The notes under the pieces were generated by a model. That model worked only from the letters and a program-made list of their open reading frames with translations. It searched no databases and was not told where the DNA came from. A DNA stretch of 64,000 nt from Bremerella sp. TYQ1 (GTDB lineage: Bacteria > Planctomycetota > Planctomycetia > Pirellulales > Pirellulaceae). The number at the start of each line of letters is the position of its first letter. Positions within the stretch are counted from its first letter, which is position 1. Location of the stretch: assembly GCF_020150455.1 (NCBI RefSeq), contig NZ_CP083740.1, positions 1,860,001-1,924,000 on the forward strand, given 5' to 3'. Positions 1 to 64,000 of this stretch are shown here, piece by piece. The translations under genes were made by a program, and so were the position numbers.

Positions 1-1011
1 GAGCTCGTTCAGAAAGCGATTTCCGAGTCGGCGGACGATGTCGTTTTGCGACCGGTGACGCCTGCCAAACTGCTTGTCCGTATCCGCGCGGCAGCCGCCA
101 TCCTGGAGGCCCGCGTTGCCGTATCCCAGCAATTTGGGCGCGATCCGCGCAAACGATACCCGGGCGAAGGGGCATTCCTAGGCACACTCCAGAACACGAT
201 CGAACAAATTTCGGTCCATGGCCATTGCGTCTGTGCAACCCTGTTTTCCGTATCGAACAGCCGCTCGGAACGTTACAGCCAGTGGTTGTCGGAGTTGGAA
301 GCGACCGCTTTGCCCGATTCACGCATCTTCGAGCTTTCTGGCGATCGCGTTGCTGTCATCACTCCAGCGACAACGCCTGATCAAGTAACCCACTGGGCCG
401 CCGATCAGATGGCCCAGGCATCGGTTCGAGATACTTCGCAATCGAACGTGCCTCCGCTTAGCGTCTCTGGCAGTTTCGTTAGCACGCGAAACGATTCAGC
501 TAGTAGCCAACAAATATCGCTTGTGTTGTCCGATCGGCTCAACTTGGCGATGAGTCTTGGGGAAGGGCTTCTCGTCGACGATGCGCTGGAAAGCCAATGG
601 CTGCCGCATCAACCGACAGGAAGCATCTTCGACGGCATGACTGCCCAGGATATTATGCGGCCAACGACGGTTCGCCTCCGCGATACCGATACGGCCCAGA
701 ATGCCTTGGAAACGATGAAGCTATGGAACGCGGACATCGCTCCGGTATTCAGCAGCGATGAAACATCGTGCGGTTTGATACGTACCGAAGACCTGACTGA
801 GCTGGAAGATAAACAACAAGCCATCGGCCGTTACTGCCTGCCGAATGTACCTCGCGTACGATGCGACTCCACATTCGACGAGTTCGTGGCGTTGTTCTCG
901 TCGAACGATTCTGCCTGGCTCCAGGTCCTTCGCAACAACGATCCTGTCGGTGTCATCCACTGCGACGATCTGACGTCGATGAACACCCCGGTGATGGTTT
1001 CGCTGCCGTAA
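1..1011 (+). CDS. Receiver-domain regulator with C-terminal CBS pair (5' partial)
   Basis: The reading frame is open from base 1, so the gene starts upstream of the window; the first in-frame TTG (46) is not a believable start. The first ~30 visible residues look like the end of a response-regulator receiver domain (a DDVVLRPVTPAKLLVRIRAA stretch resembling the KP-loop and last helix). A ~170-residue middle part, which I do not recognise with certainty (possibly a degenerate GGDEF-like fold), is followed by two CBS-like motifs; the first begins near MTAQDIMRPTTVRLRDTDT (about visible residue 212). CBS pairs usually bind adenine nucleotides, so the protein may couple phosphorylation to energy state. 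Ends in TAA at 1009-1011. Confidence 0.7.
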   Translation, partial: ELVQKAISESADDVVLRPVTPAKLLVRIRAAAAILEARVAVSQQFGRDPRKRYPGEGAFLGTLQNTIEQISVHGHCVCATLFSVSNSRSERYSQWLSELEATALPDSRIFELSGDRVAVITPATTPDQVTHWAADQMAQASVRDTSQSNVPPLSVSGSFVSTRNDSASSQQISLVLSDRLNLAMSLGEGLLVDDALESQWLPHQPTGSIFDGMTAQDIMRPTTVRLRDTDTAQNALETMKLWNADIAPVFSSDETSCGLIRTEDLTELEDKQQAIGRYCLPNVPRVRCDSTFDEFVALFSSNDSAWLQVLRNNDPVGVIHCDDLTSMNTPVMVSLP

Positions 1012-1204
1012 AGCTTTACGCACGCAATTTGCATCCACCAACAAGCTTTCGTCCTAACGGCCGTAATACCAAATCGGTATGCAGCTTTCGTACTTGGCCG
1101 CGAACATTTACCCGTGGCGATGCCTCCCTGTAAGCCGGAGTGTTTAACCGAAATAACACCATGCCGACCTTAGCGACGGCATGGCATTTGAATCGGTTTG
1201 CACA

Positions 1205-2524
1205 CTAATCGTTGCCTGCGACGACGGTGAAGTAACTCCCCACGACCAGGTCGAAATACTCCGGTCGCATTTCCATCGGGAAGCCTTTGTAGACACAGTA
1301 ATTGCGGATCTGCGTCAAAAGGTCGCGCGGCTGGCAGCGTCGCATCGGACGATTTACTGGAGCGTAGTGATTGTCGATCAAATGCGTGATCGATTCTTCG
1401 TCGTAGCGGCAACCGAACTGCTTCGAGAAGATTTGAAAGAGCTTGTGGAACTCTTCCTGCGAAGCATCTTCCACTTCGATCTTATAAGGTATTCGCCGCA
1501 GAAATGCGTCGTCGGTCAAGTCCGATGGCTCGAGGTTGGTCGAGAATATAATCAACTGCTCGAAGGGAACCTGAATCTTCTTACCGTTAGGAAGTGCCAG
1601 GTAGTCGACACGGTTTTCCAGCGGAACGATCCAGCGGTTGAGTAGTTCTTGCGGCTCCATTCGCTGACGGCCGAAGTCATCGATCAGGAGGCTCCCACAG
1701 TTGCTCTTCATCTGCAGTGGGGCTTCGCAAATGTTGTTGATTGGATCGAAACGGATTTCGAGACTGTCCATCGTCAGCTCGCCACCAACAACCACCGTGG
1801 GCCGGCGAACTTTAATCCAGCGTTTGTCGAAGTTGTCGGACTTGATGATGCTGTTTTCGTCTTGATCGACCGCTTCGTGGAAAGCTGCGTCGAACAGCTT
1901 GATGAACTGGCCATCTTCAACAACAGTACGTGGAATCCAGATTTCCTGGCCGTAACAGGCCGTAATTCGCTTGGCGAGTGTCGTTTTGCCGTTACCTGGG
2001 GCACCGTAAAGAAAGAGCCCAGCTCCCGAATTCACAGCCGGTCCGAGTCGATCGAACATGCCGGGCTCAACCGAAAGTCCGTCGAACGCTCGGCGGAGGT
2101 CTTCCTCTTTCGGGGTTTCGTTACGCACCGATTGGGCTTCGACCGACGTGATATAGTCGTCCAGCGATACCGGAGCCGGCCCGAAGTAGGCACACGACTG
2201 CATGTACGTTTGAGCTCGCGAACGGCCCTGATCGGTCAGTGTATAGGTGTAGTCATTCAGCGGAGCCGAACCGCAGTGGGTGATCAACTGTCGCGTTCGC
2301 AGCGACGTAAGAATGCCTTCTACGACGCCAAACGGCAGGCAAATATGCTCGGCCGTCTTTCGACCACTCAACGAGCCAATGTTCAGGTACAGCTTCAAGA
2401 TGATCGACTCGACCAGCGTCTGCGATAACTGAGTGTCCTCTAAAGTCTTGGGTTCTTCAGGACGAAAACCATCATCTGCTAGCAGGGCGGCAAGAAGACC
2501 TGTTTTCAGTTCCGTTCCGGACAT
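1205..2524 (-). CDS. AAA-family ATPase, planctomycete type
   Basis: 439 residues. The first ~120 look like winged-helix modules (VVEGILTSLRTRQLITHCGS and a TLTDQGRSRA segment). The ATPase core has a Walker A GAPGNGKTT at about 174-182, a Walker B LLIDDFGR near 279-286 and a sensor-1-like LIIFSTNLEP near 325-334. There are no membrane segments, so it is a cytosolic ATPase. It is transcribed away from the next gene across a 348-bp divergent spacer. The substrate is unknown. The layout, a DNA-binding-like N-terminus plus AAA core, resembles ATPases used in regulation or protein remodelling, but I do not assign a pathway. Confidence 0.8.
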   Translation of the reverse strand: MSGTELKTGLLAALLADDGFRPEEPKTLEDTQLSQTLVESIILKLYLNIGSLSGRKTAEHICLPFGVVEGILTSLRTRQLITHCGSAPLNDYTYTLTDQGRSRAQTYMQSCAYFGPAPVSLDDYITSVEAQSVRNETPKEEDLRRAFDGLSVEPGMFDRLGPAVNSGAGLFLYGAPGNGKTTLAKRITACYGQEIWIPRTVVEDGQFIKLFDAAFHEAVDQDENSIIKSDNFDKRWIKVRRPTVVVGGELTMDSLEIRFDPINNICEAPLQMKSNCGSLLIDDFGRQRMEPQELLNRWIVPLENRVDYLALPNGKKIQVPFEQLIIFSTNLEPSDLTDDAFLRRIPYKIEVEDASQEEFHKLFQIFSKQFGCRYDEESITHLIDNHYAPVNRPMRRCQPRDLLTQIRNYCVYKGFPMEMRPEYFDLVVGSYFTVVAGND

Positions 2525-2872
2525 AGTATGAATTCCGCGAGGCTTGTTTAGGTAAAGAGAGAAGACCGCTTAGGCGCATAGCACTGAAAAAGCTTAGGTC
2601 CCGAGCACGGTAATTGCCGCTCAAAACGGCTTTTTTCGGGCAATTTTCACTATTTGGAAAATTTTGCCACGGCAGCTAGCGCCCTGTCGTTTCTGTTCCT
2701 TATAACAACATCCCACGGGAATCTTCGCGCTAGCAACCAACATGTGGTGTCTTATGAGCTACGCTTGACTCTGTGACGATAATAATAAGCATAACGGGTA
2801 AGCAGGTTCGTATTTCTTGCCGAGCCCTTTCATGGTAGGTTCTGCAAATCACCAAACCACGCGAGTCGAACC
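2525..2872. other. Divergent intergenic spacer
   Basis: 348 bp between the divergently transcribed AAA ATPase gene and the 64-residue gene; both promoters should lie here. A short GCCG/CGGC hairpin followed by six T (2616-2636) could act as a weak terminator on the + strand. I see no gene or repeat in it. Confidence 0.4.
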
Positions 2873-3067
2873 ATGGCCAACGAAAAAGCCAAACTGCTGT
2901 TAGAAAACTGCAACGATTACTTCGAGCGAATCTCCGCCGTACAATCGGCCCTGCATTTGGGCATGTCGATGGAGGAAATCGAAGACTATTTGGATTGGCT
3001 GCGTCTGCTTCGCTCGGAGAATTGCGAAATGGCGGCCGCAGGCAGTAGCAGCGCTCCGGGAGCTTAA
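2873..3067 (+). CDS. Small conserved-looking protein, 64 aa
   Basis: Starts at ATG 2873. The product is helical and acidic, with an internal pattern (SAVQSALHLGMSMEEIEDYL) reminiscent of small helix-turn-helix-like or adaptor proteins, and a low-complexity Ala/Gly/Ser tail. Codon use and GC match the neighbouring core genes, which supports a real gene. Function unknown. The following 59-residue gene converges on it from the other strand, and an inverted repeat GTGCCA/TGGCAC at 3079-3096 between them may act as a terminator. Confidence 0.55.
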   Translation: MANEKAKLLLENCNDYFERISAVQSALHLGMSMEEIEDYLDWLRLLRSENCEMAAAGSSSAPGA

Positions 3068-3130
3068 ACGTCCTTCTGTGCCATGAGAATTGGCACCGTC
3101 AGATAGGCGTTTTCCCGGACCACTCTTCTC

Positions 3131-3310
3131 TTACTGCTCGAGCTTCTTCAGCATCTCAATTGCTTGTCGAGCGTTTTGCAAGCCACCAATTCGCTGAATG
3201 AACAGCTGAACTCCCAAAAGTTCATTGGGTGAAAGCAGGTCTTGCCCGTACTCCAGCAGGATCTCGAGTTCGTGGGCAGGCAGGTGTTCAATCTCGACTC
3301 TTGAAAGCAT
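3131..3310 (-). CDS. Small leucine-rich helical protein, 59 aa
   Basis: An open frame of 59 codons from ATG (3310-3308) to TAA (3133-3131). The translation begins MLSRVEIEHLPAHELEILLE and ends QAIEMLKKLEQ. The regular Leu/Ile spacing, amphipathic helices and high-GC third positions argue for a real small cytosolic protein rather than a chance frame. It converges with the 64-residue gene. Function unknown; a helical adaptor or regulator is plausible. No clear Shine-Dalgarno is visible, which is not unusual in planctomycetes. Confidence 0.55.
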   Translation of the reverse strand: MLSRVEIEHLPAHELEILLEYGQDLLSPNELLGVQLFIQRIGGLQNARQAIEMLKKLEQ

Positions 3311-3662
3311 GGAAGTATCCGATCCGTGTCCAAATCCTAAGCAGCAACTATCGAGATGTATCGGAACGAAACAGGCTTGGTGTTAGGACCGCGTTGCTTT
3401 GTTCGCCTCTGAATGAACATATTCTCGGGGGATGATAACTACTTATCGGACTGACCGGTAAAACCTGTGCTTCCTGATAGCACGCTGCGATTGCGTTCGG
3501 GCGATCCAGACCCCTTGTATTCGATCTGCGCCGCGATTATGGCGTTGTCGGCAACAAAGGATTAACCATTCTAACCGTACCATTTCTGCCTTGCGGCAGG
3601 CCGGCAACAGCACTACTATTGCCGCCGCAATCATCTCTCCGTTCTGAAAGGATTCGATCGAA
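3311..3662. other. Intergenic spacer upstream of methyltransferase gene
   Basis: 352 bp with no convincing gene. It should contain the promoters of the small minus-strand gene and the methyltransferase gene. I see no repeats or RNA structures that I can support. Confidence 0.35.
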
Positions 3663-4556
3663 GTGAGCTCTCCCGAAGTCCTCGGCCAGTTTATTCCGCT
3701 GCACTACCACTATGACATGCTCCGCGACAATTACCGGATGACTTCGTTTCAGCAGGCGATTGCTGCGACGGTTAAGCCCGGGATGACGGTGGTCGACTTA
3801 GGCGGAGGAACCGGCGTTCTCTCTTACTTTGCCGCGATGGAAGGGGCCAAAGTCTATTACGTCGAGCGGAATCCAGAACTTGTCGAGGTGGCTCGGCGCT
3901 TTCTTCGCATGAACAAAGTCGAAGACCGCGTGACAATTGTTCACCAGGATGCCACTCAGTTCGTTCCGCCTGAACCGGTCGACGTGGTAACCTGCGAGAT
4001 GCTGCATGTCGGTTTAGTCCGAGAAAAACAGACCGAAGTAATCGAGACGTTCAAGCGACAATACATGGCCAAGCATGGCTCGAAGCTGCCACGCTTTATT
4101 CCCGAGGCGACGCTTCTGGCCGTTCAACCGGTCATGCAAGCGTACGAGTTTGCTGGCTTTCATGCCCCGGTCCCATTGTTTCAGCCGCCGGTCGCGGAAG
4201 TGCAAGGGACGACCGAACTCGGTATGCCAGCGGTGTACGAGACCGTGATCTACGACGAAGCGTACGCGCATGAGGTCGACTGGAAAGGAACACTGACAAT
4301 GCAGCGTGGTGGCACGCTCAATGGCTGGCGACTGGTAACGAAGAACGTGCTATCGGTCCTTGTCGAAGAACAGTCCGAGATCTGCTGGCACAATCAGTAC
4401 CTGGTCATGCCACTCGACGAACCGATCGAAGTCGAAACGGGAGATCGCGTCGATGTGCAAATTCGCTATCAATTTTGCACGGAACTGAATGACTTGTGGA
4501 ATGGGGTTTCCCAACAGAAGGCCCCACAAACGTTGGTCAAACGCCTGTCTGCTTAG
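3663..4556 (+). CDS. SAM-dependent methyltransferase, protein arginine methyltransferase-like
   Basis: 297 residues, GTG start (SSPEVLGQFIPLHYHYDML). The class I SAM-binding motif VVDLGGGTGVLSYFAAMEGA is at about 43-62, followed by an acidic ribose-binding position in VYYVERNPE. CEMLHVGLVREKQTE sits where PRMTs have their double-E loop, although only part of that motif is kept. The C-terminal ~130 residues are beta-rich (YLVMPLDEPIEVETGDRVDV), like the PRMT beta-barrel. It would transfer a methyl group from SAM to a protein or small-molecule substrate in the cytosol. A true arginine methyltransferase is possible but not proven by the sequence. Confidence 0.7.
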   Translation: MSSPEVLGQFIPLHYHYDMLRDNYRMTSFQQAIAATVKPGMTVVDLGGGTGVLSYFAAMEGAKVYYVERNPELVEVARRFLRMNKVEDRVTIVHQDATQFVPPEPVDVVTCEMLHVGLVREKQTEVIETFKRQYMAKHGSKLPRFIPEATLLAVQPVMQAYEFAGFHAPVPLFQPPVAEVQGTTELGMPAVYETVIYDEAYAHEVDWKGTLTMQRGGTLNGWRLVTKNVLSVLVEEQSEICWHNQYLVMPLDEPIEVETGDRVDVQIRYQFCTELNDLWNGVSQQKAPQTLVKRLSA

Positions 4557-4749
4557 GCCCAACGTCCTCTCGTAACGATTATTCCGGTCGTGAAGGCCAC
4601 GAGCATGCCTCGAAGCTGGCACGGCGGAATGGACTTCGTGTTGATCTGACCTAGGTTTTCTTAGCTTTCCCGCGTCTGGGGACCGTTCGACTTGCGCAAC
4701 AGTCCTGCTTGAGACGTGATGGATTCAAGCCGCAACCTTTCAGATTGAC

Positions 4750-6249
4750 ATGAAAATGACCGCGAATCGACCAGGGGTATTCGCCCTCTTTGCCTGGTTA
4801 AGCCCGATTGTTATGGGTGTAACCTTGGTAGCCGCTTCCGTAGCTATCGCCATGCAACCGGCCGCAGCATCGCTGCCGCTGATGATTGCATTGGGGGGTA
4901 TCTCTCTTGCGCTAGCCCTGAGCCTGATCCAGCGAACTTCGTACCGCAAGCTCTCGCACAAGCTTTACGATCAGCTCGAACAACTGGCCGCCATGTCTTC
5001 GGACGATCTCGATCCGGAACGCTTTCAACAGCAGCTTTTGAAAGCCAACTTATCGGATCGAGCACGTGCCATCCTCAGCGAGATCTATCAGTGCATCGAT
5101 CGCGATCGTGAAAAGATTTTCGAGTTCCAGCAAAAGTCGGCCAGCAGCGAAGTCAAAGCCCACCTGGCTGAATCGCGAGCATCGCAAATTTATTGGGTCA
5201 TCGAAGGCCTCACCGAACCGGTCGTGATGGTCAATCAATATGGCGAGATCACGCTGATGAACCCAGCCGCGGTCAACTTGTTTGGCCTGCACGAGGTTCC
5301 CAAGGGAGTCTCTGTTGAGAAAGGGCTGAACTGCGATTCACTAGTGCAGCTGTTAAATGAAACACGTCGCCGCAAGTTGAAATCGACCCGGCTGGCAGAG
5401 ATTGAATTAGCGGATCCCGACGGAGAAAAGCACTGGTATCGCGTCACCGTGAATACGGTCGCCGAAGGGGAACATGAAGGGGCTGCCGATACCGCGTTTG
5501 GTGCGGTTGCCGTCATGCGCGACATTAGTGGATACAAAGCGATTCAACGTCGCAACGCTGAATTCGTTTCGGCGGTCAGCCATGAAATGAAGACGCCACT
5601 GGCCGGAATTAAAGCCTACACCGAGCTACTTGCCGATGGCGAAGCGGAAGACGAAGAGACGCGGGACGAATTCCTGGGTGTCATCAGCGGTCAGGCCGAT
5701 CGCCTGCAACGTCTGATCGACAACCTGCTGAACCTGGCACGTATCGAAGCTGGCGTGGTGAGTGTCAGCAAGAAGCCACGATCGTTGAACGACCTTCTGG
5801 AAGAAGCAGCCGCCATCGTTCAGCCCACCGCCGAGCAAAAGCAGATCACGCTGAAAGTCGAACTCAGTCCGATGTACCTCGGCGTACTGGCCGATCGCGA
5901 CATGATCTTGCAGTCGGCAATCAACTTGCTCTCGAACGCCATTAAGTACACCCCAGACGGTGGCAACGTGACGCTTCGCAGTCGAATGTCAGACCGTGAA
6001 GTCCATTTCGAGGTGGAAGACACCGGCGTCGGCCTGAGCCCGGAAGACTGTGAAATGGTCTTCGAGAAGTTCTATCGCGTGAAGAAGGACCAGAAGATGG
6101 CCTCAGGGACAGGCCTCGGTCTGCCACTCGCGAAGCATATTGTTGAAGACGTCCATGGCGGTAACTTGACCGTCAAAAGCGAGCTCTGCAAGGGAAGTAC
6201 GTTCATGATTGCCCTGCCAACCGTACAAGTGATCGAACACGCGACGTGA
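4750..6249 (+). CDS. Membrane sensor histidine kinase with PAS domain
   Basis: 499 residues. Two N-terminal hydrophobic segments (about 8-28 and 38-58) anchor it in the membrane with almost no periplasmic loop, so sensing is probably intramembrane or cytosolic. A coiled region leads to a PAS domain (about 135-260, IYWVIEGLTEPVVMVNQYGE). The HisKA phospho-acceptor is in FVSAVSHEMKTPLAGIKAY, His about residue 278. The HATPase_c domain shows the N box NLLSNAIKYTPDGG, G1 DTGVGL and G2 GTGLGLPLAKH. The architecture matches VicK/PhoR-type kinases. The response regulator gene follows after 38 bp, so the two should form a pair. Confidence 0.92.
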   Translation: MKMTANRPGVFALFAWLSPIVMGVTLVAASVAIAMQPAAASLPLMIALGGISLALALSLIQRTSYRKLSHKLYDQLEQLAAMSSDDLDPERFQQQLLKANLSDRARAILSEIYQCIDRDREKIFEFQQKSASSEVKAHLAESRASQIYWVIEGLTEPVVMVNQYGEITLMNPAAVNLFGLHEVPKGVSVEKGLNCDSLVQLLNETRRRKLKSTRLAEIELADPDGEKHWYRVTVNTVAEGEHEGAADTAFGAVAVMRDISGYKAIQRRNAEFVSAVSHEMKTPLAGIKAYTELLADGEAEDEETRDEFLGVISGQADRLQRLIDNLLNLARIEAGVVSVSKKPRSLNDLLEEAAAIVQPTAEQKQITLKVELSPMYLGVLADRDMILQSAINLLSNAIKYTPDGGNVTLRSRMSDREVHFEVEDTGVGLSPEDCEMVFEKFYRVKKDQKMASGTGLGLPLAKHIVEDVHGGNLTVKSELCKGSTFMIALPTVQVIEHAT

Positions 6250-6287
6250 ATCGCGACCCCATAAAGACGTATCGAGGAGACATAACG

Positions 6288-6689
6288 ATGTCTGTCAAAG
6301 TACTAATCGCCGACGATGAGATGCACATCCTGCGTGCCGCCGAATTCAAGCTGAAACGAAGTGGCTTCGACGTGACGTGCGTGGAAGATGGCCAGGAAGC
6401 CTGGGAAGCAATCCAAGCGAATCGGCCAGACATCTTGATTACCGACTTCCACATGCCGCGAATGGATGGGCTGATGCTTAGCCGAAACGTTCGCGAGCAT
6501 AGCGAGACAGCTGACCTGCCGATCATCATGCTGACCGCAAAAGGCTTCGATCTTTCAGGCGACGACGGCACATCGGAACTTGGAATCGCGGCTGTGCTCG
6601 CGAAACCGTTTAGCCCGCGTGGCTTGGTGCAGTGCATCCAGGAAGTGCTGGAAACAGGCAAGTATGTTCCCAGCGTCGCGACTTTTTAG
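6288..6689 (+). CDS. Single-domain response regulator (CheY-like receiver)
   Basis: Starts at ATG 6288, with a good ribosome-binding site (AGGAGA, 6275-6280) 7 bp upstream; the open frame extends further 5' but without support. 133 residues, essentially a lone receiver domain: acidic pair in VLIADDEMHI, phospho-Asp in DILITDFHMPRMDG, conserved Thr in IIMLTAKGF, Lys in AVLAKPFSP. There is no output domain, so it must act by protein contact. Immediate neighbours are the kinase upstream and a STAS protein downstream, followed by the secretion ATPase. A role in controlling the secretion/pilus motor is inferred from this order. Confidence 0.9.
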   Translation: MSVKVLIADDEMHILRAAEFKLKRSGFDVTCVEDGQEAWEAIQANRPDILITDFHMPRMDGLMLSRNVREHSETADLPIIMLTAKGFDLSGDDGTSELGIAAVLAKPFSPRGLVQCIQEVLETGKYVPSVATF

Positions 6690-6705
6690 TGAATTGAAAT
6701 AGCGA

Positions 6706-7032
6706 ATGAATCTGTCGACTGAAATCTTTGGCGCCGTCATGGTGGTCCATACTCCCGAAGAACTGGGAGAGGATCAGGCAGACAACGTCCGCGCGTTCCT
6801 CGAATCGCGTGAACGCCAAAAACTGATCGTCGATCTGGACGGCACGGAAACGATTGACAGTGTCGGTCTGGAAACGTTGCTCGACGTGCAAGATACGTTG
6901 CGTGAACGTGGCGGAGATCTTCGCATTGCTACAGCCAATCACGCCAATCGCAAGATTCTGGAAATTACGCGTCTTGATTCAATGCTGGAAGTCTTCGACA
7001 GCGTGATCGACGCCGTCAAGAGTTTCGCCTAA
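6706..7032 (+). CDS. STAS-domain protein (anti-sigma-factor antagonist type)
   Basis: 108 residues forming a single STAS domain. The motif LIVDLDGTETIDSVGLETLL contains the Ser (DSVG) that is phosphorylated in SpoIIAA/RsbV-type antagonists. It lies 16 bp after the receiver gene and 10 bp before the GspE-like ATPase gene, so all should be co-transcribed. STAS proteins normally bind a partner-switching kinase or form part of a signalling scaffold. No RsbW-like kinase is visible here, so the partner is unknown. Confidence 0.85.
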   Translation: MNLSTEIFGAVMVVHTPEELGEDQADNVRAFLESRERQKLIVDLDGTETIDSVGLETLLDVQDTLRERGGDLRIATANHANRKILEITRLDSMLEVFDSVIDAVKSFA

Positions 7033-7042
7033 GCAGGAAAGG

Positions 7043-8782
7043 ATGCATGCCATGGAATCGATGATGAATCCGACGACGAGTGCTCCACCCCGATTGGGTA
7101 ACTTGCTCATTCGCCGTGGTTATGTAACCGTCGAACAGTTAGAAGAGGCACTTGCCTATCAAAAGGCCCGCGGCCGTGGCAAGCTGCTCGGCGAGATTTT
7201 AGTCGAGCTCGATTTCTGCTCGGAAGATCACGTCATCGAGTGTCTCGCCACCGAGTATGGTGTACCGCATGCCCGACTGGAAGCTCGGCTGTACGATCCG
7301 AAAGTGGTCGACTTATTGCCACGTGAGTACATCGAAAAGCATGGCATCTTCCCGCTGTTCAAGATTCGCGGCGTGCTGAGTGTGGCTCTTTCGGAGCTCT
7401 CGAACCTCTTCTTAATCGACGAAATCAAGAATCAAACCGGTCTACAAGTCCAGATTGTCGCGGCGTCGACTAAAGATATCCGCCGCATGATCTCGCAGCT
7501 GCCAGACTCGCGAGTCTTTGTCATCGACGACATCATCGAAGACAACAACGAGACCGAAGTCACGCTGATCGAAGACGCGATTGAAGATATCGGCGACGTC
7601 GAAGAAATCGCGGGACAGTCGCCGGTCATTCGCCTGGTGAACTACGTCGTGTACAACGCGGTGAAGGAAGGGGCGAGCGATATTCACATCGAGCCTGCCG
7701 AACGCTGCATGCGAGTGCGATACCGTATCGACGGTAAGCTGCACAAGTCGCTGGAAGTGCCGATTCACTTGCTCAACGCGGTCAGCAGCCGTATTAAGAT
7801 TATGGCCGGCCTCGACATCAGTGAACGCCGCTTGCCGCAAGATGGTCGTGTGAACGTGATGCTCGACTCACGCAAGATCGACCTTCGTGTGAGTACGTTC
7901 CCAGGAAACCGGGGCGAGAAGACGGTGATTCGTGTTCTCGATACCAAGAAGGTTACGCTCGTTCTGAAGAACCTGGGCTTCGCGGAAGATATCCTGACGC
8001 GTCTTTCGGCCAATGTGCATGCCCCTAACGGTATCGTCCTGGTGACAGGGCCAACAGGTAGTGGTAAATCGACGACGCTGTACGCAGCGCTCAATGAAAT
8101 TGCCACGATGGAAAACAACATCTGTACGGTCGAAGACCCAATCGAATACCACCTGCCGCTGATCAACCAGTTCCAAGTCCAGGAACGTGTCGGCCTGACG
8201 TTCTCGGTGGCGCTGCGAACACTGTTGCGGCAAGACCCCGACGTGATCATGGTGGGTGAAATTCGTGACGAAGAGACCGGCCGTACAGCCATTCAAGCCG
8301 CTCTCACAGGGCACTTGGTGCTTAGTACGCTTCACACGAACAACGCTCTTTCAGCGGTCACACGATTGGTGAACATGGGCGTCGAACCTTACTTAATTGG
8401 TGCGGCCCTGAATATGGTGCTCGCCCAGCGGCTCGTTCGTCGTATTTGTCCGAAGTGCAGCGAATCGTACGAACCAGATCGCAATCTCAAGCGTGCCCTG
8501 GAACGGATGGGCTACGAAATCGATTCGTTCCGCCGTGGCGTGGGATGTCGTGCTTGCCGCAATACCGGGTACAGCGGACGTATCGGTGTGCATGAATTGC
8601 TCACGATCTCGGACGAACTACGAGATGCCATCGTCAACGGCGCATCGCTGGCCGAGATGCGTAAGATCGCCCAGAACAATAACTCGCTGATCGGAATGCA
8701 GCTGGACGGCTACCGAAAAGTCAAGGAAGGGATCACTACCGTCGAAGAAGTGATTCACGCGACGGGAGATATCGTCTACTAA
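7043..8782 (+). CDS. gspE: GspE/PilB-type secretion or pilus assembly ATPase
   Basis: 579 residues from ATG 7043; ATG 7052 (MESMMNPTTS) is an alternative start and sits at better spacing from the AGGAAAGG at 7035-7042. The N-terminal MshEN/GspE-N domain (LGNLLIRRGYVTVEQLEEAL) is followed by the N2 domain (EGASDIHIEPAERCMRVRYR) and the ATPase core: Walker A GPTGSGKST at about 336-344, an Asp box around ICTVEDPIEY, Walker B VIMVGEIRDEET and a His box LSTLHTNNA. Two Cys pairs (CPKC, CRAC) at about 468-505 form the zinc site typical of GspE/PilB. It powers pseudopilus or pilus assembly from the cytosolic face of the inner membrane. gspF follows directly. Confidence 0.95.
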   Translation: MHAMESMMNPTTSAPPRLGNLLIRRGYVTVEQLEEALAYQKARGRGKLLGEILVELDFCSEDHVIECLATEYGVPHARLEARLYDPKVVDLLPREYIEKHGIFPLFKIRGVLSVALSELSNLFLIDEIKNQTGLQVQIVAASTKDIRRMISQLPDSRVFVIDDIIEDNNETEVTLIEDAIEDIGDVEEIAGQSPVIRLVNYVVYNAVKEGASDIHIEPAERCMRVRYRIDGKLHKSLEVPIHLLNAVSSRIKIMAGLDISERRLPQDGRVNVMLDSRKIDLRVSTFPGNRGEKTVIRVLDTKKVTLVLKNLGFAEDILTRLSANVHAPNGIVLVTGPTGSGKSTTLYAALNEIATMENNICTVEDPIEYHLPLINQFQVQERVGLTFSVALRTLLRQDPDVIMVGEIRDEETGRTAIQAALTGHLVLSTLHTNNALSAVTRLVNMGVEPYLIGAALNMVLAQRLVRRICPKCSESYEPDRNLKRALERMGYEIDSFRRGVGCRACRNTGYSGRIGVHELLTISDELRDAIVNGASLAEMRKIAQNNNSLIGMQLDGYRKVKEGITTVEEVIHATGDIVY

Positions 8783-8801
8783 AACCTCGACGTCATAAGC
8801 C

Positions 8802-9998
8802 ATGCAAACGTTCGCCTATCAAGCCAAAGACAAGCTCGGAAATCTTCACGATAGCTCTATCGATGCCGATAGCGTCGAAGAAGCACGCGCGGTGTTGGCC
8901 AGCGATGGTTTGCAGCTAATTTCGATCGAAGAGGAAGGGGGCTTTGGCTTCTCGCTCAGTGGTAGCCGAATTACCAAAGCCGACATCATCTATATGACCA
9001 GTCAGCTGTCGGTGATGATCGAAACCGGCATCAACCTTTCAACGGCATTGGACGGCATTGCTTCGCAGGAAAAGAATGAAGCATTAAAGAAGCGGATTCT
9101 CGACCTCAAGCGTGAAGTGGAAGGTGGCGAAGATTTTTCGTCGGTGCTTTCGCGCTATCCGAAGTACTTCGACCAAACCTATATCGCATTGATTCGTGCC
9201 AGTGAACAAACCGGTATGATGGGCGAGATGCTCGAAAAGATTGCCCTGTATCTTCGCAAAGAAGCAGAGACCAAAGGTAAGATCCGTGCGGCGCTCGCCT
9301 ATCCCGCGGTGATGATCTTACTGGCGTGTAGCGTGACGATCTTTCTGTTGACGTTTGTGCTGCCAAAGTTTGAACCGCTCTTCAACCGGAAGGGAGTCAA
9401 ACTGCCTGGCCCTACGATCTTCATGATGACCGCCTCCGACTTTCTGCTGAACTACTGGATGTATTGGGTGCCGGCATTAATTGCGGTCGGCATCGCGTTC
9501 TTCCTTTTCCGCCGTAGCGAAACAGGGCGAAGAACCATTGATACGGTCAAGCTGAACATCCCGATCATCGGCCCTATGATTCGCAAGGTGACCATCGCAC
9601 GAAGTCTTAACACACTGGGAACATTGGTCCGTAGCGACGTGCCGATGTTGCAATCTTTAGAGCTCACTTCCCAAGTCTGCAACAACGCGAAGTACTCGCA
9701 GATGTGGATGAACGTGATCGATTCGGTTACCTCCGGCAGTCAAATTCACGAATGTCTGCGAAAGAGCAATCTTGTCCCAGCGACGATCATTCAAATGATT
9801 GCTGCCGGGGAAGAGACCGGGCGACTGGACGATGTGCTGGAAAAAGTGAGTAGCCACTACGAACACGACGTCGATCTTTCCATCAAGACGACGACCAGCT
9901 TGATCGAACCAATCATGATTGCAGTGATGGGGATTGTCGTCGGTGGGATTGCCCTCGCTCTGCTGATGCCGATCTTCTCGCTCAGCCGCAACGTGTAA
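8802..9998 (+). CDS. gspF: GspF/PilC-type inner-membrane platform protein
   Basis: 398 residues, 19 bp after gspE. It begins MQTFAYQAKDKLGNLHDSSI and has two T2SSF domains (about 65-190 and 270-390), each carrying the ALI.AGEETG.L type motif (IRASEQTGMMGEML and MIAAGEETGRLDDVLE). Three hydrophobic segments (about 165-190, 220-245 and 365-390) match the family. It would sit in the inner membrane and couple the GspE ATPase to the growing pseudopilus. Length and organisation are normal for the family. Confidence 0.95.
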   Translation: MQTFAYQAKDKLGNLHDSSIDADSVEEARAVLASDGLQLISIEEEGGFGFSLSGSRITKADIIYMTSQLSVMIETGINLSTALDGIASQEKNEALKKRILDLKREVEGGEDFSSVLSRYPKYFDQTYIALIRASEQTGMMGEMLEKIALYLRKEAETKGKIRAALAYPAVMILLACSVTIFLLTFVLPKFEPLFNRKGVKLPGPTIFMMTASDFLLNYWMYWVPALIAVGIAFFLFRRSETGRRTIDTVKLNIPIIGPMIRKVTIARSLNTLGTLVRSDVPMLQSLELTSQVCNNAKYSQMWMNVIDSVTSGSQIHECLRKSNLVPATIIQMIAAGEETGRLDDVLEKVSSHYEHDVDLSIKTTTSLIEPIMIAVMGIVVGGIALALLMPIFSLSRNV

Positions 9999-10209
9999 CG
10001 CGCAAGCACGTGGCAGCAGCATCGTGCATGCCACCACTCCGGTCGAGGGGGAATTCTGCTGGCACGCAGGCGGAGAGATCGCTTGACCGTTACAACTTAA
10101 CATTCGCGTCGCGATGCCAGCATGGGGAAGTCCATTTCGTCGTACAGATCGCCGGGATGGTGTCCGATTCTTCTACGGTCGATTCTCTTTCCTCGGCCAG
10201 GATTCCTTC

Positions 10210-10389
10210 ATGAGCACATCGGTTCGTATTTCGAATATTGTTGACGAGCTTTGCCGCCGCCAAGATCAGGTGCTGAAGGAACTGGATACGCTCGATCAGC
10301 AAATCGAACAAGTTCTCAAGTCGCTTGCCCCAAAACCGGAACCGGTTCCTGTACCCGTTACCGTTCAAGCCGACCGAAAAGCGGCCTAG
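10210..10389 (+). CDS. Small coiled-coil protein, 59 aa
   Basis: Starts at ATG 10210 (MSTSVRISNIVDELCRRQDQ); the frame is open further 5' but that part is not protein-like. The N-terminal 45 residues form one amphipathic helix or short coiled coil (VLKELDTLDQQIEQVLKSL), followed by a Pro/Val-rich repeat (PEPVPVPV). Only 3 bp separate its stop codon from that of the convergent UbiB-like gene. No family is recognised; it could be a small scaffold or adaptor linked to the upstream secretion genes, but that is a guess. Confidence 0.55.
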   Translation: MSTSVRISNIVDELCRRQDQVLKELDTLDQQIEQVLKSLAPKPEPVPVPVTVQADRKAA

Positions 10390-10392
10390 CAA

Positions 10393-12078
10393 CTACTCTC
10401 GATCCAGCTTTCCAGATCGATTGATCGCCATCACCAAGCGAAAACCGAGTGCAAAACTGATCACCAGGCCGATTGCCCCGGGGATCGAAATGTCTTGCAT
10501 TTGCAGCCAGGCTTCCTCTTTGAAGAGCAGGGGAGGGACATCTGAGCTGAGCATCTGCGACGAGCCAATAAAGAGCGCCGCCGTCATAATGCCCATCACC
10601 ATACGGTTGACCGAGGGCTCGAGTCGGCGGTGATCCAAGTGGATGTCAAACTTGCCGACACGGACGAGTTCTAAGATCTCGCTGATTCGCCGGGGCATCA
10701 CTTCGGCCAAGCGTTCCAGTTCGTTGTACATCCGCCATAACTTCCGCAGTCGACGAGACGGCGAGAACCGTTTCATCATGATGCGACGGCGATGTTTATG
10801 GAACAACTCACCGAGACTGAACTGCGGGTTCAGCATTCGCCCGGTGCCATCCAACATCATCATCGTCTTGAGAAGCATAGTGACCTGCGGAGGCAATTGG
10901 ATGCGATAATTCCGCACGATCTTGAACATTTCGTTCACGGCGTCGGCAAAGTTCAGCCCGTCAAGCTGCTGATTGGCGAAGTCGGAAACGAAGTCGTTGG
11001 CGTCACGACGGAGCGAGCGTTCATCCAAGTCAGGTGGGGTCGATCCTATTCGCATGATGGTCGCTGTCAGCAAGTCGGCGTCGCGACTGGTGATTCCCAT
11101 CAATAGGTCTTCAATATCTTCTCGTAAGCGATCATCGATGCGCCCGACCATACCGTAATCAAGCAGGCCGATCACGTCGCCTGGCAACAGCACCAAGTTT
11201 CCTGGGTGAGGATCTGCGTGATAAAAGCCAGTATCGAAGATCATGTGCATGTAAAGCTCAGCACCGCGACGTGCCACTTCACTTAGATCGATCCCCTCGG
11301 CAATTAACCGCTCTTGCTCGTTCAGCTTGATCCCTTCGATGTACTCCATCGTCAATACACGCGGCGTACACAGATCGGGATAGACGCTGGGAATACGAAC
11401 CGTTTCGTTGTGCTCGAAAGTCGCTTCAAACTGAAGTATGTTTCGTTCTTCACGCCCGAAGTCGAGCTCGCGTCGTAAGGCTCGCTGAAATTCAGCGACC
11501 GTGGCTTTGGGGTGATAGTCGCGAAACTCCGGCACGTTTTCAGCTAATGCCGCCAGCCCAGTCAAGATATCGAGATCTTCGGAGACCTTCTTCTCGATGC
11601 CATGATGCTGCACTTTGACGACGACTTTTTCGCCGGTGAATAGTCGCGCCAAATGCACTTGACCGATCGAAGCCGAAGCGAGGGCTTTGTCTTCGAAGGT
11701 TGAAAACAACTGATCAATCGGCTGTCCGAGTTCTTCTTCGATCAGCGTGCGAACTTTTTCCGGGGGATCGGCAGGTACGTTGGCTTGCAGACGCTTCAGC
11801 TCGTCAGCTAAATCGACTCCGACAATGTCGGGACGCGTACTGAGAATTTGCCCAAGCTTGATGAACGTTGGTCCCAAGTCTTCCAGGGCCATGCGGATCC
11901 GAGCTTCGCGCGTGTATTTCGCGAGGACTTCACCATCTTTGTCCTTCAAAAAACCTTTCGCGAAATCAAATTGGAACTTCTGAATCCAATCGGCCAAGCC
12001 ATACCGACTGAGAACCGACAGGATCTCTGTCCAGCGATTCATATTGCGATAGAGCTGCGGGATGTTGGTAAGTCTCAT
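10393..12078 (-). CDS. UbiB/ABC1/ADCK-family atypical kinase
   Basis: 561 residues from ATG 12078 (MRLTNIPQLYRN); an upstream in-frame TTG is less likely. Shows the family's signature elements: KxGQ motif LGPTFIKLGQILSTRPDI near 55-70, Ala-rich loop ALASASIGQVHLARL, the ExD element, catalytic YHADPHPGNLVLL and LLDYGMVG metal-binding motif. Two hydrophobic C-terminal helices (about 490-515 and 530-550) anchor it in the membrane. Bacterial UbiB proteins are ATPases/kinases needed for isoprenoid quinone biosynthesis or distribution; planctomycetes use menaquinone, so the ubiquinone role is not assumed. Monocistronic. Confidence 0.9.
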   Translation of the reverse strand: MRLTNIPQLYRNMNRWTEILSVLSRYGLADWIQKFQFDFAKGFLKDKDGEVLAKYTREARIRMALEDLGPTFIKLGQILSTRPDIVGVDLADELKRLQANVPADPPEKVRTLIEEELGQPIDQLFSTFEDKALASASIGQVHLARLFTGEKVVVKVQHHGIEKKVSEDLDILTGLAALAENVPEFRDYHPKATVAEFQRALRRELDFGREERNILQFEATFEHNETVRIPSVYPDLCTPRVLTMEYIEGIKLNEQERLIAEGIDLSEVARRGAELYMHMIFDTGFYHADPHPGNLVLLPGDVIGLLDYGMVGRIDDRLREDIEDLLMGITSRDADLLTATIMRIGSTPPDLDERSLRRDANDFVSDFANQQLDGLNFADAVNEMFKIVRNYRIQLPPQVTMLLKTMMMLDGTGRMLNPQFSLGELFHKHRRRIMMKRFSPSRRLRKLWRMYNELERLAEVMPRRISEILELVRVGKFDIHLDHRRLEPSVNRMVMGIMTAALFIGSSQMLSSDVPPLLFKEEAWLQMQDISIPGAIGLVISFALGFRLVMAINRSGKLDRE

Positions 12079-12322
12079 GAATCTTCTCAAAGGAGGTTTC
12101 TCATCCCTTTCATTTTAATTTCCGTCTCTGCGGCGTGGCGGAGCAGAAAGTCTTGACCGCCTCAGCATAATGCCGCAAACTTTCCATGTCCGCACTTCCT
12201 GGGCCAAATTCTACGAGTCTTGGGCCTGAGAGGGCCGATTCGTCCGATTTTTCGTACGATTTGCCCTTACAATGCGGGAAACCTCGAATACTAACCCGTT
12301 GTCCTCCGACGGAAACCCATCC

Positions 12323-13582
12323 ATGAAGAACGTATCTCCCGCCATCCTGCTTCTTGTCTCTGTATTAGCTTCGTCGGTCGCCGCTGAAAATTGGCCTTCC
12401 TGGCGTGGTCCTCAAAACCAAGGCATCAGTTCCGAAAAGAACTTGCCGGTCGAGTGGAGCGCCGATGAGAATATCGCCTGGAAACTACCACTTCCAGGGG
12501 CAGCCGGTTCGACACCTGTCGTTTGGGACGACCACATCTTCCTGACATCAGTCTCGGAGGATGACTTGCTTCTCCTTTGTATTGGTACCGATGGCGAGGA
12601 AAAATGGCGCCGCAAGCTAGGCAGCGGCAACCGTGACGTACGAGGAGACGAAGGAAACTCGGCAGCTCCGTCGCCATCGACCGATGGAAAGCATGTTTGG
12701 GCATTCTTTTCCAATGGTTCTTTGGGCTGTTTCGATTTTGAAGGCAATGAAGTTTGGCAAATCGACGTCCAGAAACAATACGGCAAGTTCGACATTCAGT
12801 TCGGTCTGACTAGCACCCCGGTTCTGCATGGCGACAAGATCTACCTGCAATTGATTCATAGTGGGGGTGCCAAAGTGGTCGCGTTAGATAAAGCGACCGG
12901 CAAAGAAGTTTGGGCCGTAGCACGAAAGAGCGACGCTCGGCAGGAATGCGAACATAGTTACGCTTCGCCAATTGTTTACGACGGCCCCGAAGCAGCATTC
13001 CTGCTAACCCATGGAGCGGACTATTCAATTGCTTACGACCTGGAAACCGGGGAAGAACTGTGGCGAGTCGGTGGCTTGCACCCTCCTGGTCGTTACGACG
13101 TGACGTTGCGGTTTGTTTCGTCCCCAGTGGCGAAAGATGGCATGGTGATTGTCCCCTCCGCTAAGCGTGGAATCACAGCTGCCGTGAAAACGACCGGCAA
13201 AGGCAACATCACTGATAAGAAAGACTCGTACTACTGGACTTTCGAGGTAACTCCCGATGTTCCGTCGCCGCTGATCGTGGGCGATTTGGTTTACCTCTGT
13301 CGCGAAAACGGCAATCTGATTGCATTAGAGAAGGAAACCGGCAAGCAGTTGTACGAAGAGCGAACCAATCGAATTCGTCACCGCGCTTCACCGGTCTATG
13401 CTGACGGAAAGATTTATCTGACTGGTCGCGATGGCATGGTGACCGTTGTGCAAGCAGGCCCCGAATTCAAGATCCTCGCTCAGAACGAAATCGGAGAAGC
13501 GATTGCAGCCTCGCCGGTGCTTAGTAACGGTAAGATTTACCTGCGAACGTTCGATAGCCTATGGGCCATTGGCGATAAGTAA
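12323..13582 (+). CDS. Secreted PQQ-type beta-propeller protein
   Basis: 419 residues. ATG 12323 is chosen because it opens with a signal peptide (MKNVSPAILLLVSVLASSVA, cleavage near AAE-NWPSWRG). The mature protein starts with the NWPSWRGPQNQG motif found at the head of many planctomycete PQQ-like propellers. Repeated blades contain the tryptophan-docking pattern, for example VVALDKATGKEVWAVA and IAYDLETGEELWRVG. Binding of PQQ itself is not demonstrated; many members are structural propellers without the cofactor. The site of action is periplasm or exterior. No operon partner is obvious. Confidence 0.88.
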   Translation: MKNVSPAILLLVSVLASSVAAENWPSWRGPQNQGISSEKNLPVEWSADENIAWKLPLPGAAGSTPVVWDDHIFLTSVSEDDLLLLCIGTDGEEKWRRKLGSGNRDVRGDEGNSAAPSPSTDGKHVWAFFSNGSLGCFDFEGNEVWQIDVQKQYGKFDIQFGLTSTPVLHGDKIYLQLIHSGGAKVVALDKATGKEVWAVARKSDARQECEHSYASPIVYDGPEAAFLLTHGADYSIAYDLETGEELWRVGGLHPPGRYDVTLRFVSSPVAKDGMVIVPSAKRGITAAVKTTGKGNITDKKDSYYWTFEVTPDVPSPLIVGDLVYLCRENGNLIALEKETGKQLYEERTNRIRHRASPVYADGKIYLTGRDGMVTVVQAGPEFKILAQNEIGEAIAASPVLSNGKIYLRTFDSLWAIGDK

Positions 13583-13727
13583 TGGCCCGAGTGCTGGCAC
13601 CGTCAGTTAGGCGGACAATCGGTATTTCCTGAACAATCGTTACCGTAGCGCCGATAAGAGCCCTAAGAGGTAGCCCGATTCGTAGGGATGACCATCATTG
13701 CCACCAGCTAGCAAAACCGATAGTGCC

Positions 13728-14657
13728 ATGCGTATTTGCTTCGCTTTCCTGCTGATTGTTTCACTCGGAATTCCAACCGTTGTGTTTGGCCAGAACCCTG
13801 TCGTGCCTGGCCAAGGGCAGAGGATTTGGTTTGATGACCTGGAAGACGAAGAGTGGGAATACGTCGCCAACCACCCCAAGTCGAGTCACGAGCAAGACAA
13901 CAACATCCGCCTGCCCGGCGGCATCTCGAATAACAAGTTGTGGGGTGAAAGTAGCAAACGCGGTCATCCAGACTATATCAAACGCGTCGAAACGCCTGAG
14001 GGTGGCATCCCAGGCAGCGAAGGCGCTTTGCTAATGATGACGCTGCAGTCGAACATTCCTTTCCGAGCCAGCAACGAGCTCGGTCAGGACGATTTCATTT
14101 GCCGCGTTCCTGGTCGTTACTCTGTTCGTCAGTACCCAAGTGCGCTGACACGCGTTTACTTGCCACCGTTTGAGAAGTGGGAACAGTACGCCGGTGCCGC
14201 TTCGTTCGGTTTTCGTACCACGTGTATCGGAAGCCGTTCAAAGAAAAAAGGGGCCGGGCTGTTTAGTTATAATTCGAGTGAAACGGAAGAGAATTGGCCT
14301 GGCATCTTCCTTGAATTCCAACCTGCCAAGCCAGGCTCGGACAAAGAACCAGCCGCTCAGTGGATCATCCGTGGTGCTCCTCATGGCGACGTTCGCGGCC
14401 CGAAAGTCAGTGTCGATCAACTTGGCTGGTGGACGATTGGCATGTCCTTTACTCCGGATGGACGTTGCCATTACTTCATCTCGCAAGGTGCCGAAGACTT
14501 GACGGGGAAAGACCTTGTCGCTTCCTATCTGCCGTACAACTACAAGATTGAAACGGTCAGCGGGATGTTTTTCAACGTCTTCAACTTCGACAACGGCAAG
14601 AGCTGGTCGACCCCTTGGGTTGTCGACGATCCTGGCTTCTACGTTGGTCGACGTTAA
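13728..14657 (+). CDS. Secreted protein of unknown function, 309 aa
   Basis: ATG 13728 is chosen because it starts a signal peptide (MRICFAFLLIVSLGIPTVVF, then GQNP). The mature part is beta-rich and aromatic, with regions such as FFNVFNFDNGKSWSTPWVVD that resemble jelly-roll or concanavalin-like carbohydrate-binding folds of planctomycete secreted proteins. I do not recognise the family. The minus-strand helix-hairpin-helix gene converges 6 bp downstream. Codon use fits the core genome. Confidence 0.7.
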   Translation: MRICFAFLLIVSLGIPTVVFGQNPVVPGQGQRIWFDDLEDEEWEYVANHPKSSHEQDNNIRLPGGISNNKLWGESSKRGHPDYIKRVETPEGGIPGSEGALLMMTLQSNIPFRASNELGQDDFICRVPGRYSVRQYPSALTRVYLPPFEKWEQYAGAASFGFRTTCIGSRSKKKGAGLFSYNSSETEENWPGIFLEFQPAKPGSDKEPAAQWIIRGAPHGDVRGPKVSVDQLGWWTIGMSFTPDGRCHYFISQGAEDLTGKDLVASYLPYNYKIETVSGMFFNVFNFDNGKSWSTPWVVDDPGFYVGRR

Positions 14658-14663
14658 ATAAAA

Positions 14664-15095
14664 TCAACTCGCCGGAAGAGCAGGGGCGTCCGACGCGATC
14701 GCCTCCGCTTCTGGCATCGGCAAAAGATATCCTCGCAGCGACTCCACGGTTCGCGGACCGATTCCGCGAACACGCTGTAAGTCAGAGTGATCAAGGAACG
14801 GGCCTTGGTCGCTGCGTGATTCTACGATCCGCTTGGCAAGCGTTTCTCCGATGCCAGGCAGCTGGGCCAACTCTGGCCAGTCAGCTTGATTGACGTCGAC
14901 CAGGAATTGATACTCCACCGCAGGAGCTTCGTCGATGTCGATGTATTGGACCGATCGCATCCGTTGCAGGCCGAAATAGGCCCCGCCGCACACCACCGCT
15001 AAAAGCAAGATAGAAGCAATCAAAAGCTGATCGCCACGGCGGAGAAAACACCGCATGACGAAACGCTCTTCGCTGTTCTGCTTCCGCTTACCCAT
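14664..15095 (-). CDS. ComEA-like helix-hairpin-helix membrane protein
   Basis: 143 residues from ATG 15095, which has a strong AAGGGGTGA just upstream; ATG 15122 (MNASQPRG) is an alternative start. One transmembrane segment (LLIASILLLAVVCGGAYFGL) is followed by a double helix-hairpin-helix: VDVNQADWPELAQLPGIGET and LQRVRGIGPRTVESLRGYL. ComEA proteins bind double-stranded DNA outside the cytoplasmic membrane during competence; related proteins of this shape also occur beside type II secretion genes (GspK-like). The head-to-head neighbour is nadC, with about 100 bp between them. DNA binding is inferred from the fold. Confidence 0.8.
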   Translation of the reverse strand: MGKRKQNSEERFVMRCFLRRGDQLLIASILLLAVVCGGAYFGLQRMRSVQYIDIDEAPAVEYQFLVDVNQADWPELAQLPGIGETLAKRIVESRSDQGPFLDHSDLQRVRGIGPRTVESLRGYLLPMPEAEAIASDAPALPAS

Positions 15096-15197
15096 GTCAC
15101 CCCTTGGTTGAGAAGCGTTCATTATCGACAATGGACCCTTTGTTGGCGAGCCTCTTTTTCTCGCCTCCGTTCGTGCTCCTGAATCGAAGAAACTGCC

Positions 15198-16121
15198 ATG
15201 GCCAAGGAATTTCACCAAGTCACGTGGGACGATCTGCTGCAAGACGATTGCCGCCAGGTTCTCGATTTGGCCATCCGAGAAGATCTAGGACGCGAACATG
15301 ATTGGTCAACCCTCAGCTTGATTCCTGAACAAGCAACGGGATCTGTTAGCATTGTCGGTCGACAAGAGGGCGTGCTTGCCGGCAGTCGCATCATCGATTT
15401 GATGATCGACGAATTGGAATTAGACGTCGAAGTCGCCTACCACCGCGAAGACCGCTCGGCAATTGTTCCCGGCGACAAGTTGATCACCCTAACCGGCAGC
15501 GTCCGTGATCTTTTGACAACGGAGCGAATCGTCCTGAATTTCCTGGGCCGCTTGGTAGGTGTTGCCACACTCACGCGAACCTACGTGCAAGCGATCGAAG
15601 GCACCACGGCGAAAGTTTACGACACCCGTAAGACAACCCCAGGCTGGCGGCGATTGGAGAAGTATGCCGTCCAGTGCGGCGGCGCCACTAACCATCGAAC
15701 TGGCTTGTACGAAGCGGTGATGCTGAAAGATAACCATTTGGCATGGTATACCGAATCGACCGGCAAGTCAGCTCAACTTGGTGATCTGGTCCCCGTCGTT
15801 CGCCAATTTCTGATCGATCAACTCGGCGAAGCGAGTGGCAATCAGCGGATCATCGAGATCGAAGTAGATCGCCTGGATCAGTTGGAAGCCGTTCTGCCCA
15901 GCCGACCTGACATCGTTTTGCTCGACAACATGAACTGCGATACGCTGCGTGCCGCAGTAAAGCTTCGTAACGATCTGGCCCCTGACGTTCAGCTGGAAGC
16001 ATCCGGAGGCGTGACCCTTGAAACGATTCGCGGCATTGCGGAAACGGGAGTCGAGCGGATCAGCGTCGGAGCGCTGACCCACTCTGCGGTGAATGTCGAT
16101 CTAGGCTACGACTGGGGCTAA
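15198..16121 (+). CDS. nadC: Nicotinate-nucleotide pyrophosphorylase, carboxylating
   Basis: 307 residues. It converts quinolinate and PRPP to nicotinate mononucleotide, CO2 and pyrophosphate in de novo NAD synthesis. Seen: the RTYVQAIEGTTAKVYDTRKT strand, TRKTTPGWRRLEKYAV with the substrate-binding Arg/Lys residues, CGGATNHRTGLYEAVMLKDN, IEIEVDRLDQLEAVL and the C-terminal EASGGVTLETIRGIAETGVE barrel strands. Length is normal. nadA and nadB are not in the window; the gene stands alone between convergent and co-directional neighbours. Confidence 0.95.
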   Translation: MAKEFHQVTWDDLLQDDCRQVLDLAIREDLGREHDWSTLSLIPEQATGSVSIVGRQEGVLAGSRIIDLMIDELELDVEVAYHREDRSAIVPGDKLITLTGSVRDLLTTERIVLNFLGRLVGVATLTRTYVQAIEGTTAKVYDTRKTTPGWRRLEKYAVQCGGATNHRTGLYEAVMLKDNHLAWYTESTGKSAQLGDLVPVVRQFLIDQLGEASGNQRIIEIEVDRLDQLEAVLPSRPDIVLLDNMNCDTLRAAVKLRNDLAPDVQLEASGGVTLETIRGIAETGVERISVGALTHSAVNVDLGYDWG

Positions 16122-16304
16122 GCTCCAATGTGGATGTTGTTTTTTTGCAACACACCCCCTAATCAGTCCCTCTTTTGGGCATTATCTTTGGTCCAAAACT
16201 TGGCGGAAATTGACGAATCGTAGGGCAAACCTAAGTTTCAGACGAAGCGTCTTGTCCAGTCGGACGCACTTACGCATTGATTGATTCGTCTGTAAATCTG
16301 CCCG

Positions 16305-16916
16305 ATGACATCTATCTCAACGCCAATTCGTTCACGCGCAGGCTTCTCGTTAATGGAAGCTGTTGTGGCCATGTCGATTGTGGCATTTGCCAGCAGTGTG
16401 CTTTTGTTAGGCGTGGAAGCGACGTTGGAATCGGTCGAAGAACAACAAGAGGTCACCATCGCCGATGGAATCGCGCGGCAACTCCTGGATGAGATCCAAG
16501 GACAAAACTGGGTCGACCCTGCACTGCGCGGCTTTCCCTACCAAACATCGCTGACCCCCTCGGTCGACGAGTTAATTGGGCCAGGCCGTTCACGCTTCGA
16601 CGATACGGACGACTACAACAACTACATTGTCTCACCACCGGTACGCATCGACGGCAAGATGATGACATCCTGCGATACGAGTGGCGATACGTTGCCGGAC
16701 GCGTTTCGTCCGCGAGGCAGTTTTCTCTCAGGCTGGCGAGTTACCGTCGAAGTGGCCTACGTCAGTGAATCAGATCATTCGCAACAAGTCGCCGACTATT
16801 CGCCGACAAGTTATCGGGCATTGATCTGCCGGGTCTTTCGCCAAAACCTTGATAATTCCTGGCGAGAAGTACTCGAACGCAAACGAATCATTTCCTATAT
16901 CCCTGCGCATGGCTAA
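16305..16916 (+). CDS. Type II secretion/type IV pilus minor pseudopilin, GspI/PilV-like
   Basis: 203 residues. A short basic leader ends in the prepilin peptidase site RAG-FSLMEAVVAM; the +5 Glu is present and a hydrophobic helix follows (about 17-38). The rest is a soluble pseudopilin-like domain. It is the first gene of an operon-like block that reaches the secretin. The next gene overlaps it by 8 bp, so translation is coupled. The GspI assignment rests on order and size only. Confidence 0.8.
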   Translation: MTSISTPIRSRAGFSLMEAVVAMSIVAFASSVLLLGVEATLESVEEQQEVTIADGIARQLLDEIQGQNWVDPALRGFPYQTSLTPSVDELIGPGRSRFDDTDDYNNYIVSPPVRIDGKMMTSCDTSGDTLPDAFRPRGSFLSGWRVTVEVAYVSESDHSQQVADYSPTSYRALICRVFRQNLDNSWREVLERKRIISYIPAHG

Positions 16917-17700
16917 ACACTCCGACAATCCGAAGCTTGGGCTTTCCCTTGCCGAGTTGCTGGTGGCCAGCGCGGTGATGGGGATCATCTGTTTGTCGTT
17001 TGGCTCGCTTGCCATGTCGGTCCAGATGGCCAACGAGTATTCGCAAGAGAAAAACCTCATTGGTCAACATGCTCGCGTTATCCAGCAGCGAATTGAACGT
17101 GCCATGCAGAACGCACACACGACCGAGCAGTTCCCTGGCATCCTACCAATTGCCTACTACGAATCGTCATACGATTTTCCCCAAGCGGTTGCGATCTGGA
17201 ACCCAGAAACCACTGCGGCAACTAATTACCCCCAAGTGGACGAGTTAGTCATTTTCACGATCGACCCTGACAGTCCCAATCGCCTGCTCGAAGTCCGCTC
17301 GAGTTCCGATTCCAGTTCCGCTCCTGACTTAACGGATGAAGCCGCATGGCGATCGCTAGTTGCTAATTTAGTGGATGCATCTAGTAGCGATATCGTGGAG
17401 GTCAGCAACTTGGTTCGAGCAGGGAAGATTGGATCGAACTTTCGCAGTACGCTTCGGTTTCAAACACGCATCCTTCCCACTGATGCCGATATCGCCGCTG
17501 CCCGAGCAGGTTCCATCGATTGGGAAGATCTGAACTGGGCCACAAGCATTTACTCATCCAAAGCAGGGCTTCGCCAAGTCTGGTGCCAGTTCGAGTGGCA
17601 ACTTGTACCTGATACCAATTTCAACAATCACGGCAATCTACAGGAAGAGTCCGTTCCGTTCTTTGGTTCCTCGGCAATCTACTACCAGGTGACGAAATAG
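16909..17700 (+). CDS. Minor pseudopilin, GspJ/PilW-like
   Basis: Start ATG 16909 overlaps the previous stop. 263 residues. Prepilin-type N-terminus PKLG-LSLAELLVASAVMG, with +5 Glu and hydrophobic stem (about 13-35); then a soluble domain with an RQVWCQFEWQL strand. It is larger than the I-like protein, as GspJ usually is. The following gene starts 2 bp after the stop. J-like proteins cap the pseudopilus together with I and K; function here is inferred from the context. Confidence 0.78.
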   Translation: MAKHSDNPKLGLSLAELLVASAVMGIICLSFGSLAMSVQMANEYSQEKNLIGQHARVIQQRIERAMQNAHTTEQFPGILPIAYYESSYDFPQAVAIWNPETTAATNYPQVDELVIFTIDPDSPNRLLEVRSSSDSSSAPDLTDEAAWRSLVANLVDASSSDIVEVSNLVRAGKIGSNFRSTLRFQTRILPTDADIAAARAGSIDWEDLNWATSIYSSKAGLRQVWCQFEWQLVPDTNFNNHGNLQEESVPFFGSSAIYYQVTK

Positions 17701-17702
17701 CG

Positions 17703-19904
17703 ATGAACATCCGAACGATTCGCCCGCGTCGCGAAGGGTTTGCCGTGGTGATTGTGCTGGCGTTGCTTTCCGTAACGCTGGCATTGTCATACTCGATGAT
17801 GCGTGTCCAGACGACGGCCAGCCAAATCCAACGTAACATGAGCCGTCAGGCCGATGCTCGGCAAGCAGCCATCTCTGGCGTTTCGGCCGGCATTCGAAAA
17901 ATGTACGAAAGCGATTGGGGTGGTATCGAGTCGACGCTGTCGATGAACCTTGGAGATAACCTCTCGTACCAGGTACAGTACACAACCGGTGATGCGTGGC
18001 TTCAACCGGGCGATCCTGACTACACAGAAAAGCCATTCCGGGTAACAGTCGTTTCCACCGGCTACGCGTTCGATCCTGCTTCCCCTTCGGTTCGATCCGA
18101 GTATACGATCCGAGCCGTCGTCCAATTGGTACGTCGAAAGCTGCAAGACAACCCAAGTTCGTATGCCGCTGCCGCAGGCCATTCCCTATACAGCTACGGC
18201 ACGGGAACGAATACGCTCGAAGCACCGAATCAAATTCATGGCAAGACGTTCATCAACGGCGAACTCGATCTGTGCGAGGATTGGCAGAAAACCAATCGTC
18301 CGTTCCATGGGCTGATCGACGAGATCGTCGTTTATAACCGTACGATGGGATCGTTTGAAATCTTTACGGTGAACCTGATCGGCAACCTGACAAACTCTTC
18401 CCTTGCCAGCGTTTTGTCTTCTTCAGGAATTCGCCATTGGTGGCGATTTAATGAAAGTAGCTCAACAGCCACCGTGGCAACCGATTCATCTGGTGGCCGA
18501 CACGGTACCTACATGGGAGGTGTGCTTCCGGCGATTGATGTTGGGGGTGGCAACAAAGCGGTCTATCTGGATGGCCTCTCAGGTCGCGTCGAACTCGGCA
18601 ATTTTGATCTGCCTGATGACGAGAGTTTTACGATCGTAGCGTGGATTGCCCCTTACTCTTTCGATGGAGCCAACGAAGATGGGCGAATTATCTCGAAAGC
18701 GACCCATACCAACGCTTACGATCATTGGTGGATGCTCAGCACGACCAAACATGGTGGGAACTATTACCCTCGCGTTCGCTTGAAAACGACGAGCGGGTTC
18801 TACGAAAAAATCACGAACAACGCCAAACTCCATACGAACACATGGACGCTTTTGACGTTGACTTTCGACTCCGATCGCAACGAGATGCGGATGTACGTCA
18901 ATGGAAGTCAAAAAGATTCGTGGACGGTTTACGGCGATGCCCAACCATCCACCGATGTCATGACATGGATCGGCGACAATCCACCAGGCTCGGCACGGTC
19001 TCGTTACCTCGAAGCGACCAAAAGCCTTGCTGAGGCGGACCAAGGCGATTATCGCCCTTTAGCTGGAGAAGTCACTCTTTCGAGCGATCGAAATGAAGTC
19101 AGCACCGCATTGACGTTACTGCGGCAACTTGGCTGCACGCCAAGCTATCAGCAAACCTCGGCCGGCAATCCAGGCAGTTCGACCATCTCAGGGTCGAACT
19201 ACCAACTTTATCCAGGCGGCGAGACTTACAGTATTCCGCTATTGAATTCTTCGATTCAATACCAGTCGTTCGAACCAGATGTCGATACGAACCCGCTAGG
19301 AATTTTCCGGTCCAACGGCAACATCACGTTGAATGAACAGACGACCATTCGCGGCACATTGATCTCGCAGGTTTCTGGAAGTGACATCCGCTTGCGCGGT
19401 AGCGAGATCGAAATTACCGGCGCGAACCTTCCAAGCCTCGACGGTGATTCGACCGTTTATCAGTTTCCAGCTCTTATCGCATTAGATGACATTGAAGCCA
19501 GCTACAACGTCGGTGCTACGATCAACGGTGCGATTGCCGCGTTCGGAGATCTAGAGATCAACTCGCTTTATTCCAACTCGAAGTTTCAGCTTACCGGCCA
19601 GGTATTCGTTGACGAGTTTGATCTTCAAGCCAAAGCTGAATGGTCATCGGTGGCGACCTATTCCCACTACTATCTATCGAATTTCCATAACGCTGTCGGG
19701 CATACCAACACCACGACCAATTTCGCCAGTTGGCTCGATGAAACGAGCTCCGCGAAATTCGAAAACAACGTTAAGATTGAAGCTCCGGAAACGCCTCCTT
19801 CGTATCGCTGGCTCGACCTTGGACAGCCGATCTATCAAAAAGGGGATGGTGACGAAGGTCTCGTCTGGGAATTAGTACGTTGGAAAGATGACGGCGGGCT
19901 TTAA
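17703..19904 (+). CDS. PilX/GspK-like pseudopilin with embedded LamG domain
   Basis: 733 residues. The N-terminus (RREGFAVVIVLALLSVTLAL) is a class of prepilin start that lacks the +5 Glu, as in GspK and PilX. After about 150 residues a LamG/concanavalin A-like module follows (about 240-430), with IRHWWRFNESSS, RVELGNFDLPDDESFTIVAW and WTLLTLTFDSDRNEMRMYVN. The last ~270 residues are beta-rich (ITLNEQTTIRGTLISQVSG), like the polymer-forming part of PilX-type proteins. A glycan-binding module on a pseudopilus-tip protein suggests contact with polysaccharide. The +5 change, length and fusion are unusual; GspK is normally ~320 residues. Confidence 0.75.
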   Translation: MNIRTIRPRREGFAVVIVLALLSVTLALSYSMMRVQTTASQIQRNMSRQADARQAAISGVSAGIRKMYESDWGGIESTLSMNLGDNLSYQVQYTTGDAWLQPGDPDYTEKPFRVTVVSTGYAFDPASPSVRSEYTIRAVVQLVRRKLQDNPSSYAAAAGHSLYSYGTGTNTLEAPNQIHGKTFINGELDLCEDWQKTNRPFHGLIDEIVVYNRTMGSFEIFTVNLIGNLTNSSLASVLSSSGIRHWWRFNESSSTATVATDSSGGRHGTYMGGVLPAIDVGGGNKAVYLDGLSGRVELGNFDLPDDESFTIVAWIAPYSFDGANEDGRIISKATHTNAYDHWWMLSTTKHGGNYYPRVRLKTTSGFYEKITNNAKLHTNTWTLLTLTFDSDRNEMRMYVNGSQKDSWTVYGDAQPSTDVMTWIGDNPPGSARSRYLEATKSLAEADQGDYRPLAGEVTLSSDRNEVSTALTLLRQLGCTPSYQQTSAGNPGSSTISGSNYQLYPGGETYSIPLLNSSIQYQSFEPDVDTNPLGIFRSNGNITLNEQTTIRGTLISQVSGSDIRLRGSEIEITGANLPSLDGDSTVYQFPALIALDDIEASYNVGATINGAIAAFGDLEINSLYSNSKFQLTGQVFVDEFDLQAKAEWSSVATYSHYYLSNFHNAVGHTNTTTNFASWLDETSSAKFENNVKIEAPETPPSYRWLDLGQPIYQKGDGDEGLVWELVRWKDDGGL

Positions 19905-19923
19905 ACCATAAAGGAATTACCAC

Positions 19924-20166
19924 ATGACTGAATCGAACAAACGCTGGCAAACGCTGATTATTTTAAATGTTTTGTGCCTGGCCGCCGGCTGGTGGTATTC
20001 GCAAAGCGATGCGGCCCCGCCAGAACCGAAACAACCGTTTGCTAATTCCGTTCAGCAGCGAGAAGCAATGATTAGTCTGTTGCGGGAATCGAACCAGCTT
20101 CTCCGCGAGCAGAACCAATTGCTGAAATCAGGCAAGCTAAAAGTCCAGATTTCGGAATCGCGGTAG
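19924..20166 (+). CDS. Small single-pass membrane protein, 80 aa
   Basis: Starts at ATG 19924, 19 bp after the LamG pseudopilin gene, with AAGGAA nearby. One membrane segment (TLIILNVLCLAAGWWYSQ) is followed by a Pro-rich spacer and a leucine-zipper-like helix (LLRESNQLLREQNQLLKSG). It probably sits in the inner membrane with a short coiled coil outside it, as an accessory of the pilus/secretion apparatus. No family recognised. Confidence 0.6.
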   Translation: MTESNKRWQTLIILNVLCLAAGWWYSQSDAAPPEPKQPFANSVQQREAMISLLRESNQLLREQNQLLKSGKLKVQISESR

Positions 20167-20173
20167 GTCGACC

Positions 20174-20794
20174 ATGATTGTGCGGCGTCGTAAACACTTC
20201 GATCGTATCCGAAACGCTCGGCAAGGGCTTACGCTGATCGAGATCTTGATCACCGTAGCCATCTTGGGGATCCTTGCGGCGACAATCATTCCTCAATTCG
20301 GGGCTGCTGCGCCGGACCAGGTCCGAGGGGCAGCACAAATCATTGCGTCAGATCTCGACTACGCACGATCTCTTGCCATCTCGAACAACTCTCAGTACGA
20401 AATCACCTTTCAGCCATCGCGAAATGCGTACGTACTGGAACACAGCGGAACGAATACGCAATTAGATGATCTACCAGATAACGCATTTCGCAAGCCTTCG
20501 GATGACACCTCATCGTTAATTGTCGCTCTCGACGAGTTTCCTCAAGTCGGTACATCCGTTTCGATCGTTGCAGTCCTTACAGACGAATCATCACCTGAGT
20601 CTGTCAGTTCGATTGAATTTGACAGGCTCGGTCAGACCACGCGGGAGCAACCTACAATTATCTGGCTTTCCTCCCAAGCAGGGGCGGAGGATATCTATTT
20701 GCCGATCACCGTCAATCCAATTACCGGCCTGGCAACGATCGGCGATTTCACCACAACGGCTCCAGCAAGTTCCGGCAGTAGCGGCTCTTCGTAG
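20174..20794 (+). CDS. gspH: Pseudopilin, GspH/FimT-like
   Basis: 206 residues, 7 bp after the small membrane gene. The prepilin site is ARQG-LTLIEILITVAILG, with the +5 Glu and a typical hydrophobic stem. IIPQFGAAAPDQVRGAAQII and SDLDYARSLAISNNSQYE match the GspH/FimT pattern. A Ser/Gly-rich tail (ASSGSSGSS) ends the protein. It would be processed by a prepilin peptidase that is not encoded in this window. Confidence 0.82.
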   Translation: MIVRRRKHFDRIRNARQGLTLIEILITVAILGILAATIIPQFGAAAPDQVRGAAQIIASDLDYARSLAISNNSQYEITFQPSRNAYVLEHSGTNTQLDDLPDNAFRKPSDDTSSLIVALDEFPQVGTSVSIVAVLTDESSPESVSSIEFDRLGQTTREQPTIIWLSSQAGAEDIYLPITVNPITGLATIGDFTTTAPASSGSSGSS

Positions 20795-20829
20795 CCCACG
20801 TCGTCCGAGATGGTTCGGCCGACGAGACG

Positions 20830-21927
20830 ATGTTTTCATCCGATATCGGCACGAGCTTCATGATTCGGCTTCCTTTCGTTCGTTACAACCCGATTGGCAT
20901 CGACATCGGTTCTAAATCGATCAAGATGGTTCAGTTCACCAAGAACTACGATGCCATCCAGGAAGCCGCTATCGTCGATCTTCCTCCGGAACTTTCTCCT
21001 GAAAGTGACTTTGAAGGCTACCTACATGGCCTTGGTCAAACATTGCAGCGTTCGCGCGTTGGCCGCCACTTCCGCGGCAACGACGCCATTGTCTGCGTTC
21101 ATCAGCGTGATCTATTCCTTCACAACATCCGCGTCGGCAAAAGCGATCCTAAGGCACTCTCAAATATCGTTCACCAAGAGGCCGCCGACCGAATACCGTA
21201 CTCGATGCTGGATGCTGAGATCCGGTTCATTGAATCCGAAGACATTCGCCAGGGAGATCAACTTCTTAGAGAAGTGATCATCATGGCATGCTTTCGACCG
21301 CGACTGGAAGCCTTGCTGGAAACCATCGAAAAAAGCGGCTTCCGGCCAGCCTCGGTCGATGTCGAACCGATGGCCGTGCTGCGGTCGTTTACCTCGCAAT
21401 ACCGCCGCGAAGCGGACGAAGAAGATCGCGTTCTATACGTCCACGTTGGGTACACAAACACGGTTGTCATCATCGCACAAGGCAATCAAATCTTATTCGT
21501 AAAATACATCGACGTAGGCGGCAGGCACTTCGATGAAGCGGTATCTCGCCAACTCGATATGAGTCTTTCCGATGCCATCAATCTGCGAAAGCATAACTCG
21601 GACCGGCGGCGTTCCCAGCAGACACCGGAAGTCGAGCGAAGCGTTATCAACGCGATGCGTGACGAGCTTGAACGTCTGCAAACGGAACTGTCAATGTGCA
21701 TTCGGTACCACAGTGTTACTTTTCGAGGCAAACCACTGGTTCGCTTAGTTTTATCTGGGGGCGAAGCAACCGAATCGCTGCGTGGTGAACTGGAGCGTGT
21801 GGCCGGACTAACAACCGAACTGGGCGATCCCCTAAGAATTTACGACTGCTCTCAAAACTTTGGTCGTCATTCCCAATGGGATGTCGCCGTCGGACTGGCC
21901 GCGCGTCGGCTAGGAGGTGCGAAATGA
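20830..21927 (+). CDS. pilM: PilM-like actin-fold assembly protein
   Basis: 365 residues (ATG 20860, MIRLPFVRYN, is an alternative start). Actin-like ATPase fold: the phosphate-1 motif GIDIGSKSIKMVQFT is near residue 18, a PYSML segment corresponds to the conserved PilM IPYS region, and a second hydrophobic phosphate-binding stretch appears around VLYVHVGYTNTVVIIAQGN. PilM sits at the cytosolic face and binds the N-terminus of PilN. Here the pilN gene overlaps the pilM stop (ATGA), as in type IV pilus operons. Confidence 0.88.
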   Translation: MFSSDIGTSFMIRLPFVRYNPIGIDIGSKSIKMVQFTKNYDAIQEAAIVDLPPELSPESDFEGYLHGLGQTLQRSRVGRHFRGNDAIVCVHQRDLFLHNIRVGKSDPKALSNIVHQEAADRIPYSMLDAEIRFIESEDIRQGDQLLREVIIMACFRPRLEALLETIEKSGFRPASVDVEPMAVLRSFTSQYRREADEEDRVLYVHVGYTNTVVIIAQGNQILFVKYIDVGGRHFDEAVSRQLDMSLSDAINLRKHNSDRRRSQQTPEVERSVINAMRDELERLQTELSMCIRYHSVTFRGKPLVRLVLSGGEATESLRGELERVAGLTTELGDPLRIYDCSQNFGRHSQWDVAVGLAARRLGGAK

Positions 21928-22655
21928 CATCGCACGAAATCGAGTTTCTGCCAAAAAAGTACCGTGAAAAGCGAAAGCGTGATACGTCACACATCTCGCG
22001 ACTACTACTGCTCGTAGTTGTCGCCGCGGGCATGTCCGTGATGCTGCTTTACCAATTGGCTTCACTTCACTCGGTCAATCATCAACTTGCCGAAGTCGAA
22101 GAGCACCACGAGCGTGTCTCCAAACTGATGCAGGAAGTCGAGCTCAAGCGGATTGAAGTAGCACAAAAACGTCATCACGCCAACTTACTGACGTTCCTCG
22201 ATCATCCGTTTCCGAAGTCTCAAGTCATTGCAACGATTGCGAATCCACTTCCCGTCGAGATTACGATTACTCGAATTCAATTGGCCACGCCAATCTCGCA
22301 AGTGAAGAATTCTCGTCCAGCGACGGAGAAAGGGAAGGCGGCCCCCCAGGGACATCCAATGGAATTGGACCTGAAGCAACTGCTGGGGGAAACGAGCCAG
22401 CGCCGTTGCGTTATTGAACTAGAAGGCACCACCGACGACACGTCGTGCTTGTATACCTTCCTGGCAGAACTTCATCAGGCCGATATCGTTGAGTCTGCCA
22501 AAATCGAATCGATTGACCCTCAAGTCAAAGCTGACGGTCGAGAGTTCTCGAATTTTACTGCTCACATCAAAATCAAGCGTGGTCACCTCGCTCACTTTGA
22601 AACGATCGTCAGTCAAGCGATCTCTACCTTGAATGACACGGAGGAAGTTCGATGA
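21924..22655 (+). CDS. pilN: PilN-like inner-membrane assembly protein
   Basis: Start ATG 21924, overlapping the pilM stop by 4 bp. 243 residues. The N-terminus MTSHEIEFLPKKYREKRKR carries the conserved LP..YR element that PilM binds. One membrane helix (LLLLVVVAAGMSVMLLYQL) leads to a coiled coil and an alpha/beta ferredoxin-like periplasmic domain. The pilO gene overlaps its end by 4 bp (ATGA). Length is somewhat longer than the usual ~200. Confidence 0.85.
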   Translation: MTSHEIEFLPKKYREKRKRDTSHISRLLLLVVVAAGMSVMLLYQLASLHSVNHQLAEVEEHHERVSKLMQEVELKRIEVAQKRHHANLLTFLDHPFPKSQVIATIANPLPVEITITRIQLATPISQVKNSRPATEKGKAAPQGHPMELDLKQLLGETSQRRCVIELEGTTDDTSCLYTFLAELHQADIVESAKIESIDPQVKADGREFSNFTAHIKIKRGHLAHFETIVSQAISTLNDTEEVR

Positions 22656-23200
22656 AGTTGAAACTTCCCAAAAGCTCTACTCCGATCTTGCTACTTGCAC
22701 TCGGCATGGTGGTCGCCTACGCGTTGTTTGTCTATCTGCCTCTGAGCCGCAGTATTGCCTCCGCCCAGGACAGCTTGGAATTGAAACGCTCGCTCGTTCT
22801 TCAAGAAGCATCACTGGTAGCACAGATCGAGCGTTACGAAAACGAGCTAGCAGACGTGCAGCAGTACACACAGAGATGGCAGGAAGTTCCCAATCCGAAC
22901 TTTCACCTCAGTCAAATGCTCGGTGAAATCTCGCAGCAAGCAAAGCTATCAGGCGCGGATGCCCTTCGCTTGGAACCTGGGCAATTGACAATGATGGAAA
23001 CCATGCAACGAATTCCCGTTCGACTCGGCTGCACTGGTACATTCCAGGAAATTCATGACTTGGTAAGCCGCATCGAAGAGCTTCCCCATCAGATCTGGGT
23101 GCAGCAGATTGAGCTAGCACCCAAAGACGATCTCCAGAAGCTTCTTAACTGTGAGATAGAATTTGAGGCTTTTATCGTCTCGGCAAAGAATTCGCATTAG
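22652..23200 (+). CDS. pilO: PilO-like inner-membrane assembly protein
   Basis: 182 residues. N-terminal membrane helix (PILLLALGMVVAYALFVYLP), then a coiled coil (SLVAQIERYENELADVQQYT) and a small periplasmic domain (RIPVRLGCTGTFQEIHDLVS) typical of PilO. It overlaps the PilN-like gene in an ATGA arrangement, as expected for a PilN-PilO heterodimer. Acts in the periplasm, linking inner-membrane platform and secretin. Confidence 0.85.
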   Translation: MKLKLPKSSTPILLLALGMVVAYALFVYLPLSRSIASAQDSLELKRSLVLQEASLVAQIERYENELADVQQYTQRWQEVPNPNFHLSQMLGEISQQAKLSGADALRLEPGQLTMMETMQRIPVRLGCTGTFQEIHDLVSRIEELPHQIWVQQIELAPKDDLQKLLNCEIEFEAFIVSAKNSH

Positions 23201-23237
23201 GAAGACTATTCCGTAATCCGATAACACGAAAGAAGAG

Positions 23238-23942
23238 ATGCCCTGGTATCTCGTTCCAACGGTGAATACACAAAAGATAACCAGTCAGCTGACCAAGGAA
23301 ATCAAGCGAAACCCAGCTAAAGCTGCGGTTTTAGGAGGTCTGCTCGTCGTCGCCATTTGGTTTTGGTACCCATTGATCCAGAAATGGACCGGGGGCTCTT
23401 CTAAATCGGTAGCAAAGCAGCAGTCGACCGTGACGCCTGTTATTCCTTCGTCCAACCCAAACGACATCGTCTTGCCAACCGCTGCTCCTGCTTCGGTATC
23501 CAAGACTGCCGTCGACTGGCGAACCATTGCACAAAAAATAAGTGACGATCCGTGGATGAAGTCAGGCACGCTGCAAAGCAGTAGCTTCGATCCTTTTTAT
23601 CCCGAACAGGCACAAGCTACGGTCCTCACTTCCACAGAATCGGAACCGACACCAACGACTGAGGTTGATGTCGCCCCCGACTCGGTTGGCCTTGCGGTGA
23701 CATCGGTGATTGTTGGAGGGCGGAAGCCACTGGCTCGAATCAACAATCAGAACTACCACGTTGGCGACACTATTCGAGTCGCAGACGTTCAAATCGAGTA
23801 CACCCTGCTGGACGTGCATCCATGGGGAGTACAGTTGAAAACCAAGCAACAGGTTTACGAACTCCACCTGGACGAGACACCTCAGAAGAACAACCGACGT
23901 TTCATCCTTCGAAACGGCAACCTGGTTTCCCAAGACAACTGA
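23238..23942 (+). CDS. PilP/GspC-like periplasmic linker protein
   Basis: 234 residues. One membrane segment (AAVLGGLLVVAIWFWYPLIQ) near the N-terminus, a Thr/Ser/Pro-rich flexible linker, and a compact C-terminal beta domain (about 150-230, LAVTSVIVGGRKPLARINNQ then YHVGDTIRVADVQIEYTLLD). That domain resembles the HR domain of GspC and PilP (pattern ..G..R.A.I....Y..G). In both systems this domain contacts the secretin N0 region. The gene sits between pilO and the secretin, where pilP usually lies. Assignment is by position and pattern. Confidence 0.65.
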   Translation: MPWYLVPTVNTQKITSQLTKEIKRNPAKAAVLGGLLVVAIWFWYPLIQKWTGGSSKSVAKQQSTVTPVIPSSNPNDIVLPTAAPASVSKTAVDWRTIAQKISDDPWMKSGTLQSSSFDPFYPEQAQATVLTSTESEPTPTTEVDVAPDSVGLAVTSVIVGGRKPLARINNQNYHVGDTIRVADVQIEYTLLDVHPWGVQLKTKQQVYELHLDETPQKNNRRFILRNGNLVSQDN

Positions 23943-23967
23943 GCACCGCAATCGACATGGAAGTCGA

Positions 23968-26127
23968 ATGAAGAAACTCTTAATTCTATCGCTGCTGCTC
24001 ATCAGCACGGCCGGCGGGATTGCCCTGGCAATCTTTCTCGAGTCGTGTGATCTGACTCAATGGGAATTGCCAACATTTCTCGTTGCTGAGAGTCACCAAG
24101 ACTCACCTCCTAGAGAAACCATTCCCGAGGTTGCGGCTCAAACTTCACGCACGCACTACGATCCAGCAGTTCAGCCAGTATCTCAGCTGGAACTTGAACC
24201 ACGCATTACACAGCAATTTGAAATCGATGAGATCAAAAAGTCTCTCGAACAGTCGCGTGCTTCCCAACAACAAATGGCCGAGCAAACAAACCGCTCGTGG
24301 GATGTCGTCAACAAAGCGATTGACTCGATGCGTGAAGTTGCAACCTCCAAAGTGGAAGGCCAGACAACACCGCCGGTTGTCGCACCCGTGACGCAAACAA
24401 CTACAACACAAGCCGCGCCTCCGGTAGCTGAACCGGTCGCTCCGACGCAGCCATTGCCTAATACGCTGCCGAGTCCTTCGCAACCCCGGATCATCCCTGA
24501 CGAGGGGGATGACAAGCTTACCATTGTCATCCAAGACAGCGACATTCGCGAAGTCTTAGAACTACTGAGTGAGCAGGGACAACTGAATATTCTTCCAAGC
24601 CAGAACGTTCAAGGAACGGTATCGGCTTCGCTGACCAAAGTGGACGTGCGAACCGCGCTGGCGGCAATCTTACGGTCGACAGGCTACGTCATGCAGCAGG
24701 AAGGTGATTTCATCTTTGTCGGTACGCCGGATGATATGCAAAGCATGGAACGCCTACACGATCAGGTCGGCACGCGAATTTACCGCTTGAAATACATTCG
24801 CGCTGCCGAGGTTCAAACGCTGATTACGCCGATGCTTTCCGAAGGTGTTGGCACGATCAGCATTTCCACAGAATCGAAAATTGGAATCGCGCCAGACTCG
24901 TCTAACCCTGGATCCGATGACTATGCAGGGGCGGAAACGGTTTTCGTGCGAGATTACGAACAGAACCTAAAGAAGATCGATAAAGCAGTTCTCGAGATTG
25001 ATTGTCGACCACTTCAAGTTGCTATTGAAGCAATGATCTTGAGCGTTCAACTGGACGACTCGCTTGACATGGGTGTCAGCTTCGAGGCGCTTCGTCAGAA
25101 CAATCATATTCGCCTGCTTTCCGGATTTCCGCCACAAAACTTAGCTTCACTCGATCTCGATGAAGGGGGCCTCAAGCTGGGTTATCTCGATGCGAACCTT
25201 TCGCTTTTCGTGGAAGCGTTAGAAACCGTCGGCGAAACGAATGTGATCGCGGCACCGCAGCTTTTAGTTTTGAACAAGCAGCGAGCTGAAATCCTCATCG
25301 GTGAACAGAAGGGCTACATCAGCACAACGGTGACGGAAACCGCTTCGACCCAGTCGGTCGAGTTCCTGGAAGTCGGTACACAGTTGCGGATTCGCCCATT
25401 CATTACCGACGACGGAATGGTACGACTTGATGTTCACCCTGAAATTTCGACGGGCGATGTACGTGTCGAGTCTGGACTGACCATTCCAGATAAAGAAGTC
25501 ACGCAGGTCACGACCAACATCATGTGCCCAGACGGTCGTACGGTCGTCATTGGCGGTCTGATTAAAAGCAGTCAATCGAAAGCAACCGGACAGATTCCAT
25601 TCCTTGGCAGCCTCCCAGGTGCAGGGGTGTTGTTCCGGCAGAAACGTGAAGAACTCGAACGCCAAGAGTTGATCGTACTGATCACCCCGCGCATTGTTGA
25701 TCCGAGTCGAATTTCTGACGACGGCGAGAAGGCTCGTGACCTGTTCGAAGTTCAACACGAATACAGCGCGGACAAGATGAGCCCGTTAAGCAAGCGGCAC
25801 ATTGGACGAAATTACTATCGCCTGGCAACGTCAGCTTGGGCAACCGGCGATGCCTATTCGGCACTTCGTTACTGTAATCTGGCAATCCACTACGACGACC
25901 AACTACTGGAAGCGGTGGCACTGCGAGAAGAAATTACGACGAAGACTGGCCTAGGAGATCGTACGGTTCATTCTCACTTGAAAGAGGGGCTCGCACCTTG
26001 GAATCACCCACACGGCGTTGAAGTCTCTCCTTGGCATTTAGATCAAATCGAACCACTACCGCCTGGCACGCCGGTCTATCCTGTGCCGCAACCGATTGTG
26101 AATCCTCGAATCGCTCCCCATCAATAG
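23968..26127 (+). CDS. Secretin (GspD/PilQ family)
   Basis: 719 residues. N-terminal signal/hydrophobic stretch (LLILSLLLISTAGGIALAIF), a Gln-rich linker, an STN/N0-like domain (about 180-255, ESTAL-type DDKLTIVIQDSDIREVLELL), N1-like repeats, and the secretin core (about 400-590) with VIAAPQLLVLNKQRAEILIG, VEFLEVGTQLRIRPFITDD and MCPDGRTVVIGGLIK. The C-terminus has a TPR-like helical tail (SAWATGDAYSALRYCNLAIH), which is unusual. It forms the outer-membrane channel. It lies directly downstream of the pilMNO-type genes. Confidence 0.93.
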   Translation: MKKLLILSLLLISTAGGIALAIFLESCDLTQWELPTFLVAESHQDSPPRETIPEVAAQTSRTHYDPAVQPVSQLELEPRITQQFEIDEIKKSLEQSRASQQQMAEQTNRSWDVVNKAIDSMREVATSKVEGQTTPPVVAPVTQTTTTQAAPPVAEPVAPTQPLPNTLPSPSQPRIIPDEGDDKLTIVIQDSDIREVLELLSEQGQLNILPSQNVQGTVSASLTKVDVRTALAAILRSTGYVMQQEGDFIFVGTPDDMQSMERLHDQVGTRIYRLKYIRAAEVQTLITPMLSEGVGTISISTESKIGIAPDSSNPGSDDYAGAETVFVRDYEQNLKKIDKAVLEIDCRPLQVAIEAMILSVQLDDSLDMGVSFEALRQNNHIRLLSGFPPQNLASLDLDEGGLKLGYLDANLSLFVEALETVGETNVIAAPQLLVLNKQRAEILIGEQKGYISTTVTETASTQSVEFLEVGTQLRIRPFITDDGMVRLDVHPEISTGDVRVESGLTIPDKEVTQVTTNIMCPDGRTVVIGGLIKSSQSKATGQIPFLGSLPGAGVLFRQKREELERQELIVLITPRIVDPSRISDDGEKARDLFEVQHEYSADKMSPLSKRHIGRNYYRLATSAWATGDAYSALRYCNLAIHYDDQLLEAVALREEITTKTGLGDRTVHSHLKEGLAPWNHPHGVEVSPWHLDQIEPLPPGTPVYPVPQPIVNPRIAPHQ

Positions 26128-26136
26128 ACTTCAACT

Positions 26137-26658
26137 ATGACCAGCGTTCGATTTATTTGGCTCGTCACCATGCTCTTGCTTGGGAATTCGCTCGGCTGTG
26201 CAATGCCTCAAAGCATGAAGCAAGCGATTCTTGATCCCGGCAAAGAACATCGGGAGCGCAAGGAAGAGATCCACCGGCTGGTCGATCAACGTCACGTTGA
26301 GTCGCGTATTCAAGCAGCGTCAGCCATGCTGGCGGCCGGAAAATACGATGACACGGTGGCCGTTTTGAAAGAGATCGAGAAAATCGATCCGAATTGTCGT
26401 GCGATGCATCTCTTGCGTGCCGAGGTTTTTATGGCGCAAAACAAATTCGCTGAAGCGGCCAATCTATATGAAAACATGCTAGAGACTTCACCAAGTGATG
26501 CTCACCTACATCACCTTCATGCGATGGCCTTAGAATTCTCTGGCGATTCGGCTGGGGCAATGCTGGCCTTTCAACGAGCCGCGGATCTTTCGCCAGACAA
26601 CTCCTTGATCCAACTCAGCCAAATTCGTGACCCTTCATCTGGTACGACCATGCGTTGA
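26137..26658 (+). CDS. TPR lipoprotein (pilotin-like position)
   Basis: 173 residues. Signal peptide with a lipobox (LLGNSLGC, Cys at about 22). Two or three TPR units follow (AASAMLAAGKYDDTVAVLKE, AEVFMAQNKFAEAANLYENM, HAMALEFSGDSAGAMLAFQR). It starts 9 bp after the secretin. Outer-membrane TPR lipoproteins such as PilF/PilW help secretin assembly, so a pilotin role is likely, though other TPR functions cannot be excluded. Confidence 0.8.
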   Translation: MTSVRFIWLVTMLLLGNSLGCAMPQSMKQAILDPGKEHRERKEEIHRLVDQRHVESRIQAASAMLAAGKYDDTVAVLKEIEKIDPNCRAMHLLRAEVFMAQNKFAEAANLYENMLETSPSDAHLHHLHAMALEFSGDSAGAMLAFQRAADLSPDNSLIQLSQIRDPSSGTTMR

Positions 26659-26717
26659 TGCTCTAAGCTACAATCCATGTGTCAAAGTAATCGCAGTGGT
26701 TCATCGGTTCGTTCGTC

Positions 26718-27821
26718 ATGCGTGTGCTTGCCCTAGAACCTTATTACGGAGGCAGTCACAAAGCGTTTCTTGATGGCTGGATTGCCAAGAGCCGTCACGA
26801 TTGGACTGTCTTATCGTTGCCTCCGCATCACTGGAAATGGAGGATGCGGCACTCAGCGATTACATTTGCTGAACAACTGAAAAGCCATGTCGACGAGCCT
26901 TATGATCTTATCTTTTGTAGCGACATGCTGAATCTTGCAGCGTTCCGAGGGCTCGCTCCCGCTGCAATCGGAAGGCTTCCAGCAGTCATCTATTTCCATG
27001 AAAACCAGCTGACTTATCCTGACCTATTTCGCACGCAGCGTGACTTCCACTTCGCTTTCGACAACTTCCAGTCCATGCTGGCCGCTAATGCGATTTGGTT
27101 CAACTCGAACTATCACCGCGAGGAGTTCTTGGCCGAGTGTTACAAGTTTCTCTCGAAGTTCCCTGACTTCACTTTAGAAACAGCACTAGTTGCCATACGT
27201 GAGCGAACACGGGTTGCATCGCCCGGTTTGCCATCAATGAAAATTACGAGACGAGACATCAATTTCCAAGTGCCCCACATAGTCTGGGCGGCTCGGTGGG
27301 AGAAGGACAAGAATCCAGACGCATTCTTTGACGCACTTCGACAGTTAAAAGCGATGCAGATTCCGTTCCGTCTTAGTGTCGTCGGAGAATCATTTCGTGA
27401 CACGCCTGCAGTTTTTGAAGAAGCGGCCCAAGCATTTTCCGATCGAATAGTTCAATGGGGATTTCTTCCCCAACACTCGGAATATAGAAACTTATTGGCC
27501 TCGTCAGATCTATTCGTCTCGACGGCAGTTCATGAGTTTTTTGGTATTTCGGCAGCAGAAGCCATTCTGTCAGGCAACATTCCCGTGCTTCCTAGTCGCC
27601 TGGCCTATCCTGAATTGGTCGACAATCAGCCCCACTTGCTTTACGACGGCACCATCCCCGGTCTGGTCGAGCATTTGAAGAAGCTTACCCAGGACAAGTC
27701 GTTTCAAACACGTGCTGTTGAGGAATGCGAAATGGTTCAACAAAAGCTGAAGGGCCTTCAATGGCCCCTTCTCGCAGCAACCTACGACGACAACCTAGAA
27801 ACCGTTTCTCACTCGTCCTAA
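26718..27821 (+). CDS. tRNA-queuosine alpha-mannosyltransferase-like glycosyltransferase
   Basis: 367 residues. The N-terminus MRVLALEPYYGGSHKAFLDG and the following HDWTVLSLPPHHWKWRMRHS are characteristic of the DUF3524/GTDC1 group, whose vertebrate member mannosylates queuosine in tRNA-Asp. The C-terminal half is a GT-B, GT4-like domain (IVWAARWEKDKNPDAFFDAL, and STAVHEFFGISAAEAILSGN with the conserved Glu). The bacterial substrate is not established; tRNA modification is an inference from family. It is the last intact gene before the accessory region. Confidence 0.82.
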   Translation: MRVLALEPYYGGSHKAFLDGWIAKSRHDWTVLSLPPHHWKWRMRHSAITFAEQLKSHVDEPYDLIFCSDMLNLAAFRGLAPAAIGRLPAVIYFHENQLTYPDLFRTQRDFHFAFDNFQSMLAANAIWFNSNYHREEFLAECYKFLSKFPDFTLETALVAIRERTRVASPGLPSMKITRRDINFQVPHIVWAARWEKDKNPDAFFDALRQLKAMQIPFRLSVVGESFRDTPAVFEEAAQAFSDRIVQWGFLPQHSEYRNLLASSDLFVSTAVHEFFGISAAEAILSGNIPVLPSRLAYPELVDNQPHLLYDGTIPGLVEHLKKLTQDKSFQTRAVEECEMVQQKLKGLQWPLLAATYDDNLETVSHSS

Positions 27822-27900
27822 TGAATTGAAGGTCACAGCCACTCAGGTTATTATTCCAGTACCTACCTACGTCGTGCTTCTTCCACTGGATCAACCTGCC

Positions 27901-28020
27901 ATGCCCCGAATCCCTATCGCTATTCTGCTTGCCATTCTCTCGTTGTGCGGAGTTGTCAATTCAGCATACGGCGCTGATCGTTCTCCGAACATCGTCCTCA
28001 TCTTCATCGACGATAAGTAG
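27901..28020 (+). pseudogene. Truncated sulfatase N-terminus
   Basis: From ATG 27901 the frame encodes a signal peptide (MPRIPIAILLAILSLCGVVN, then SAYGA) followed by RSPNIVLIFIDDK and a TAG stop. RPNIVLIFADD is the opening strand and first metal ligand region of sulfatases, which are very abundant in planctomycetes. The remaining ~400 residues, including the Cys-x-Pro-x-Arg active site, are absent, and the sequence after 28020 is unrelated. This is a broken gene and marks the junction between core and accessory DNA. Confidence 0.8.
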
Positions 28021-28233
28021 AAGCCCGAGGGTGGACTTGCTGAATAAGTGCGAGAAAATTAGCTTTATTCAGGCCGAGATAAGGGATTCATAAATTGTGA
28101 TAAATATCGACAAATTCAGGTCTAATTTGGGCGATTAACTACATTTTGCTACACAGGCAATTAATCTGACTGCACTTCTAGACCATTGAGCTGTTTGTAG
28201 CTAAATGCGTCTTCGCTAGTTCGAGTCATCCAC
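28021..28233. other. AT-rich non-coding junction segment
   Basis: About 210 bp following the broken sulfatase, visibly more AT-rich than the core. I see no gene. It leads into the degenerate repeat copy that starts the cassette-like region. Confidence 0.35.
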
Positions 28234-28372
28234 TTACCCAATGGCTTCGGGCAGTTGGGCACCGAGGATGAATGCCAATAACAGGAATAGGGTGCTTCTA
28301 GCAAAGGACGGTTCGTCCTTGGCGTGCAAAAACTCGTGCTCAAAGAGGATCGAATCTGCATCATCGCGCGGA

Positions 28373-28440
28373 CCTAATGCTCGTCGGGAAATCCTAGAAC
28401 GGATGGGAACAGACTGACGCATTAGCCCGATGAGCGTAAA
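28373..28440 (+). repeat. attC-like imperfect palindrome 1
   Basis: CTAATGCTCGTCGGG (28374-28388) pairs with CCCGATGAGCGTAA (28426-28439) around a ~37-nt centre. The outer arms start with CTAA and end with GCGTAA, near the R''/R' boxes of integron attC sites, but degenerate. The second repeat copy carries the same structure at the same spacing. A weak member of the set on its own. Confidence 0.45.
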
Positions 28441-28529
28441 TCAGGGGCCGCCTATCACGCACAGACAAACGTGACAATTGAGAAACCTACAGCTACAATT
28501 CGACTTGCGACAATTAACTGCCTGCTTGT

Positions 28530-28551
28530 TAGGCCGCACAATTGCGGCCTA
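28530..28551. repeat. Perfect 9-bp palindromic hairpin
   Basis: TAGGCCGCA and TGCGGCCTA are perfect inverted repeats separated by CAAT. It lies inside the ~30-bp segment that is present in repeat copy A and missing from copy B, directly after a GTTAGG motif. Could be a small mobile palindrome or a transcription-stop hairpin. Confidence 0.75.
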
Positions 28552-28608
28552 CAGGTGATTGGCAGAAGCTTCCTAAAATCTAGTTAGGCACCAAGCTGGC
28601 CCAACCTC

Positions 28609-28926
28609 ATGTCCGAATCAGATCGAGTCGTAGCTAGCCAGTTCTGTAAGGCCTTTCTCTGTCCACGGGACCGCGCGGCTGCAACCCATGAACTGGCGGC
28701 ACATGGTCAGAACGCGGTTCCTATCCTCCGTTCGATTCTAAACGGAGAGGCAAAAAATGAGTTCGGAGTCGCCTACCGTCGTTTGGGCATGCCAGTAGAT
28801 TGCTCGCTCGTCACTATTTGCATGCTTGGCAGAATCGCAAGCCCTCTTGAGGAGTTTGTGCGTGCGGAACTCAAGGCTGGTCACGCTTATGCAGAGGATG
28901 CTTTGCGTGCAATCATTGACGCTTGA
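28609..28926 (+). CDS. Cassette-like gene, 105-aa protein of unknown function
   Basis: ATG 28609 to TGA 28926. The product is mainly helical (AAATHELAAHGQNAVPILRS, and a C-terminal FVRAELKAGHAYAEDALRAI), with a HEAT-like alternation of hydrophobic residues. No family recognised. It is a single gene with a short 5' leader, followed at its stop codon by an attC-like palindrome, which is the arrangement of an integron gene cassette. Base composition is slightly lower in GC than the core. Confidence 0.6.
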   Translation: MSESDRVVASQFCKAFLCPRDRAAATHELAAHGQNAVPILRSILNGEAKNEFGVAYRRLGMPVDCSLVTICMLGRIASPLEEFVRAELKAGHAYAEDALRAIIDA

Positions 28927-28992
28927 TAATTTATTCAAACCGACCGCCCACTGACTACGCCAGCGGGCGGCGTCGTAACTCAAGCCTTGGGC
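28922..28992 (+). repeat. attC-like site 2
   Basis: Begins at the stop codon of the 105-aa gene. Inner arms CCGACCGCCC (28940-28949) and GGGCGGCGTCG (28965-28975) pair around a short loop, and the outer part reads TTATTCAAACCGAC ... GTAACTCAAGCCTTGGGC. This closely follows the layout of well-known ~60-bp attC sites (TTCAAGCCGAC...TTAACTCAAGCGTTAG). The outer R box (CCTTGGGC) is a degenerate GTTRRRY. Confidence 0.65.
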
Positions 28993-29016
28993 GAAAAAAC
29001 GAATAGGTGGAAAATA

Positions 29017-29589
29017 GTGAAAACACAGTATTACACAGCCACGAGTCTTGATGGATTCCTCGCGACCGAAGAAGATTCTCTTGATTGGCTTTTTCCTCTT
29101 GGAGACATTAATAGTTCTAGCTATCCAGGGTTCATATCCGAAGTTGGAGCCTTGGCTATGGGATCATCGACTTATGAATGGATGATACGTAATTCAGACC
29201 AGGTCGCTAAAGAGACAGGTGCTCCATGGCCTTACGACAAACCTGCTTGGGTGTTCTCAAGTCGTAAGCTACCGGTGATTGCCGGCGCAGATCTCCATTT
29301 TTCAAATGGAGATGTACGTCAAGCGCACGAAGAAATGAAGGTTGCCGCTAAAGATAAAAACATTTGGATCGTTGGCGGTGGTGACTTAGCAGGGCAGTTC
29401 TATGACGCAGGCTTGCTGGACGAACTAATTATTCAAGTTGGTTCTGCCACGCTTGCAAAAGGTAAGCCACTTTTTCCGCGCCGTGTGTTAAGCCCTACTC
29501 TTAGTCTAGTATCCGTTGTGCAAATGGGGGTAGGGATGGCGGAGCTACGATATGAAGTAAACAAAAATGGTAAGCATGAATCCTCCTAA
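29017..29589 (+). CDS. Dihydrofolate reductase/RibD C-terminal-like protein (cassette gene)
   Basis: GTG 29017 is chosen for its AGGTGG site (29005-29010) and because the family starts right before YYTATSLDGFLATEE; an in-frame TTG upstream is less likely. 190 residues. The Rossmann-like fold shows SLDGF near the start, AMGSSTYEWM and a NADPH-binding NIWIVGGGDLAGQFYDAGLL. Such proteins are NADPH-dependent reductases related to DHFR; substrate unknown, and trimethoprim resistance is not implied. It is flanked by attC-like sites, which fits carriage as a mobile cassette. Confidence 0.82.
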   Translation: MKTQYYTATSLDGFLATEEDSLDWLFPLGDINSSSYPGFISEVGALAMGSSTYEWMIRNSDQVAKETGAPWPYDKPAWVFSSRKLPVIAGADLHFSNGDVRQAHEEMKVAAKDKNIWIVGGGDLAGQFYDAGLLDELIIQVGSATLAKGKPLFPRRVLSPTLSLVSVVQMGVGMAELRYEVNKNGKHESS

Positions 29590-29636
29590 CAATGCGCTGC
29601 AGGCCGACGGCCAACTTTGAGCAAGGTGTTAGGCGG
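29584..29636 (+). repeat. attC-like site 3
   Basis: Starts at the stop of the DHFR-like gene with CCTAACAATGCGCTGCAG and ends in GTGTTAGGC (29627-29635), which contains a canonical R' box GTTAGGC. The opening CTAACAATGCGCTGCAGGC is the classic left half of many integron attC sites. The central stem is short and imperfect, so this may be a trimmed site. Confidence 0.6.
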
Positions 29637-29827
29637 TAAGATAATATTGGGTTAGCAACGGCGACTGCGGGTGGTCGTAAGGCACGCCTAGAGATCCGCA
29701 GCTGAGGTCACCGTCGAAGACGCTGCTCGCATCCATGGCAGCGGAGCCTCATTCCTGGGGAAATCACGCTTCCTGCCAGCGGCCTAACTCATGCGTTCTT
29801 GCGAGGTTCTTGGCTAATCGTTGTGAG

Positions 29828-29856
29828 GCCCGCCTTTCAAAATGCGTAAGGAGGGC
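29828..29856 (+). repeat. Unoccupied stem-loop (intron target-like)
   Basis: GCCCGCCTT (29828-29836) pairs with AAGGAGGGC (29848-29856), with one mismatch, around an 11-nt loop. The same stem-loop at 31627-31655 is followed immediately by the group II intron-like sequence, whereas here it is followed by ACATTGGTCAC. Confidence 0.7.
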
Positions 29857-29953
29857 GTGACATTGGTCACTTGTTATGGCAGAACATGACGGTTCGACAT
29901 GTGTGAGCAAGAACTCGTGGTCGAAGAGGATTGAATCTGAATCATCGCGTGAG

Positions 29954-30022
29954 TCTAATGCTCATCGGGTAATCTTGGAACCGACGTCAACGAACGGGCG
30001 ATTCGTCCCGACGAGCGTTAGT
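29954..30022 (+). repeat. attC-like site 4
   Basis: CTAATGCTCATCGGG (29955-29969) pairs with CCCGACGAGCGTTAG (30007-30021) along the full 15 bp (allowing G-T pairs), with a 37-nt centre. The ends CTAA...GCGTTAG fit the R''/R' boxes of attC. It is part of repeat copy B and precedes the HEPN gene. Confidence 0.55.
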
Positions 30023-30165
30023 CAGGGGCCGCCTATCACGCACAAAAAGATGTGACAGTTGAGCAACCTACAGCTACAATCCGACTTACGAAAATCAACT
30101 GCCTGCGCGTTGGGCAGAAACTTCCCATAAACAAGTTAGCGGACAGCAAAAATTTCAACTGAGCA

Positions 30166-31074
30166 ATGAACCCTGATCCCGACGTCGGTAACTCGAATTG
30201 GCACATCTTAGTTGCGGGCTTCCCCTGCGTTCCAAACGCCGTAACTTTGGCATCTGGCGTTACATTACAACCGCTAAGCGAACCACTTTCGGTGTTTGAC
30301 CTTGCTGCTGCTGGTGCCGTTGGTTTCCGCAACTGGGCATTACTCGAACCCGTTGCACTCGCCTGTACCTGCGAAATCGCAACTTCTCAATTTCAATCGT
30401 CTCGTCCTGGCTACGACACTCTCAATCGTGCATGGCTTGCCTCGTCGCTACTCGTCCTTCGAGGATTTACAAAGCATCTGTCCCTCGCATGCTCCAACTA
30501 TTCGTGGAATCAGATTGCGGGACATCAACGACGAACCGCAAATACTGCCAATGGCAAGCTCCCACGATTCGTGGGCAACGTTTTGGACTTTCATCTAAAC
30601 ACCGTCGTGAACAGTGATGCTCGGACTGACCCTATTTCACCCGCCGACATCCAATGGATATCTAGCCGGTTCGATACGTTCAATAACATGGCGGCCAACA
30701 GCGACTCATTCCGTTTTGCCCTTGAATCAAGCTTTGACTGGCGATTCACGAAGGATGGGCGATCTGCAATTGCACGACTTTGGAGTGGCATCGAGGCGAT
30801 ATTTGGAATTAGCTCCGAATTGGTTTACCGCATATCTTTACTTTCAGCATCTTTGTTAGCGCCAAGAGGTGTGCAACGCAGAGAGAAGTTCCAAGAAGTT
30901 AGAAACTTGTATGGTTTGAGAAGCAAAGCGGTTCATGGATCGAAGCTGTCCGCCGACAAAATGGCAGAGGCTGTAAATGGTTCATTCCGTTTGTTGGCTG
31001 ATTTATTAATGTTGACGATCGAACGGGGGCATGCGCTCACGCAAGCAGATTTTGACAAGGCCGTTTTTGACTGA
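30166..31074 (+). CDS. ApeA-like HEPN-domain protein (cassette gene)
   Basis: 302 residues from ATG 30166. The C-terminal ~120 residues match the HEPN pattern: ARLWSGIEAIFGISSELVYR and VRNLYGLRSKAVHGSKL, the latter carrying an R-x4-H motif (RSKAVH) as in HEPN ribonucleases. The N-terminal ~170 residues are not recognised. HEPN proteins of the ApeA type are anti-phage RNases, so a defence role is a reasonable inference; nuclease activity is not shown. An attC-like site follows 12 bp after the stop. Confidence 0.7.
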   Translation: MNPDPDVGNSNWHILVAGFPCVPNAVTLASGVTLQPLSEPLSVFDLAAAGAVGFRNWALLEPVALACTCEIATSQFQSSRPGYDTLNRAWLASSLLVLRGFTKHLSLACSNYSWNQIAGHQRRTANTANGKLPRFVGNVLDFHLNTVVNSDARTDPISPADIQWISSRFDTFNNMAANSDSFRFALESSFDWRFTKDGRSAIARLWSGIEAIFGISSELVYRISLLSASLLAPRGVQRREKFQEVRNLYGLRSKAVHGSKLSADKMAEAVNGSFRLLADLLMLTIERGHALTQADFDKAVFD

Positions 31075-31085
31075 CAGAAAAAGCC

Positions 31086-31175
31086 CACTAACGACCGCAT
31101 GCACTGGAGCCGCCGATCCGGGCAAAATCACACGGAGCACCAACCGCGGCGGCCCGGTGATGCTGGACGTTAAGG
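31086..31175 (+). repeat. attC site 5 (best of the set)
   Basis: ACTAACGACCGCATGCACTG at the left and GGTGATGCTGGACGTTAAG at the right. Reverse-complementing the right half gives TTAACGTCCAGCATCACC, which pairs with the left half through AACG, GCAT, CAC, GG and GCCGCCG blocks, leaving unpaired bases (for example the G of GCATGCAC). Unpaired extrahelical bases are the hallmark of folded attC sites. The site starts 12 bp after the HEPN gene stop. Confidence 0.75.
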
Positions 31176-31248
31176 AATCTTAGAGATCGTCGCGATACCT
31201 CGGGCATCAGCGTTTCTACTTCCGCCAATTGGTCCGCTGGCCTCATGT

Positions 31249-31479
31249 GTGGATTTCTGGTCGGATCACGGGCTCCAGTCGGTCTTCCAAGACATTCCGA
31301 TTGCTCTGGTTGTTGCGATACCGATGTTAGCTCTTCCTTCTCTCTTCTTCGGGATTGGCTTGACGGCAGCCGACTACTACAAGCCTGATTTTCGCTGGCT
31401 TTGGACATCATTCCTGATCACTCTGGCAGCAATCAATGTGTTTCTGGGCCTTTGGCTAGGAGCGCAGATGGACTTCTAA
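31249..31479 (+). CDS. Small two-pass membrane protein (cassette gene)
   Basis: 76 residues from GTG 31249. Two hydrophobic helices (PIALVVAIPMLALPSLFFGI and WTSFLITLAAINVFLGLWLG) separated by a short charged loop (ADYYKPDF). No family recognised. It lies between attC-like sites 5 and 6, so it is probably another cassette. Small membrane proteins are common cassette cargo. Confidence 0.6.
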   Translation: MDFWSDHGLQSVFQDIPIALVVAIPMLALPSLFFGIGLTAADYYKPDFRWLWTSFLITLAAINVFLGLWLGAQMDF

Positions 31480-31485
31480 GTTCGG

Positions 31486-31594
31486 CCCCTAACCAACGGC
31501 TGCAGTCGACTAGCGACGCCCGTGATTGAATGAACCCATCGACCCGTCCGTCTCTTCCCGTAGGCGGCTCGCAACTGTTTGGGGAGACGTTATC
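31486..31594 (+). repeat. attC-like site 6
   Basis: Begins CCCTAACCAACGGCTGCAG 7 bp after the membrane-protein stop and ends GGGGAGACGTTATCG. The inner arms CAGTCGACTAGCGACGCC and GGCGGCTCGCAACTG are partly complementary around a ~45-nt centre. About 108 bp, longer than the others but within the attC range. Its right edge runs into the stem-loop that precedes the intron fragment. Confidence 0.6.
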
Positions 31595-31626
31595 GTCTTG
31601 CCAAGGAATTGGCGGATCGTAGTGAG

Positions 31627-31655
31627 GCCCGCCTTTCAAAATGCACAAGGAGGGC
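31627..31655 (+). repeat. Stem-loop bordering the intron (copy C)
   Basis: GCCCGCCTT and AAGGAGGGC form a 9-bp stem with one mismatch, as in copy B (29828-29856). The surrounding ~65 bp (31590-31658) also match copy B. The group II-like sequence follows directly. Confidence 0.7.
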
Positions 31656-32470
31656 GTGTTTGTGCCAAGAAGCTTGGGAAAGGGGGAAGAGATGTAGGAA
31701 ACAACTTGGAAACCTTTCCGTGGAATCTTGCGGGTGGGAAGCCCGTCCGGTAGAGCCTGACCAGCAGCCGGAAGCGAGTCTTGTGTCGTACGTGGGTAAC
31801 CCGTCCGGCAAAGCGTAGACAGCGAGTCCGAAAGCCATGCTATTGAAAGTCGAAAGTCCAATGGTGGGAGCCTTTGCGTTACACGTACCAAGGGCCGAGT
31901 TGTGACATCTTATCGGTCTGATGTCGACAATCCCTCCGGCGTCGAGGAACATAGGCAAACGGATCATTGAGATTCCCCAGGAACTTGGGAGATCCTGATG
32001 TCTCCTCAATAAGATCCCGGCCGGAGAACCGGTTAACAACTCCAGGCCATGATGGTGTACTCGTCCATCAGGGAGCGAACAGAACGAGTGAAAGTTGAGG
32101 TATCGCCAAACGAAGGCAACGAAGTGCGGCGAGATGGATGTCAGGAAGTCATAGCGTCTTGATAGTACCGATGAAACTGGAGAACAAACCCGACTGGATC
32201 CAGTGGAAGGAAGCGAGACGTCGAATTACGAACCGTGACTGAGAAACACGACGAATGCCTCGAAATTCGATAAACGTGTCCACGAAACAGGAACGGATTG
32301 CAGCGTTGGCGAAACAATCGCCGGAAATGGCATTCACTTCGCTGGCCTACCTGATGGACTTGGATTGGTTGAAAGAAGCGTATCGACGCACACGCAAGGA
32401 TGGCGCGGTTGGTGTGGACGGAATGACAGCTGCGGAATACGAACAAGATCTGGAGGTCAACCTCCAGAGC
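31656..32470 (+). mobile_element. Group II intron, 5' part (truncated)
   Basis: Starts with GTGTTTGTGCCAAGAAGCTT, close to the GUG-type 5' end of group II introns; the exact first base is uncertain by ~3 bp because the GTG is also present in the empty copy. About 600 nt of non-coding, GC-rich structured-looking sequence precedes an intron-encoded reverse transcriptase start, the normal layout. The 3' part, most of the RT, and domains V-VI are missing because an IS3-like end begins at 32471. Position behind a stem-loop and among attC sites suggests group IIC. Confidence 0.7.
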
Positions 32471-32473
32471 TGA
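32255..32473 (+). pseudogene. Group II intron reverse transcriptase, N-terminal fragment
   Basis: 72 codons from ATG 32255. MAFTSLAYLMDLDWLKEAYR and TRKDGAVGVDGMTAAEYEQD are the conserved start of group II intron RT/maturases (finger domain). The frame stops at TGA 32471-32473, which lies in the IS3-type terminal sequence, so the RT was cut off by insertion or rearrangement. Catalytic YADD and maturase parts are absent. Confidence 0.85.
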
Positions 32474-32705
32474 CCTGCCCCCACGAATGAAGCCAGTCCT
32501 TAAGTTGTTTTCTTCAATGATGAACCGCTCCCCTTTTCTGTACCAGCTTAAGTGAGAAAATCCAGGATCTTCGTCTGGCCAGGCAGCCCAGAGCGCTGTG
32601 TGGTCGATGTTCGTTGTAGTCGCGACGCCAGGATTCTATTCTCTTCCTTCGCGTCGGTGAGTGACGAGAACCAATTTTCGTTCGAAGTCTGGTTAAATAT
32701 TTCCA
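32471..32705 (-). mobile_element. IS3-family remnant, end of orfB transposase
   Basis: The minus strand encodes SWRRDYNEHRPHSALGCLA, the typical C-terminal signature of IS3-family OrfB integrases, preceded in another frame by NENWFSSLTDAKE, so there is at least one frameshift. The element end reads TGACCTGCCCCC at 32471, matching the TGACCTGC end of the other IS3 remnant at 41024. Only the last ~70 codons remain. Confidence 0.8.
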
Positions 32706-32878
32706 GCTTTAATGAAGCTTCAAAAAAACAAGAAATCAACTTGCTTATTTCCCTTGCGATTGTTTAAAACAAAGCCCACGTGGCGGGATTCAATCCCCTC
32801 TACAGGGATGTCACTCCGGATTTCGCCTCTAATCCCCTTATTAATGAAAAGGCGAGAACTGTGGAATTTCCTCGAAAT
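32706..32878. other. Spacer before surface-protein gene
   Basis: About 170 bp without a convincing gene, AT-rich. The surface-protein frame is open from GTG 32780, but the first 33 codons are not typical of the planctomycete signature that follows. Confidence 0.35.
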
Positions 32879-35767
32879 ATGTGGTTTGAATCGCTTGCTA
32901 AGGTATTTCGCAAGAGTCGAGGAACCAAACGACGGAGTCAGATTCGGCCGCTTCGTTCCGAGTTGCTGGAAAAGAAAACCCTTCTAGATGGCCAGGGATT
33001 AATCAGTGTTTCAGATGCTGTAGCCACTGAGGGGGATGAACTAGTGTTTGTTGTAAGTCTCAATGCTTGTACAACTGAGCCTGTTTCAATCACGTATCAA
33101 TCTACTGGAAAATCCGCGGAAAGTTCGGATTTTGAGACTGTGAGTGGGACGGTCGTTTTCCAGCCTGACGAAGTTTTCAAAGAGATTCGGATTAACACGG
33201 TTCAGGACTCTTCTGTGGAAGAGGACGAAATCGTCAGCCTTGACCTTTATGCTGCAATCGGAAATTCGCTAGAGGAGGAATCGGCCACTGGACTCATTCA
33301 AGATAACGAAGTGGGAAGTGGATTCACTAAAGGAAGCGGGTTTGGATTCAGTGCTCTGTCCGGATCGGGAGGAGGCTCTGGTTCAGGTGGTGGCTCTAGT
33401 TCGGGAGGAGGTTCGGGAAGCGGTTCTTACTGTGGCGTTGGTTCGTTTTTAGGCCTTTCACTTGTATCCTCATCCGGCAGCGGCATTAGCGGACCTAGTG
33501 AAAGCAATCAGGATCGAGAATTCTACGTTCAACTTGAGAAGGATAATTTCTGCAATTCGGCAACTACTGTGCCATTCACGCTTTCCGGCTCAGCGACTCT
33601 TGGAGTTGATTATACACTTGAAATGGATGGTAGCCCTGTCTCAGGGAAGTTTGAATTTGAGCCAGGTCAGTCAAAATCGAAACTCATCCGCATTGTGCCG
33701 ATTGACGACATGCTTGACGAAGAGTTAGAGAACATCGTGTTCGAGGTGGAAGATCCTAAGCCAAATGAATGGTATCCCGGCGAAAATAATGAGTTGACAG
33801 TTTCACTGTACGAAAACGACGCTACGGACGACGAGTACGTGACTTCAAAGAACCAGTTACTTCAGGTGAGCCTTTCTCAGGATTCCGTGCGAGAGAACGA
33901 CAAGGGAACACACTCCAGCTACCAAGTTGAGGTTGTCAACGGCCCGACAAATGGAACGCTAACGTTGAATTCCGGGGGCACCTTTACCTATACCCCCGAT
34001 GAAGATTACGTGGGAACCGATAGTTTTACCTACCAATATATTGACTCCTCTGGCTCTACACTTGACGGCACCGCAAATATTACCGTTGTAAGTGGAGACC
34101 TTAAGGTTGAAGGAAGCCCCATTACAGGCGAGTTTGTGCCAGAGGAAGACGAAGAATTGCAAGGGGCATTCTTAACGAAAACCGAAGATGGAGCACGTTA
34201 CATTCGGAAACTTACTCTTTCGAGTGACACAAGCCCCACGACTCAATACGGTTACTACACACTTGAATTCGATGATCAGTCCATCAGTGTTTGGCAAGAT
34301 AAAGAGGGCACTCAATCTATCGAGCCGGGAATAACTGAATTTGACGAAGGTTCTGAGGTAACACTCTATGTCGAAGGGACCTCCTTATCTACCGGTTCGA
34401 TTCAGCTTCACTGGAATGAAGGGCATTGGCAGGAATTGCCTCCAGGTCAAACCGAACAGCCCGAAGATTCCTACAAGAAAAAGGGACTTCAGTCATTTAT
34501 CGTGGATACGATTTCGGTGCATGTTGTAGATTCAGCCGCTCATGCAACAGCTGAACTAGACTATGATTTCCCAGAAAACACTGGAGAGTCTTTAAGACTT
34601 CAAGACACATCAAATGGCGAACCGCAATACGACTCCTATGTACCTTTTAAGTTTACTTTATGGGTCGAGCCCACAGGTCTTACCTCTGAGGAGTTCGAGA
34701 TTCGAATTGTAAATGATTTGGGGCAAACTTTGCACGAAGAAACACGCACCGTAGCTCCGGGCGATCAATATGAGGATACAGTAGCAGTGCGGGCGGGATT
34801 GGCCTCGAATGTCCGCATAGAGATTGAAACCGTCGATCCGTTTTTGGGAGAAAATCGCATTGAATTTGAGCTAGACGAAGCGATTCTTGATATCGATATT
34901 AATTTCACCCATGGAATCGTCGCTCAGACAACCTTAACAAAAGGGCAAGTGTTCCGTTTGTTAAAAGAACAGTCATCTAACGGAATAACCGGTGCGTTCA
35001 ACTCACTCAAGGATGATTTAGTTACCACAGATAGAGTGTCGGCCACTGCAACGCAAATCGGTGAATCAGAGGCGTTCGTTCAATCGACAATTGATGCCTA
35101 TTGGGACCAAACGATTATGCCTGCCCTGGAGAGTCAGCTTGACATTGGATTTGACTATTTGGCAGATGCACTTGAGGCTATTCCGAGCCAAAAGTTCCGC
35201 CTTGGCGCTCACAATAATGCAAACGAACTCGTCCCATCCGATTCGTCTTCGCTGGGGACGCTGATTGGAACCACTCATGCTACGCATGTGGCTGATGCGA
35301 TTCATCGACTCGATGTATTGGAAGAGTCGATTGGAAGCATATTAAACGCTTTGCCAATCAAGTTAGATGCGGAACTAAATAGTGTTAACGATATGACAGG
35401 AGGGGCAACGCCAGCACAGCTTTATAACGCTTTGGTCGATGAACTGTTTAATGGAGGAGGAGAGTTTCCATCGCTGCACTGGACGGATGTGAAGGTATTC
35501 GAAAAGTTGTCCATAGGACTCGAACCAGTAGAGATGAACTATTTTGGAGGCAAGGTCGAGGGAGCGTTCAATGCCTCAGTGTATGATGTTAGCTTTGCGA
35601 ATCCGGCTTGGAAGTTTGGGTTTGATACTACTTTAAGCACAGTAGAAGCATTCAAGGCAGGCCCGTTTACATTCGACGCCGGAATAACTTACGAGAAGAC
35701 GTTTAGCAGTGGGACGTCGAACGAGACTATTACCGGGGCCTTTATGATGAACGGTAATTTTAACTGA
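32879..35767 (+). CDS. Large Calx-beta/cadherin-like surface protein with planctomycete N-terminal signature
   Basis: 962 residues from ATG 32879; GTG 32780 is possible. The N-terminus is basic and ends in RPLRSELLEKKTLLDGQG, the planctomycete 'LE-R-LL' type signature seen on many exported giant proteins. Then: a Calx-beta-like domain (SDAVATEGDELVFVVSL, about 45-145), a Gly/Ser-rich linker (SGSGGGSGSGGGSSSGGGSG), a second Calx-beta (FTLSGSATLGVDYTLE) and a cadherin-like tandem repeat (GPTNGTLTLNSGGTFTYTPD). The C-terminal ~500 residues are unrecognised. No clear membrane anchor at the end. Probably an extracellular adhesion or matrix protein. Confidence 0.75.
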   Translation: MWFESLAKVFRKSRGTKRRSQIRPLRSELLEKKTLLDGQGLISVSDAVATEGDELVFVVSLNACTTEPVSITYQSTGKSAESSDFETVSGTVVFQPDEVFKEIRINTVQDSSVEEDEIVSLDLYAAIGNSLEEESATGLIQDNEVGSGFTKGSGFGFSALSGSGGGSGSGGGSSSGGGSGSGSYCGVGSFLGLSLVSSSGSGISGPSESNQDREFYVQLEKDNFCNSATTVPFTLSGSATLGVDYTLEMDGSPVSGKFEFEPGQSKSKLIRIVPIDDMLDEELENIVFEVEDPKPNEWYPGENNELTVSLYENDATDDEYVTSKNQLLQVSLSQDSVRENDKGTHSSYQVEVVNGPTNGTLTLNSGGTFTYTPDEDYVGTDSFTYQYIDSSGSTLDGTANITVVSGDLKVEGSPITGEFVPEEDEELQGAFLTKTEDGARYIRKLTLSSDTSPTTQYGYYTLEFDDQSISVWQDKEGTQSIEPGITEFDEGSEVTLYVEGTSLSTGSIQLHWNEGHWQELPPGQTEQPEDSYKKKGLQSFIVDTISVHVVDSAAHATAELDYDFPENTGESLRLQDTSNGEPQYDSYVPFKFTLWVEPTGLTSEEFEIRIVNDLGQTLHEETRTVAPGDQYEDTVAVRAGLASNVRIEIETVDPFLGENRIEFELDEAILDIDINFTHGIVAQTTLTKGQVFRLLKEQSSNGITGAFNSLKDDLVTTDRVSATATQIGESEAFVQSTIDAYWDQTIMPALESQLDIGFDYLADALEAIPSQKFRLGAHNNANELVPSDSSSLGTLIGTTHATHVADAIHRLDVLEESIGSILNALPIKLDAELNSVNDMTGGATPAQLYNALVDELFNGGGEFPSLHWTDVKVFEKLSIGLEPVEMNYFGGKVEGAFNASVYDVSFANPAWKFGFDTTLSTVEAFKAGPFTFDAGITYEKTFSSGTSNETITGAFMMNGNFN

Positions 35768-35885
35768 CATAATCGAGGGATAATAGACGTTTTCGATTGT
35801 AAACTCGCCGGTCAACTTCTGGAAGGTCTATGGAATTCACAGTGGAATGCTGGCGCATTTATCAAAATAGGGACGAAGAAAAGTC

Positions 35886-37658
35886 ATGGACGATTCGCAA
35901 GTTCGTTTAATCGAAGTTTCGCAAGGACTACATCTGAAATTGCGATGTTTTGCAGATTTTCAGTTGGTGGTTGTGGTGCCATTTATTCTCTTTGGCTGCC
36001 TATTAGTTGATGCACTTCATATGACACGAGAGGCTCTAGCTGATGAGAACGAAGGTGAAAAGTCGCTCGGCACAGTTATAGATAATGAACAGCCGGAGGC
36101 CATCTGGCAGGCCGTTTTAAATGTTCCTGCCACGGTGGATAGTCGACGAGGCGTTTATGGCTCGTTCGAGATTCAACATTTGAGTATTTCGTCGAGCAAA
36201 GAGCGGCAGTTGAAGCGGTTCTTTGTGGAGTCAAATGAAAGTGGTAATTATTTGCTTGTTCGCGACGATGGTTCATTTCCGTTAGCACTTGGAAGAACTG
36301 GAGAATTTTATACCGTAAACGAAGGTGGGAAATGGAGTCTTCGCGAATTGGATTTCTTCATCGACGTTGATGGGGCAAACTTCCCCAGTTTTGTGCGAAT
36401 AAAGCCTCCGAACAAGCAGTTTTGTACTGTCTTGGATTTTGGATCAATTCTTAGAAAACTCTACTCCGATCAAGTTGTGAGTATACATTGGGATCGAGAT
36501 CGTTTAACGCTAACGGCTAGTAAGAGTAGTGGCGCAAAATGTGAAATTCGGTTTCGCTCACCTCTCGGGCAATCGAGACATGGGTGCGAGTTAGCCGAAG
36601 TCACGTTGTATGATCGAGATCTAAAGAGTGCGCTACGTGTTGTGGGGATGAGTCGCCATTCCTCTTTTCTATCAAGATTGAATTGGGAAGACTTACGGTC
36701 CTTCGTGGGGCCCGTGGCAAAAACTCGGGAAGAATTTAGTGACGACCTTAATTATTCGACGGCTAGTAGTCCAACTGAAATTCGCGCTTGTGTGAAGTTC
36801 TGGGAGATAGCTAGTGGAATTCAAGAGCCTAATTTGCGTGGCCTCGTCCTTGACGATCAATCCTACCAAAAATTAAGCGACCGTCAGAAACTTACCGCCT
36901 TGGTACTTATGTCTCAAGGCAATCTTCTGACGCAAGGCCAGATCACTGAAATAGCATCTCAATTGCTTCGGTTATCCTATCAAAATGAAACAGCCGTTGA
37001 TGAGCACGATCCAGTGATCCGATGGTTTAATCAAGAACAGAGATTCAGTCCAGCAGTATGGCTCCAGGCGTATTTTGCTGCAACAAAGCTCGTGAGCGAT
37101 GAACGAATCTTGATTAAATCAAGAAGTGAGCTATTGCGATTTCTAGCAAATTCAGGACGACCTCCGTTCGACTTAAACGGCAATGTCGCCGTCGAATTAT
37201 TTGCAGATGATCCAGTGGCAGTTGCGTTTCTTCGAGCCAATTGGGGGATGCCGTGTGATGATTCACTTATCAACGATGTTAAGGATAACTTTCGAATCCA
37301 CAAGAAAACCTCTGAAAGCGCACTGTTGGCAGTTGAAACGTTAGTGAGGCTTAACCTTGTCGAAATCATTCCTCAAGAATTTATCGACGAGTGGTATAGT
37401 CGAAGAAATTCGAACTCCGCAAGTCTGACAGAGATTCGGAATCAGCGTTCACTGTTATCGTTAGTACCAAGTGGCAGAAGATTCTTGATGAAACGTCTTC
37501 ATAAGAGTCAGCCGCGTACGGACGATGAAGTAGAAATTACAACTGTTCTTGGACAACTGATAGAGGCCGTAAAACGCACCGAACGGTATGACTTTATTTC
37601 AAAAGAGGAAATTCAGTATATAGAAGAGGTGATAAGTTCCAAAGTATACAGTAAATGA
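35886..37658 (+). CDS. Membrane-anchored protein of unknown function, 590 aa
   Basis: ATG 35886 follows the surface-protein gene by 118 bp on the same strand. One hydrophobic segment near the N-terminus (LVVVVPFILFGCLLVDALHM, about 28-47), then a mostly soluble region: a beta-rich part to ~250 (FRSPLGQSRHGCELAEVTLY) and a helical C-terminal part. No recognised domain. The lower GC and codon use resemble the surface protein rather than the core genome. The pairing suggests that it helps export or anchor its neighbour, but this is inference. Confidence 0.65.
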   Translation: MDDSQVRLIEVSQGLHLKLRCFADFQLVVVVPFILFGCLLVDALHMTREALADENEGEKSLGTVIDNEQPEAIWQAVLNVPATVDSRRGVYGSFEIQHLSISSSKERQLKRFFVESNESGNYLLVRDDGSFPLALGRTGEFYTVNEGGKWSLRELDFFIDVDGANFPSFVRIKPPNKQFCTVLDFGSILRKLYSDQVVSIHWDRDRLTLTASKSSGAKCEIRFRSPLGQSRHGCELAEVTLYDRDLKSALRVVGMSRHSSFLSRLNWEDLRSFVGPVAKTREEFSDDLNYSTASSPTEIRACVKFWEIASGIQEPNLRGLVLDDQSYQKLSDRQKLTALVLMSQGNLLTQGQITEIASQLLRLSYQNETAVDEHDPVIRWFNQEQRFSPAVWLQAYFAATKLVSDERILIKSRSELLRFLANSGRPPFDLNGNVAVELFADDPVAVAFLRANWGMPCDDSLINDVKDNFRIHKKTSESALLAVETLVRLNLVEIIPQEFIDEWYSRRNSNSASLTEIRNQRSLLSLVPSGRRFLMKRLHKSQPRTDDEVEITTVLGQLIEAVKRTERYDFISKEEIQYIEEVISSKVYSK

Positions 37659-38086
37659 TCTCAGCACGGAGGCGAAATAGGGATAGATCGAATGAGAGGT
37701 TTCAACGATGCTGTTCGTACTTGTTATTCTAATGGCGAATTCCACTGGATGGACGCATCGCAAAGTCATTCATTTCTGCTAATAGCAGCGATCCCCAAGC
37801 TTATCTTGGTATTCGTCATCGTTAATTGACTTTCTGGAAAGCGGTCTAGGTTTTCGAGCAATAGTTGAAACGCATCTAATTGCTTGGCTTATCCACTATC
37901 ACTGCTTTCCCTCGATCGCTGGAAAGGCAATTGCTTAATGGCTAAATAGTGCTCACCTTACGATGGACATTACATGAATAATAATCCCCCTCCGCGGCTG
38001 GCCTTTCAGTGTGCACTGAGATCGGCAGTCCCACCTGAGCGGACGAACGGATTGAAAGTGGTACTACGTTTTGCGATCGAATTTTA
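37659..38086. other. AT-rich non-coding region upstream of IS5
   Basis: About 430 bp. A 45-codon frame starting near 37692 (MRGFNDAVRTCYSNGEFHWM) exists but has no support. I see nothing else. Confidence 0.35.
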
Positions 38087-39028
38087 GGCCCTATCAGAAA
38101 ACCCTATCAGCCCATCGTTTTCAAGTACCGTTGAATGAATGCCCATTTCAGCATCTCGAGGAAGTTTCTCGCTCGCTTCTCGAAGCGAGTTAGGATGCGG
38201 CGGCATTCTTTTAGCCAGCCGATCAAGCGTTTGACGATGTTGCGTCGCCGGTATGTTTGCCGGTCAAACTCAACGAAGCGGGCGTCTCCGTCTTCGTTTG
38301 TTTTGCTGGGGATGATGGGCACGACGCCAGTCTCGACCAGGTACTCGTCGATCCACTCGGCTCGCTACCCTTTGTCGCCAGCGAGAAAGATGGGCGTGAT
38401 GATTTCATCCGATTCATCGCCTCGCACTTCGCACGTCTCAAGAAGCTCGTGCAAGCAACTGGACTCATGGGCTTGGCCAGGTGAAAGCACGGCGTGCAGC
38501 GGGTGGCCGTGCGAGTCACACAGCAGATGGATTTTGGTACTAAAACCACCACGACTGCGGCCTAAGGCTTCACAGCTAGCCTCCTCATCGGCCCGTTTTC
38601 ACGGCTCCAACAGCACATCTCGCGGCTCGAACGGTCGTGCCATCAACACACCACAACTCGTTGTCGATCGCTCCTGCATCCACGTGAACAGAACGCAGCA
38701 GATCCAGGATTTCATCAAGCGTTCCGTCCTGATTCCACGTTGTGAACATGTCGTAGACCGTACCCCATTAACCGAATTTCTCCGGCAAGTCACGCCAAGG
38801 AGCCCCGGTCCTCATGACCCACAGAATGCCATCAACCACCATCCGTCGATCGACTCGTGGCCGGCCTGTGCGAGCAGGCGGCGGAAAGAAGCCAGCAATC
38901 AATTCCCATTGATCATCGGTAAGACGATGGCGTGCCATGACGGACCTCCGTGCGTTGAAATGAGAAAGTGTTCTTCAACGGTTGGAGACCACGGATTGAA
39001 AGTCAAATTACCGTTTTCTGACAGAGCC
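38087..39028 (-). mobile_element. IS5-family element with intact ends, dead transposase
   Basis: 942 bp. Terminal inverted repeats: left GGCCCTATCAGAAAAC (38087-38102), right, read inward on the other strand, GGCTCTGTCAGAAAAC (39028-39013), 14 of 16 identical. The element is flanked by TA on both sides (38085-38086 and 39029-39030), consistent with a 2-bp target duplication. The transposase is on the minus strand and broken (see below). Confidence 0.85.
38107..38938 (-). pseudogene. IS5-family DDE transposase, inactivated
   Basis: Begins MARHRLTDDQWELIAGFFPP at ATG 38938 and ends RYLKTMG at 38107. Reconstructed in order, the frame has a TAA in place of the residue after LPEKFG, a frameshift near 38590, and a TAG in AGDKG*RAE where Tyr is usual. 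The DDE residues are still recognisable: Asp in LWCVDGTTVRAA, Asp in FLAGDKG, Glu in LIGWLKECRRI. Two nonsense changes plus one frameshift mean it is not functional. Confidence 0.88.
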
Positions 39029-39234
39029 TAGCAGAATGACACACAGACAAAATTCGCTGTTCAAGAGTTACCGTGATTCTCCGGGTAGCTTAGTCCCATT
39101 CTGGTTTCCTGGGTAGAGTTAAATCGTTTGGCTATTTTAGGGCTTAGCTGGTCGATACGGAAATGCAACAGATTCCGTTTAGCGTTGGGAAGCTATCGAC
39201 GAGTGTTCAAATCCCACTAGAGAACTGACTAACA

Positions 39235-39921
39235 ATGTCTCCCGAGAAATGTGTGATCCTAGTGCCGGTTCAAAGCTGGATCGAGCATCAATGTGAAAAG
39301 GGCCTTCAAGATTTGGAAAAGCGGGGATATTCCGTCTGGCGAATCCGGGGTTACGCAGCCATCGACCAGGGGCGGAACCAGATGGCCACGGATGCCTTAC
39401 GGCATGGGTTCGAGGAGACAATGTGGATCGATTCCGACATCAGTTTCAACGTTGAAGACGTCGAGAAACTGCGTAGTCATAACCTTCCGATTTCCTCGGC
39501 AATTTATCCGAAGAAAGGCCAAAGGAGCATCGCAAGCAGCGTCTTGCCCGGAACAAAGCAAATCTCCTTCGGCAAACAAGGCGGTCTAATTGAGATTCAG
39601 TATGCCGCGACCGGATTTCTCCACGTCAGACGGGAAGCGTACGAAACGATCCAGGAAAAATTATCCCTCCCTCTCTGTAACCAGCGTTTCGATGCCCCAA
39701 TGATTCCATTCTTCCAGCCCATGATCGTCGATGATCCGCCCGAAGGGCAATGGTATCTAGCAGAAGATTTCTCGTTTTGCGAGCGTGCCTTGCGTGCTGG
39801 CCTAAAAATCTACGCCGATACGACGATTCGCCTGAATCACATTGGCAGTTACGGTTATTCTTGGGAGGATGCTGGTGGGGAGCTAGAACGCTTTCACTCC
39901 TACAAGTTACATCTGCGCTAG
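39235..39921 (+). CDS. Glycosyltransferase-like (GT-A type) protein
   Basis: 228 residues from ATG 39235. The pattern GYAAIDQGRNQMATDALRHG followed by METMWIDSDISF-like residues (EETMWIDSDISFNVEDVEKL) gives a DxD metal-binding motif as in GT-A enzymes; a C-terminal AEDFSFCERALRAGLKIYAD fits the acceptor-side EDxxFC element. It is short for a complete transferase. Next to a polysaccharide pyruvyl transferase gene in convergent orientation, so a role in surface-glycan synthesis is likely. Confidence 0.68.
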   Translation: MSPEKCVILVPVQSWIEHQCEKGLQDLEKRGYSVWRIRGYAAIDQGRNQMATDALRHGFEETMWIDSDISFNVEDVEKLRSHNLPISSAIYPKKGQRSIASSVLPGTKQISFGKQGGLIEIQYAATGFLHVRREAYETIQEKLSLPLCNQRFDAPMIPFFQPMIVDDPPEGQWYLAEDFSFCERALRAGLKIYADTTIRLNHIGSYGYSWEDAGGELERFHSYKLHLR

Positions 39922-39922
39922 G

Positions 39923-40756
39923 CTATAGTGGAAAGGAGTTCCAGATTCGTTCCTTAACTTTTCGCAATTCTTTGGATTTCTGCCTCATCGCCCTATCTTG
40001 AAGTTTCCTTACCGTTGTCGGCTTGGATATATCCACCACATCCATCTCGGTTATGCCAAGCGATGCATAGTAGTCGGCGAATTTAAAACGGAAGTCCTGA
40101 TTCGGGTAAGTCGGATCATCTCCTAATGTGACCCACACATTAGGAATTCCCAGAGAGTCGGCCACTATCAATCCGTGAAGCGAGGAGGATACGATCGCTT
40201 CGCATTGGGCGATTTGCGAGATGACTTGCTCATATCCGCTGCACACATCGATCAGATGGGTGTTGTGGGCCGCAAGCCTCGTCCAAGCCAGATGCTCGAA
40301 CTGGGACCAATGCGGCACGAGGCCCAAAGCATATTTAGGATCACGCTTTTTCAAGAAGATATCTGCTAGCAATCCCGGATCACCAAGAGGGATCGAATTG
40401 TCCCCCCCGAAACTCTTTAGTGTCAGCGGTCCTCGCAGAAGTGAAATTTGCGAGGAAGCAAGTGAAAACGATTCTGAGCCATACATCCGGCCAGAACCCC
40501 AAACTATTCCCGAAAATGAACGAGTATTCTTCCAGAACCAAGGCTCAAGTACGCTTCCAATAGAAATGATGTCCGCCATTTCCGGTGGAGCCCATTCAAC
40601 TCGCGAACGAGCTAATATCCGGATGAGAGCAGGCCCTAGCTCGTCGCCAAAGTTTCCGGCACGCGGACCTTGGTTCCACCAGTAGACTCTCAGTGTTCTA
40701 GACATGATCTTTAAACTTTCCTTTGCAACTATGCTAAGTTCCTCAGCTTGGTTCAT
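39923..40756 (-). CDS. Polysaccharide pyruvyl transferase-family protein
   Basis: 277 residues from ATG 40756, chosen for its GAGG site seven bases upstream; ATG 40705 (MSRTLRVYWW) is an alternative that starts at the domain itself. Shows WNQGPRAGNFGDELGPALIR, LRGPLTLKSFGGDNSIPLGD and SSSLHGLIVADSLGIPNVWV, typical of the CsaB/ExoV/WcaK family (the SSSLHG stretch is the signature near the active site). It would transfer a ketal pyruvyl group or act on an exopolysaccharide sugar. Its stop is adjacent to that of the convergent glycosyltransferase-like gene. Confidence 0.82.
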   Translation of the reverse strand: MNQAEELSIVAKESLKIMSRTLRVYWWNQGPRAGNFGDELGPALIRILARSRVEWAPPEMADIISIGSVLEPWFWKNTRSFSGIVWGSGRMYGSESFSLASSQISLLRGPLTLKSFGGDNSIPLGDPGLLADIFLKKRDPKYALGLVPHWSQFEHLAWTRLAAHNTHLIDVCSGYEQVISQIAQCEAIVSSSLHGLIVADSLGIPNVWVTLGDDPTYPNQDFRFKFADYYASLGITEMDVVDISKPTTVRKLQDRAMRQKSKELRKVKERIWNSFPL

Positions 40757-40764
40757 CAATGATC

Positions 40765-41024
40765 CTCATCGGATAAAACTTGGCAACGCTTGTGTTAATC
40801 AACGTCAACTTCTTCTTCCATCGATAGAACGTCTGCTGGCTGATCCCCAGCTTCCGGCAAACCTCCTCCCCTGGTACCCTCGACTCGGCCTGCTTGTGGG
40901 CGAAGGCAATCTGTTCATGCGTAAATCGAGACTTCTACATGGTCATCCTCTCCTCGAAAAAGGATGGCCAAATTCTACCTCGATTGTCTCATTTTGAATG
41001 GCTCAGGTTTTGGATTGCAGGTCA
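40765..41024 (-). mobile_element. IS3-family remnant, orfA
   Basis: Minus strand: ATG (40940) TAG AAG..., then SRFTHEQIAFAHKQAESRVP and GEEVCRKLGISQQTFYRWKK, the canonical IS3 OrfA helix-turn-helix. The second codon is a stop, and similarity ends abruptly after YRWKKK. The element end TGACCTGC lies at 41024-41017. orfB is missing here, whereas the end of an orfB lies at 32471-32705 in the same orientation. Confidence 0.82.
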
Positions 41025-41054
41025 GGGCGAGGAGGATCGAAGGGAGCTTGCACA

Positions 41055-41219
41055 AAAATCTTTTACGTCCACATCCGTCTGGCTAAGGATGGCTATTCTA
41101 CTGGAGGACAACCGCCATATGGATTTCGACGCTGGCTCGTCAATGAGAGTGTCGAGGCGTTGCGCGAATTAGAGAAAGGCGAGACCAAGGTTCCCGACGA
41201 AGCCTCAACAATGAAGTAA
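41055..41219 (+). pseudogene. Recombinase/resolvase fragment
   Basis: KDGYSTGGQPPYGFRRWLVN followed by a charged region (ALRELEKGETKVPDEAST) resembles the segment after the catalytic domain of planctomycete serine recombinases (STGGRPPYGFRRWLV type). Only about 50 codons, with neither catalytic domain nor zinc ribbon; it begins next to the IS3 end. Decayed remnant. Confidence 0.6.
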
Positions 41220-41650
41220 CCGAAGATGGTGTTTGCGATGGCTCCACATGTCCAAGATTGCGTGGAACTGTAAGTAGCCAATGCTTTGTTGTTCGCGAAT
41301 GGCCCGCTTGAAATCGACGAGAACAAGGACAGAAGTTCATCCCGCTGTCGCATGACTTCGACAATGCCCGAGTTGTCGAATACCTCAGCGATCAATGATG
41401 CCTGAAGCTTTTGCATCGATGAGACTGACTCTAGGACCGTCCCAAATGCTCGAAAGTGAGACGCTTCAATACTGCGTGTCATTGCCGCAATGCTTCCGAA
41501 TGCCTCGAACATAGCCGCTTGGCTTTGGCTATGGGCCCTCAGGATGGGCGCACAAATTTCGTTATACATCTTTGAGAACTGCCGTATTCTTTCGGCTGCC
41601 CGTTGAAGCTCCGGTGGTATCTCGTCATTTGGGTCTTGCGAATCGCTCAT
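41093..41650 (-). CDS. Protein of unknown function with possibly altered C-terminus
   Basis: 185 residues from ATG 41650 (MSDSQDPNDEIPPELQRAAE); the upstream extension is not protein-like. Helical, with FEAFGSIAAMTRSIEASHFR and a hydrophobic C-terminal third (CGAIANTIFGYFIVEASSGT). The last ~40 codons are antisense to the recombinase fragment, so the natural end may have been replaced by run-through into foreign DNA. No family recognised. Confidence 0.45.
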   Translation of the reverse strand: MSDSQDPNDEIPPELQRAAERIRQFSKMYNEICAPILRAHSQSQAAMFEAFGSIAAMTRSIEASHFRAFGTVLESVSSMQKLQASLIAEVFDNSGIVEVMRQRDELLSLFSSISSGPFANNKALATYSSTQSWTCGAIANTIFGYFIVEASSGTLVSPFSNSRNASTLSLTSQRRNPYGGCPPVE

Positions 41651-41766
41651 GTGGTTGTTCCAGAGAACAAAAATTTTAGGCTTACGACAACGTAAAGAAT
41701 AACGAGATACGAGTACCACTCCACCCCGACATAAGATAATTAATCGTACCTGCCCTACATACGGGC

Positions 41767-42271
41767 ATGAATAATTTACGTCTCGAATATCTAAGCCCCG
41801 CGGACCTCAGCGACAATCAAAAGCACTGGCGGGAACATCCCACATCCCAGACCAATAGCCTTGCCGAGTTGGCTGGGCTGGTGCCTTGCTATACAACGAA
41901 GCAACCGGTCGCCTTATCGATGGTCACGCCAGAAAGAAAATCGCCAAGGATGAAAGGGTTCCTGTCCTCATCGGTTCATGGAGCAAAGAACAGGAACCCT
42001 TGATTCTGGCTTCCCTCGATCCATTGGCAGCAATGATTGATGCCAACAGCGATAGTTCTCCGAACTAATCGCATCTCCCGAAGAACAAACGGAAGCCGTC
42101 GAGGCAATGTTCTGTGAGATCGAGGAACGTGCAGGCTCGTTCGATGTCGGAGAAGTTGAATTCCCACAAATTGGTGATAAGGAAAACACGCATAGTCAAA
42201 TGAACTTCACCTTGACCAACGATCAAACTGAGATCGTCAACGAAGCACTGAAGTCTTCTAAAGAAAGGTAG
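41767..42271 (+). pseudogene. ParB-like domain protein, frameshifted
   Basis: Three frames have to be joined: MNNLRLEYLSPADLSDNQKH... to about 41880, then NEATGRLIDGHARKKIAKDE and VPVLIGSWSKEQEPLILASL to 42068, then ELIASPEEQTEAVEAMFCEI to a TAG at 42271. The GRLIDGHARKKIA element is the ParB/sulfiredoxin signature found in phage- and plasmid-borne ParB-like proteins next to DNA methylases. Two frameshifts, so non-functional. Confidence 0.75.
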
Positions 42272-42507
42272 CATCCGTCAATATGCGCACACCTGTTTTC
42301 CAGCCTGACTCTGGATTTTTTTGCCGCGTGCGCCCTCCAGGGGCCGATTACGCCAGGCGTCGACCTGCCCTCATCGCAATCGCGGGTGGCTTGGCGTATC
42401 TGATTGGCAAAGCCAAGAAATAGATTTCTTACCAGAACCGGCCATGCAACCAAGCAGGCTCGCCTTCTTTTTCAAAGAACGAAGGCCTAACCTTTGGGAA
42501 GGCAGAT

Positions 42508-44345
42508 TTACTCAAGGATGCTGATCTGTGCCTTTTGAAAGAATCCTTGTGCCTCTAGTTCAGCGGCTGCAGCATTTGGGTCAAGAGTAAACAATGCGAT
42601 TCGAAGATTCTTGATGGCTCGCGAGAAACAGACATAGGCAAGTTTTCGACTGCGTGCTAGTTGATTGTCGCTCGGTGAACCAGCGGAGCTGGGTGCGAGC
42701 AGCTTCGCAAAAGTATAGTGAGTCCAAGCTGCCTCAGTATCGTCAAATACAACGATTACGTCATCGTATTCTTCACCTTTCACTCCGTGCTGTGTGCTGT
42801 AAGGAGTGTTGTCATCCAGAAAACCGCAATACTTCTCTACCTCGGTTCCATTCATTGCCAGGAATGCATCCGCGAGCCAATCAGATCTTTCCGCCCCATG
42901 CTGGCTCTCGTCGTATTCTTCTTCTCGTTTCGGTCTTTCAAGATGAGATTGCAAGCTTTCTGACGCCTGAATCAGACCTTTCTCGCAGCAATATCGGAGT
43001 ACGTCACCGAGATTCTCAGATTCAAATTTCCTAGATAACGTGGCAGTTACATCGATTGCCAGTTTACGAACTTCACGAATTGTCTTTCCGCTATGTTCGC
43101 CGCTGGAATCGAACGCATGCGTTCGAGACGTAAGTATCCGCATTATCGCATTCGAATTGCCTTCTCTATGTGCCTTCACGAGTGGCACGATGACGTTCAC
43201 AAAAGGCTTGAGAAGAATATGCTCGCCTTTTTCAAAGGCACTATTTGCACGACTGGACGCATAGGGGCCGTCAAACAAGTCATGCAACTTTAAAAATCCC
43301 ATCCTTCTTGCAATCATTCGTCTAGCGAGAAACAAACGCTTTGCTTTCGAATTGTCCGTCCATTCCCATTTCTCGATTGCAGCAACAAGCTTTTGTTGTG
43401 CCCTCTCCAACTGATCGTCGCCATAGCGATTTCGTGGCAATTCTGGCTTTTCCATCTTAACCAGCATGATGGCGACACTGCCTTCGAGTGACGCATTGTC
43501 ACCCGCAGGGATTTGTTGCACGTCATCGCGAAATGCGTTGAGCAATTCGATAACCTGAGGCGAACAACGAAAGTTCTCTTCCTTAGTGATTAGCTTGAAG
43601 TTTTCAGGGCCGGTAAAGTCCCCCATGCCAGTGTCGTAAATCTGCTGCATTGGATCGCCAAAATAACCGACAATTGGCAAATTATTCTCGTTGCAGAGTT
43701 CATTGAGTGCGGCAACTATTTCCGGTGATGTATCCTGTGCCTCGTCAACAAACCAATAGGGATATCTCTGTGCGATGATACGACGAAAGGGCTTGCTGTT
43801 CCTGATTAGATCAGAGGCAATGGAAAGCAAGTCGTCATGTCCAATCTCACCCTGAAGAAAGTCGCTAAAAAGTAAGTCGTCTCCGTAGTAAAAGGTTTCG
43901 ACTGTATCAATTTGTTCCAGTGCGTTCACAAGCACTTCCGCTTTGGCGCGAGCGGAGCGAGCTGCGATGCTGTTTCCTCCATTATCCTTTTCCTGCTGTT
44001 TCGCAATTTGTGCAGGAATGATGCTTCTCCGAAGAGCTTCCCTAATGCTTTTGGGAAAGTGCCCTATCTCCTTCCATAGGAAGCTATGTAGCGTCGAAAC
44101 AATGAAGAGAGGGTTCTGCCGAAGCCGGTCACGGATCACTTCGGTTGCACGATTTGTGTAGGTGATGCAGACCACCTTCTGTCCGTCGCGCAGCATACGA
44201 CGGCCCTCAAGCCGATCTAATGCTTTTAAGGCTTCGACGAGCGATGTAGTCTTTCCAGACCCCGCGCCAGCAACCATGGCAAATGACTGCTTCTCACGAA
44301 GGCATTTGAGGACGTCTTCATCAGCCTGTGTCGGAACAAAACTTG

Positions 44346-44349
<4 letters not shown>
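42508..44349 (-). CDS. gajB: UvrD/Rep-like helicase, GajB-like (Gabija)
   Basis: 613 residues. Superfamily 1 helicase motifs: Q-motif TQADEDVLKCL, Walker A VAGAGSGKTT (about 27-35), Ia VVCITYTNRATEVIRDRL, motif II WFVDEAQDTSPE (DEAQD 201-205), motif III GYFGDPMQQIYD, motif V QHGVKGEEYDDVIVVF and motif VI YVCFSRAIKNLRIAL. Its start overlaps the stop of the OLD-nuclease gene by 4 bp, so the two are translated together. In Gabija systems GajB senses nucleotide depletion/DNA ends and activates GajA. It is longer than typical GajB (~500). Confidence 0.85.
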
Positions 44350-46481
<2,132 letters not shown>

Positions 46482-46628
46482 TCAAACCGCCCCCAATTGT
46501 GATTGTTGTGGCGGCGATTTTAGCAGCGAATTAGGAAGGTGTGTAGTAGCTTTGGAGTATATTCAGCAGTCAGCGAGAGGGGCGTCCAATTTGGTAGCCT
46601 CAATCGTCGTTCGACTAGTTTGTGGTCT

Positions 46629-47025
46629 CTAGCACGCTGCCCAGAGCTGCTCCGTATATCTCTGATCCCATGCGAGATAGTGCTGCCGGCAAATCTCGAC
46701 CGAATTGCCCATTAGTTTCGACAACGTCTCAACACTAATCAGCTTCTTGGTCCAGTAGCCATCCAAGCTACGCTTTGCATATGTGTGCCTGCACGAATAG
46801 ACACAGGCATCCCCATCGAGTTCGATCCCTTTCTTTCGAAGCTTCGTCCGAACTTGATCGAAGGCGCAACGCAGGCCTTCCATTGTCCACGGATTGCCAC
46901 GCGTAATACGAAATAGATGGCCGGTCTGATACCGTTCGATCTGACGACGAACGATTTGCATCACTCCCGGATCGGTAATGTAGATAACCCTCTTTCGACC
47001 GGCTCTGTAGAAAACTACAGAAATA
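46629..47025 (-). pseudogene. Tyrosine recombinase C-terminal fragment
   Basis: In frame from about 47025: RAGRKRVIYITDPGVMQIV, then RRQIERYQTGHLFRITRGNP, and ACVYSCRHTYAKR with the HxxR part of the catalytic set, then LSKLMGNSVEICRQHYL with the nucleophilic Tyr. The N-terminal domain and the first catalytic Arg region are missing and there is no good start. A relic of an integrase, probably of the element that brought the Gabija genes. Confidence 0.75.
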
Positions 47026-47091
47026 GTTCAACCCGCTAGCGGACTTTTTCTAACGTAACAGCTCTTAATAAGCGTTACGAGTAAATCTCCG

Positions 47092-47807
47092 TTGGATGTT
47101 TTGGTCACCGCCTGGGCCGTCGCTAAGCGAGCGTTGCCAGCGTATCGCCATGTGAAAAGTCCGAATAAGTTCACGCAGCATCAACTGTTTGCCTGCCTGG
47201 TGCTGAAGAACTTCAGCGGCTCGATTACCGCGGTATCACCGAGCAACTTCTCGACTGTTCGTCGCTATCTGAAGCGATCGAGCTGGACTACATTCCCCAC
47301 TACACGACGCTGCAAAAGGCAGCCCAGCGATTGCTCACATGTGAGGCGGCGCAGTCGCTGTTGGACGAGACGGTGGCGATGCAGATGGGGCGTCGCAAAC
47401 GCGTGCCGGATGCGGCGATCGATTCGACCGGGCTCGAAGCAACGTGTGCCAGTGCCTTCTTCGTGCGGCGACGAAACACCCAGGAAAGCCTGTGGAAAAA
47501 GCTCGTTTACCGGCGGTCCCCCAAGCTCAGCCTAGTGAGCGACGTTCGTACGCACTTCATTCTCGCGTACCGCGTTGGCAAGGGGCCACGTACTGATGTC
47601 GACGAGATCCAAGGGCTGATTGATCAGGCACCCAAGCGAGTTCGCCTGCTCATGCGAATAGGGACGTATGAACTTGACCGCCAGTTTCGTGCGGAGCCAG
47701 GCCAGGGCATCAGGCTGATTTTCTTCGTGCTCATGCCTGACAATTTAGCGTCCGGTTATCGAAAACGAAGGATCGATTTCAACAAGACAAAGTTGAAACA
47801 AACGTAG
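47092..47807 (+). pseudogene. DDE transposase (IS4/IS5-like), frameshifted and truncated
   Basis: Starts DVLVTAWAVAKRALPAYRHV and continues FTQHQLFACLVLKNF; after about 47213 the correct sequence moves to another frame (RLDYRGITEQLLDCSSLSEA, IELDYIPHYTTLQKAAQRLL). The first catalytic Asp is in AAIDSTGLEATCASAFF and a second in LSLVSDVRTHFILAY. The last part, with the catalytic Glu, is replaced by unrelated residues. Non-functional. Confidence 0.78.
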
Positions 47808-48422
47808 TCGTGGACACAACCATGTTGGATTCCACTTCCAAAGTAAATTCTGCAACTCTTTTCTATTTCTGGGTTTACGCGCATCAATTCCGGTACGGAA
47901 ATATAGGGATCGCCGCAGAACAATGCATTGAGCCGTGTGTGGCGACGATTTTTGGCCTGTATACGAAAAACTCGATCTCCCGTTTATCGCACAGGGCAAA
48001 GCCTGCACAGGGAGGTTGGTCCTAGCGGTTCGATCTCGCGAGCGGGTTCAATGGACAAGACTTCCACCAGGCCCTGGGCGTCCCACTCGCAACAAGCTGA
48101 GGACAACGCTTCAGGCCATTAAGCAGGCAGCGTGGGAAATGCGGAGCGGGATACATCGCTTTGCTCTCGCATCGAAGAACTACTGGATCAGGACAGGCAG
48201 GGGGCATAGCGGATGCCGGTTGCTGGGGCGAAAGCAGACGCGTGAGCAAGGGTGATGCAGAATTGGGAAATGCGGGAGGGAAAGGAGGGGCGAGGACCAT
48301 TCAGCAACCGTCTGGCTATGACAATGCACCTAGTTTCTCTTTTCCCAGCCTTCCCTTTAGCTCTCGCAGTCGCCCATGCGCATCAAACTCGGCACGCAAA
48401 ACTTGTCCGAATTACAGTCATC
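47808..48422. other. Gene-poor segment with decayed coding remnant
   Basis: About 615 bp. The + strand frame around 47935-48255 (RLPPGPGRPTRNKLRTTLQA) has a protein-like texture but no match I recognise and no convincing start. The rest shows nothing. Confidence 0.35.
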
Positions 48423-49886
48423 CTATTTGAATACGACGCCGTCACCAAACCTATCCACCAGAAGCCGCTGTTCCTGGTCGGATACTCTTGATGCATCGAA
48501 GCTGACTAGCTGCAGATTCTTGAGACTTTCAGATTGCCGAATGTACGATGCTCCTATGTCGTCCACACTGTTTCCGGCCAAATGCAACGTTTCGAGATTG
48601 CCAAATGCCGAACTTTCACTAATCGCTTGTGCGAATCCATTGCCAAGATTGTTGTCACTCAAATTCAGTGAGCGCAATTCGCTGCTGCGATTCCCAGTGC
48701 CCCCCAGCATGTGGTGCGCGTTGTCATCAGAAATCCCATTGCTCATCGCTGAGATGTGTGCAATCGCAGGGGCCGCTCGGAAGATATCGAAGAAGGAAGG
48801 CCCGATCGAGTTTCTGTCCACATTCAGTGAACGAAGTTGCGGCAACCTGTTGAACTCCAGGAGGTCAGAGAATCCCTTCTCACCAAGTGAGCAGTTTGCG
48901 AGATACAAGTACTCAAGTCGTCCGAAGCAGGTTGTTTTGGCGAACACAGTCCCAGCATCTGGGCCGAGATCATTGTCGGTCAGGCGAAGGCTGCGAAGCC
49001 CTTGCGCCCGTGGCCCAGAGATTAATGCGTGGATTCCCTCAAGGGAAATCCCGTTGTCTCTGACGCTTAGGGAAGCCAGCGATGTGAAATTTTCTGCGAC
49101 GGCCAACTCTTTGACTCCATCATCTCCTATGTCATTCAGGTCCAGACACAGAGTTTCAAGATTTTGAAGTGTGGCTGAACGTGTCAAGTGCTGCGTTCCG
49201 TGCAATCCAAGATCGTGAAATGTTAGGTCGAGCGATTGCACGTTTCTCAAACTGGACGATGATGCTAACGCTTTGGCGCCATCGGGTGATATGACACCAC
49301 CATAGTCAGCAAGACGACCTTTTTCGTCACATTCACCCCAGAATCGGAAGCTCAGTGACTTCAGATGTCCTATGTTCGACGATGATGACAACGCCTTTAC
49401 TTTCCCGTCATCACATAACGCTTCGGCAAACCACAGGTGATCGATCCGTTGCAATAGAGGAGAACTGCATAGATCAGGGATGCGAGCCGTATCTCCGGTC
49501 AAATGAAGGCGATTGACGAATGGAAACAGAGCAAATGCAAGACACTCCTCACCGTGGTCAAGGATGGTAGCAAGTTCGGCAGTGACCACTTCTAGAAAGC
49601 CTCGTCGAAAAAACACGGCGAGATTTGGACGTAATTGAAGAAAGCCTCTCTCAAACGAAGAGAGGCCTCCGAGCAGACGTTGCTCAACATGATCAACGGC
49701 CTGCCATTCGTGTCGAAATGGATCATTTGCAACACGTTGCGCAAGGTCGCACTGCACCTGGATCAGGTGGCTATGCCATGTTGCAATCTCAGACGTGTTG
49801 GCCAAGGCCATTCGAGGCGCATCATCGTCCGGCGATTTCAGGGCATCAGCAAGTATTGAAGATGGGGCATTCACAGGCATCATCAC
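48423..49886 (-). CDS. Leucine-rich repeat protein with TIGR02996-like N-terminus
   Basis: 487 residues. The N-terminus (ILADALKSPDDDAPRMALAN and HSHLIQVQCDLAQ) resembles the TIGR02996 repeat-companion domain that precedes LRRs in planctomycetes. Then around nine ribonuclease-inhibitor-type LRRs, for example LRNVQSLDLTFHDLGLHGTQ, LETLCLDLNDIGDDGVKELA and LRSLNLSDNNLGNGFAQA. No signal peptide, so cytosolic. These proteins mediate protein binding; partner unknown. Located at the edge of the immunity-like array. Confidence 0.82.
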   Translation of the reverse strand: MMMPVNAPSSILADALKSPDDDAPRMALANTSEIATWHSHLIQVQCDLAQRVANDPFRHEWQAVDHVEQRLLGGLSSFERGFLQLRPNLAVFFRRGFLEVVTAELATILDHGEECLAFALFPFVNRLHLTGDTARIPDLCSSPLLQRIDHLWFAEALCDDGKVKALSSSSNIGHLKSLSFRFWGECDEKGRLADYGGVISPDGAKALASSSSLRNVQSLDLTFHDLGLHGTQHLTRSATLQNLETLCLDLNDIGDDGVKELAVAENFTSLASLSVRDNGISLEGIHALISGPRAQGLRSLRLTDNDLGPDAGTVFAKTTCFGRLEYLYLANCSLGEKGFSDLLEFNRLPQLRSLNVDRNSIGPSFFDIFRAAPAIAHISAMSNGISDDNAHHMLGGTGNRSSELRSLNLSDNNLGNGFAQAISESSAFGNLETLHLAGNSVDDIGASYIRQSESLKNLQLVSFDASRVSDQEQRLLVDRFGDGVVFK

Positions 49887-50119
49887 TCCACTTTAGCAGA
49901 TATGGGCACCGGAAGCATTCAGGCGGGAGCGGCAGGATTGCACAGGTGGGTTCCGTGCCAAGGATTTCGGCGTGCCATGCGAAGCGATCGCCAAAGGAGA
50001 GATTGCCGGTTCGCAGGTCGTAGGCCCAGGCGAGATCACCGATGAGGTCAGCTTGGAGCAATTACTGGTCGAAGGCGAAGTGGCGGTGGACGAGTAGCTG
50101 ATATTTATCATACATGGGG

Positions 50120-50731
50120 CTAGCCGCCACCAAGCGATGTCACGTACTTGGAGGTCGTTTCGGCTGTGCCAGCACCTCCATGAGCCACGACCAATCGAGC
50201 CACCTCGGCATATTCTTGCTGTGCCGCCTCGTCGAGCGGTGTTCTGCCGCTAGAATCCTTTGCATTGATCTTAGCCCCGGCTCGAATCAACGACTCAGCA
50301 ATCTTTTCGTAGCCGTTTCGACACGCCAAATGCAAAGGAGTCCATCCGTTATCGCAATGTGAATTTAGGTTAGCACCTTCTTGGATAAGCCTGTCGACGA
50401 TTTCACCTTGCGAACTCCAAACGCCGCAGTATAGGGGTGTCCCAAGTTCGGAATTTGCGTTGATGTTCGCACCGGCGTCAATAAGCAATTCAACCAAAGC
50501 CAACTGACCATCGTGTGCAGCCAGGCACAAGAGCGTGTTGCCGTTCCCCCATTTGATTCTAGCCAAATCTGCATTTAGCTGCACTTCTCGATTTAGAAGC
50601 TGCCAATCCAACTCTTGACCAGTAAGAATGATTTTTTCCACTTCCGACAACTCCTGCCAATCCACTTTCTCACGAAGAACATCGATGTCGACATTCCCAT
50701 TGGAATCGAACGGTATCTTCGATTTTGACAT
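50120..50731 (-). CDS. Ankyrin repeat protein
   Basis: 203 residues from ATG 50731 (MSKSKIPFDSNGNVDIDVLR). At least four ankyrin repeats, for example GNTLLCLAAHDGQLALVELL, GWTPLHLACRNGYEKIAESL and GRTPLDEAAQQEYAEVARLV. No secretion signal. Ankyrin proteins of this size are frequent immunity partners in polymorphic-toxin loci; with SUKH and Imm1-like genes nearby, that role is plausible but not shown. Confidence 0.82.
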   Translation of the reverse strand: MSKSKIPFDSNGNVDIDVLREKVDWQELSEVEKIILTGQELDWQLLNREVQLNADLARIKWGNGNTLLCLAAHDGQLALVELLIDAGANINANSELGTPLYCGVWSSQGEIVDRLIQEGANLNSHCDNGWTPLHLACRNGYEKIAESLIRAGAKINAKDSSGRTPLDEAAQQEYAEVARLVVAHGGAGTAETTSKYVTSLGGG

Positions 50732-51058
50732 CACATTGTGCCTCATCACTTGGGATTATTGAATCGGCGTCCTATTTCTTGTGTACCACCCACCAAGATT
50801 CGGACGTGGATCTGAGTCGGTCGATATGGCCGGTCACCACCCACCATGAATGGGAACTGACAGATACACTTTGGATATGTCAGGATTATCCTCACACAAA
50901 CATCGCAACCGGATTGGCCCCGTGCAAATATTTTGCGCTCGCCATTACTTTGAGTGAGCTTTCCAGCATGTCCCCAGACGTCATCATAACCATTTTGAGA
51001 CGACACTGACTGCGGGAAGAAGTTGCGGATTGAGCGTCAGAACGCGCCGCTTGTCGCG

Positions 51059-51250
51059 TCACTGCTGGATAAACTCGCGAGGCGGGTTCCATTGGTCCAG
51101 AAGTCGTAGGCCCAGATCGTCGCCTTGACGGTCACGGAACTTGACGACGCGAAGCACCTGGCCGAATAGGGAGGCGGTGGCGTCATGCTTCAGACAACAA
51201 TCCTTGTACTTCTTACCGATGCCACAAGGACAGGCCGCATTTCGCGACAC
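51059..51250 (-). CDS. SEC-C motif small protein, 63 aa
   Basis: GTG start 51250; NAACPCGIGKKYKDCCLKHD is a complete SEC-C zinc motif (CxC-x8-CC). The remainder is short and has no further domain. The recombinase gene ends 19 bp upstream on the same strand, so they may be co-transcribed. SEC-C motifs bind Zn and mediate contacts; this could also be the tail of a larger lost gene. Confidence 0.6.
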   Translation of the reverse strand: MSRNAACPCGIGKKYKDCCLKHDATASLFGQVLRVVKFRDRQGDDLGLRLLDQWNPPREFIQQ

Positions 51251-51269
51251 GCTGCGAGACTTGTTTTCC

Positions 51270-53774
51270 TCAGGCAGCCAACGCGTCAGAGTCTAGTTTT
51301 TTGCCATTGGCCGACGAACCAGCTTTAGCGTTCCCACGGCGCGAACGGAAGTCCGGTGCTGCTTCGCCATTATCGGCAGCGAACTTGGCGAGTGCCATCT
51401 TTAGACCGCGAGGCGTGTAGTCGAGTTTTGCCGCGACATCTGTAACCAACATACCTTCGGCGAGCATTTTTTTGGCTCGCAAGAGTTTCAATTGTCGTCG
51501 ATCCGAGGCGGTTGGTACCGGCAAGCCTCGCTTTTCATGCCACCATTTAATCGCTCTGGCAACGGTGGCGTCCGAAACTCCTAAAACCCTGCCAATTTCC
51601 AAATTGGAATGCCCTGCGATCATGAGTTCATGCACCTGGTTGGCAATTTCCATGTACGAGGGGACTTTAATTTGCTTGGATTCCAGCTGTTTTCGGCGCC
51701 GCTTATTGTTAGGACGCATCAAACCACGTTTGTCGTGCCAATGTTGGATTAGCTTGGTAACGTACGCTGGAGAGCAGTCCATTTGCTGGGCGATCGCCTT
51801 ATTAAGAAGGCCATCATCCCATAGTCGTTTAGCCGTTTCCGATTCCTCGTCGATCGGGTCAACCTTTTTGAAGTCGATCGTCACTTCCTGAACGGTGTTC
51901 GAGTCCCCACAACCAACCCCGGTCAATTCCTTGACAACGAAACCGGTCACATCAATCCGCAATCGGCCCTGCAGCCAACCCTTCGATTTACTACGTTCCC
52001 CCATCTGATGCACTTCGATTTTGCCCTGAATAATGTCTTCCATCGATAGGCGAATCTTACGAAGCAAGGATGCGTCCTTGGATGTTAGCCCCTGTTGAAT
52101 CAATTCTCTTGTTGCGTCCAGGAACTCCGCAACCTGTTCACGGCTCGGTGTCGGAGGTGGTGACTGCTGTGCGGCCTCGATAGAACGGAGACGGGCGAGC
52201 ACGTCATTTTGTTGTCGGCGAAGATCCTTGAGGATCAGCATGGTCTGACGCTGTTCATCCTCGGAAACCCCAGGGTTGCGACGATTGAAGTCGATGGTGG
52301 CCTTGAGCTTGGCCGCCTGTCCTTTTAGGGCCTGCAGAATATGGGGGTCCTCTTTTTGCAATTCTGCGGAACGACGTACGCATTCCTCGATTACCGAATC
52401 AATAAGTTCTTCCGACGGTCGGATCCAATCGATAAGGTGATCGCACGTCCGTTGCAGAGCCAGTTTCCGATTCAAGTGAGTAAAGATCGGTCGACTACTT
52501 TCTTCGATGCAGCGGCAGCACGGACACAGCAACACGCGCCCCTTTGCCCCCCCGGCTGCAAGTCGGCGACCGTGCTCTGGACAGACGAACAGACCTTGCA
52601 AGAGACGAGGTCCTTTATCAGGGTCTTCTGTCGTCGATTTTCGCCCCGAATTGCGTGGTTCCGCGGCAAGCAGCGTTTGAGCGGCATACCAGCACTCGTC
52701 CGGTATGATTTGTAGATCGTCAAAGTGGGCTTCCCTCAATGGGGCTTTCCGGGGAACCTGAGCAGCATAATCCTTCTTGCTCTTCCACTTGGTCTCCGTC
52801 GCCCCATAAGCGCACCAGCCGCGATATTGTGGATTGGATAGGTGTTTTCGCACCAAAGCATGCGTCCAAAGGCCGGTAATTGAATTCTCCGGGGCAGGAG
52901 CGTCATCGTCTGCGTTGAGCTTCCTTGCAATCTCCGCAATGCAGATCCGATCGACCACATACCAGTAAAAGATCCGAACTATCCATTGAGCGGATTCAGG
53001 ATCAATGATGATCCTTCGCCGAGGACGCTGCCGCCGCGTCAACTCACCTTCCACGATTTCACCGGTGTAGCCTAGGGAAAGGGTCGTATGGACCATCTGC
53101 CTGTCGAACAGCCCTTCGTGCGATGCATTAATATGCGCCCCATATACGCGGACTTGCGCCTCATCAAGGTTGGCCAACGCCTGTAAGGTCGTTCGCCAAT
53201 TATCCCCGTCGGCGGTGTCAATGTGCGACTTGACGAAGATTCCACGAATGCCTTGCTCAACCAAATCCTCTTCAACAAACTGCAAGCACTTGTAGGCTCG
53301 TCGGTAGAGTCGGGACGTGGTGAAGACCATGAGCGTTTGGATGTTTCCCGCTTCTAACATCTTCCTGAGAGCCATGAGGCCAGGTCGCCGATCTTGAAAG
53401 CCGCGAACTGCAAGGTCGAAGAAAACGTACTCGCGCGGAATATAGATGTCCAACCGTACGGCATCCTGGAGGATCGATCGGAGTTGATCTGCGATTGAAT
53501 CTTGAAATCTCGTCGAGAAGCGAGCGTAGGCTGCGCCGATACTATCGGCACCTTCTTGCGAGATTCTCGTGTAATAGTCCTCCAGCAGGGAGTCGATCTC
53601 TTTGACCGTCTTTGCATGGAATTGCTCCTGTTGACGACGAATCTCCTCCTTCGTGCGTTTCACTTTCTTCCGCTTTGCCGGAGCCGTCTTCCCCTTGACC
53701 GTAGATGCAATGGCCTTTTCGCTGAAATCATGGAGCAGTTTCTCAAGCTTGGCCGCCACCAAATTGGGCTGCAT
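51270..53774 (-). CDS. Large serine recombinase with triple C-terminal HTH
   Basis: 834 residues from ATG 53774, which has GGGAAG upstream; the frame is open further. The resolvase domain carries the nucleophilic Ser in AAYARFSTRFQDSIADQL (about residue 86), plus LMVFTTSRLYRRAYKCLQF. The Recombinase domain (RRRIIIDPESAQWIVRIFYW and RKHLSNPQYRGWCAYG) is followed by a zinc ribbon (LFVCPEHGRRLA and LLCPCCRCIEESS) and a coiled coil (KLKATIDFNRRNPGV). The C-terminus carries three similar HTH units: AIAQQMDCSPAYVTKLIQHW, EIGRVLGVSDATVARAIKWW and DVAAKLDYTPRGLKMALAKF. It would integrate or excise a mobile element; its att sites are not identified. Confidence 0.88.
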   Translation of the reverse strand: MQPNLVAAKLEKLLHDFSEKAIASTVKGKTAPAKRKKVKRTKEEIRRQQEQFHAKTVKEIDSLLEDYYTRISQEGADSIGAAYARFSTRFQDSIADQLRSILQDAVRLDIYIPREYVFFDLAVRGFQDRRPGLMALRKMLEAGNIQTLMVFTTSRLYRRAYKCLQFVEEDLVEQGIRGIFVKSHIDTADGDNWRTTLQALANLDEAQVRVYGAHINASHEGLFDRQMVHTTLSLGYTGEIVEGELTRRQRPRRRIIIDPESAQWIVRIFYWYVVDRICIAEIARKLNADDDAPAPENSITGLWTHALVRKHLSNPQYRGWCAYGATETKWKSKKDYAAQVPRKAPLREAHFDDLQIIPDECWYAAQTLLAAEPRNSGRKSTTEDPDKGPRLLQGLFVCPEHGRRLAAGGAKGRVLLCPCCRCIEESSRPIFTHLNRKLALQRTCDHLIDWIRPSEELIDSVIEECVRRSAELQKEDPHILQALKGQAAKLKATIDFNRRNPGVSEDEQRQTMLILKDLRRQQNDVLARLRSIEAAQQSPPPTPSREQVAEFLDATRELIQQGLTSKDASLLRKIRLSMEDIIQGKIEVHQMGERSKSKGWLQGRLRIDVTGFVVKELTGVGCGDSNTVQEVTIDFKKVDPIDEESETAKRLWDDGLLNKAIAQQMDCSPAYVTKLIQHWHDKRGLMRPNNKRRRKQLESKQIKVPSYMEIANQVHELMIAGHSNLEIGRVLGVSDATVARAIKWWHEKRGLPVPTASDRRQLKLLRAKKMLAEGMLVTDVAAKLDYTPRGLKMALAKFAADNGEAAPDFRSRRGNAKAGSSANGKKLDSDALAA

Positions 53775-54324
53775 GTCTAACTTCCCGTGAATCATTGAGA
53801 CGCACGGCTTGCCACAGAATGCTAACAGGCGACCACCAGGCCGCGGCTTCGCAAGCCGTAGCCGAAGTCTAGAAACGAATTGTCGCGTGACGGTCACCTG
53901 ATGCGACAATTCTCCAATACGAGAACTTCCTTAATGATCAAACTGAATGCGAGAGGTCGCGCAGAGGATTATTTTCCTCGTCTCATAATACGAAGAGTTT
54001 GCGTGCCTTGAAGTTAAGGCGACAACCGAGTTCGCGTAAATTCTCGATTTGCTTATCTAAATGATACTCATGCCGAGCAACTCACTAAGATGTTTTCATC
54101 GCGCCCGGAAGTTGTTCTGCGACGTACAGGCGAGCATTTCATGGTCAAAGGTATTTCCTGCGTGGGCGGCTAGTTCCAAACGCATTTCCCAGGACGTCGG
54201 GTGCTCGTTCCAGCGGAACAGAGCCGGTGCGCCGTAGAGTCCACCGGACTCCGGCGAACAACTTCGATTTCAAAAGCCGCGCGGCCCGTGCCTCCGCGTG
54301 GAACAGCTTATTATGTGACGACGG
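53775..54324. other. Spacer upstream of the serine recombinase gene
   Basis: About 550 bp. The recombinase frame continues upstream to a TTG at 53909, but that extension looks non-coding. No gene, tRNA or att core recognised. Confidence 0.35.
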
Positions 54325-54984
54325 TCAATCGCACAGATTGTGACATAATTGATGCGAGACGCCTCCTATCAATGCGTCGTTGTCCCGTGAAAGCCCGATG
54401 GTGAATACCACGACCCACGGTTGCTTGGTTAGGGAGTCACGTAAACTCCACGAGTGTAGCAAAACATACCAGAGCTTGAAGTCTCGGACGAATCGATACA
54501 GTTGGCCGTGAGGTCCATCATCTGGCGGAATCGGACCGGTGAGACCGGGAACGCTCCCTTCATCTTCGTGTCGCTTGGAAAACATCACTTGCCCATGATA
54601 ATCGTTGTGAATTTCATCGTTCAGGTCTCCAGGACTGTATCCAGGATAGGGAATCGTTGCAGACGCGAGAGGGTCGATATTTTTGGAACGGAACCATCGA
54701 CAACCGAGTGAGTCGAGAACCATCTGTGCATTTGCACGTGCGGCGTCACCACGGACTCGACAAATGAATGGATAGATTGGGCATCTCGCTGCACCATATG
54801 CGCAGTCTCCGAACTTCAACTCTTTCAGGAATGCAAGTTCCGCATCAAAACCGGCATTGGGAGCGAGCATCTTTGCGTCGTTCGTGACAACAGCGCTATC
54901 CGTCACGAGAGGCTGTGTCAGTGGGAGTGTCTCATCAGTGAACGTCTCGCTTCCAGTATTGTTCTCGAAAGTGAACTTGTGCAT
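54325..54984 (-). CDS. Protein of unknown function, 219 aa
   Basis: ATG 54984 (MHKFTFENNTGSETFTDETL). Mixed alpha/beta, with ELKFGDCAYGAARCPIYPFI and SRDNDALIGGVSHQLCHNLC as notable regions; the Cys-containing end could be an artefact of the truncated frame. No domain recognised. It sits among SUKH genes on the same strand, which suggests another member of the immunity-like set. Confidence 0.55.
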   Translation of the reverse strand: MHKFTFENNTGSETFTDETLPLTQPLVTDSAVVTNDAKMLAPNAGFDAELAFLKELKFGDCAYGAARCPIYPFICRVRGDAARANAQMVLDSLGCRWFRSKNIDPLASATIPYPGYSPGDLNDEIHNDYHGQVMFSKRHEDEGSVPGLTGPIPPDDGPHGQLYRFVRDFKLWYVLLHSWSLRDSLTKQPWVVVFTIGLSRDNDALIGGVSHQLCHNLCD

Positions 54985-55217
54985 TAGTCACATAACTTTT
55001 TGTTAGACAGAGTTTCTCTGTATAAGACCGGCTTACAAATCCGTTTGAAACCACACTTCTAAACGCGTAAAACTGCCGCTCCGATTCATCGCAGTGCGAA
55101 CGTATTTACATCCCACCCAATTACCGTGCAATCAGTAAACTTCCAATCGTCTCGTCTCTTGTTAGATCGTGACCGCTAAAACATAAACCCAGGCGTCCTC
55201 TAGACAGCCGTTTTTCT

Positions 55218-55778
55218 TTATCCACCGTAGACTTCAGCCTCGAATGCAATCTCGGCCTCAGCGTCCCACTTCGTTTTGAATGGCTCTACCTGAAGCCTTC
55301 CCAACAGAAATTTCTTCAGGAAATCGCAGAACACTAACGGAAACTCTTGGTATCCACCTGATTCGAATTGCCAAATGACGACGGTCGTCCAGTCGTTGGG
55401 GTGCCCGGTTGTTTTCCATGCAAAGTACACATCGTCTCGGTGACCGAACGGCACGAGACCTCCCTCTTCGGGAAACAATCCAAGCGGGACGTTACCACTA
55501 CCGGCCGCCTTTCGGTATCGGTCTTGTCGACCTATGAAGGTATCAATGAACTGTTCAAAGGACGGCCTCGCCGGGCTATAGACCTCAAAATCATAGGTAT
55601 CGTCAATTACGATAGTGCCTGATCCGTAGGTGCGAGCAAACTTTAGAAAGTCGGCGGGGAATTCGAGCCTCAAACGCTTTTGGACATCGACCAAAGATGA
55701 TTCATCGATATCGATCGGAGCGTCAGGAATGGGCAAAATTGATCGGACTCTCTCGATCACGATACGTTCCTTTAGCAA
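55218..55778 (-). CDS. SUKH (SMI1/KNR4) superfamily protein
   Basis: 186 residues. SUKH pattern: IDESSLVDVQKRLRLEFPAD (E..L...LP.D..... type) then FLKFARTYGSGTIVIDDTYD, GLFPEEGGLVPFGHRDDVYF and VVIWQFESGGYQEFPLVFCD. SUKH proteins are best known as immunity proteins against contact-dependent nuclease toxins. No toxin gene is adjacent. Starts at ATG 55778. Confidence 0.8.
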   Translation of the reverse strand: MLKERIVIERVRSILPIPDAPIDIDESSLVDVQKRLRLEFPADFLKFARTYGSGTIVIDDTYDFEVYSPARPSFEQFIDTFIGRQDRYRKAAGSGNVPLGLFPEEGGLVPFGHRDDVYFAWKTTGHPNDWTTVVIWQFESGGYQEFPLVFCDFLKKFLLGRLQVEPFKTKWDAEAEIAFEAEVYGG

Positions 55779-55867
55779 GGCAATTATGATGGAACAGCAC
55801 GCCCTGGATTGGAGCCGAGAAGTTTTATGACGGACTGCTGCAGCTATCCATTTTACTCGGCCACACG

Positions 55868-56401
55868 TTATGCGTCTTCTGGCGTAAACGAATGTGGGCC
55901 TTCCATTTCCTCTGCACCAATTATCCCCCTCGTATGAAGCGGGCTCGTTCCTTCAAGGATAGAGATGACCAAGTCGATTAATCCCATGTTGGGGATCTCG
56001 TTAGTTCCCGTCTCAACATCCTGAAAGATAATGTTCCAATGAATAGCTGGACCGTCTACATGCCATGCTAAGAAGTCAACGTCCTTGTAAACACCGAAAC
56101 CAAGCAATCCTGGCATTTGGGGATAGACGCGATATTCTAGTTCAAGGGATCTCAGGGCAGCGGTTGTGGCCTCTGCCAGCATAACTGGCGATACAGGACA
56201 CAGAAAACTAGTGATATTTAATCCAGAGTATTTTCTTCGACCTTGAAACATCCCCTGGCCATACGACTCGATCAGCTGCTTATAGTCATCAGGCAGCCTG
56301 AGCCCAAGTTCCTGTTCGACGAGACTCCAATCTCCGGAGCTGTAAAAAGGGTTAGCAGGCGGGGGCACCAAGGCGTGCAGTCGAGAAAGTGGTGTTGCCA
56401 T
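55868..56401 (-). CDS. SUKH superfamily protein, tandem paralog 1
   Basis: 177 residues. SUKH start: WSLVEQELGLRLPDDYKQLI, then ESYGQGMFQGRRKYSGLNIT, PQMPGLLGFGVYKDVDFLAW and NIIFQDVETG. Clearly related to the next gene upstream (56509-57045): both end in GPHSF(T/A)PED, and DNA around the stops is also similar. Tandem duplication followed by divergence is typical of immunity genes. Confidence 0.83.
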   Translation of the reverse strand: MATPLSRLHALVPPPANPFYSSGDWSLVEQELGLRLPDDYKQLIESYGQGMFQGRRKYSGLNITSFLCPVSPVMLAEATTAALRSLELEYRVYPQMPGLLGFGVYKDVDFLAWHVDGPAIHWNIIFQDVETGTNEIPNMGLIDLVISILEGTSPLHTRGIIGAEEMEGPHSFTPEDA

Positions 56402-56508
56402 AAATGTTCTCTGTCTCTGCGACGAATCGTAGCCTCAGTCTTCTTGAGAGATCTTCGGTGAGGCAAAGCGCAAGCGAATGAGCAAACAATTCAGAAACTT
56501 CAGGTACT

Positions 56509-57045
56509 TTAGTCTTCTGGCGCGAAAGAATGTGGTCCCTGCATTTCCCCCTTTTTGATCACTCCCATTTGATGCAAGACGCTTGTCTCTTCCAAAACAG
56601 ATATGGTCAATTGCAAAATGCCAACCTGCTTGATTTCATGAAGCCCTGTTTCTACGTCATGATAAACAATGATCCATTCATCGGGCGGACCTTCGGTGTA
56701 CCAAGAGATTGTGTCCTCATCGGCATATGCTCCCAACCCTAGAAGGCCTGGGACATCTGGATAAACAGGATATGTCAAATTGTCCAGAGTTCGAAGATAA
56801 GCTCCCGCAGCATCGGCCAATTTTGCAGCTGGCGCAGATCTAAAAAAGCTGGTAATCAGCAAACCAGAGTAGTGCTCACACCCCCTGAACACCCCTTGTC
56901 CAAAGAGATCAATCATTCGTTTGTAGTCCGTAGGCAAAGTAACGCCCAAAGACCGCTGCACGTCTTCCCAATTCCCATAGCTGTGCAGCGGTGATGTGGG
57001 CGGCGAAACAAGCTCGCAAAGTCGAGTGAGGAGTGCGTCGGTCAT
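56509..57045 (-). CDS. SUKH superfamily protein, tandem paralog 2
   Basis: 178 residues from ATG 57045 (MTDALLTRLCELVSPPTSPL), chosen because AGCAGGA lies at proper spacing; the frame extends a few codons more. VQRSLGVTLPTDYKRMIDLF, FGQGVFRGCEHYSGLLITSF and VPGLLGLGAYADEDTISWYT match paralog 1 throughout. It is the outermost gene of the minus-strand run. Confidence 0.83.
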   Translation of the reverse strand: MTDALLTRLCELVSPPTSPLHSYGNWEDVQRSLGVTLPTDYKRMIDLFGQGVFRGCEHYSGLLITSFFRSAPAAKLADAAGAYLRTLDNLTYPVYPDVPGLLGLGAYADEDTISWYTEGPPDEWIIVYHDVETGLHEIKQVGILQLTISVLEETSVLHQMGVIKKGEMQGPHSFAPED

Positions 57046-57496
57046 TGTATTCCTGCTCTTGTGCAAATTAGTCAGCTTAATTCAGCCGGACGTATTCAAG
57101 ACCGCTGATAAATCGCGGTTCGCTATTCTTTGCCTTGCAATAGTCGCCTCATCACTCGACTCGCATGAACGATTTAACAGTAATTGGCATTCAAGCACTT
57201 GTCTTTGTAAAGACAATGAACTCGAAATAAGAGCTACCCGGAGTATTGCTTGCATTGGGAGCATTTACCGGCGAGCCATCAGGGACGTTTGACTATTGTG
57301 GCATGTCCAGCGATCGCGTCGCGCAAGCAATACTGCAGCTCTCGATATTTTCCATTAAAATTGGTAAGACGCCAGCAAGCAGTTCGCCCGCGTTCGCATA
57401 ACGCGAGGTTAAATCTCGTCACCGGATCAACTTACCTTCTGCCCATGGAAACGCCGACAGCCGTTTGATTCTAATAAGTCTTGAATCGATGTTCGG
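57046..57496. other. Divergent spacer between the two halves of the array
   Basis: About 450 bp between minus-strand genes (50-57 kb) and plus-strand genes (57.5 kb on). Promoters for both directions should be here. I see no gene or repeat. Confidence 0.4.
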
Positions 57497-58276
57497 ATGT
57501 GTGCCCCCAATCGTGTAAAAATGCCAACTGATAATGTCAACCGTCAGTGGATCTTCCTGGCAATACCACTTGTCATACTTGTCGTCGCGTTTGCGGTAGG
57601 GGCATGGTACCTATTGCGTCCCCCTTCTCAACGGCAGCTGGCCATAGAACAACTGAAGGCAATGGGAGCCGTTGTAACGGACTACCACGGTGAGAAATCT
57701 AATGTAGGCCTGCGACGCGATACTGAACTATCCAAAGCACTACCCCTGTTGCGCGAGTTGCCCAACATGTGGTACTTCTCTGCGCATGATTCTGGCTTCC
57801 GAGACCAAGACTTTCAGTACTTGAGGGAGAACAACAGGCTTGAACTGCTCCTCCTGGAGAATACTGCTGTGACAGGCACGGGGTTTTCTGAACTAGCGAA
57901 CCACCAGAGTTTGAAGCTTGTCCGCGTCAGCGGATGTCCGTTGTCGGTGGCAGGGATTCAGCAATTGGCCGTCTTGCCATCGCTAGAGCACTTGCAAGCG
58001 GGCCGCTTGAATCTCAGCCCGGAGCACCTTGACGCCATGCAATTACTGCGGGTACAGATTCTGAGTCTGAAGGAGTCTAACGTAGATCTGCCGTCACTAA
58101 AAAGACTGTTGAACTCTGGTGGAATTCATGAAGTGGTTCTATCGGGTACGAATCTAACCGCTTCGGAAATTGAACAGCTACGCGTCGATATCCCTTCGGT
58201 CAAGATTTACTACGAGGAGCCCGATCTTGAACTCGATGAAGCTGAGGATTGGGATCCATTGGCTCCAGGGATCTAG
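57497..58276 (+). CDS. Membrane-anchored LRR-like protein
   Basis: 259 residues (ATG 57521 also possible). One membrane helix (WIFLAIPLVILVVAFAVGAW) near the N-terminus, then LRR-like segments: LRENNRLELLLLENTAVTGT, ANHQSLKLVRVSGCPLSVAG and LLRVQILSLKESNVDLPSLK. An acidic C-terminus (EEPDLELDEAEDWDPL) follows. Such proteins are common in planctomycetes; partner unknown. It leads the plus-strand run of immunity-like genes. Confidence 0.68.
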   Translation: MCAPNRVKMPTDNVNRQWIFLAIPLVILVVAFAVGAWYLLRPPSQRQLAIEQLKAMGAVVTDYHGEKSNVGLRRDTELSKALPLLRELPNMWYFSAHDSGFRDQDFQYLRENNRLELLLLENTAVTGTGFSELANHQSLKLVRVSGCPLSVAGIQQLAVLPSLEHLQAGRLNLSPEHLDAMQLLRVQILSLKESNVDLPSLKRLLNSGGIHEVVLSGTNLTASEIEQLRVDIPSVKIYYEEPDLELDEAEDWDPLAPGI

Positions 58277-58321
58277 ATCGAACGTTCCGTACTTGAGCAA
58301 GACACTCGGGATCAAGTTACG

Positions 58322-58693
58322 ATGACATTATCTCCCAATGACCCCAAAACGTGGCGAAACATCGCGGAGCACCCCGCTTTCGAGGAGAAGCCTTTTGATC
58401 CAAGTTGGTACGATGGAGACATCGATGTCGACATTAGGATGCTCGAATCGGCTGCCATCGCAATTCTCTCTCACTTTCCCGATTACTCATGTGAGCTGAT
58501 CGTATTAGACGATTGCACCGTGTACTTTGAGGTGACCAATCAGCAGTCAATTGTCGCATCGGTTTATCCATCCGACACCGACGATTATAGGCGTTGCTAC
58601 TTCGTAGACATCGAAGGAGTCAATGACGAAATGCGTTTTGAGACGATAGACTTAATGATCGAAATGCTGAGGGCCGCGTCCCAGCTGCCATAG
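58322..58693 (+). CDS. Small acidic protein of unknown function, 123 aa
   Basis: ATG 58322 to a TAG at 58693. Acidic, alpha/beta (SCELIVLDDCTVYFEVTNQQ, ETIDLMIEMLRAASQLP). Size, acidity and position are like single-domain immunity proteins, but no family is recognised. Confidence 0.5.
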   Translation: MTLSPNDPKTWRNIAEHPAFEEKPFDPSWYDGDIDVDIRMLESAAIAILSHFPDYSCELIVLDDCTVYFEVTNQQSIVASVYPSDTDDYRRCYFVDIEGVNDEMRFETIDLMIEMLRAASQLP

Positions 58694-58810
58694 CGGCAGT
58701 TCCAGAACGTCGTGAAGCATTCTCGCGCATTTGCCGCTCAGTCCGATTTCCCCTGGCTCGTCTAGAAATAGCTTTTCTGGGCCTTGCCACATTATTCAAT
58801 TAGACTTCGG

Positions 58811-59440
58811 ATGCCTCCATTAACTCCTGATCTTGAATACGCCCAAAACGCTCTCGCAATGTTAAGCCGAGTTGGCGTTCAATTGTCCCCCGGACTATCC
58901 AACAAGGAATTTGAGACTGTCGAGGCGCGTTTCCAATTTCAATTCCCTCCTGATTTGCGTATTCTTTTGGAGATCGCTTTGCCAATCGGCGGTTTTCCCG
59001 GAGTTAGGAGCGGGGAATTTCTGAATTGGCGATTGCCTGACTCCCAAACAGTCCAACAATCCATCGATTGGCTGTGGGAAGGAATCGCTTTCGATATCGA
59101 AAACAACGTCTTTTGGTGCGACGAATGGGGGACAAAGCCGACTGACGTCGTTGACGCACTGCAGATTGCTCGGTGCGAATTTGAACGTCTACCCAGACTC
59201 ATCCCTGTGTACGGTCACCGGTATCTGGCCGCTGTCCCGCGCCAATCCGGTAATCCTGTGTTTTCAATTCATCAAACCGACATCATCTACTACGGACAAA
59301 ATCTGTGGGACTACTTCGACCAGGAATTCGGAGATCATCCTGAAGATTGGTACGCGGGCGAAAGATACGCGACTTTCACTCGCGCAGAATACCAAGCCAT
59401 TCATCGTCATATTCCGTTTTGGAGCGATCTGGTCTCCTAA
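58811..59440 (+). CDS. SUKH (SMI1/KNR4) superfamily protein
   Basis: 209 residues from ATG 58811; a TTG at 58784 is less likely. Characteristic LSNKEFETVEARFQFQFPPD then LRILLEIALPIGGFPGVRSG, HRYLAAVPRQSGNPVFSIHQ and YGQNLWDYFDQEF. This is the subtype common in planctomycetes. Monocistronic. Confidence 0.78.
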   Translation: MPPLTPDLEYAQNALAMLSRVGVQLSPGLSNKEFETVEARFQFQFPPDLRILLEIALPIGGFPGVRSGEFLNWRLPDSQTVQQSIDWLWEGIAFDIENNVFWCDEWGTKPTDVVDALQIARCEFERLPRLIPVYGHRYLAAVPRQSGNPVFSIHQTDIIYYGQNLWDYFDQEFGDHPEDWYAGERYATFTRAEYQAIHRHIPFWSDLVS

Positions 59441-59748
59441 ATATAGGTTTGAAGAATTATTGTCGCACGTGTGTCCCTTCCAAACTTCGACAGTGGGACT
59501 TGGCAACACAGGAGCTGCGTTCAAATTCGATGAAGAGTCCGGCGTCGGATATTGGCGCACGACACTTTCCGTGGAGCCTTCGACGCTAGGCTGGAGAGAA
59601 CAAGAAGTATTACAGGACAAGCAGGTAAAGACGCGATCTTTTCAGATCTCGCACTGCCGAGGGCAACTCAACAACTCGGTCGCTTATAATGCCCTTGTTC
59701 TGACTCCACGTCTCCCTCAGATCAGTCGCCCGAAATAGATGTGACCCA
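59441..59748. other. Spacer with possible coding remnant
   Basis: About 308 bp. One frame on the + strand (FKFDEESGVGYWRTTLSVEP and EQEVLQDKQVKTRSFQISHC, up to 59738) looks protein-like but has no start and may be a broken small gene. Nothing else is seen. Confidence 0.35.
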
Positions 59749-60120
59749 ATGTGCAACATGCTCGACATACTCGCACGTCTTGGTGAATTAGAGTGGTACG
59801 GCATTCGTCGAGCAGAGGTTTCTAATTCACATGCTCCACCAAGCGGTGTGCCAGTGATTACGTTTCGTTTTTCTGAAACGAATTCGAATCAGCATCACGC
59901 CATCCGTACTGCATTGTCATCCTACCACGGAGCTTTTAATTGGACGATCAGTAATGAAGGCGACAAAAACTGGACGATTACGATCTTGGAAGCATGCGAA
60001 CATGGTAGGCCATCGATCACGCGAGCTAGAAGGTGGGGCTCTGAGCATCCTCAAGCGATGGTTGCGATTGGCAAGGATTACGCAAGCCTTCTCGCGCATT
60101 TGGAAAGAGAATTGGGGTAA
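59749..60120 (+). CDS. Protein of unknown function, 123 aa
   Basis: ATG 59749. Alpha/beta with VPVITFRFSETNSNQHHAIR and FNWTISNEGDKNWTITILEA. No recognised family; candidate for the immunity-like set because of size and place. Confidence 0.48.
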   Translation: MCNMLDILARLGELEWYGIRRAEVSNSHAPPSGVPVITFRFSETNSNQHHAIRTALSSYHGAFNWTISNEGDKNWTITILEACEHGRPSITRARRWGSEHPQAMVAIGKDYASLLAHLERELG

Positions 60121-60255
60121 GTATCCTGACGTTGAGGAGTCGGTCGGCTAGAACAAGATGCTAAAATCGCAGGATACGTCACGTTCTTTCGTTAGTTCCT
60201 TCCGATCCGCAGGTGCGGGAGTTCGTTAGGGGGTTTCGTCGAGGTTTATATTGCC

Positions 60256-60564
60256 ATGTGGACTAAAGATGATGCCGTGAAATATGTCATTGAGCACAAG
60301 ATTCCGATCGCGAAAATTGCGTTTGGTGTAGAACATGAATTTCGAGATGATCTTACCGAAGAATGGGAAGGGGGCTGGATTCTCTATTTGGTTCCCGTTG
60401 ATGGAAAGGGATTCTATAAACGCTATTTGATCGAAAAGGAACTAGAAAAGTGTGTTTCGATCGGATCAGCAGGAGTCAACCGAGCAATCGATGATTGCTA
60501 CGGGTATCGTCCGGTAGACAATTGGCCGCCTGAAAATAAAGCTAACGGTTCGGAGAAAGAGTAG
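60256..60564 (+). CDS. Small protein of unknown function, 102 aa
   Basis: ATG 60256 (MWTKDDAVKYVIEHKIPIAK). The centre WEGGWILYLVPVDGKGFYKR is beta-rich, and a conserved-looking GVNRAIDDCYGYRP ends it. It resembles small immunity-type domains in size, but I do not assign a family. Confidence 0.5.
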   Translation: MWTKDDAVKYVIEHKIPIAKIAFGVEHEFRDDLTEEWEGGWILYLVPVDGKGFYKRYLIEKELEKCVSIGSAGVNRAIDDCYGYRPVDNWPPENKANGSEKE

Positions 60565-60728
60565 GAAGCATTTCATCACGTTCTCTTTTCCGGTCGGAGT
60601 GAGCCAGTTTCCCGAAGCCCGGCCGTGCCCCTATCGTCCAACGGGATTTACCGTCGAATGGTGGGTTGGTGGAAAAAAGAAGGACACAAAGCAGTTTCCT
60701 AATTAGCGGCTAAAAGGTATTTAATAAT

Positions 60729-61523
60729 ATGTTTGAAGAGGAAACTGAACTTTATCGCGCCGTGATCAATCGCGATATTGACGAAGTGAGAACGATCTTA
60801 GAACGCGATACCTCACAACTTGATGTGGGTGATGAAGACCGCCATTCTACGCCTCTTCATATAGCTTCGTTTGATGGACAAGCTCACATCTGCAAGCTGT
60901 TACTGATGCACGGTGCGAATGTGGACGCGCGCGACATCAATGGTTGCACACCACTTCACGAGGCGGAGCAACAGGGCTACGAAGAGGTGGTCAAGGTTCT
61001 GCTGGCTCACGGTGCCAGTGTCGAAATACCCGATCATACCGGGTGGACTCCGATATACGCTTCGACAGCGGGCAATTCCATGGGCACAAACATCTGGAAA
61101 GTCTTACTGGATCATGGCGCTCGATTGGACCTGAATTCCGCCTTACGTCTTGATAAGTTCGAGTATGTGCGAGAGACACTTGAACGTGGGGGAACTTTCA
61201 CCAGTAATTCGCTATTCCCTGAAGAACTTCTCGTCGATCTTGTTGAGTGGACGTCTAGATATGACGAGGTGGTCTCCATGGCCGCTTTGCTGTTGCAGCA
61301 TGGGGTGAATGTCAATGGCATGGGCCATATGAAGCAAAATGCCTTGATGATTGCGTGTTCCAATCCTTACTCGCCAGGCGACTTGATTCGTATGCTCCTC
61401 GAGCATGGTGCCGATCCAACCATGCGCCGAACGGTGGCTCCCGCGACAGCCTACCAAATGGCTCAATCCGCCGAAAACCAAAAAGCGATTGAGATACTTG
61501 AAAGTTTCGGCATTAGCGAGTAG
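60729..61523 (+). CDS. Ankyrin repeat protein
   Basis: 264 residues. Five or more ankyrin repeats: HSTPLHIASFDGQAHICKLL, GCTPLHEAEQQGYEEVVKVL, GWTPIYASTAGNSMGTNIWK and KQNALMIACSNPYSPGDLIR. No signal peptide or membrane segment. It may serve as immunity or scaffold; see the other ankyrin gene at 50120-50731. Confidence 0.85.
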   Translation: MFEEETELYRAVINRDIDEVRTILERDTSQLDVGDEDRHSTPLHIASFDGQAHICKLLLMHGANVDARDINGCTPLHEAEQQGYEEVVKVLLAHGASVEIPDHTGWTPIYASTAGNSMGTNIWKVLLDHGARLDLNSALRLDKFEYVRETLERGGTFTSNSLFPEELLVDLVEWTSRYDEVVSMAALLLQHGVNVNGMGHMKQNALMIACSNPYSPGDLIRMLLEHGADPTMRRTVAPATAYQMAQSAENQKAIEILESFGISE

Positions 61524-61565
61524 TCCCTATGGTAGGGAATGCCGTTCCGAAGAGATCCCTTGGCA

Positions 61566-62057
61566 TTAGTTTCCCCAATTAAGCGAACTGGCAAGTTCCC
61601 CAGTACGAAACAACTCGCAGGCTACGTCTATGACTATCTCGGAAGGCATGAGAAACTGCGGCAACACGGTATTCAGATCTCGTTCAGCTACGAAGTAACG
61701 TGGTAGGTCTGTGTACTTCTTGTCAGCTAAAGCGGTCAGCGAATGCGTGACACGTTTGTCACGATAGTAAGTTATGCTCGAAAGATCGCTCGCGAGGGCA
61801 ATAGAAGTCAGTGATCCCGAAGGCGATTCTAAGAAGACTACTCGTGGATCCATATGCAGGAGTGAATTTAGCCATCTACGCAACTGCGATTCAGACGTGA
61901 TGGTAACTCGATCCTCTTCTGACCGCTCTGTTTCTGGCTTAGAGCCATCGACACCGCACCAAGGATGGTCATTAATCATTTCGTAACCATTTATGACTAC
62001 TGCAAAGCAACCAGGGACAATGTGTCGCACACTTTGTACATATCCTGCGAATCGCAC
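61566..62057 (-). CDS. Imm1-like immunity protein
   Basis: 163 residues (GTG start). The centre PRVVFLESPSGSLTSIALAS then SSITYYRDKRV, and the end PSEIVIDVACELFRTGELAS followed by LNWGN, follow the Imm1 pattern (a 'P..I.....A..EF..TG..P..V.W' tail). Imm1 proteins neutralise nuclease toxins delivered by contact or polymorphic systems. Among plus-strand neighbours it is the only minus-strand gene here. Confidence 0.6.
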   Translation of the reverse strand: MRFAGYVQSVRHIVPGCFAVVINGYEMINDHPWCGVDGSKPETERSEEDRVTITSESQLRRWLNSLLHMDPRVVFLESPSGSLTSIALASDLSSITYYRDKRVTHSLTALADKKYTDLPRYFVAERDLNTVLPQFLMPSEIVIDVACELFRTGELASSLNWGN

Positions 62058-62089
62058 ATCAGTCTAGCTCATTTTAAACCCAGGGATAA

Positions 62090-62418
62090 ACTCTGGTCGC
62101 TTTTGGGGGAGCCAACCCGATTTCGTCGACCATCACCATGCTAGATCTCTGCTTTTCGCCCCTTTCTTATTCGTGGCACTCCTTGGCTTGCCACTCGACG
62201 ATGGCCTGAGGATCTTGTTCTTTGGCCTGACGTGTTGGCTTCTGACAACTGAATCCCATGTCGTGCAGGATGCGGCCGAGATGGTCCGGGTTATACTCGA
62301 TGTCGAACTACTGGTGAACGATCTGGGTCATGCCCCTGTTTAACCACCCTTGGCGAATCAAGTCCAACGCCTTCATCCGCCGAGCGTCAAGCTCCGCCGC
62401 CAATCCATGAGGTCGCAT
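62090..62418 (-). pseudogene. IS630-family transposase remnant
   Basis: Minus strand, from ATG 62418: MRPHGLAAELDARRMKALDL, then (after a stop) FDIEYNPDHLGRILHDMGFS, KPTRQAKEQDPQAIVEWQ and, after another stop, MVMVDEIGLAPPKATR. This is the IS630 order: winged HTH, then the start of the DDE domain (Asp in VDE). Two stops and a missing 3' part make it dead. Confidence 0.75.
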
Positions 62419-62604
62419 CGCTAAACTCCGTTTGCAAAACGCCTTGCCGGAAGATTAGTCTACAAGGTTGACCGGCTGAAAGCACTCATTTGGCTGGGTG
62501 TGCAGTGGTCAATAATGGGCTTGTTACCTATGAATCAATCCCCAATGACCTTGGCTATCAGTTCATCAGATGGCTGGATACCCAGTAAAGATAAGGTAGT
62601 AATC

Positions 62605-63252
62605 ATGCAACTTGAATACGATGTAGACGATTCCGGTAATCGATTTCTAAGTGGACGCTTGTTTGAAAACGTTCAGTTTTCCGATTTGGAAATTGCACCA
62701 CGAATGGGTAGTCCCATTCGCATTGAGGACTGCCGTTTTCTAAATTGCTCCACTTCACTGGGAACGTGTCTTATCCGCCGTGGTACTACTCTCGATTCTG
62801 TCGTTTTTTCCAACTTAGATTGTGGAGATGCGATACATGTCAGCTCGGAGGTCTGTTTGAATCGCGTTGTCATTGAGGGCAAGAAACCAAAGTCATTATT
62901 CATTAAGCCACAAGATCGGGAAACCTTTAAGATGCCTGAGGTGCCTGACACCGATTTCCAACTCGACATCACAAACTTTTCTGGGACGGTAGACATCGAG
63001 GGGCTACGTGGCAACATGGTACGAAAGGATCCCAGTCGTCACGTAACCATTCAGGCCAAATGGCGAGATGAAGTGGACTGGAAGGGAATGGGCATTGGTG
63101 GTTCAAGCTACTGGAAAATCTTTGTCCGAAAACTGGCATACAACAATGCCGATGAAGGGGTTTTCAGTCTTCCTGGCCGTTCTCATGATGACTTTTCAGA
63201 AGTGATGCACCAAAAAGAACTGCTAAAGAACGCAGGCCTCCGGTTCGACTAA
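62605..63252 (+). CDS. Protein of unknown function, beta-repeat-like
   Basis: 215 residues from ATG 62605, chosen for AAGG at proper spacing; the frame is open from 62500. The N-terminal half reads like a short beta-helix (FENVQFSDLEIAPRMGSPIR, IEDCRFLNCSTSLGTCLIRR), the C-terminal half is compact (DEVDWKGMGIGGSSYWKIFV). No family recognised; position suggests another array member. Confidence 0.55.
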   Translation: MQLEYDVDDSGNRFLSGRLFENVQFSDLEIAPRMGSPIRIEDCRFLNCSTSLGTCLIRRGTTLDSVVFSNLDCGDAIHVSSEVCLNRVVIEGKKPKSLFIKPQDRETFKMPEVPDTDFQLDITNFSGTVDIEGLRGNMVRKDPSRHVTIQAKWRDEVDWKGMGIGGSSYWKIFVRKLAYNNADEGVFSLPGRSHDDFSEVMHQKELLKNAGLRFD

Positions 63253-63343
63253 ATTCATACCAGCCACTGACATTCTCCAACTATCCGCACTGCCCCAGTG
63301 CCCGGTCCTGTAATATCAACTTTCGCATTGTAAGTCATCACTT

Positions 63344-63889
63344 ATGGAAGCAGCCCTCAAAAAACTGGTCGAGAGAATGCCACCGCCTAAAAAGCCCCGG
63401 TTCTCAAATGTTGACTGGGATCGGCTGGAAAAGGCTCTTGGCCTCACATATCCATCGAGTTTCAAAGACTTTATCGATGTGTATGGCGGCAGCGTCTGGT
63501 TCGACAATGTTTGTCCCTTCTTTTCAGAGGCAAGAACGGAGAAGGAAGCGAAGGACTTCGTGCAATCAGTGAAGAAGAAACTCGCACCGCTCCAAGGAAA
63601 CACTTTTGACGAGTGTTTCAATGCCATCGAGATTCCGCTTTACCCAGCGGACAATGGGCTTTTCCCATTCTTGATCGATTACAGCGGGAACCTCTTTTGT
63701 TGGCAAACGGATCAAAATAGCCCTGACAAATGGCCGGTCGTTTTCTGGAACACAGGGCCAATCACCATTCTGGAGAAGCTGACCATTGCGATGTTGATCG
63801 ACGACTGGCTAATGCGAAAACCCCACATGGTCAAGATCTGGGGAGACATCAACGAATACGAGCCGGATAGGATTCGATTGACGGAATGA
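63344..63889 (+). CDS. SUKH (SMI1/KNR4) superfamily protein
   Basis: 181 residues. VDWDRLEKALGLTYPSSFKD then FIDVYGGSVWFDNVCPFFSE, PLYPADNGLFPFLIDYSGNL and KWPVVFWNTG form a typical SUKH core. Complete gene, ATG 63344 to TGA 63889, last in the window. Confidence 0.82.
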   Translation: MEAALKKLVERMPPPKKPRFSNVDWDRLEKALGLTYPSSFKDFIDVYGGSVWFDNVCPFFSEARTEKEAKDFVQSVKKKLAPLQGNTFDECFNAIEIPLYPADNGLFPFLIDYSGNLFCWQTDQNSPDKWPVVFWNTGPITILEKLTIAMLIDDWLMRKPHMVKIWGDINEYEPDRIRLTE

Positions 63890-64000
63890 TTGAATCGAGT
63901 AACTGCAACAGTTCATGATCGAGATATGACTCACCACGGATTACCAGTTGGAGAAGTCTGTAAACGTGTAAGGCGCCTCGAGCGTTGGGATTTGTTTTAT

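Follow-up and report, generated by a model that had tools for sequence, protein, structure and literature searches.

Two tandem integron units without an integrase gene in a planctomycete cassette array

Analysis of the window, i.e. the whole 64-kb stretch of DNA examined, showed that the region from 28.3 to 31.7 kb is a genuine integron cassette array, made up of two tandem units without intI. Each unit consists, in order, of a left end, an attI-like platform with a predicted promoter, cassettes and a 66-nt right end (Table 1), and the palindromes alternating with same-strand genes that had been predicted originally are real. In all probability both units are integrons of the type in which intI reads toward attI, with intI gone and attI, its cassette promoter (Pc), one to three cassettes and the right end remaining. 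What is new here is the dispersed attI/Pc platform, which is mostly integrase-free. Assignment to the planctomycetes fits the named homologues, with Rosistilla and Novipirellula among the matches listed.

Table 1. Features of the array and its 3′ flank (all on the + strand; site numbers are those of the palindromes originally predicted; z, bottom-strand folding relative to shuffles)
Feature	Position	Strand	Evidence or remark
Left end, unit 1 (site 1)	28307..28437	+	GACGGTTCGTCC, conserved left-end sequence, inverted repeat; z −1.0
attI-like platform 1	28438..28588	+	R3 159.6 bits (training-set copy)
Predicted Pc, unit 1	28471..28499	+	GTGACA-17-TACAAT
Cassette gene 1, 105 aa	28609..28926	+	
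attC-like hairpin, R boxes lost (site 2)	28920..28996	+	z −2.8; likeness to L090 attC
Cassette gene 2, RibD_C/DHFR-like reductase	29017..29589	+	PF01872, E 5.6e-10; start codon inferred
Short attC-like site (site 3)	29584..29634	+	Weak R1 score; paired R boxes; z −1.3
Stretch before right end, no called gene	29635..29796	+	
Right end, unit 1	29797..29862	+	Hairpin GCCCGCCTT..AAGGAGGGC; R2 88.6 bits (training-set copy); 19-copy alignment
Left end, unit 2, inverted repeat (site 4)	29888..30018	+	z −1.7
attI-like platform 2, 29-nt internal deletion	30019..30140	+	R3 103.3 bits (outside training set)
Predicted Pc, unit 2	30052..30080	+	GTGACA-17-TACAAT
Cassette gene 3, 302 aa	30166..31074	+	RxxxxH motif read by eye
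attC, planctomycete type (site 5)	31086..31175	+	R1 50.5 bits; z −2.4
Cassette gene 4, 76 aa	31249..31479	+	Membrane-like by eye
Site 6	31482..31604	+	attC by position only; no R1 match; z −1.05
Right end, unit 2	31596..31661	+	R2 84.2 bits (training-set copy)
Group II intron remnant, immediately past unit 2 right end	31737..31951	+	RF02005, 94.6 bits
Intron reverse transcriptase, 72-aa N-terminal fragment	32255..32473	+	TIGR04416, 14.9 bits, E 0.01, far under cut-off

The attI platform and its promoter

The platforms were recognized with a 151-nt attI model (R3) built from 13 rows, nine of them intI-less units and four units with an intI stub, and including no locus with a full-length intI. 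In six relatives outside this training set (G107, G040, G023, G188, G021 and G084), four of which were confirmed at the sequence level, an R3 element lies on the same strand 18–24 nt past a full-length intI. These comparisons identify the R3 elements of the window as attI independently of the training set, and both adjoin cassettes, the terminal GTT of platform 1 forming the cassette boundary in unit 1. The possibility that the 150-nt repeat is a gene-less promoter cassette was ruled out, as it adjoins intI in relatives. R3 matched 92 sites in 37 of the 199 family genomes, with 13 in one single-contig chromosome; 12 of the 92 scored below 35 bits, so that some attI calls are weak.

The original prediction had described the array as a CALIN, and that description captures the cassettes without an integrase (site 5, and no intI over the cut-off); it says too little, as two attI platforms with predicted promoters and the right ends have been retained. 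A plain CALIN would have arisen by off-target cassette insertion through an IntI located elsewhere, with the flanking shared sequences being chance or host repeats. Off-target insertion is among the three CALIN origins given in the available text of PMC8618304, next to intI loss and rearrangement, and both the weaker attI calls and a genome with no intI above the cut-off would suit it. However, such insertion would leave no attI, whereas each unit here starts with one and the platform adjoins intI in the six relatives, which makes this explanation highly improbable.

We then surveyed the upstream flanks of 61 attI sites (60 of the 92 R3 matches and one in G201) by tblastn over up to 1.4 kb. 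Full-length intI was found at four sites, a C-terminal stub at 23 and neither at 34, two of the last having less than 400 nt of upstream sequence to inspect. The stubs vary widely in length, and a few intI-like codons could be seen by eye at some of the 34 sites. At the surveyed loci, 54 of 55 attC matches of at least 25 bits lie downstream on the attI strand and none on the opposite strand (51 of 52 after removal of three rows that had been taken over from the training set and given a nominal score); this count left out five matches below 25 bits, all L213 matches (L213 coincides in place with L091) and any locus lacking an R3 site. Such an attC lies within 6.5 kb downstream of 33 of the 61 attI sites and is absent at 28.

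Genome G019 carries 13 attI copies and a single full-length intI, which lies 31 kb away from the closest of them. On one contig, the attI copies at 2.24, 3.28 and 6.37 Mb are 95–97% identical, and the flanks compared (approx. 2.5 kb upstream and 6.5 kb downstream) show no homology beyond them. In addition, a GTT-bounded repeat of approx. 330 nt, 97–100% identical between platforms, occurs at different array positions in four G019 platforms. The nearest-neighbour count was 16–17 of 48, compared with a permutation mean of 3.1 and a maximum of 11 in 2000 (for a count of 16). The near-identities among the G019 copies and repeats speak against the units being old vertical remnants, i.e. several former integrons that are all decaying with no recent movement. 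The decay of sites 2, 3 and 6, the 22% difference between the two window units and the many lengths of intI stub would agree with such a history, which we nevertheless consider unlikely.

The motif GTGACA-17-TACAAT is a conserved, predicted Pc reading into the cassettes. A predicted promoter lies at one fixed attI offset in 44 of the 61 sites. The mean match is 8.84 out of 12, whereas mononucleotide shuffles average 6.33 and the highest of their 100 means is 6.64; the alternatives come in pairs (GTGACA/TACAAT, TTGAAA/TATGAA and TTGACA/TATCAT). The 61 copies are related and the shuffles ignore kinship, so this conservation does not amount to 61 independent observations. This Pc within attI is probably active and would then drive transcription of the same-strand cassette genes.

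Loss of the integrase gene

With the TIGR02249 cut-off, the predicted absence of an integrase holds genome-wide, as none of 12 matches exceeds it, and no intI lies within 1.4 kb upstream of either window attI. The best two matches were ruled out as IntI, being XerD and XerC, and two weaker ones lie near 147.2 kb and 3433.2 kb. Elsewhere the same genome holds two C-terminal intI remnants (L011 and L012). By eye, L015 appeared to be another tyrosine recombinase.

Sites 1 and 4, originally listed as attC, were ruled out as such because both adjoin attI. They belong to a direct repeat of 235 nt, with 78% identity between its copies, which also contains the attI platform, and both seem to keep the final intI codons, the right arm CCCGATGAGCG of the unit 1 left-end inverted repeat looking like the last of these. 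Deletion junctions in intI are common to different loci (L011/L077; L069/L075; L068/L071/L078). We infer that intI was lost through deletion; removal from its 5′ side would mean that the docking and expression part survived longer than the recombinase. Capture of new cassettes would then require IntI in trans. In the sequence 5′ of unit 1 we observed a 39-codon fragment (27903..28019, + strand) that ends before the unit and that we take to resemble the start of a sulfatase gene.

attC sites and cassette genes

To find attC, we built a covariance model (R1) for which we took, from 34 candidates, the 27 whose loci in relatives carry a full-length intI. Its sole match in the 64 kb of the window was site 5 (E 1.1e-11; 1.1e-9 over the 6.66-Mb genome), which is also the only site with R and L boxes and the conserved fold. 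Site 3 scored weakly (10.3 bits, E 0.17, filters off, 27.8–32.6 kb), with good pairing of its boxes TCCTAAC/GTTAGGC, and under the same settings sites 1, 2, 4 and 6 had no R1 support over noise. By their z-scores, clearly better folding than in the shuffles is confined to sites 2 and 5. Site 2 has lost both R boxes but resembles a 60-nt attC in a relative's array (L090) in its TTCAAnCCGAC and in a TAA.TCAAG-like part. When plasmids were searched by blastn, site 2 gave 10 records and site 3 gave 9, at E 0.7 or worse, with no annotated attC among them. Sites 2 and 6 look decayed, and the gene-free stretch before the unit 1 right end is probably a decayed cassette. Hence, of the six attC-like palindromes proposed, site 5 is significant, sites 1 and 4 are something else and the other three are weak or decayed; the two or more significant matches in one orientation that were expected were not obtained with R1. 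As a single attC passes the model and the remainder are weak or decayed, the array may be dead.

Among the cassette genes, the predicted DHFR/RibD-like reductase is borne out by its PF01872 match. The products of genes 1 and 4 have no match in Pfam, NCBIfam or PADLOC. The former has 16 homologues, with relatives in two Rhodanobacter genomes, where the attC scanner found no attC behind the gene. The assignment of the 302-aa product as an ApeA-like HEPN protein is partly upheld: among 120 listed of its 572 homologues, at least three carry the source name ‘Apea-like HEPN’, but the protein itself has no Pfam or PADLOC match. Viral contigs held no relative of it.

Right ends, movement and relation to known integrons

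The right-end model (R2) was trained on 19 copies, and these are also the 19 places that score at least 55 bits, in eight of the 199 genomes and in seven of the nine within the genus; over the 199 genomes R2 found no further strong right end, the seven other matches scoring 21.9–27 bits. In 12 of the 19 copies an R1 attC match ends within 8 nt of where the right end starts. The right-end hairpin, at most a putative terminator, has no T run.

With left and right ends conserved across copies, the units might be copies of a non-autonomous mobile element running from left to right end and moved by a recombinase in trans, the cassettes being incidental. The recurrence of the right end and its direct joining to a left end in tandem (in the window, L068 and L071) would fit this, as would the shared intI deletion junctions and one insertion site, likewise an argument for the main reading, that is filled in G043 (with full intI) and in G149 (with a stub), the remaining seven of the nine genus genomes being empty there. 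However, neither a target duplication nor a terminal inverted repeat was found, and at the single occupied/empty site, between agmatine deiminase and CsaA, no duplication was resolved and the element ends are undefined because the intergenic DNA does not align. Flank comparisons at L072 and L073 gave no usable empty site, and GACGGTTCGWCC as a target showed no genome-wide enrichment (8 compared with 6 in the control). Moreover, attI copies outside the genus lack the right end, and the deletion junctions, being located in short repeats, could have arisen more than once. Mobility of this kind is thus possible, though we lean against it.

Two integrons that have lost intI, the preferred reading, resemble CALINs in having cassettes and attC without intI, and differ in that each unit has attI with a predicted promoter at its head and a conserved right end at its close, which in the window points to intI loss as the CALIN origin. 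Integrons in which intI is read toward attI are described in the available part of PMC3607928 for Treponema, within an intI clade that includes Blastopirellula marina. As in these, intI, attI and cassettes share one strand in L066, G107 and other relatives; the integrons of that account have one attI each, whereas here attI occurs up to 13 times per genome, mostly without an adjoining full-length intI. Class 2 integrons, in the account given in part of PMC8876359, likewise combine a defective integrase (truncated intI2*) with a retained attI2 containing Pc promoters; in contrast, intI here is absent or a C-terminal stub, and the platform is a chromosomal one, present in multiple copies and in tandem.

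The attI of integrons with intI reading toward attI is not a target of generic attC searches. Once this attI is recognized, the origin of a CALIN can be answered case by case, since attI with an intI stub at a locus means intI loss, and the R3 model offers a handle for a census. We tentatively raise, as something rather doubtful, a distributed integron in which many integrase-free attI/Pc docks per chromosome are loaded and shuffled by an IntI located elsewhere or transferred in; G019, with its 13 attI copies, one full-length intI and repeat shared among four platforms, would be an example. If multicopy attI did work in trans in this way, an integron need not be a single locus, and one integrase could act on many promoter-carrying docks all over the chromosome.

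Group II introns occur in integrons and CALINs according to the available text of PMC7923331. The remnant in the window (a DNA search of the genome found no second copy) similarly lies beside a cassette array, past a hairpin. Unlike group IIC-attC introns, which occupy the attC bottom strand opposite the cassettes, its Rfam match is on the cassette strand, behind the right end.

Organization of the two units

The Bremerella sp. TYQ1 genome is a single contig of 6.66 Mb, which includes the window, and the genes called between 28.3 and 31.7 kb all lie on the + strand. Here the elements follow in the order D1, two genes, D2, D1, two genes, D2, where D1 and D2 are direct repeats, and the twofold occurrence of the order D1-two genes-D2 indicates two tandem units. 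The named homologues come from Rosistilla ulvae and Novipirellula, which fits the planctomycete assignment. The original prediction of an integrase-less cassette array was right in that this is a real integron remnant, but it is not a bare attC cluster, since platforms, i.e. an attI site with a putative cassette promoter (Pc) inside it, have been kept. A more fitting description of the locus is a pair of attI/Pc platforms that have cassettes but no integrase. This structure is well supported, whereas activity of the platforms is an inference.

Features of the two units and their flanks (window positions)
Feature	Position	Length or strand	Remarks
Short open frame resembling the start of a sulfatase gene	27903-28019		stops just before unit 1
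D1 direct repeat	28300 and 29881	235 nt	copies 78% identical
Putative Pc, unit 1	28471-28499		GTGACA-17-TACAAT
D2 direct repeat	29797 and 31596	63 nt	copies 84% identical
Putative Pc, unit 2	30052-30080		GTGACA-17-TACAAT
attC (site 5)	31086-31175	+ strand	
Group II intron remnant and truncated reverse transcriptase	31737-32473	cassette strand	directly behind second right end

The sulfatase-like frame was perhaps cut by insertion. On the other side, the intron remnant (RF02005, 94.6 bits) is accompanied by a short reverse transcriptase fragment, and a DNA search found no second copy of it in this genome. Introns are known in attC clusters without integrase (CALINs; PMC7923331). Class IIC-attC introns usually lie on the bottom strand of attC and so run against the cassettes, whereas the present remnant is on the cassette strand and behind the right end.

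The probable attI element and its putative promoter

Relatives carry further copies of the terminal 151 nt of D1, and a model built from 13 copies (R3; four preceded by an intI stub, nine not) matched 92 places in 37 of 199 family genomes. In genomes G107, G040, G023, G188, G021 and G084, none of which is in the training set, a full-length intI match lies 18-24 nt before the R3 start on the same strand, and R3 itself ends in AAGTTA, the GTT of which is the cassette start. Judged by these two boundaries, the R3 element can be identified as the probable attI of integrons whose intI is transcribed in the direction of attI. PMC3607928 reports the same arrangement for Treponema, the intI of which groups with the Blastopirellula marina intI, and also states one attI per integron; in a limited open-access literature search, attI sites present in many copies and lacking intI were not found described.

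The best sigma-70-like pair occupies the same attI offset in 44 of 61 copies and takes three paired forms. Its mean score is 8.84 out of 12 compared with 6.33 in shuffles and, the attI copies being related, this conservation of offset and score is support, not proof, for a putative Pc in attI.

attC sites and the right end

Planctomycete attC sites are already known, models of them being used in PMC8352920. Using a purpose-written scanner we gathered 34 attC candidates, and the R1 model was built from the 27 at loci with full-length intI, none of them from the TYQ1 genome. In the window R1 gave a single match, site 5 (50.5 bits, E 1.1e-11), one of the six attC-like sites proposed; site 3 scored 10.3 bits with filters off. 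Over the whole genome R1 matched five places, three of them above 25 bits (68.3, 50.5 and 27.1), the last being another attC candidate at G000:C1:947952-948042 (+). A direct search of L011, a further locus of this genome, gave one additional match of 29.9 bits. At attI loci, all 55 attC matches of at least 25 bits share the strand of attI, and 54 of them lie downstream of it (51 of 52 if three rows entered by hand are left out); 33 of 61 attI sites have a match at most 6.5 kb downstream.

D2, the right end, directly follows the last attC: in 12 of 19 copies an R1 match ends at most 8 nt from the D2 start, an R1 match being absent at the other seven, both window copies included. When a model of these 19 copies (R2) was run on the 199 family genomes, it recovered all 19, each scoring at least 55 bits and together spread over eight genomes, while every other match stayed at or below 27 bits, so the right end is nearly confined to the genus (seven of nine genus genomes, plus one copy in G018).

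Probable loss of intI and dispersal

For 61 attI sites (G201 and 60 of the 92) we searched the upstream DNA by tblastn with five IntI proteins and found full-length intI at four, a C-terminal part at 23 and none at 34, both window units being among these 34. intI is thus mostly gone from the examined sites, and its loss is one CALIN origin listed in PMC8618304. At stub-bearing loci the attI side is constant and the left border variable. CCCGATGAGCG, adjoining the window attI, matches the last intI codons of the G019 copies, and the left arm of predicted sites 1 and 4 may be an inverted copy. Different loci share certain intI deletion junctions, suggesting that the deletion came first and copying later, although the junctions fall in short repeats.

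A second integron remnant of this genome (L011, 10940-9060, minus strand; G000:C1 about 2.85 Mb) holds an intI C-terminus, a different attI type, two attC and a right end, with flanks, phage-like by eye, that are common to L083. Its upstream DNA resembles that of L012 (G000:C1 about 2.823 Mb), an intI C-terminal remnant with a broken frame.

Between what we take, from reading frames, to be agmatine deiminase-like and CsaA-like genes, two genomes have a unit: that of G043 has full intI, that of G149 an intI stub. The remaining seven genomes of the genus, TYQ1 included, have no unit at this site. In the integron of G043 (L066, 6300-5500, minus strand), a transposase-like stretch seems by eye to interrupt one of the cassette genes.

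Nearest neighbours of attI sites lay in the same genome in 16 cases, against a label-shuffle mean of 3.1 and maximum of 11 (2000 shuffles). G019 (single contig, 9.57 Mb) has 13 R3 matches, and three of its attI copies (2.24, 3.28 and 6.37 Mb) show 95-97% identity. Homology among the three runs from a point within intI to the GTT of attI; matches beyond are cassette-like repeats. G019 has one full-length intI, at 2869036, with 31 kb between it and the closest attI copy, and thus a possible enzyme source in trans exists there; the TYQ1 genome has no such source above the TIGR02249 cut-off. A distributed integron with cassettes loaded in trans is a bold but testable reading, which we consider rather unlikely. 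A repeat some 330 nt long and bordered by GTT occupies differing array places in G019 platforms b, c, d and e (closest pairs 97-100% identical, others about 80%); among the G019 loci L223-L251, it is tandem in L231.
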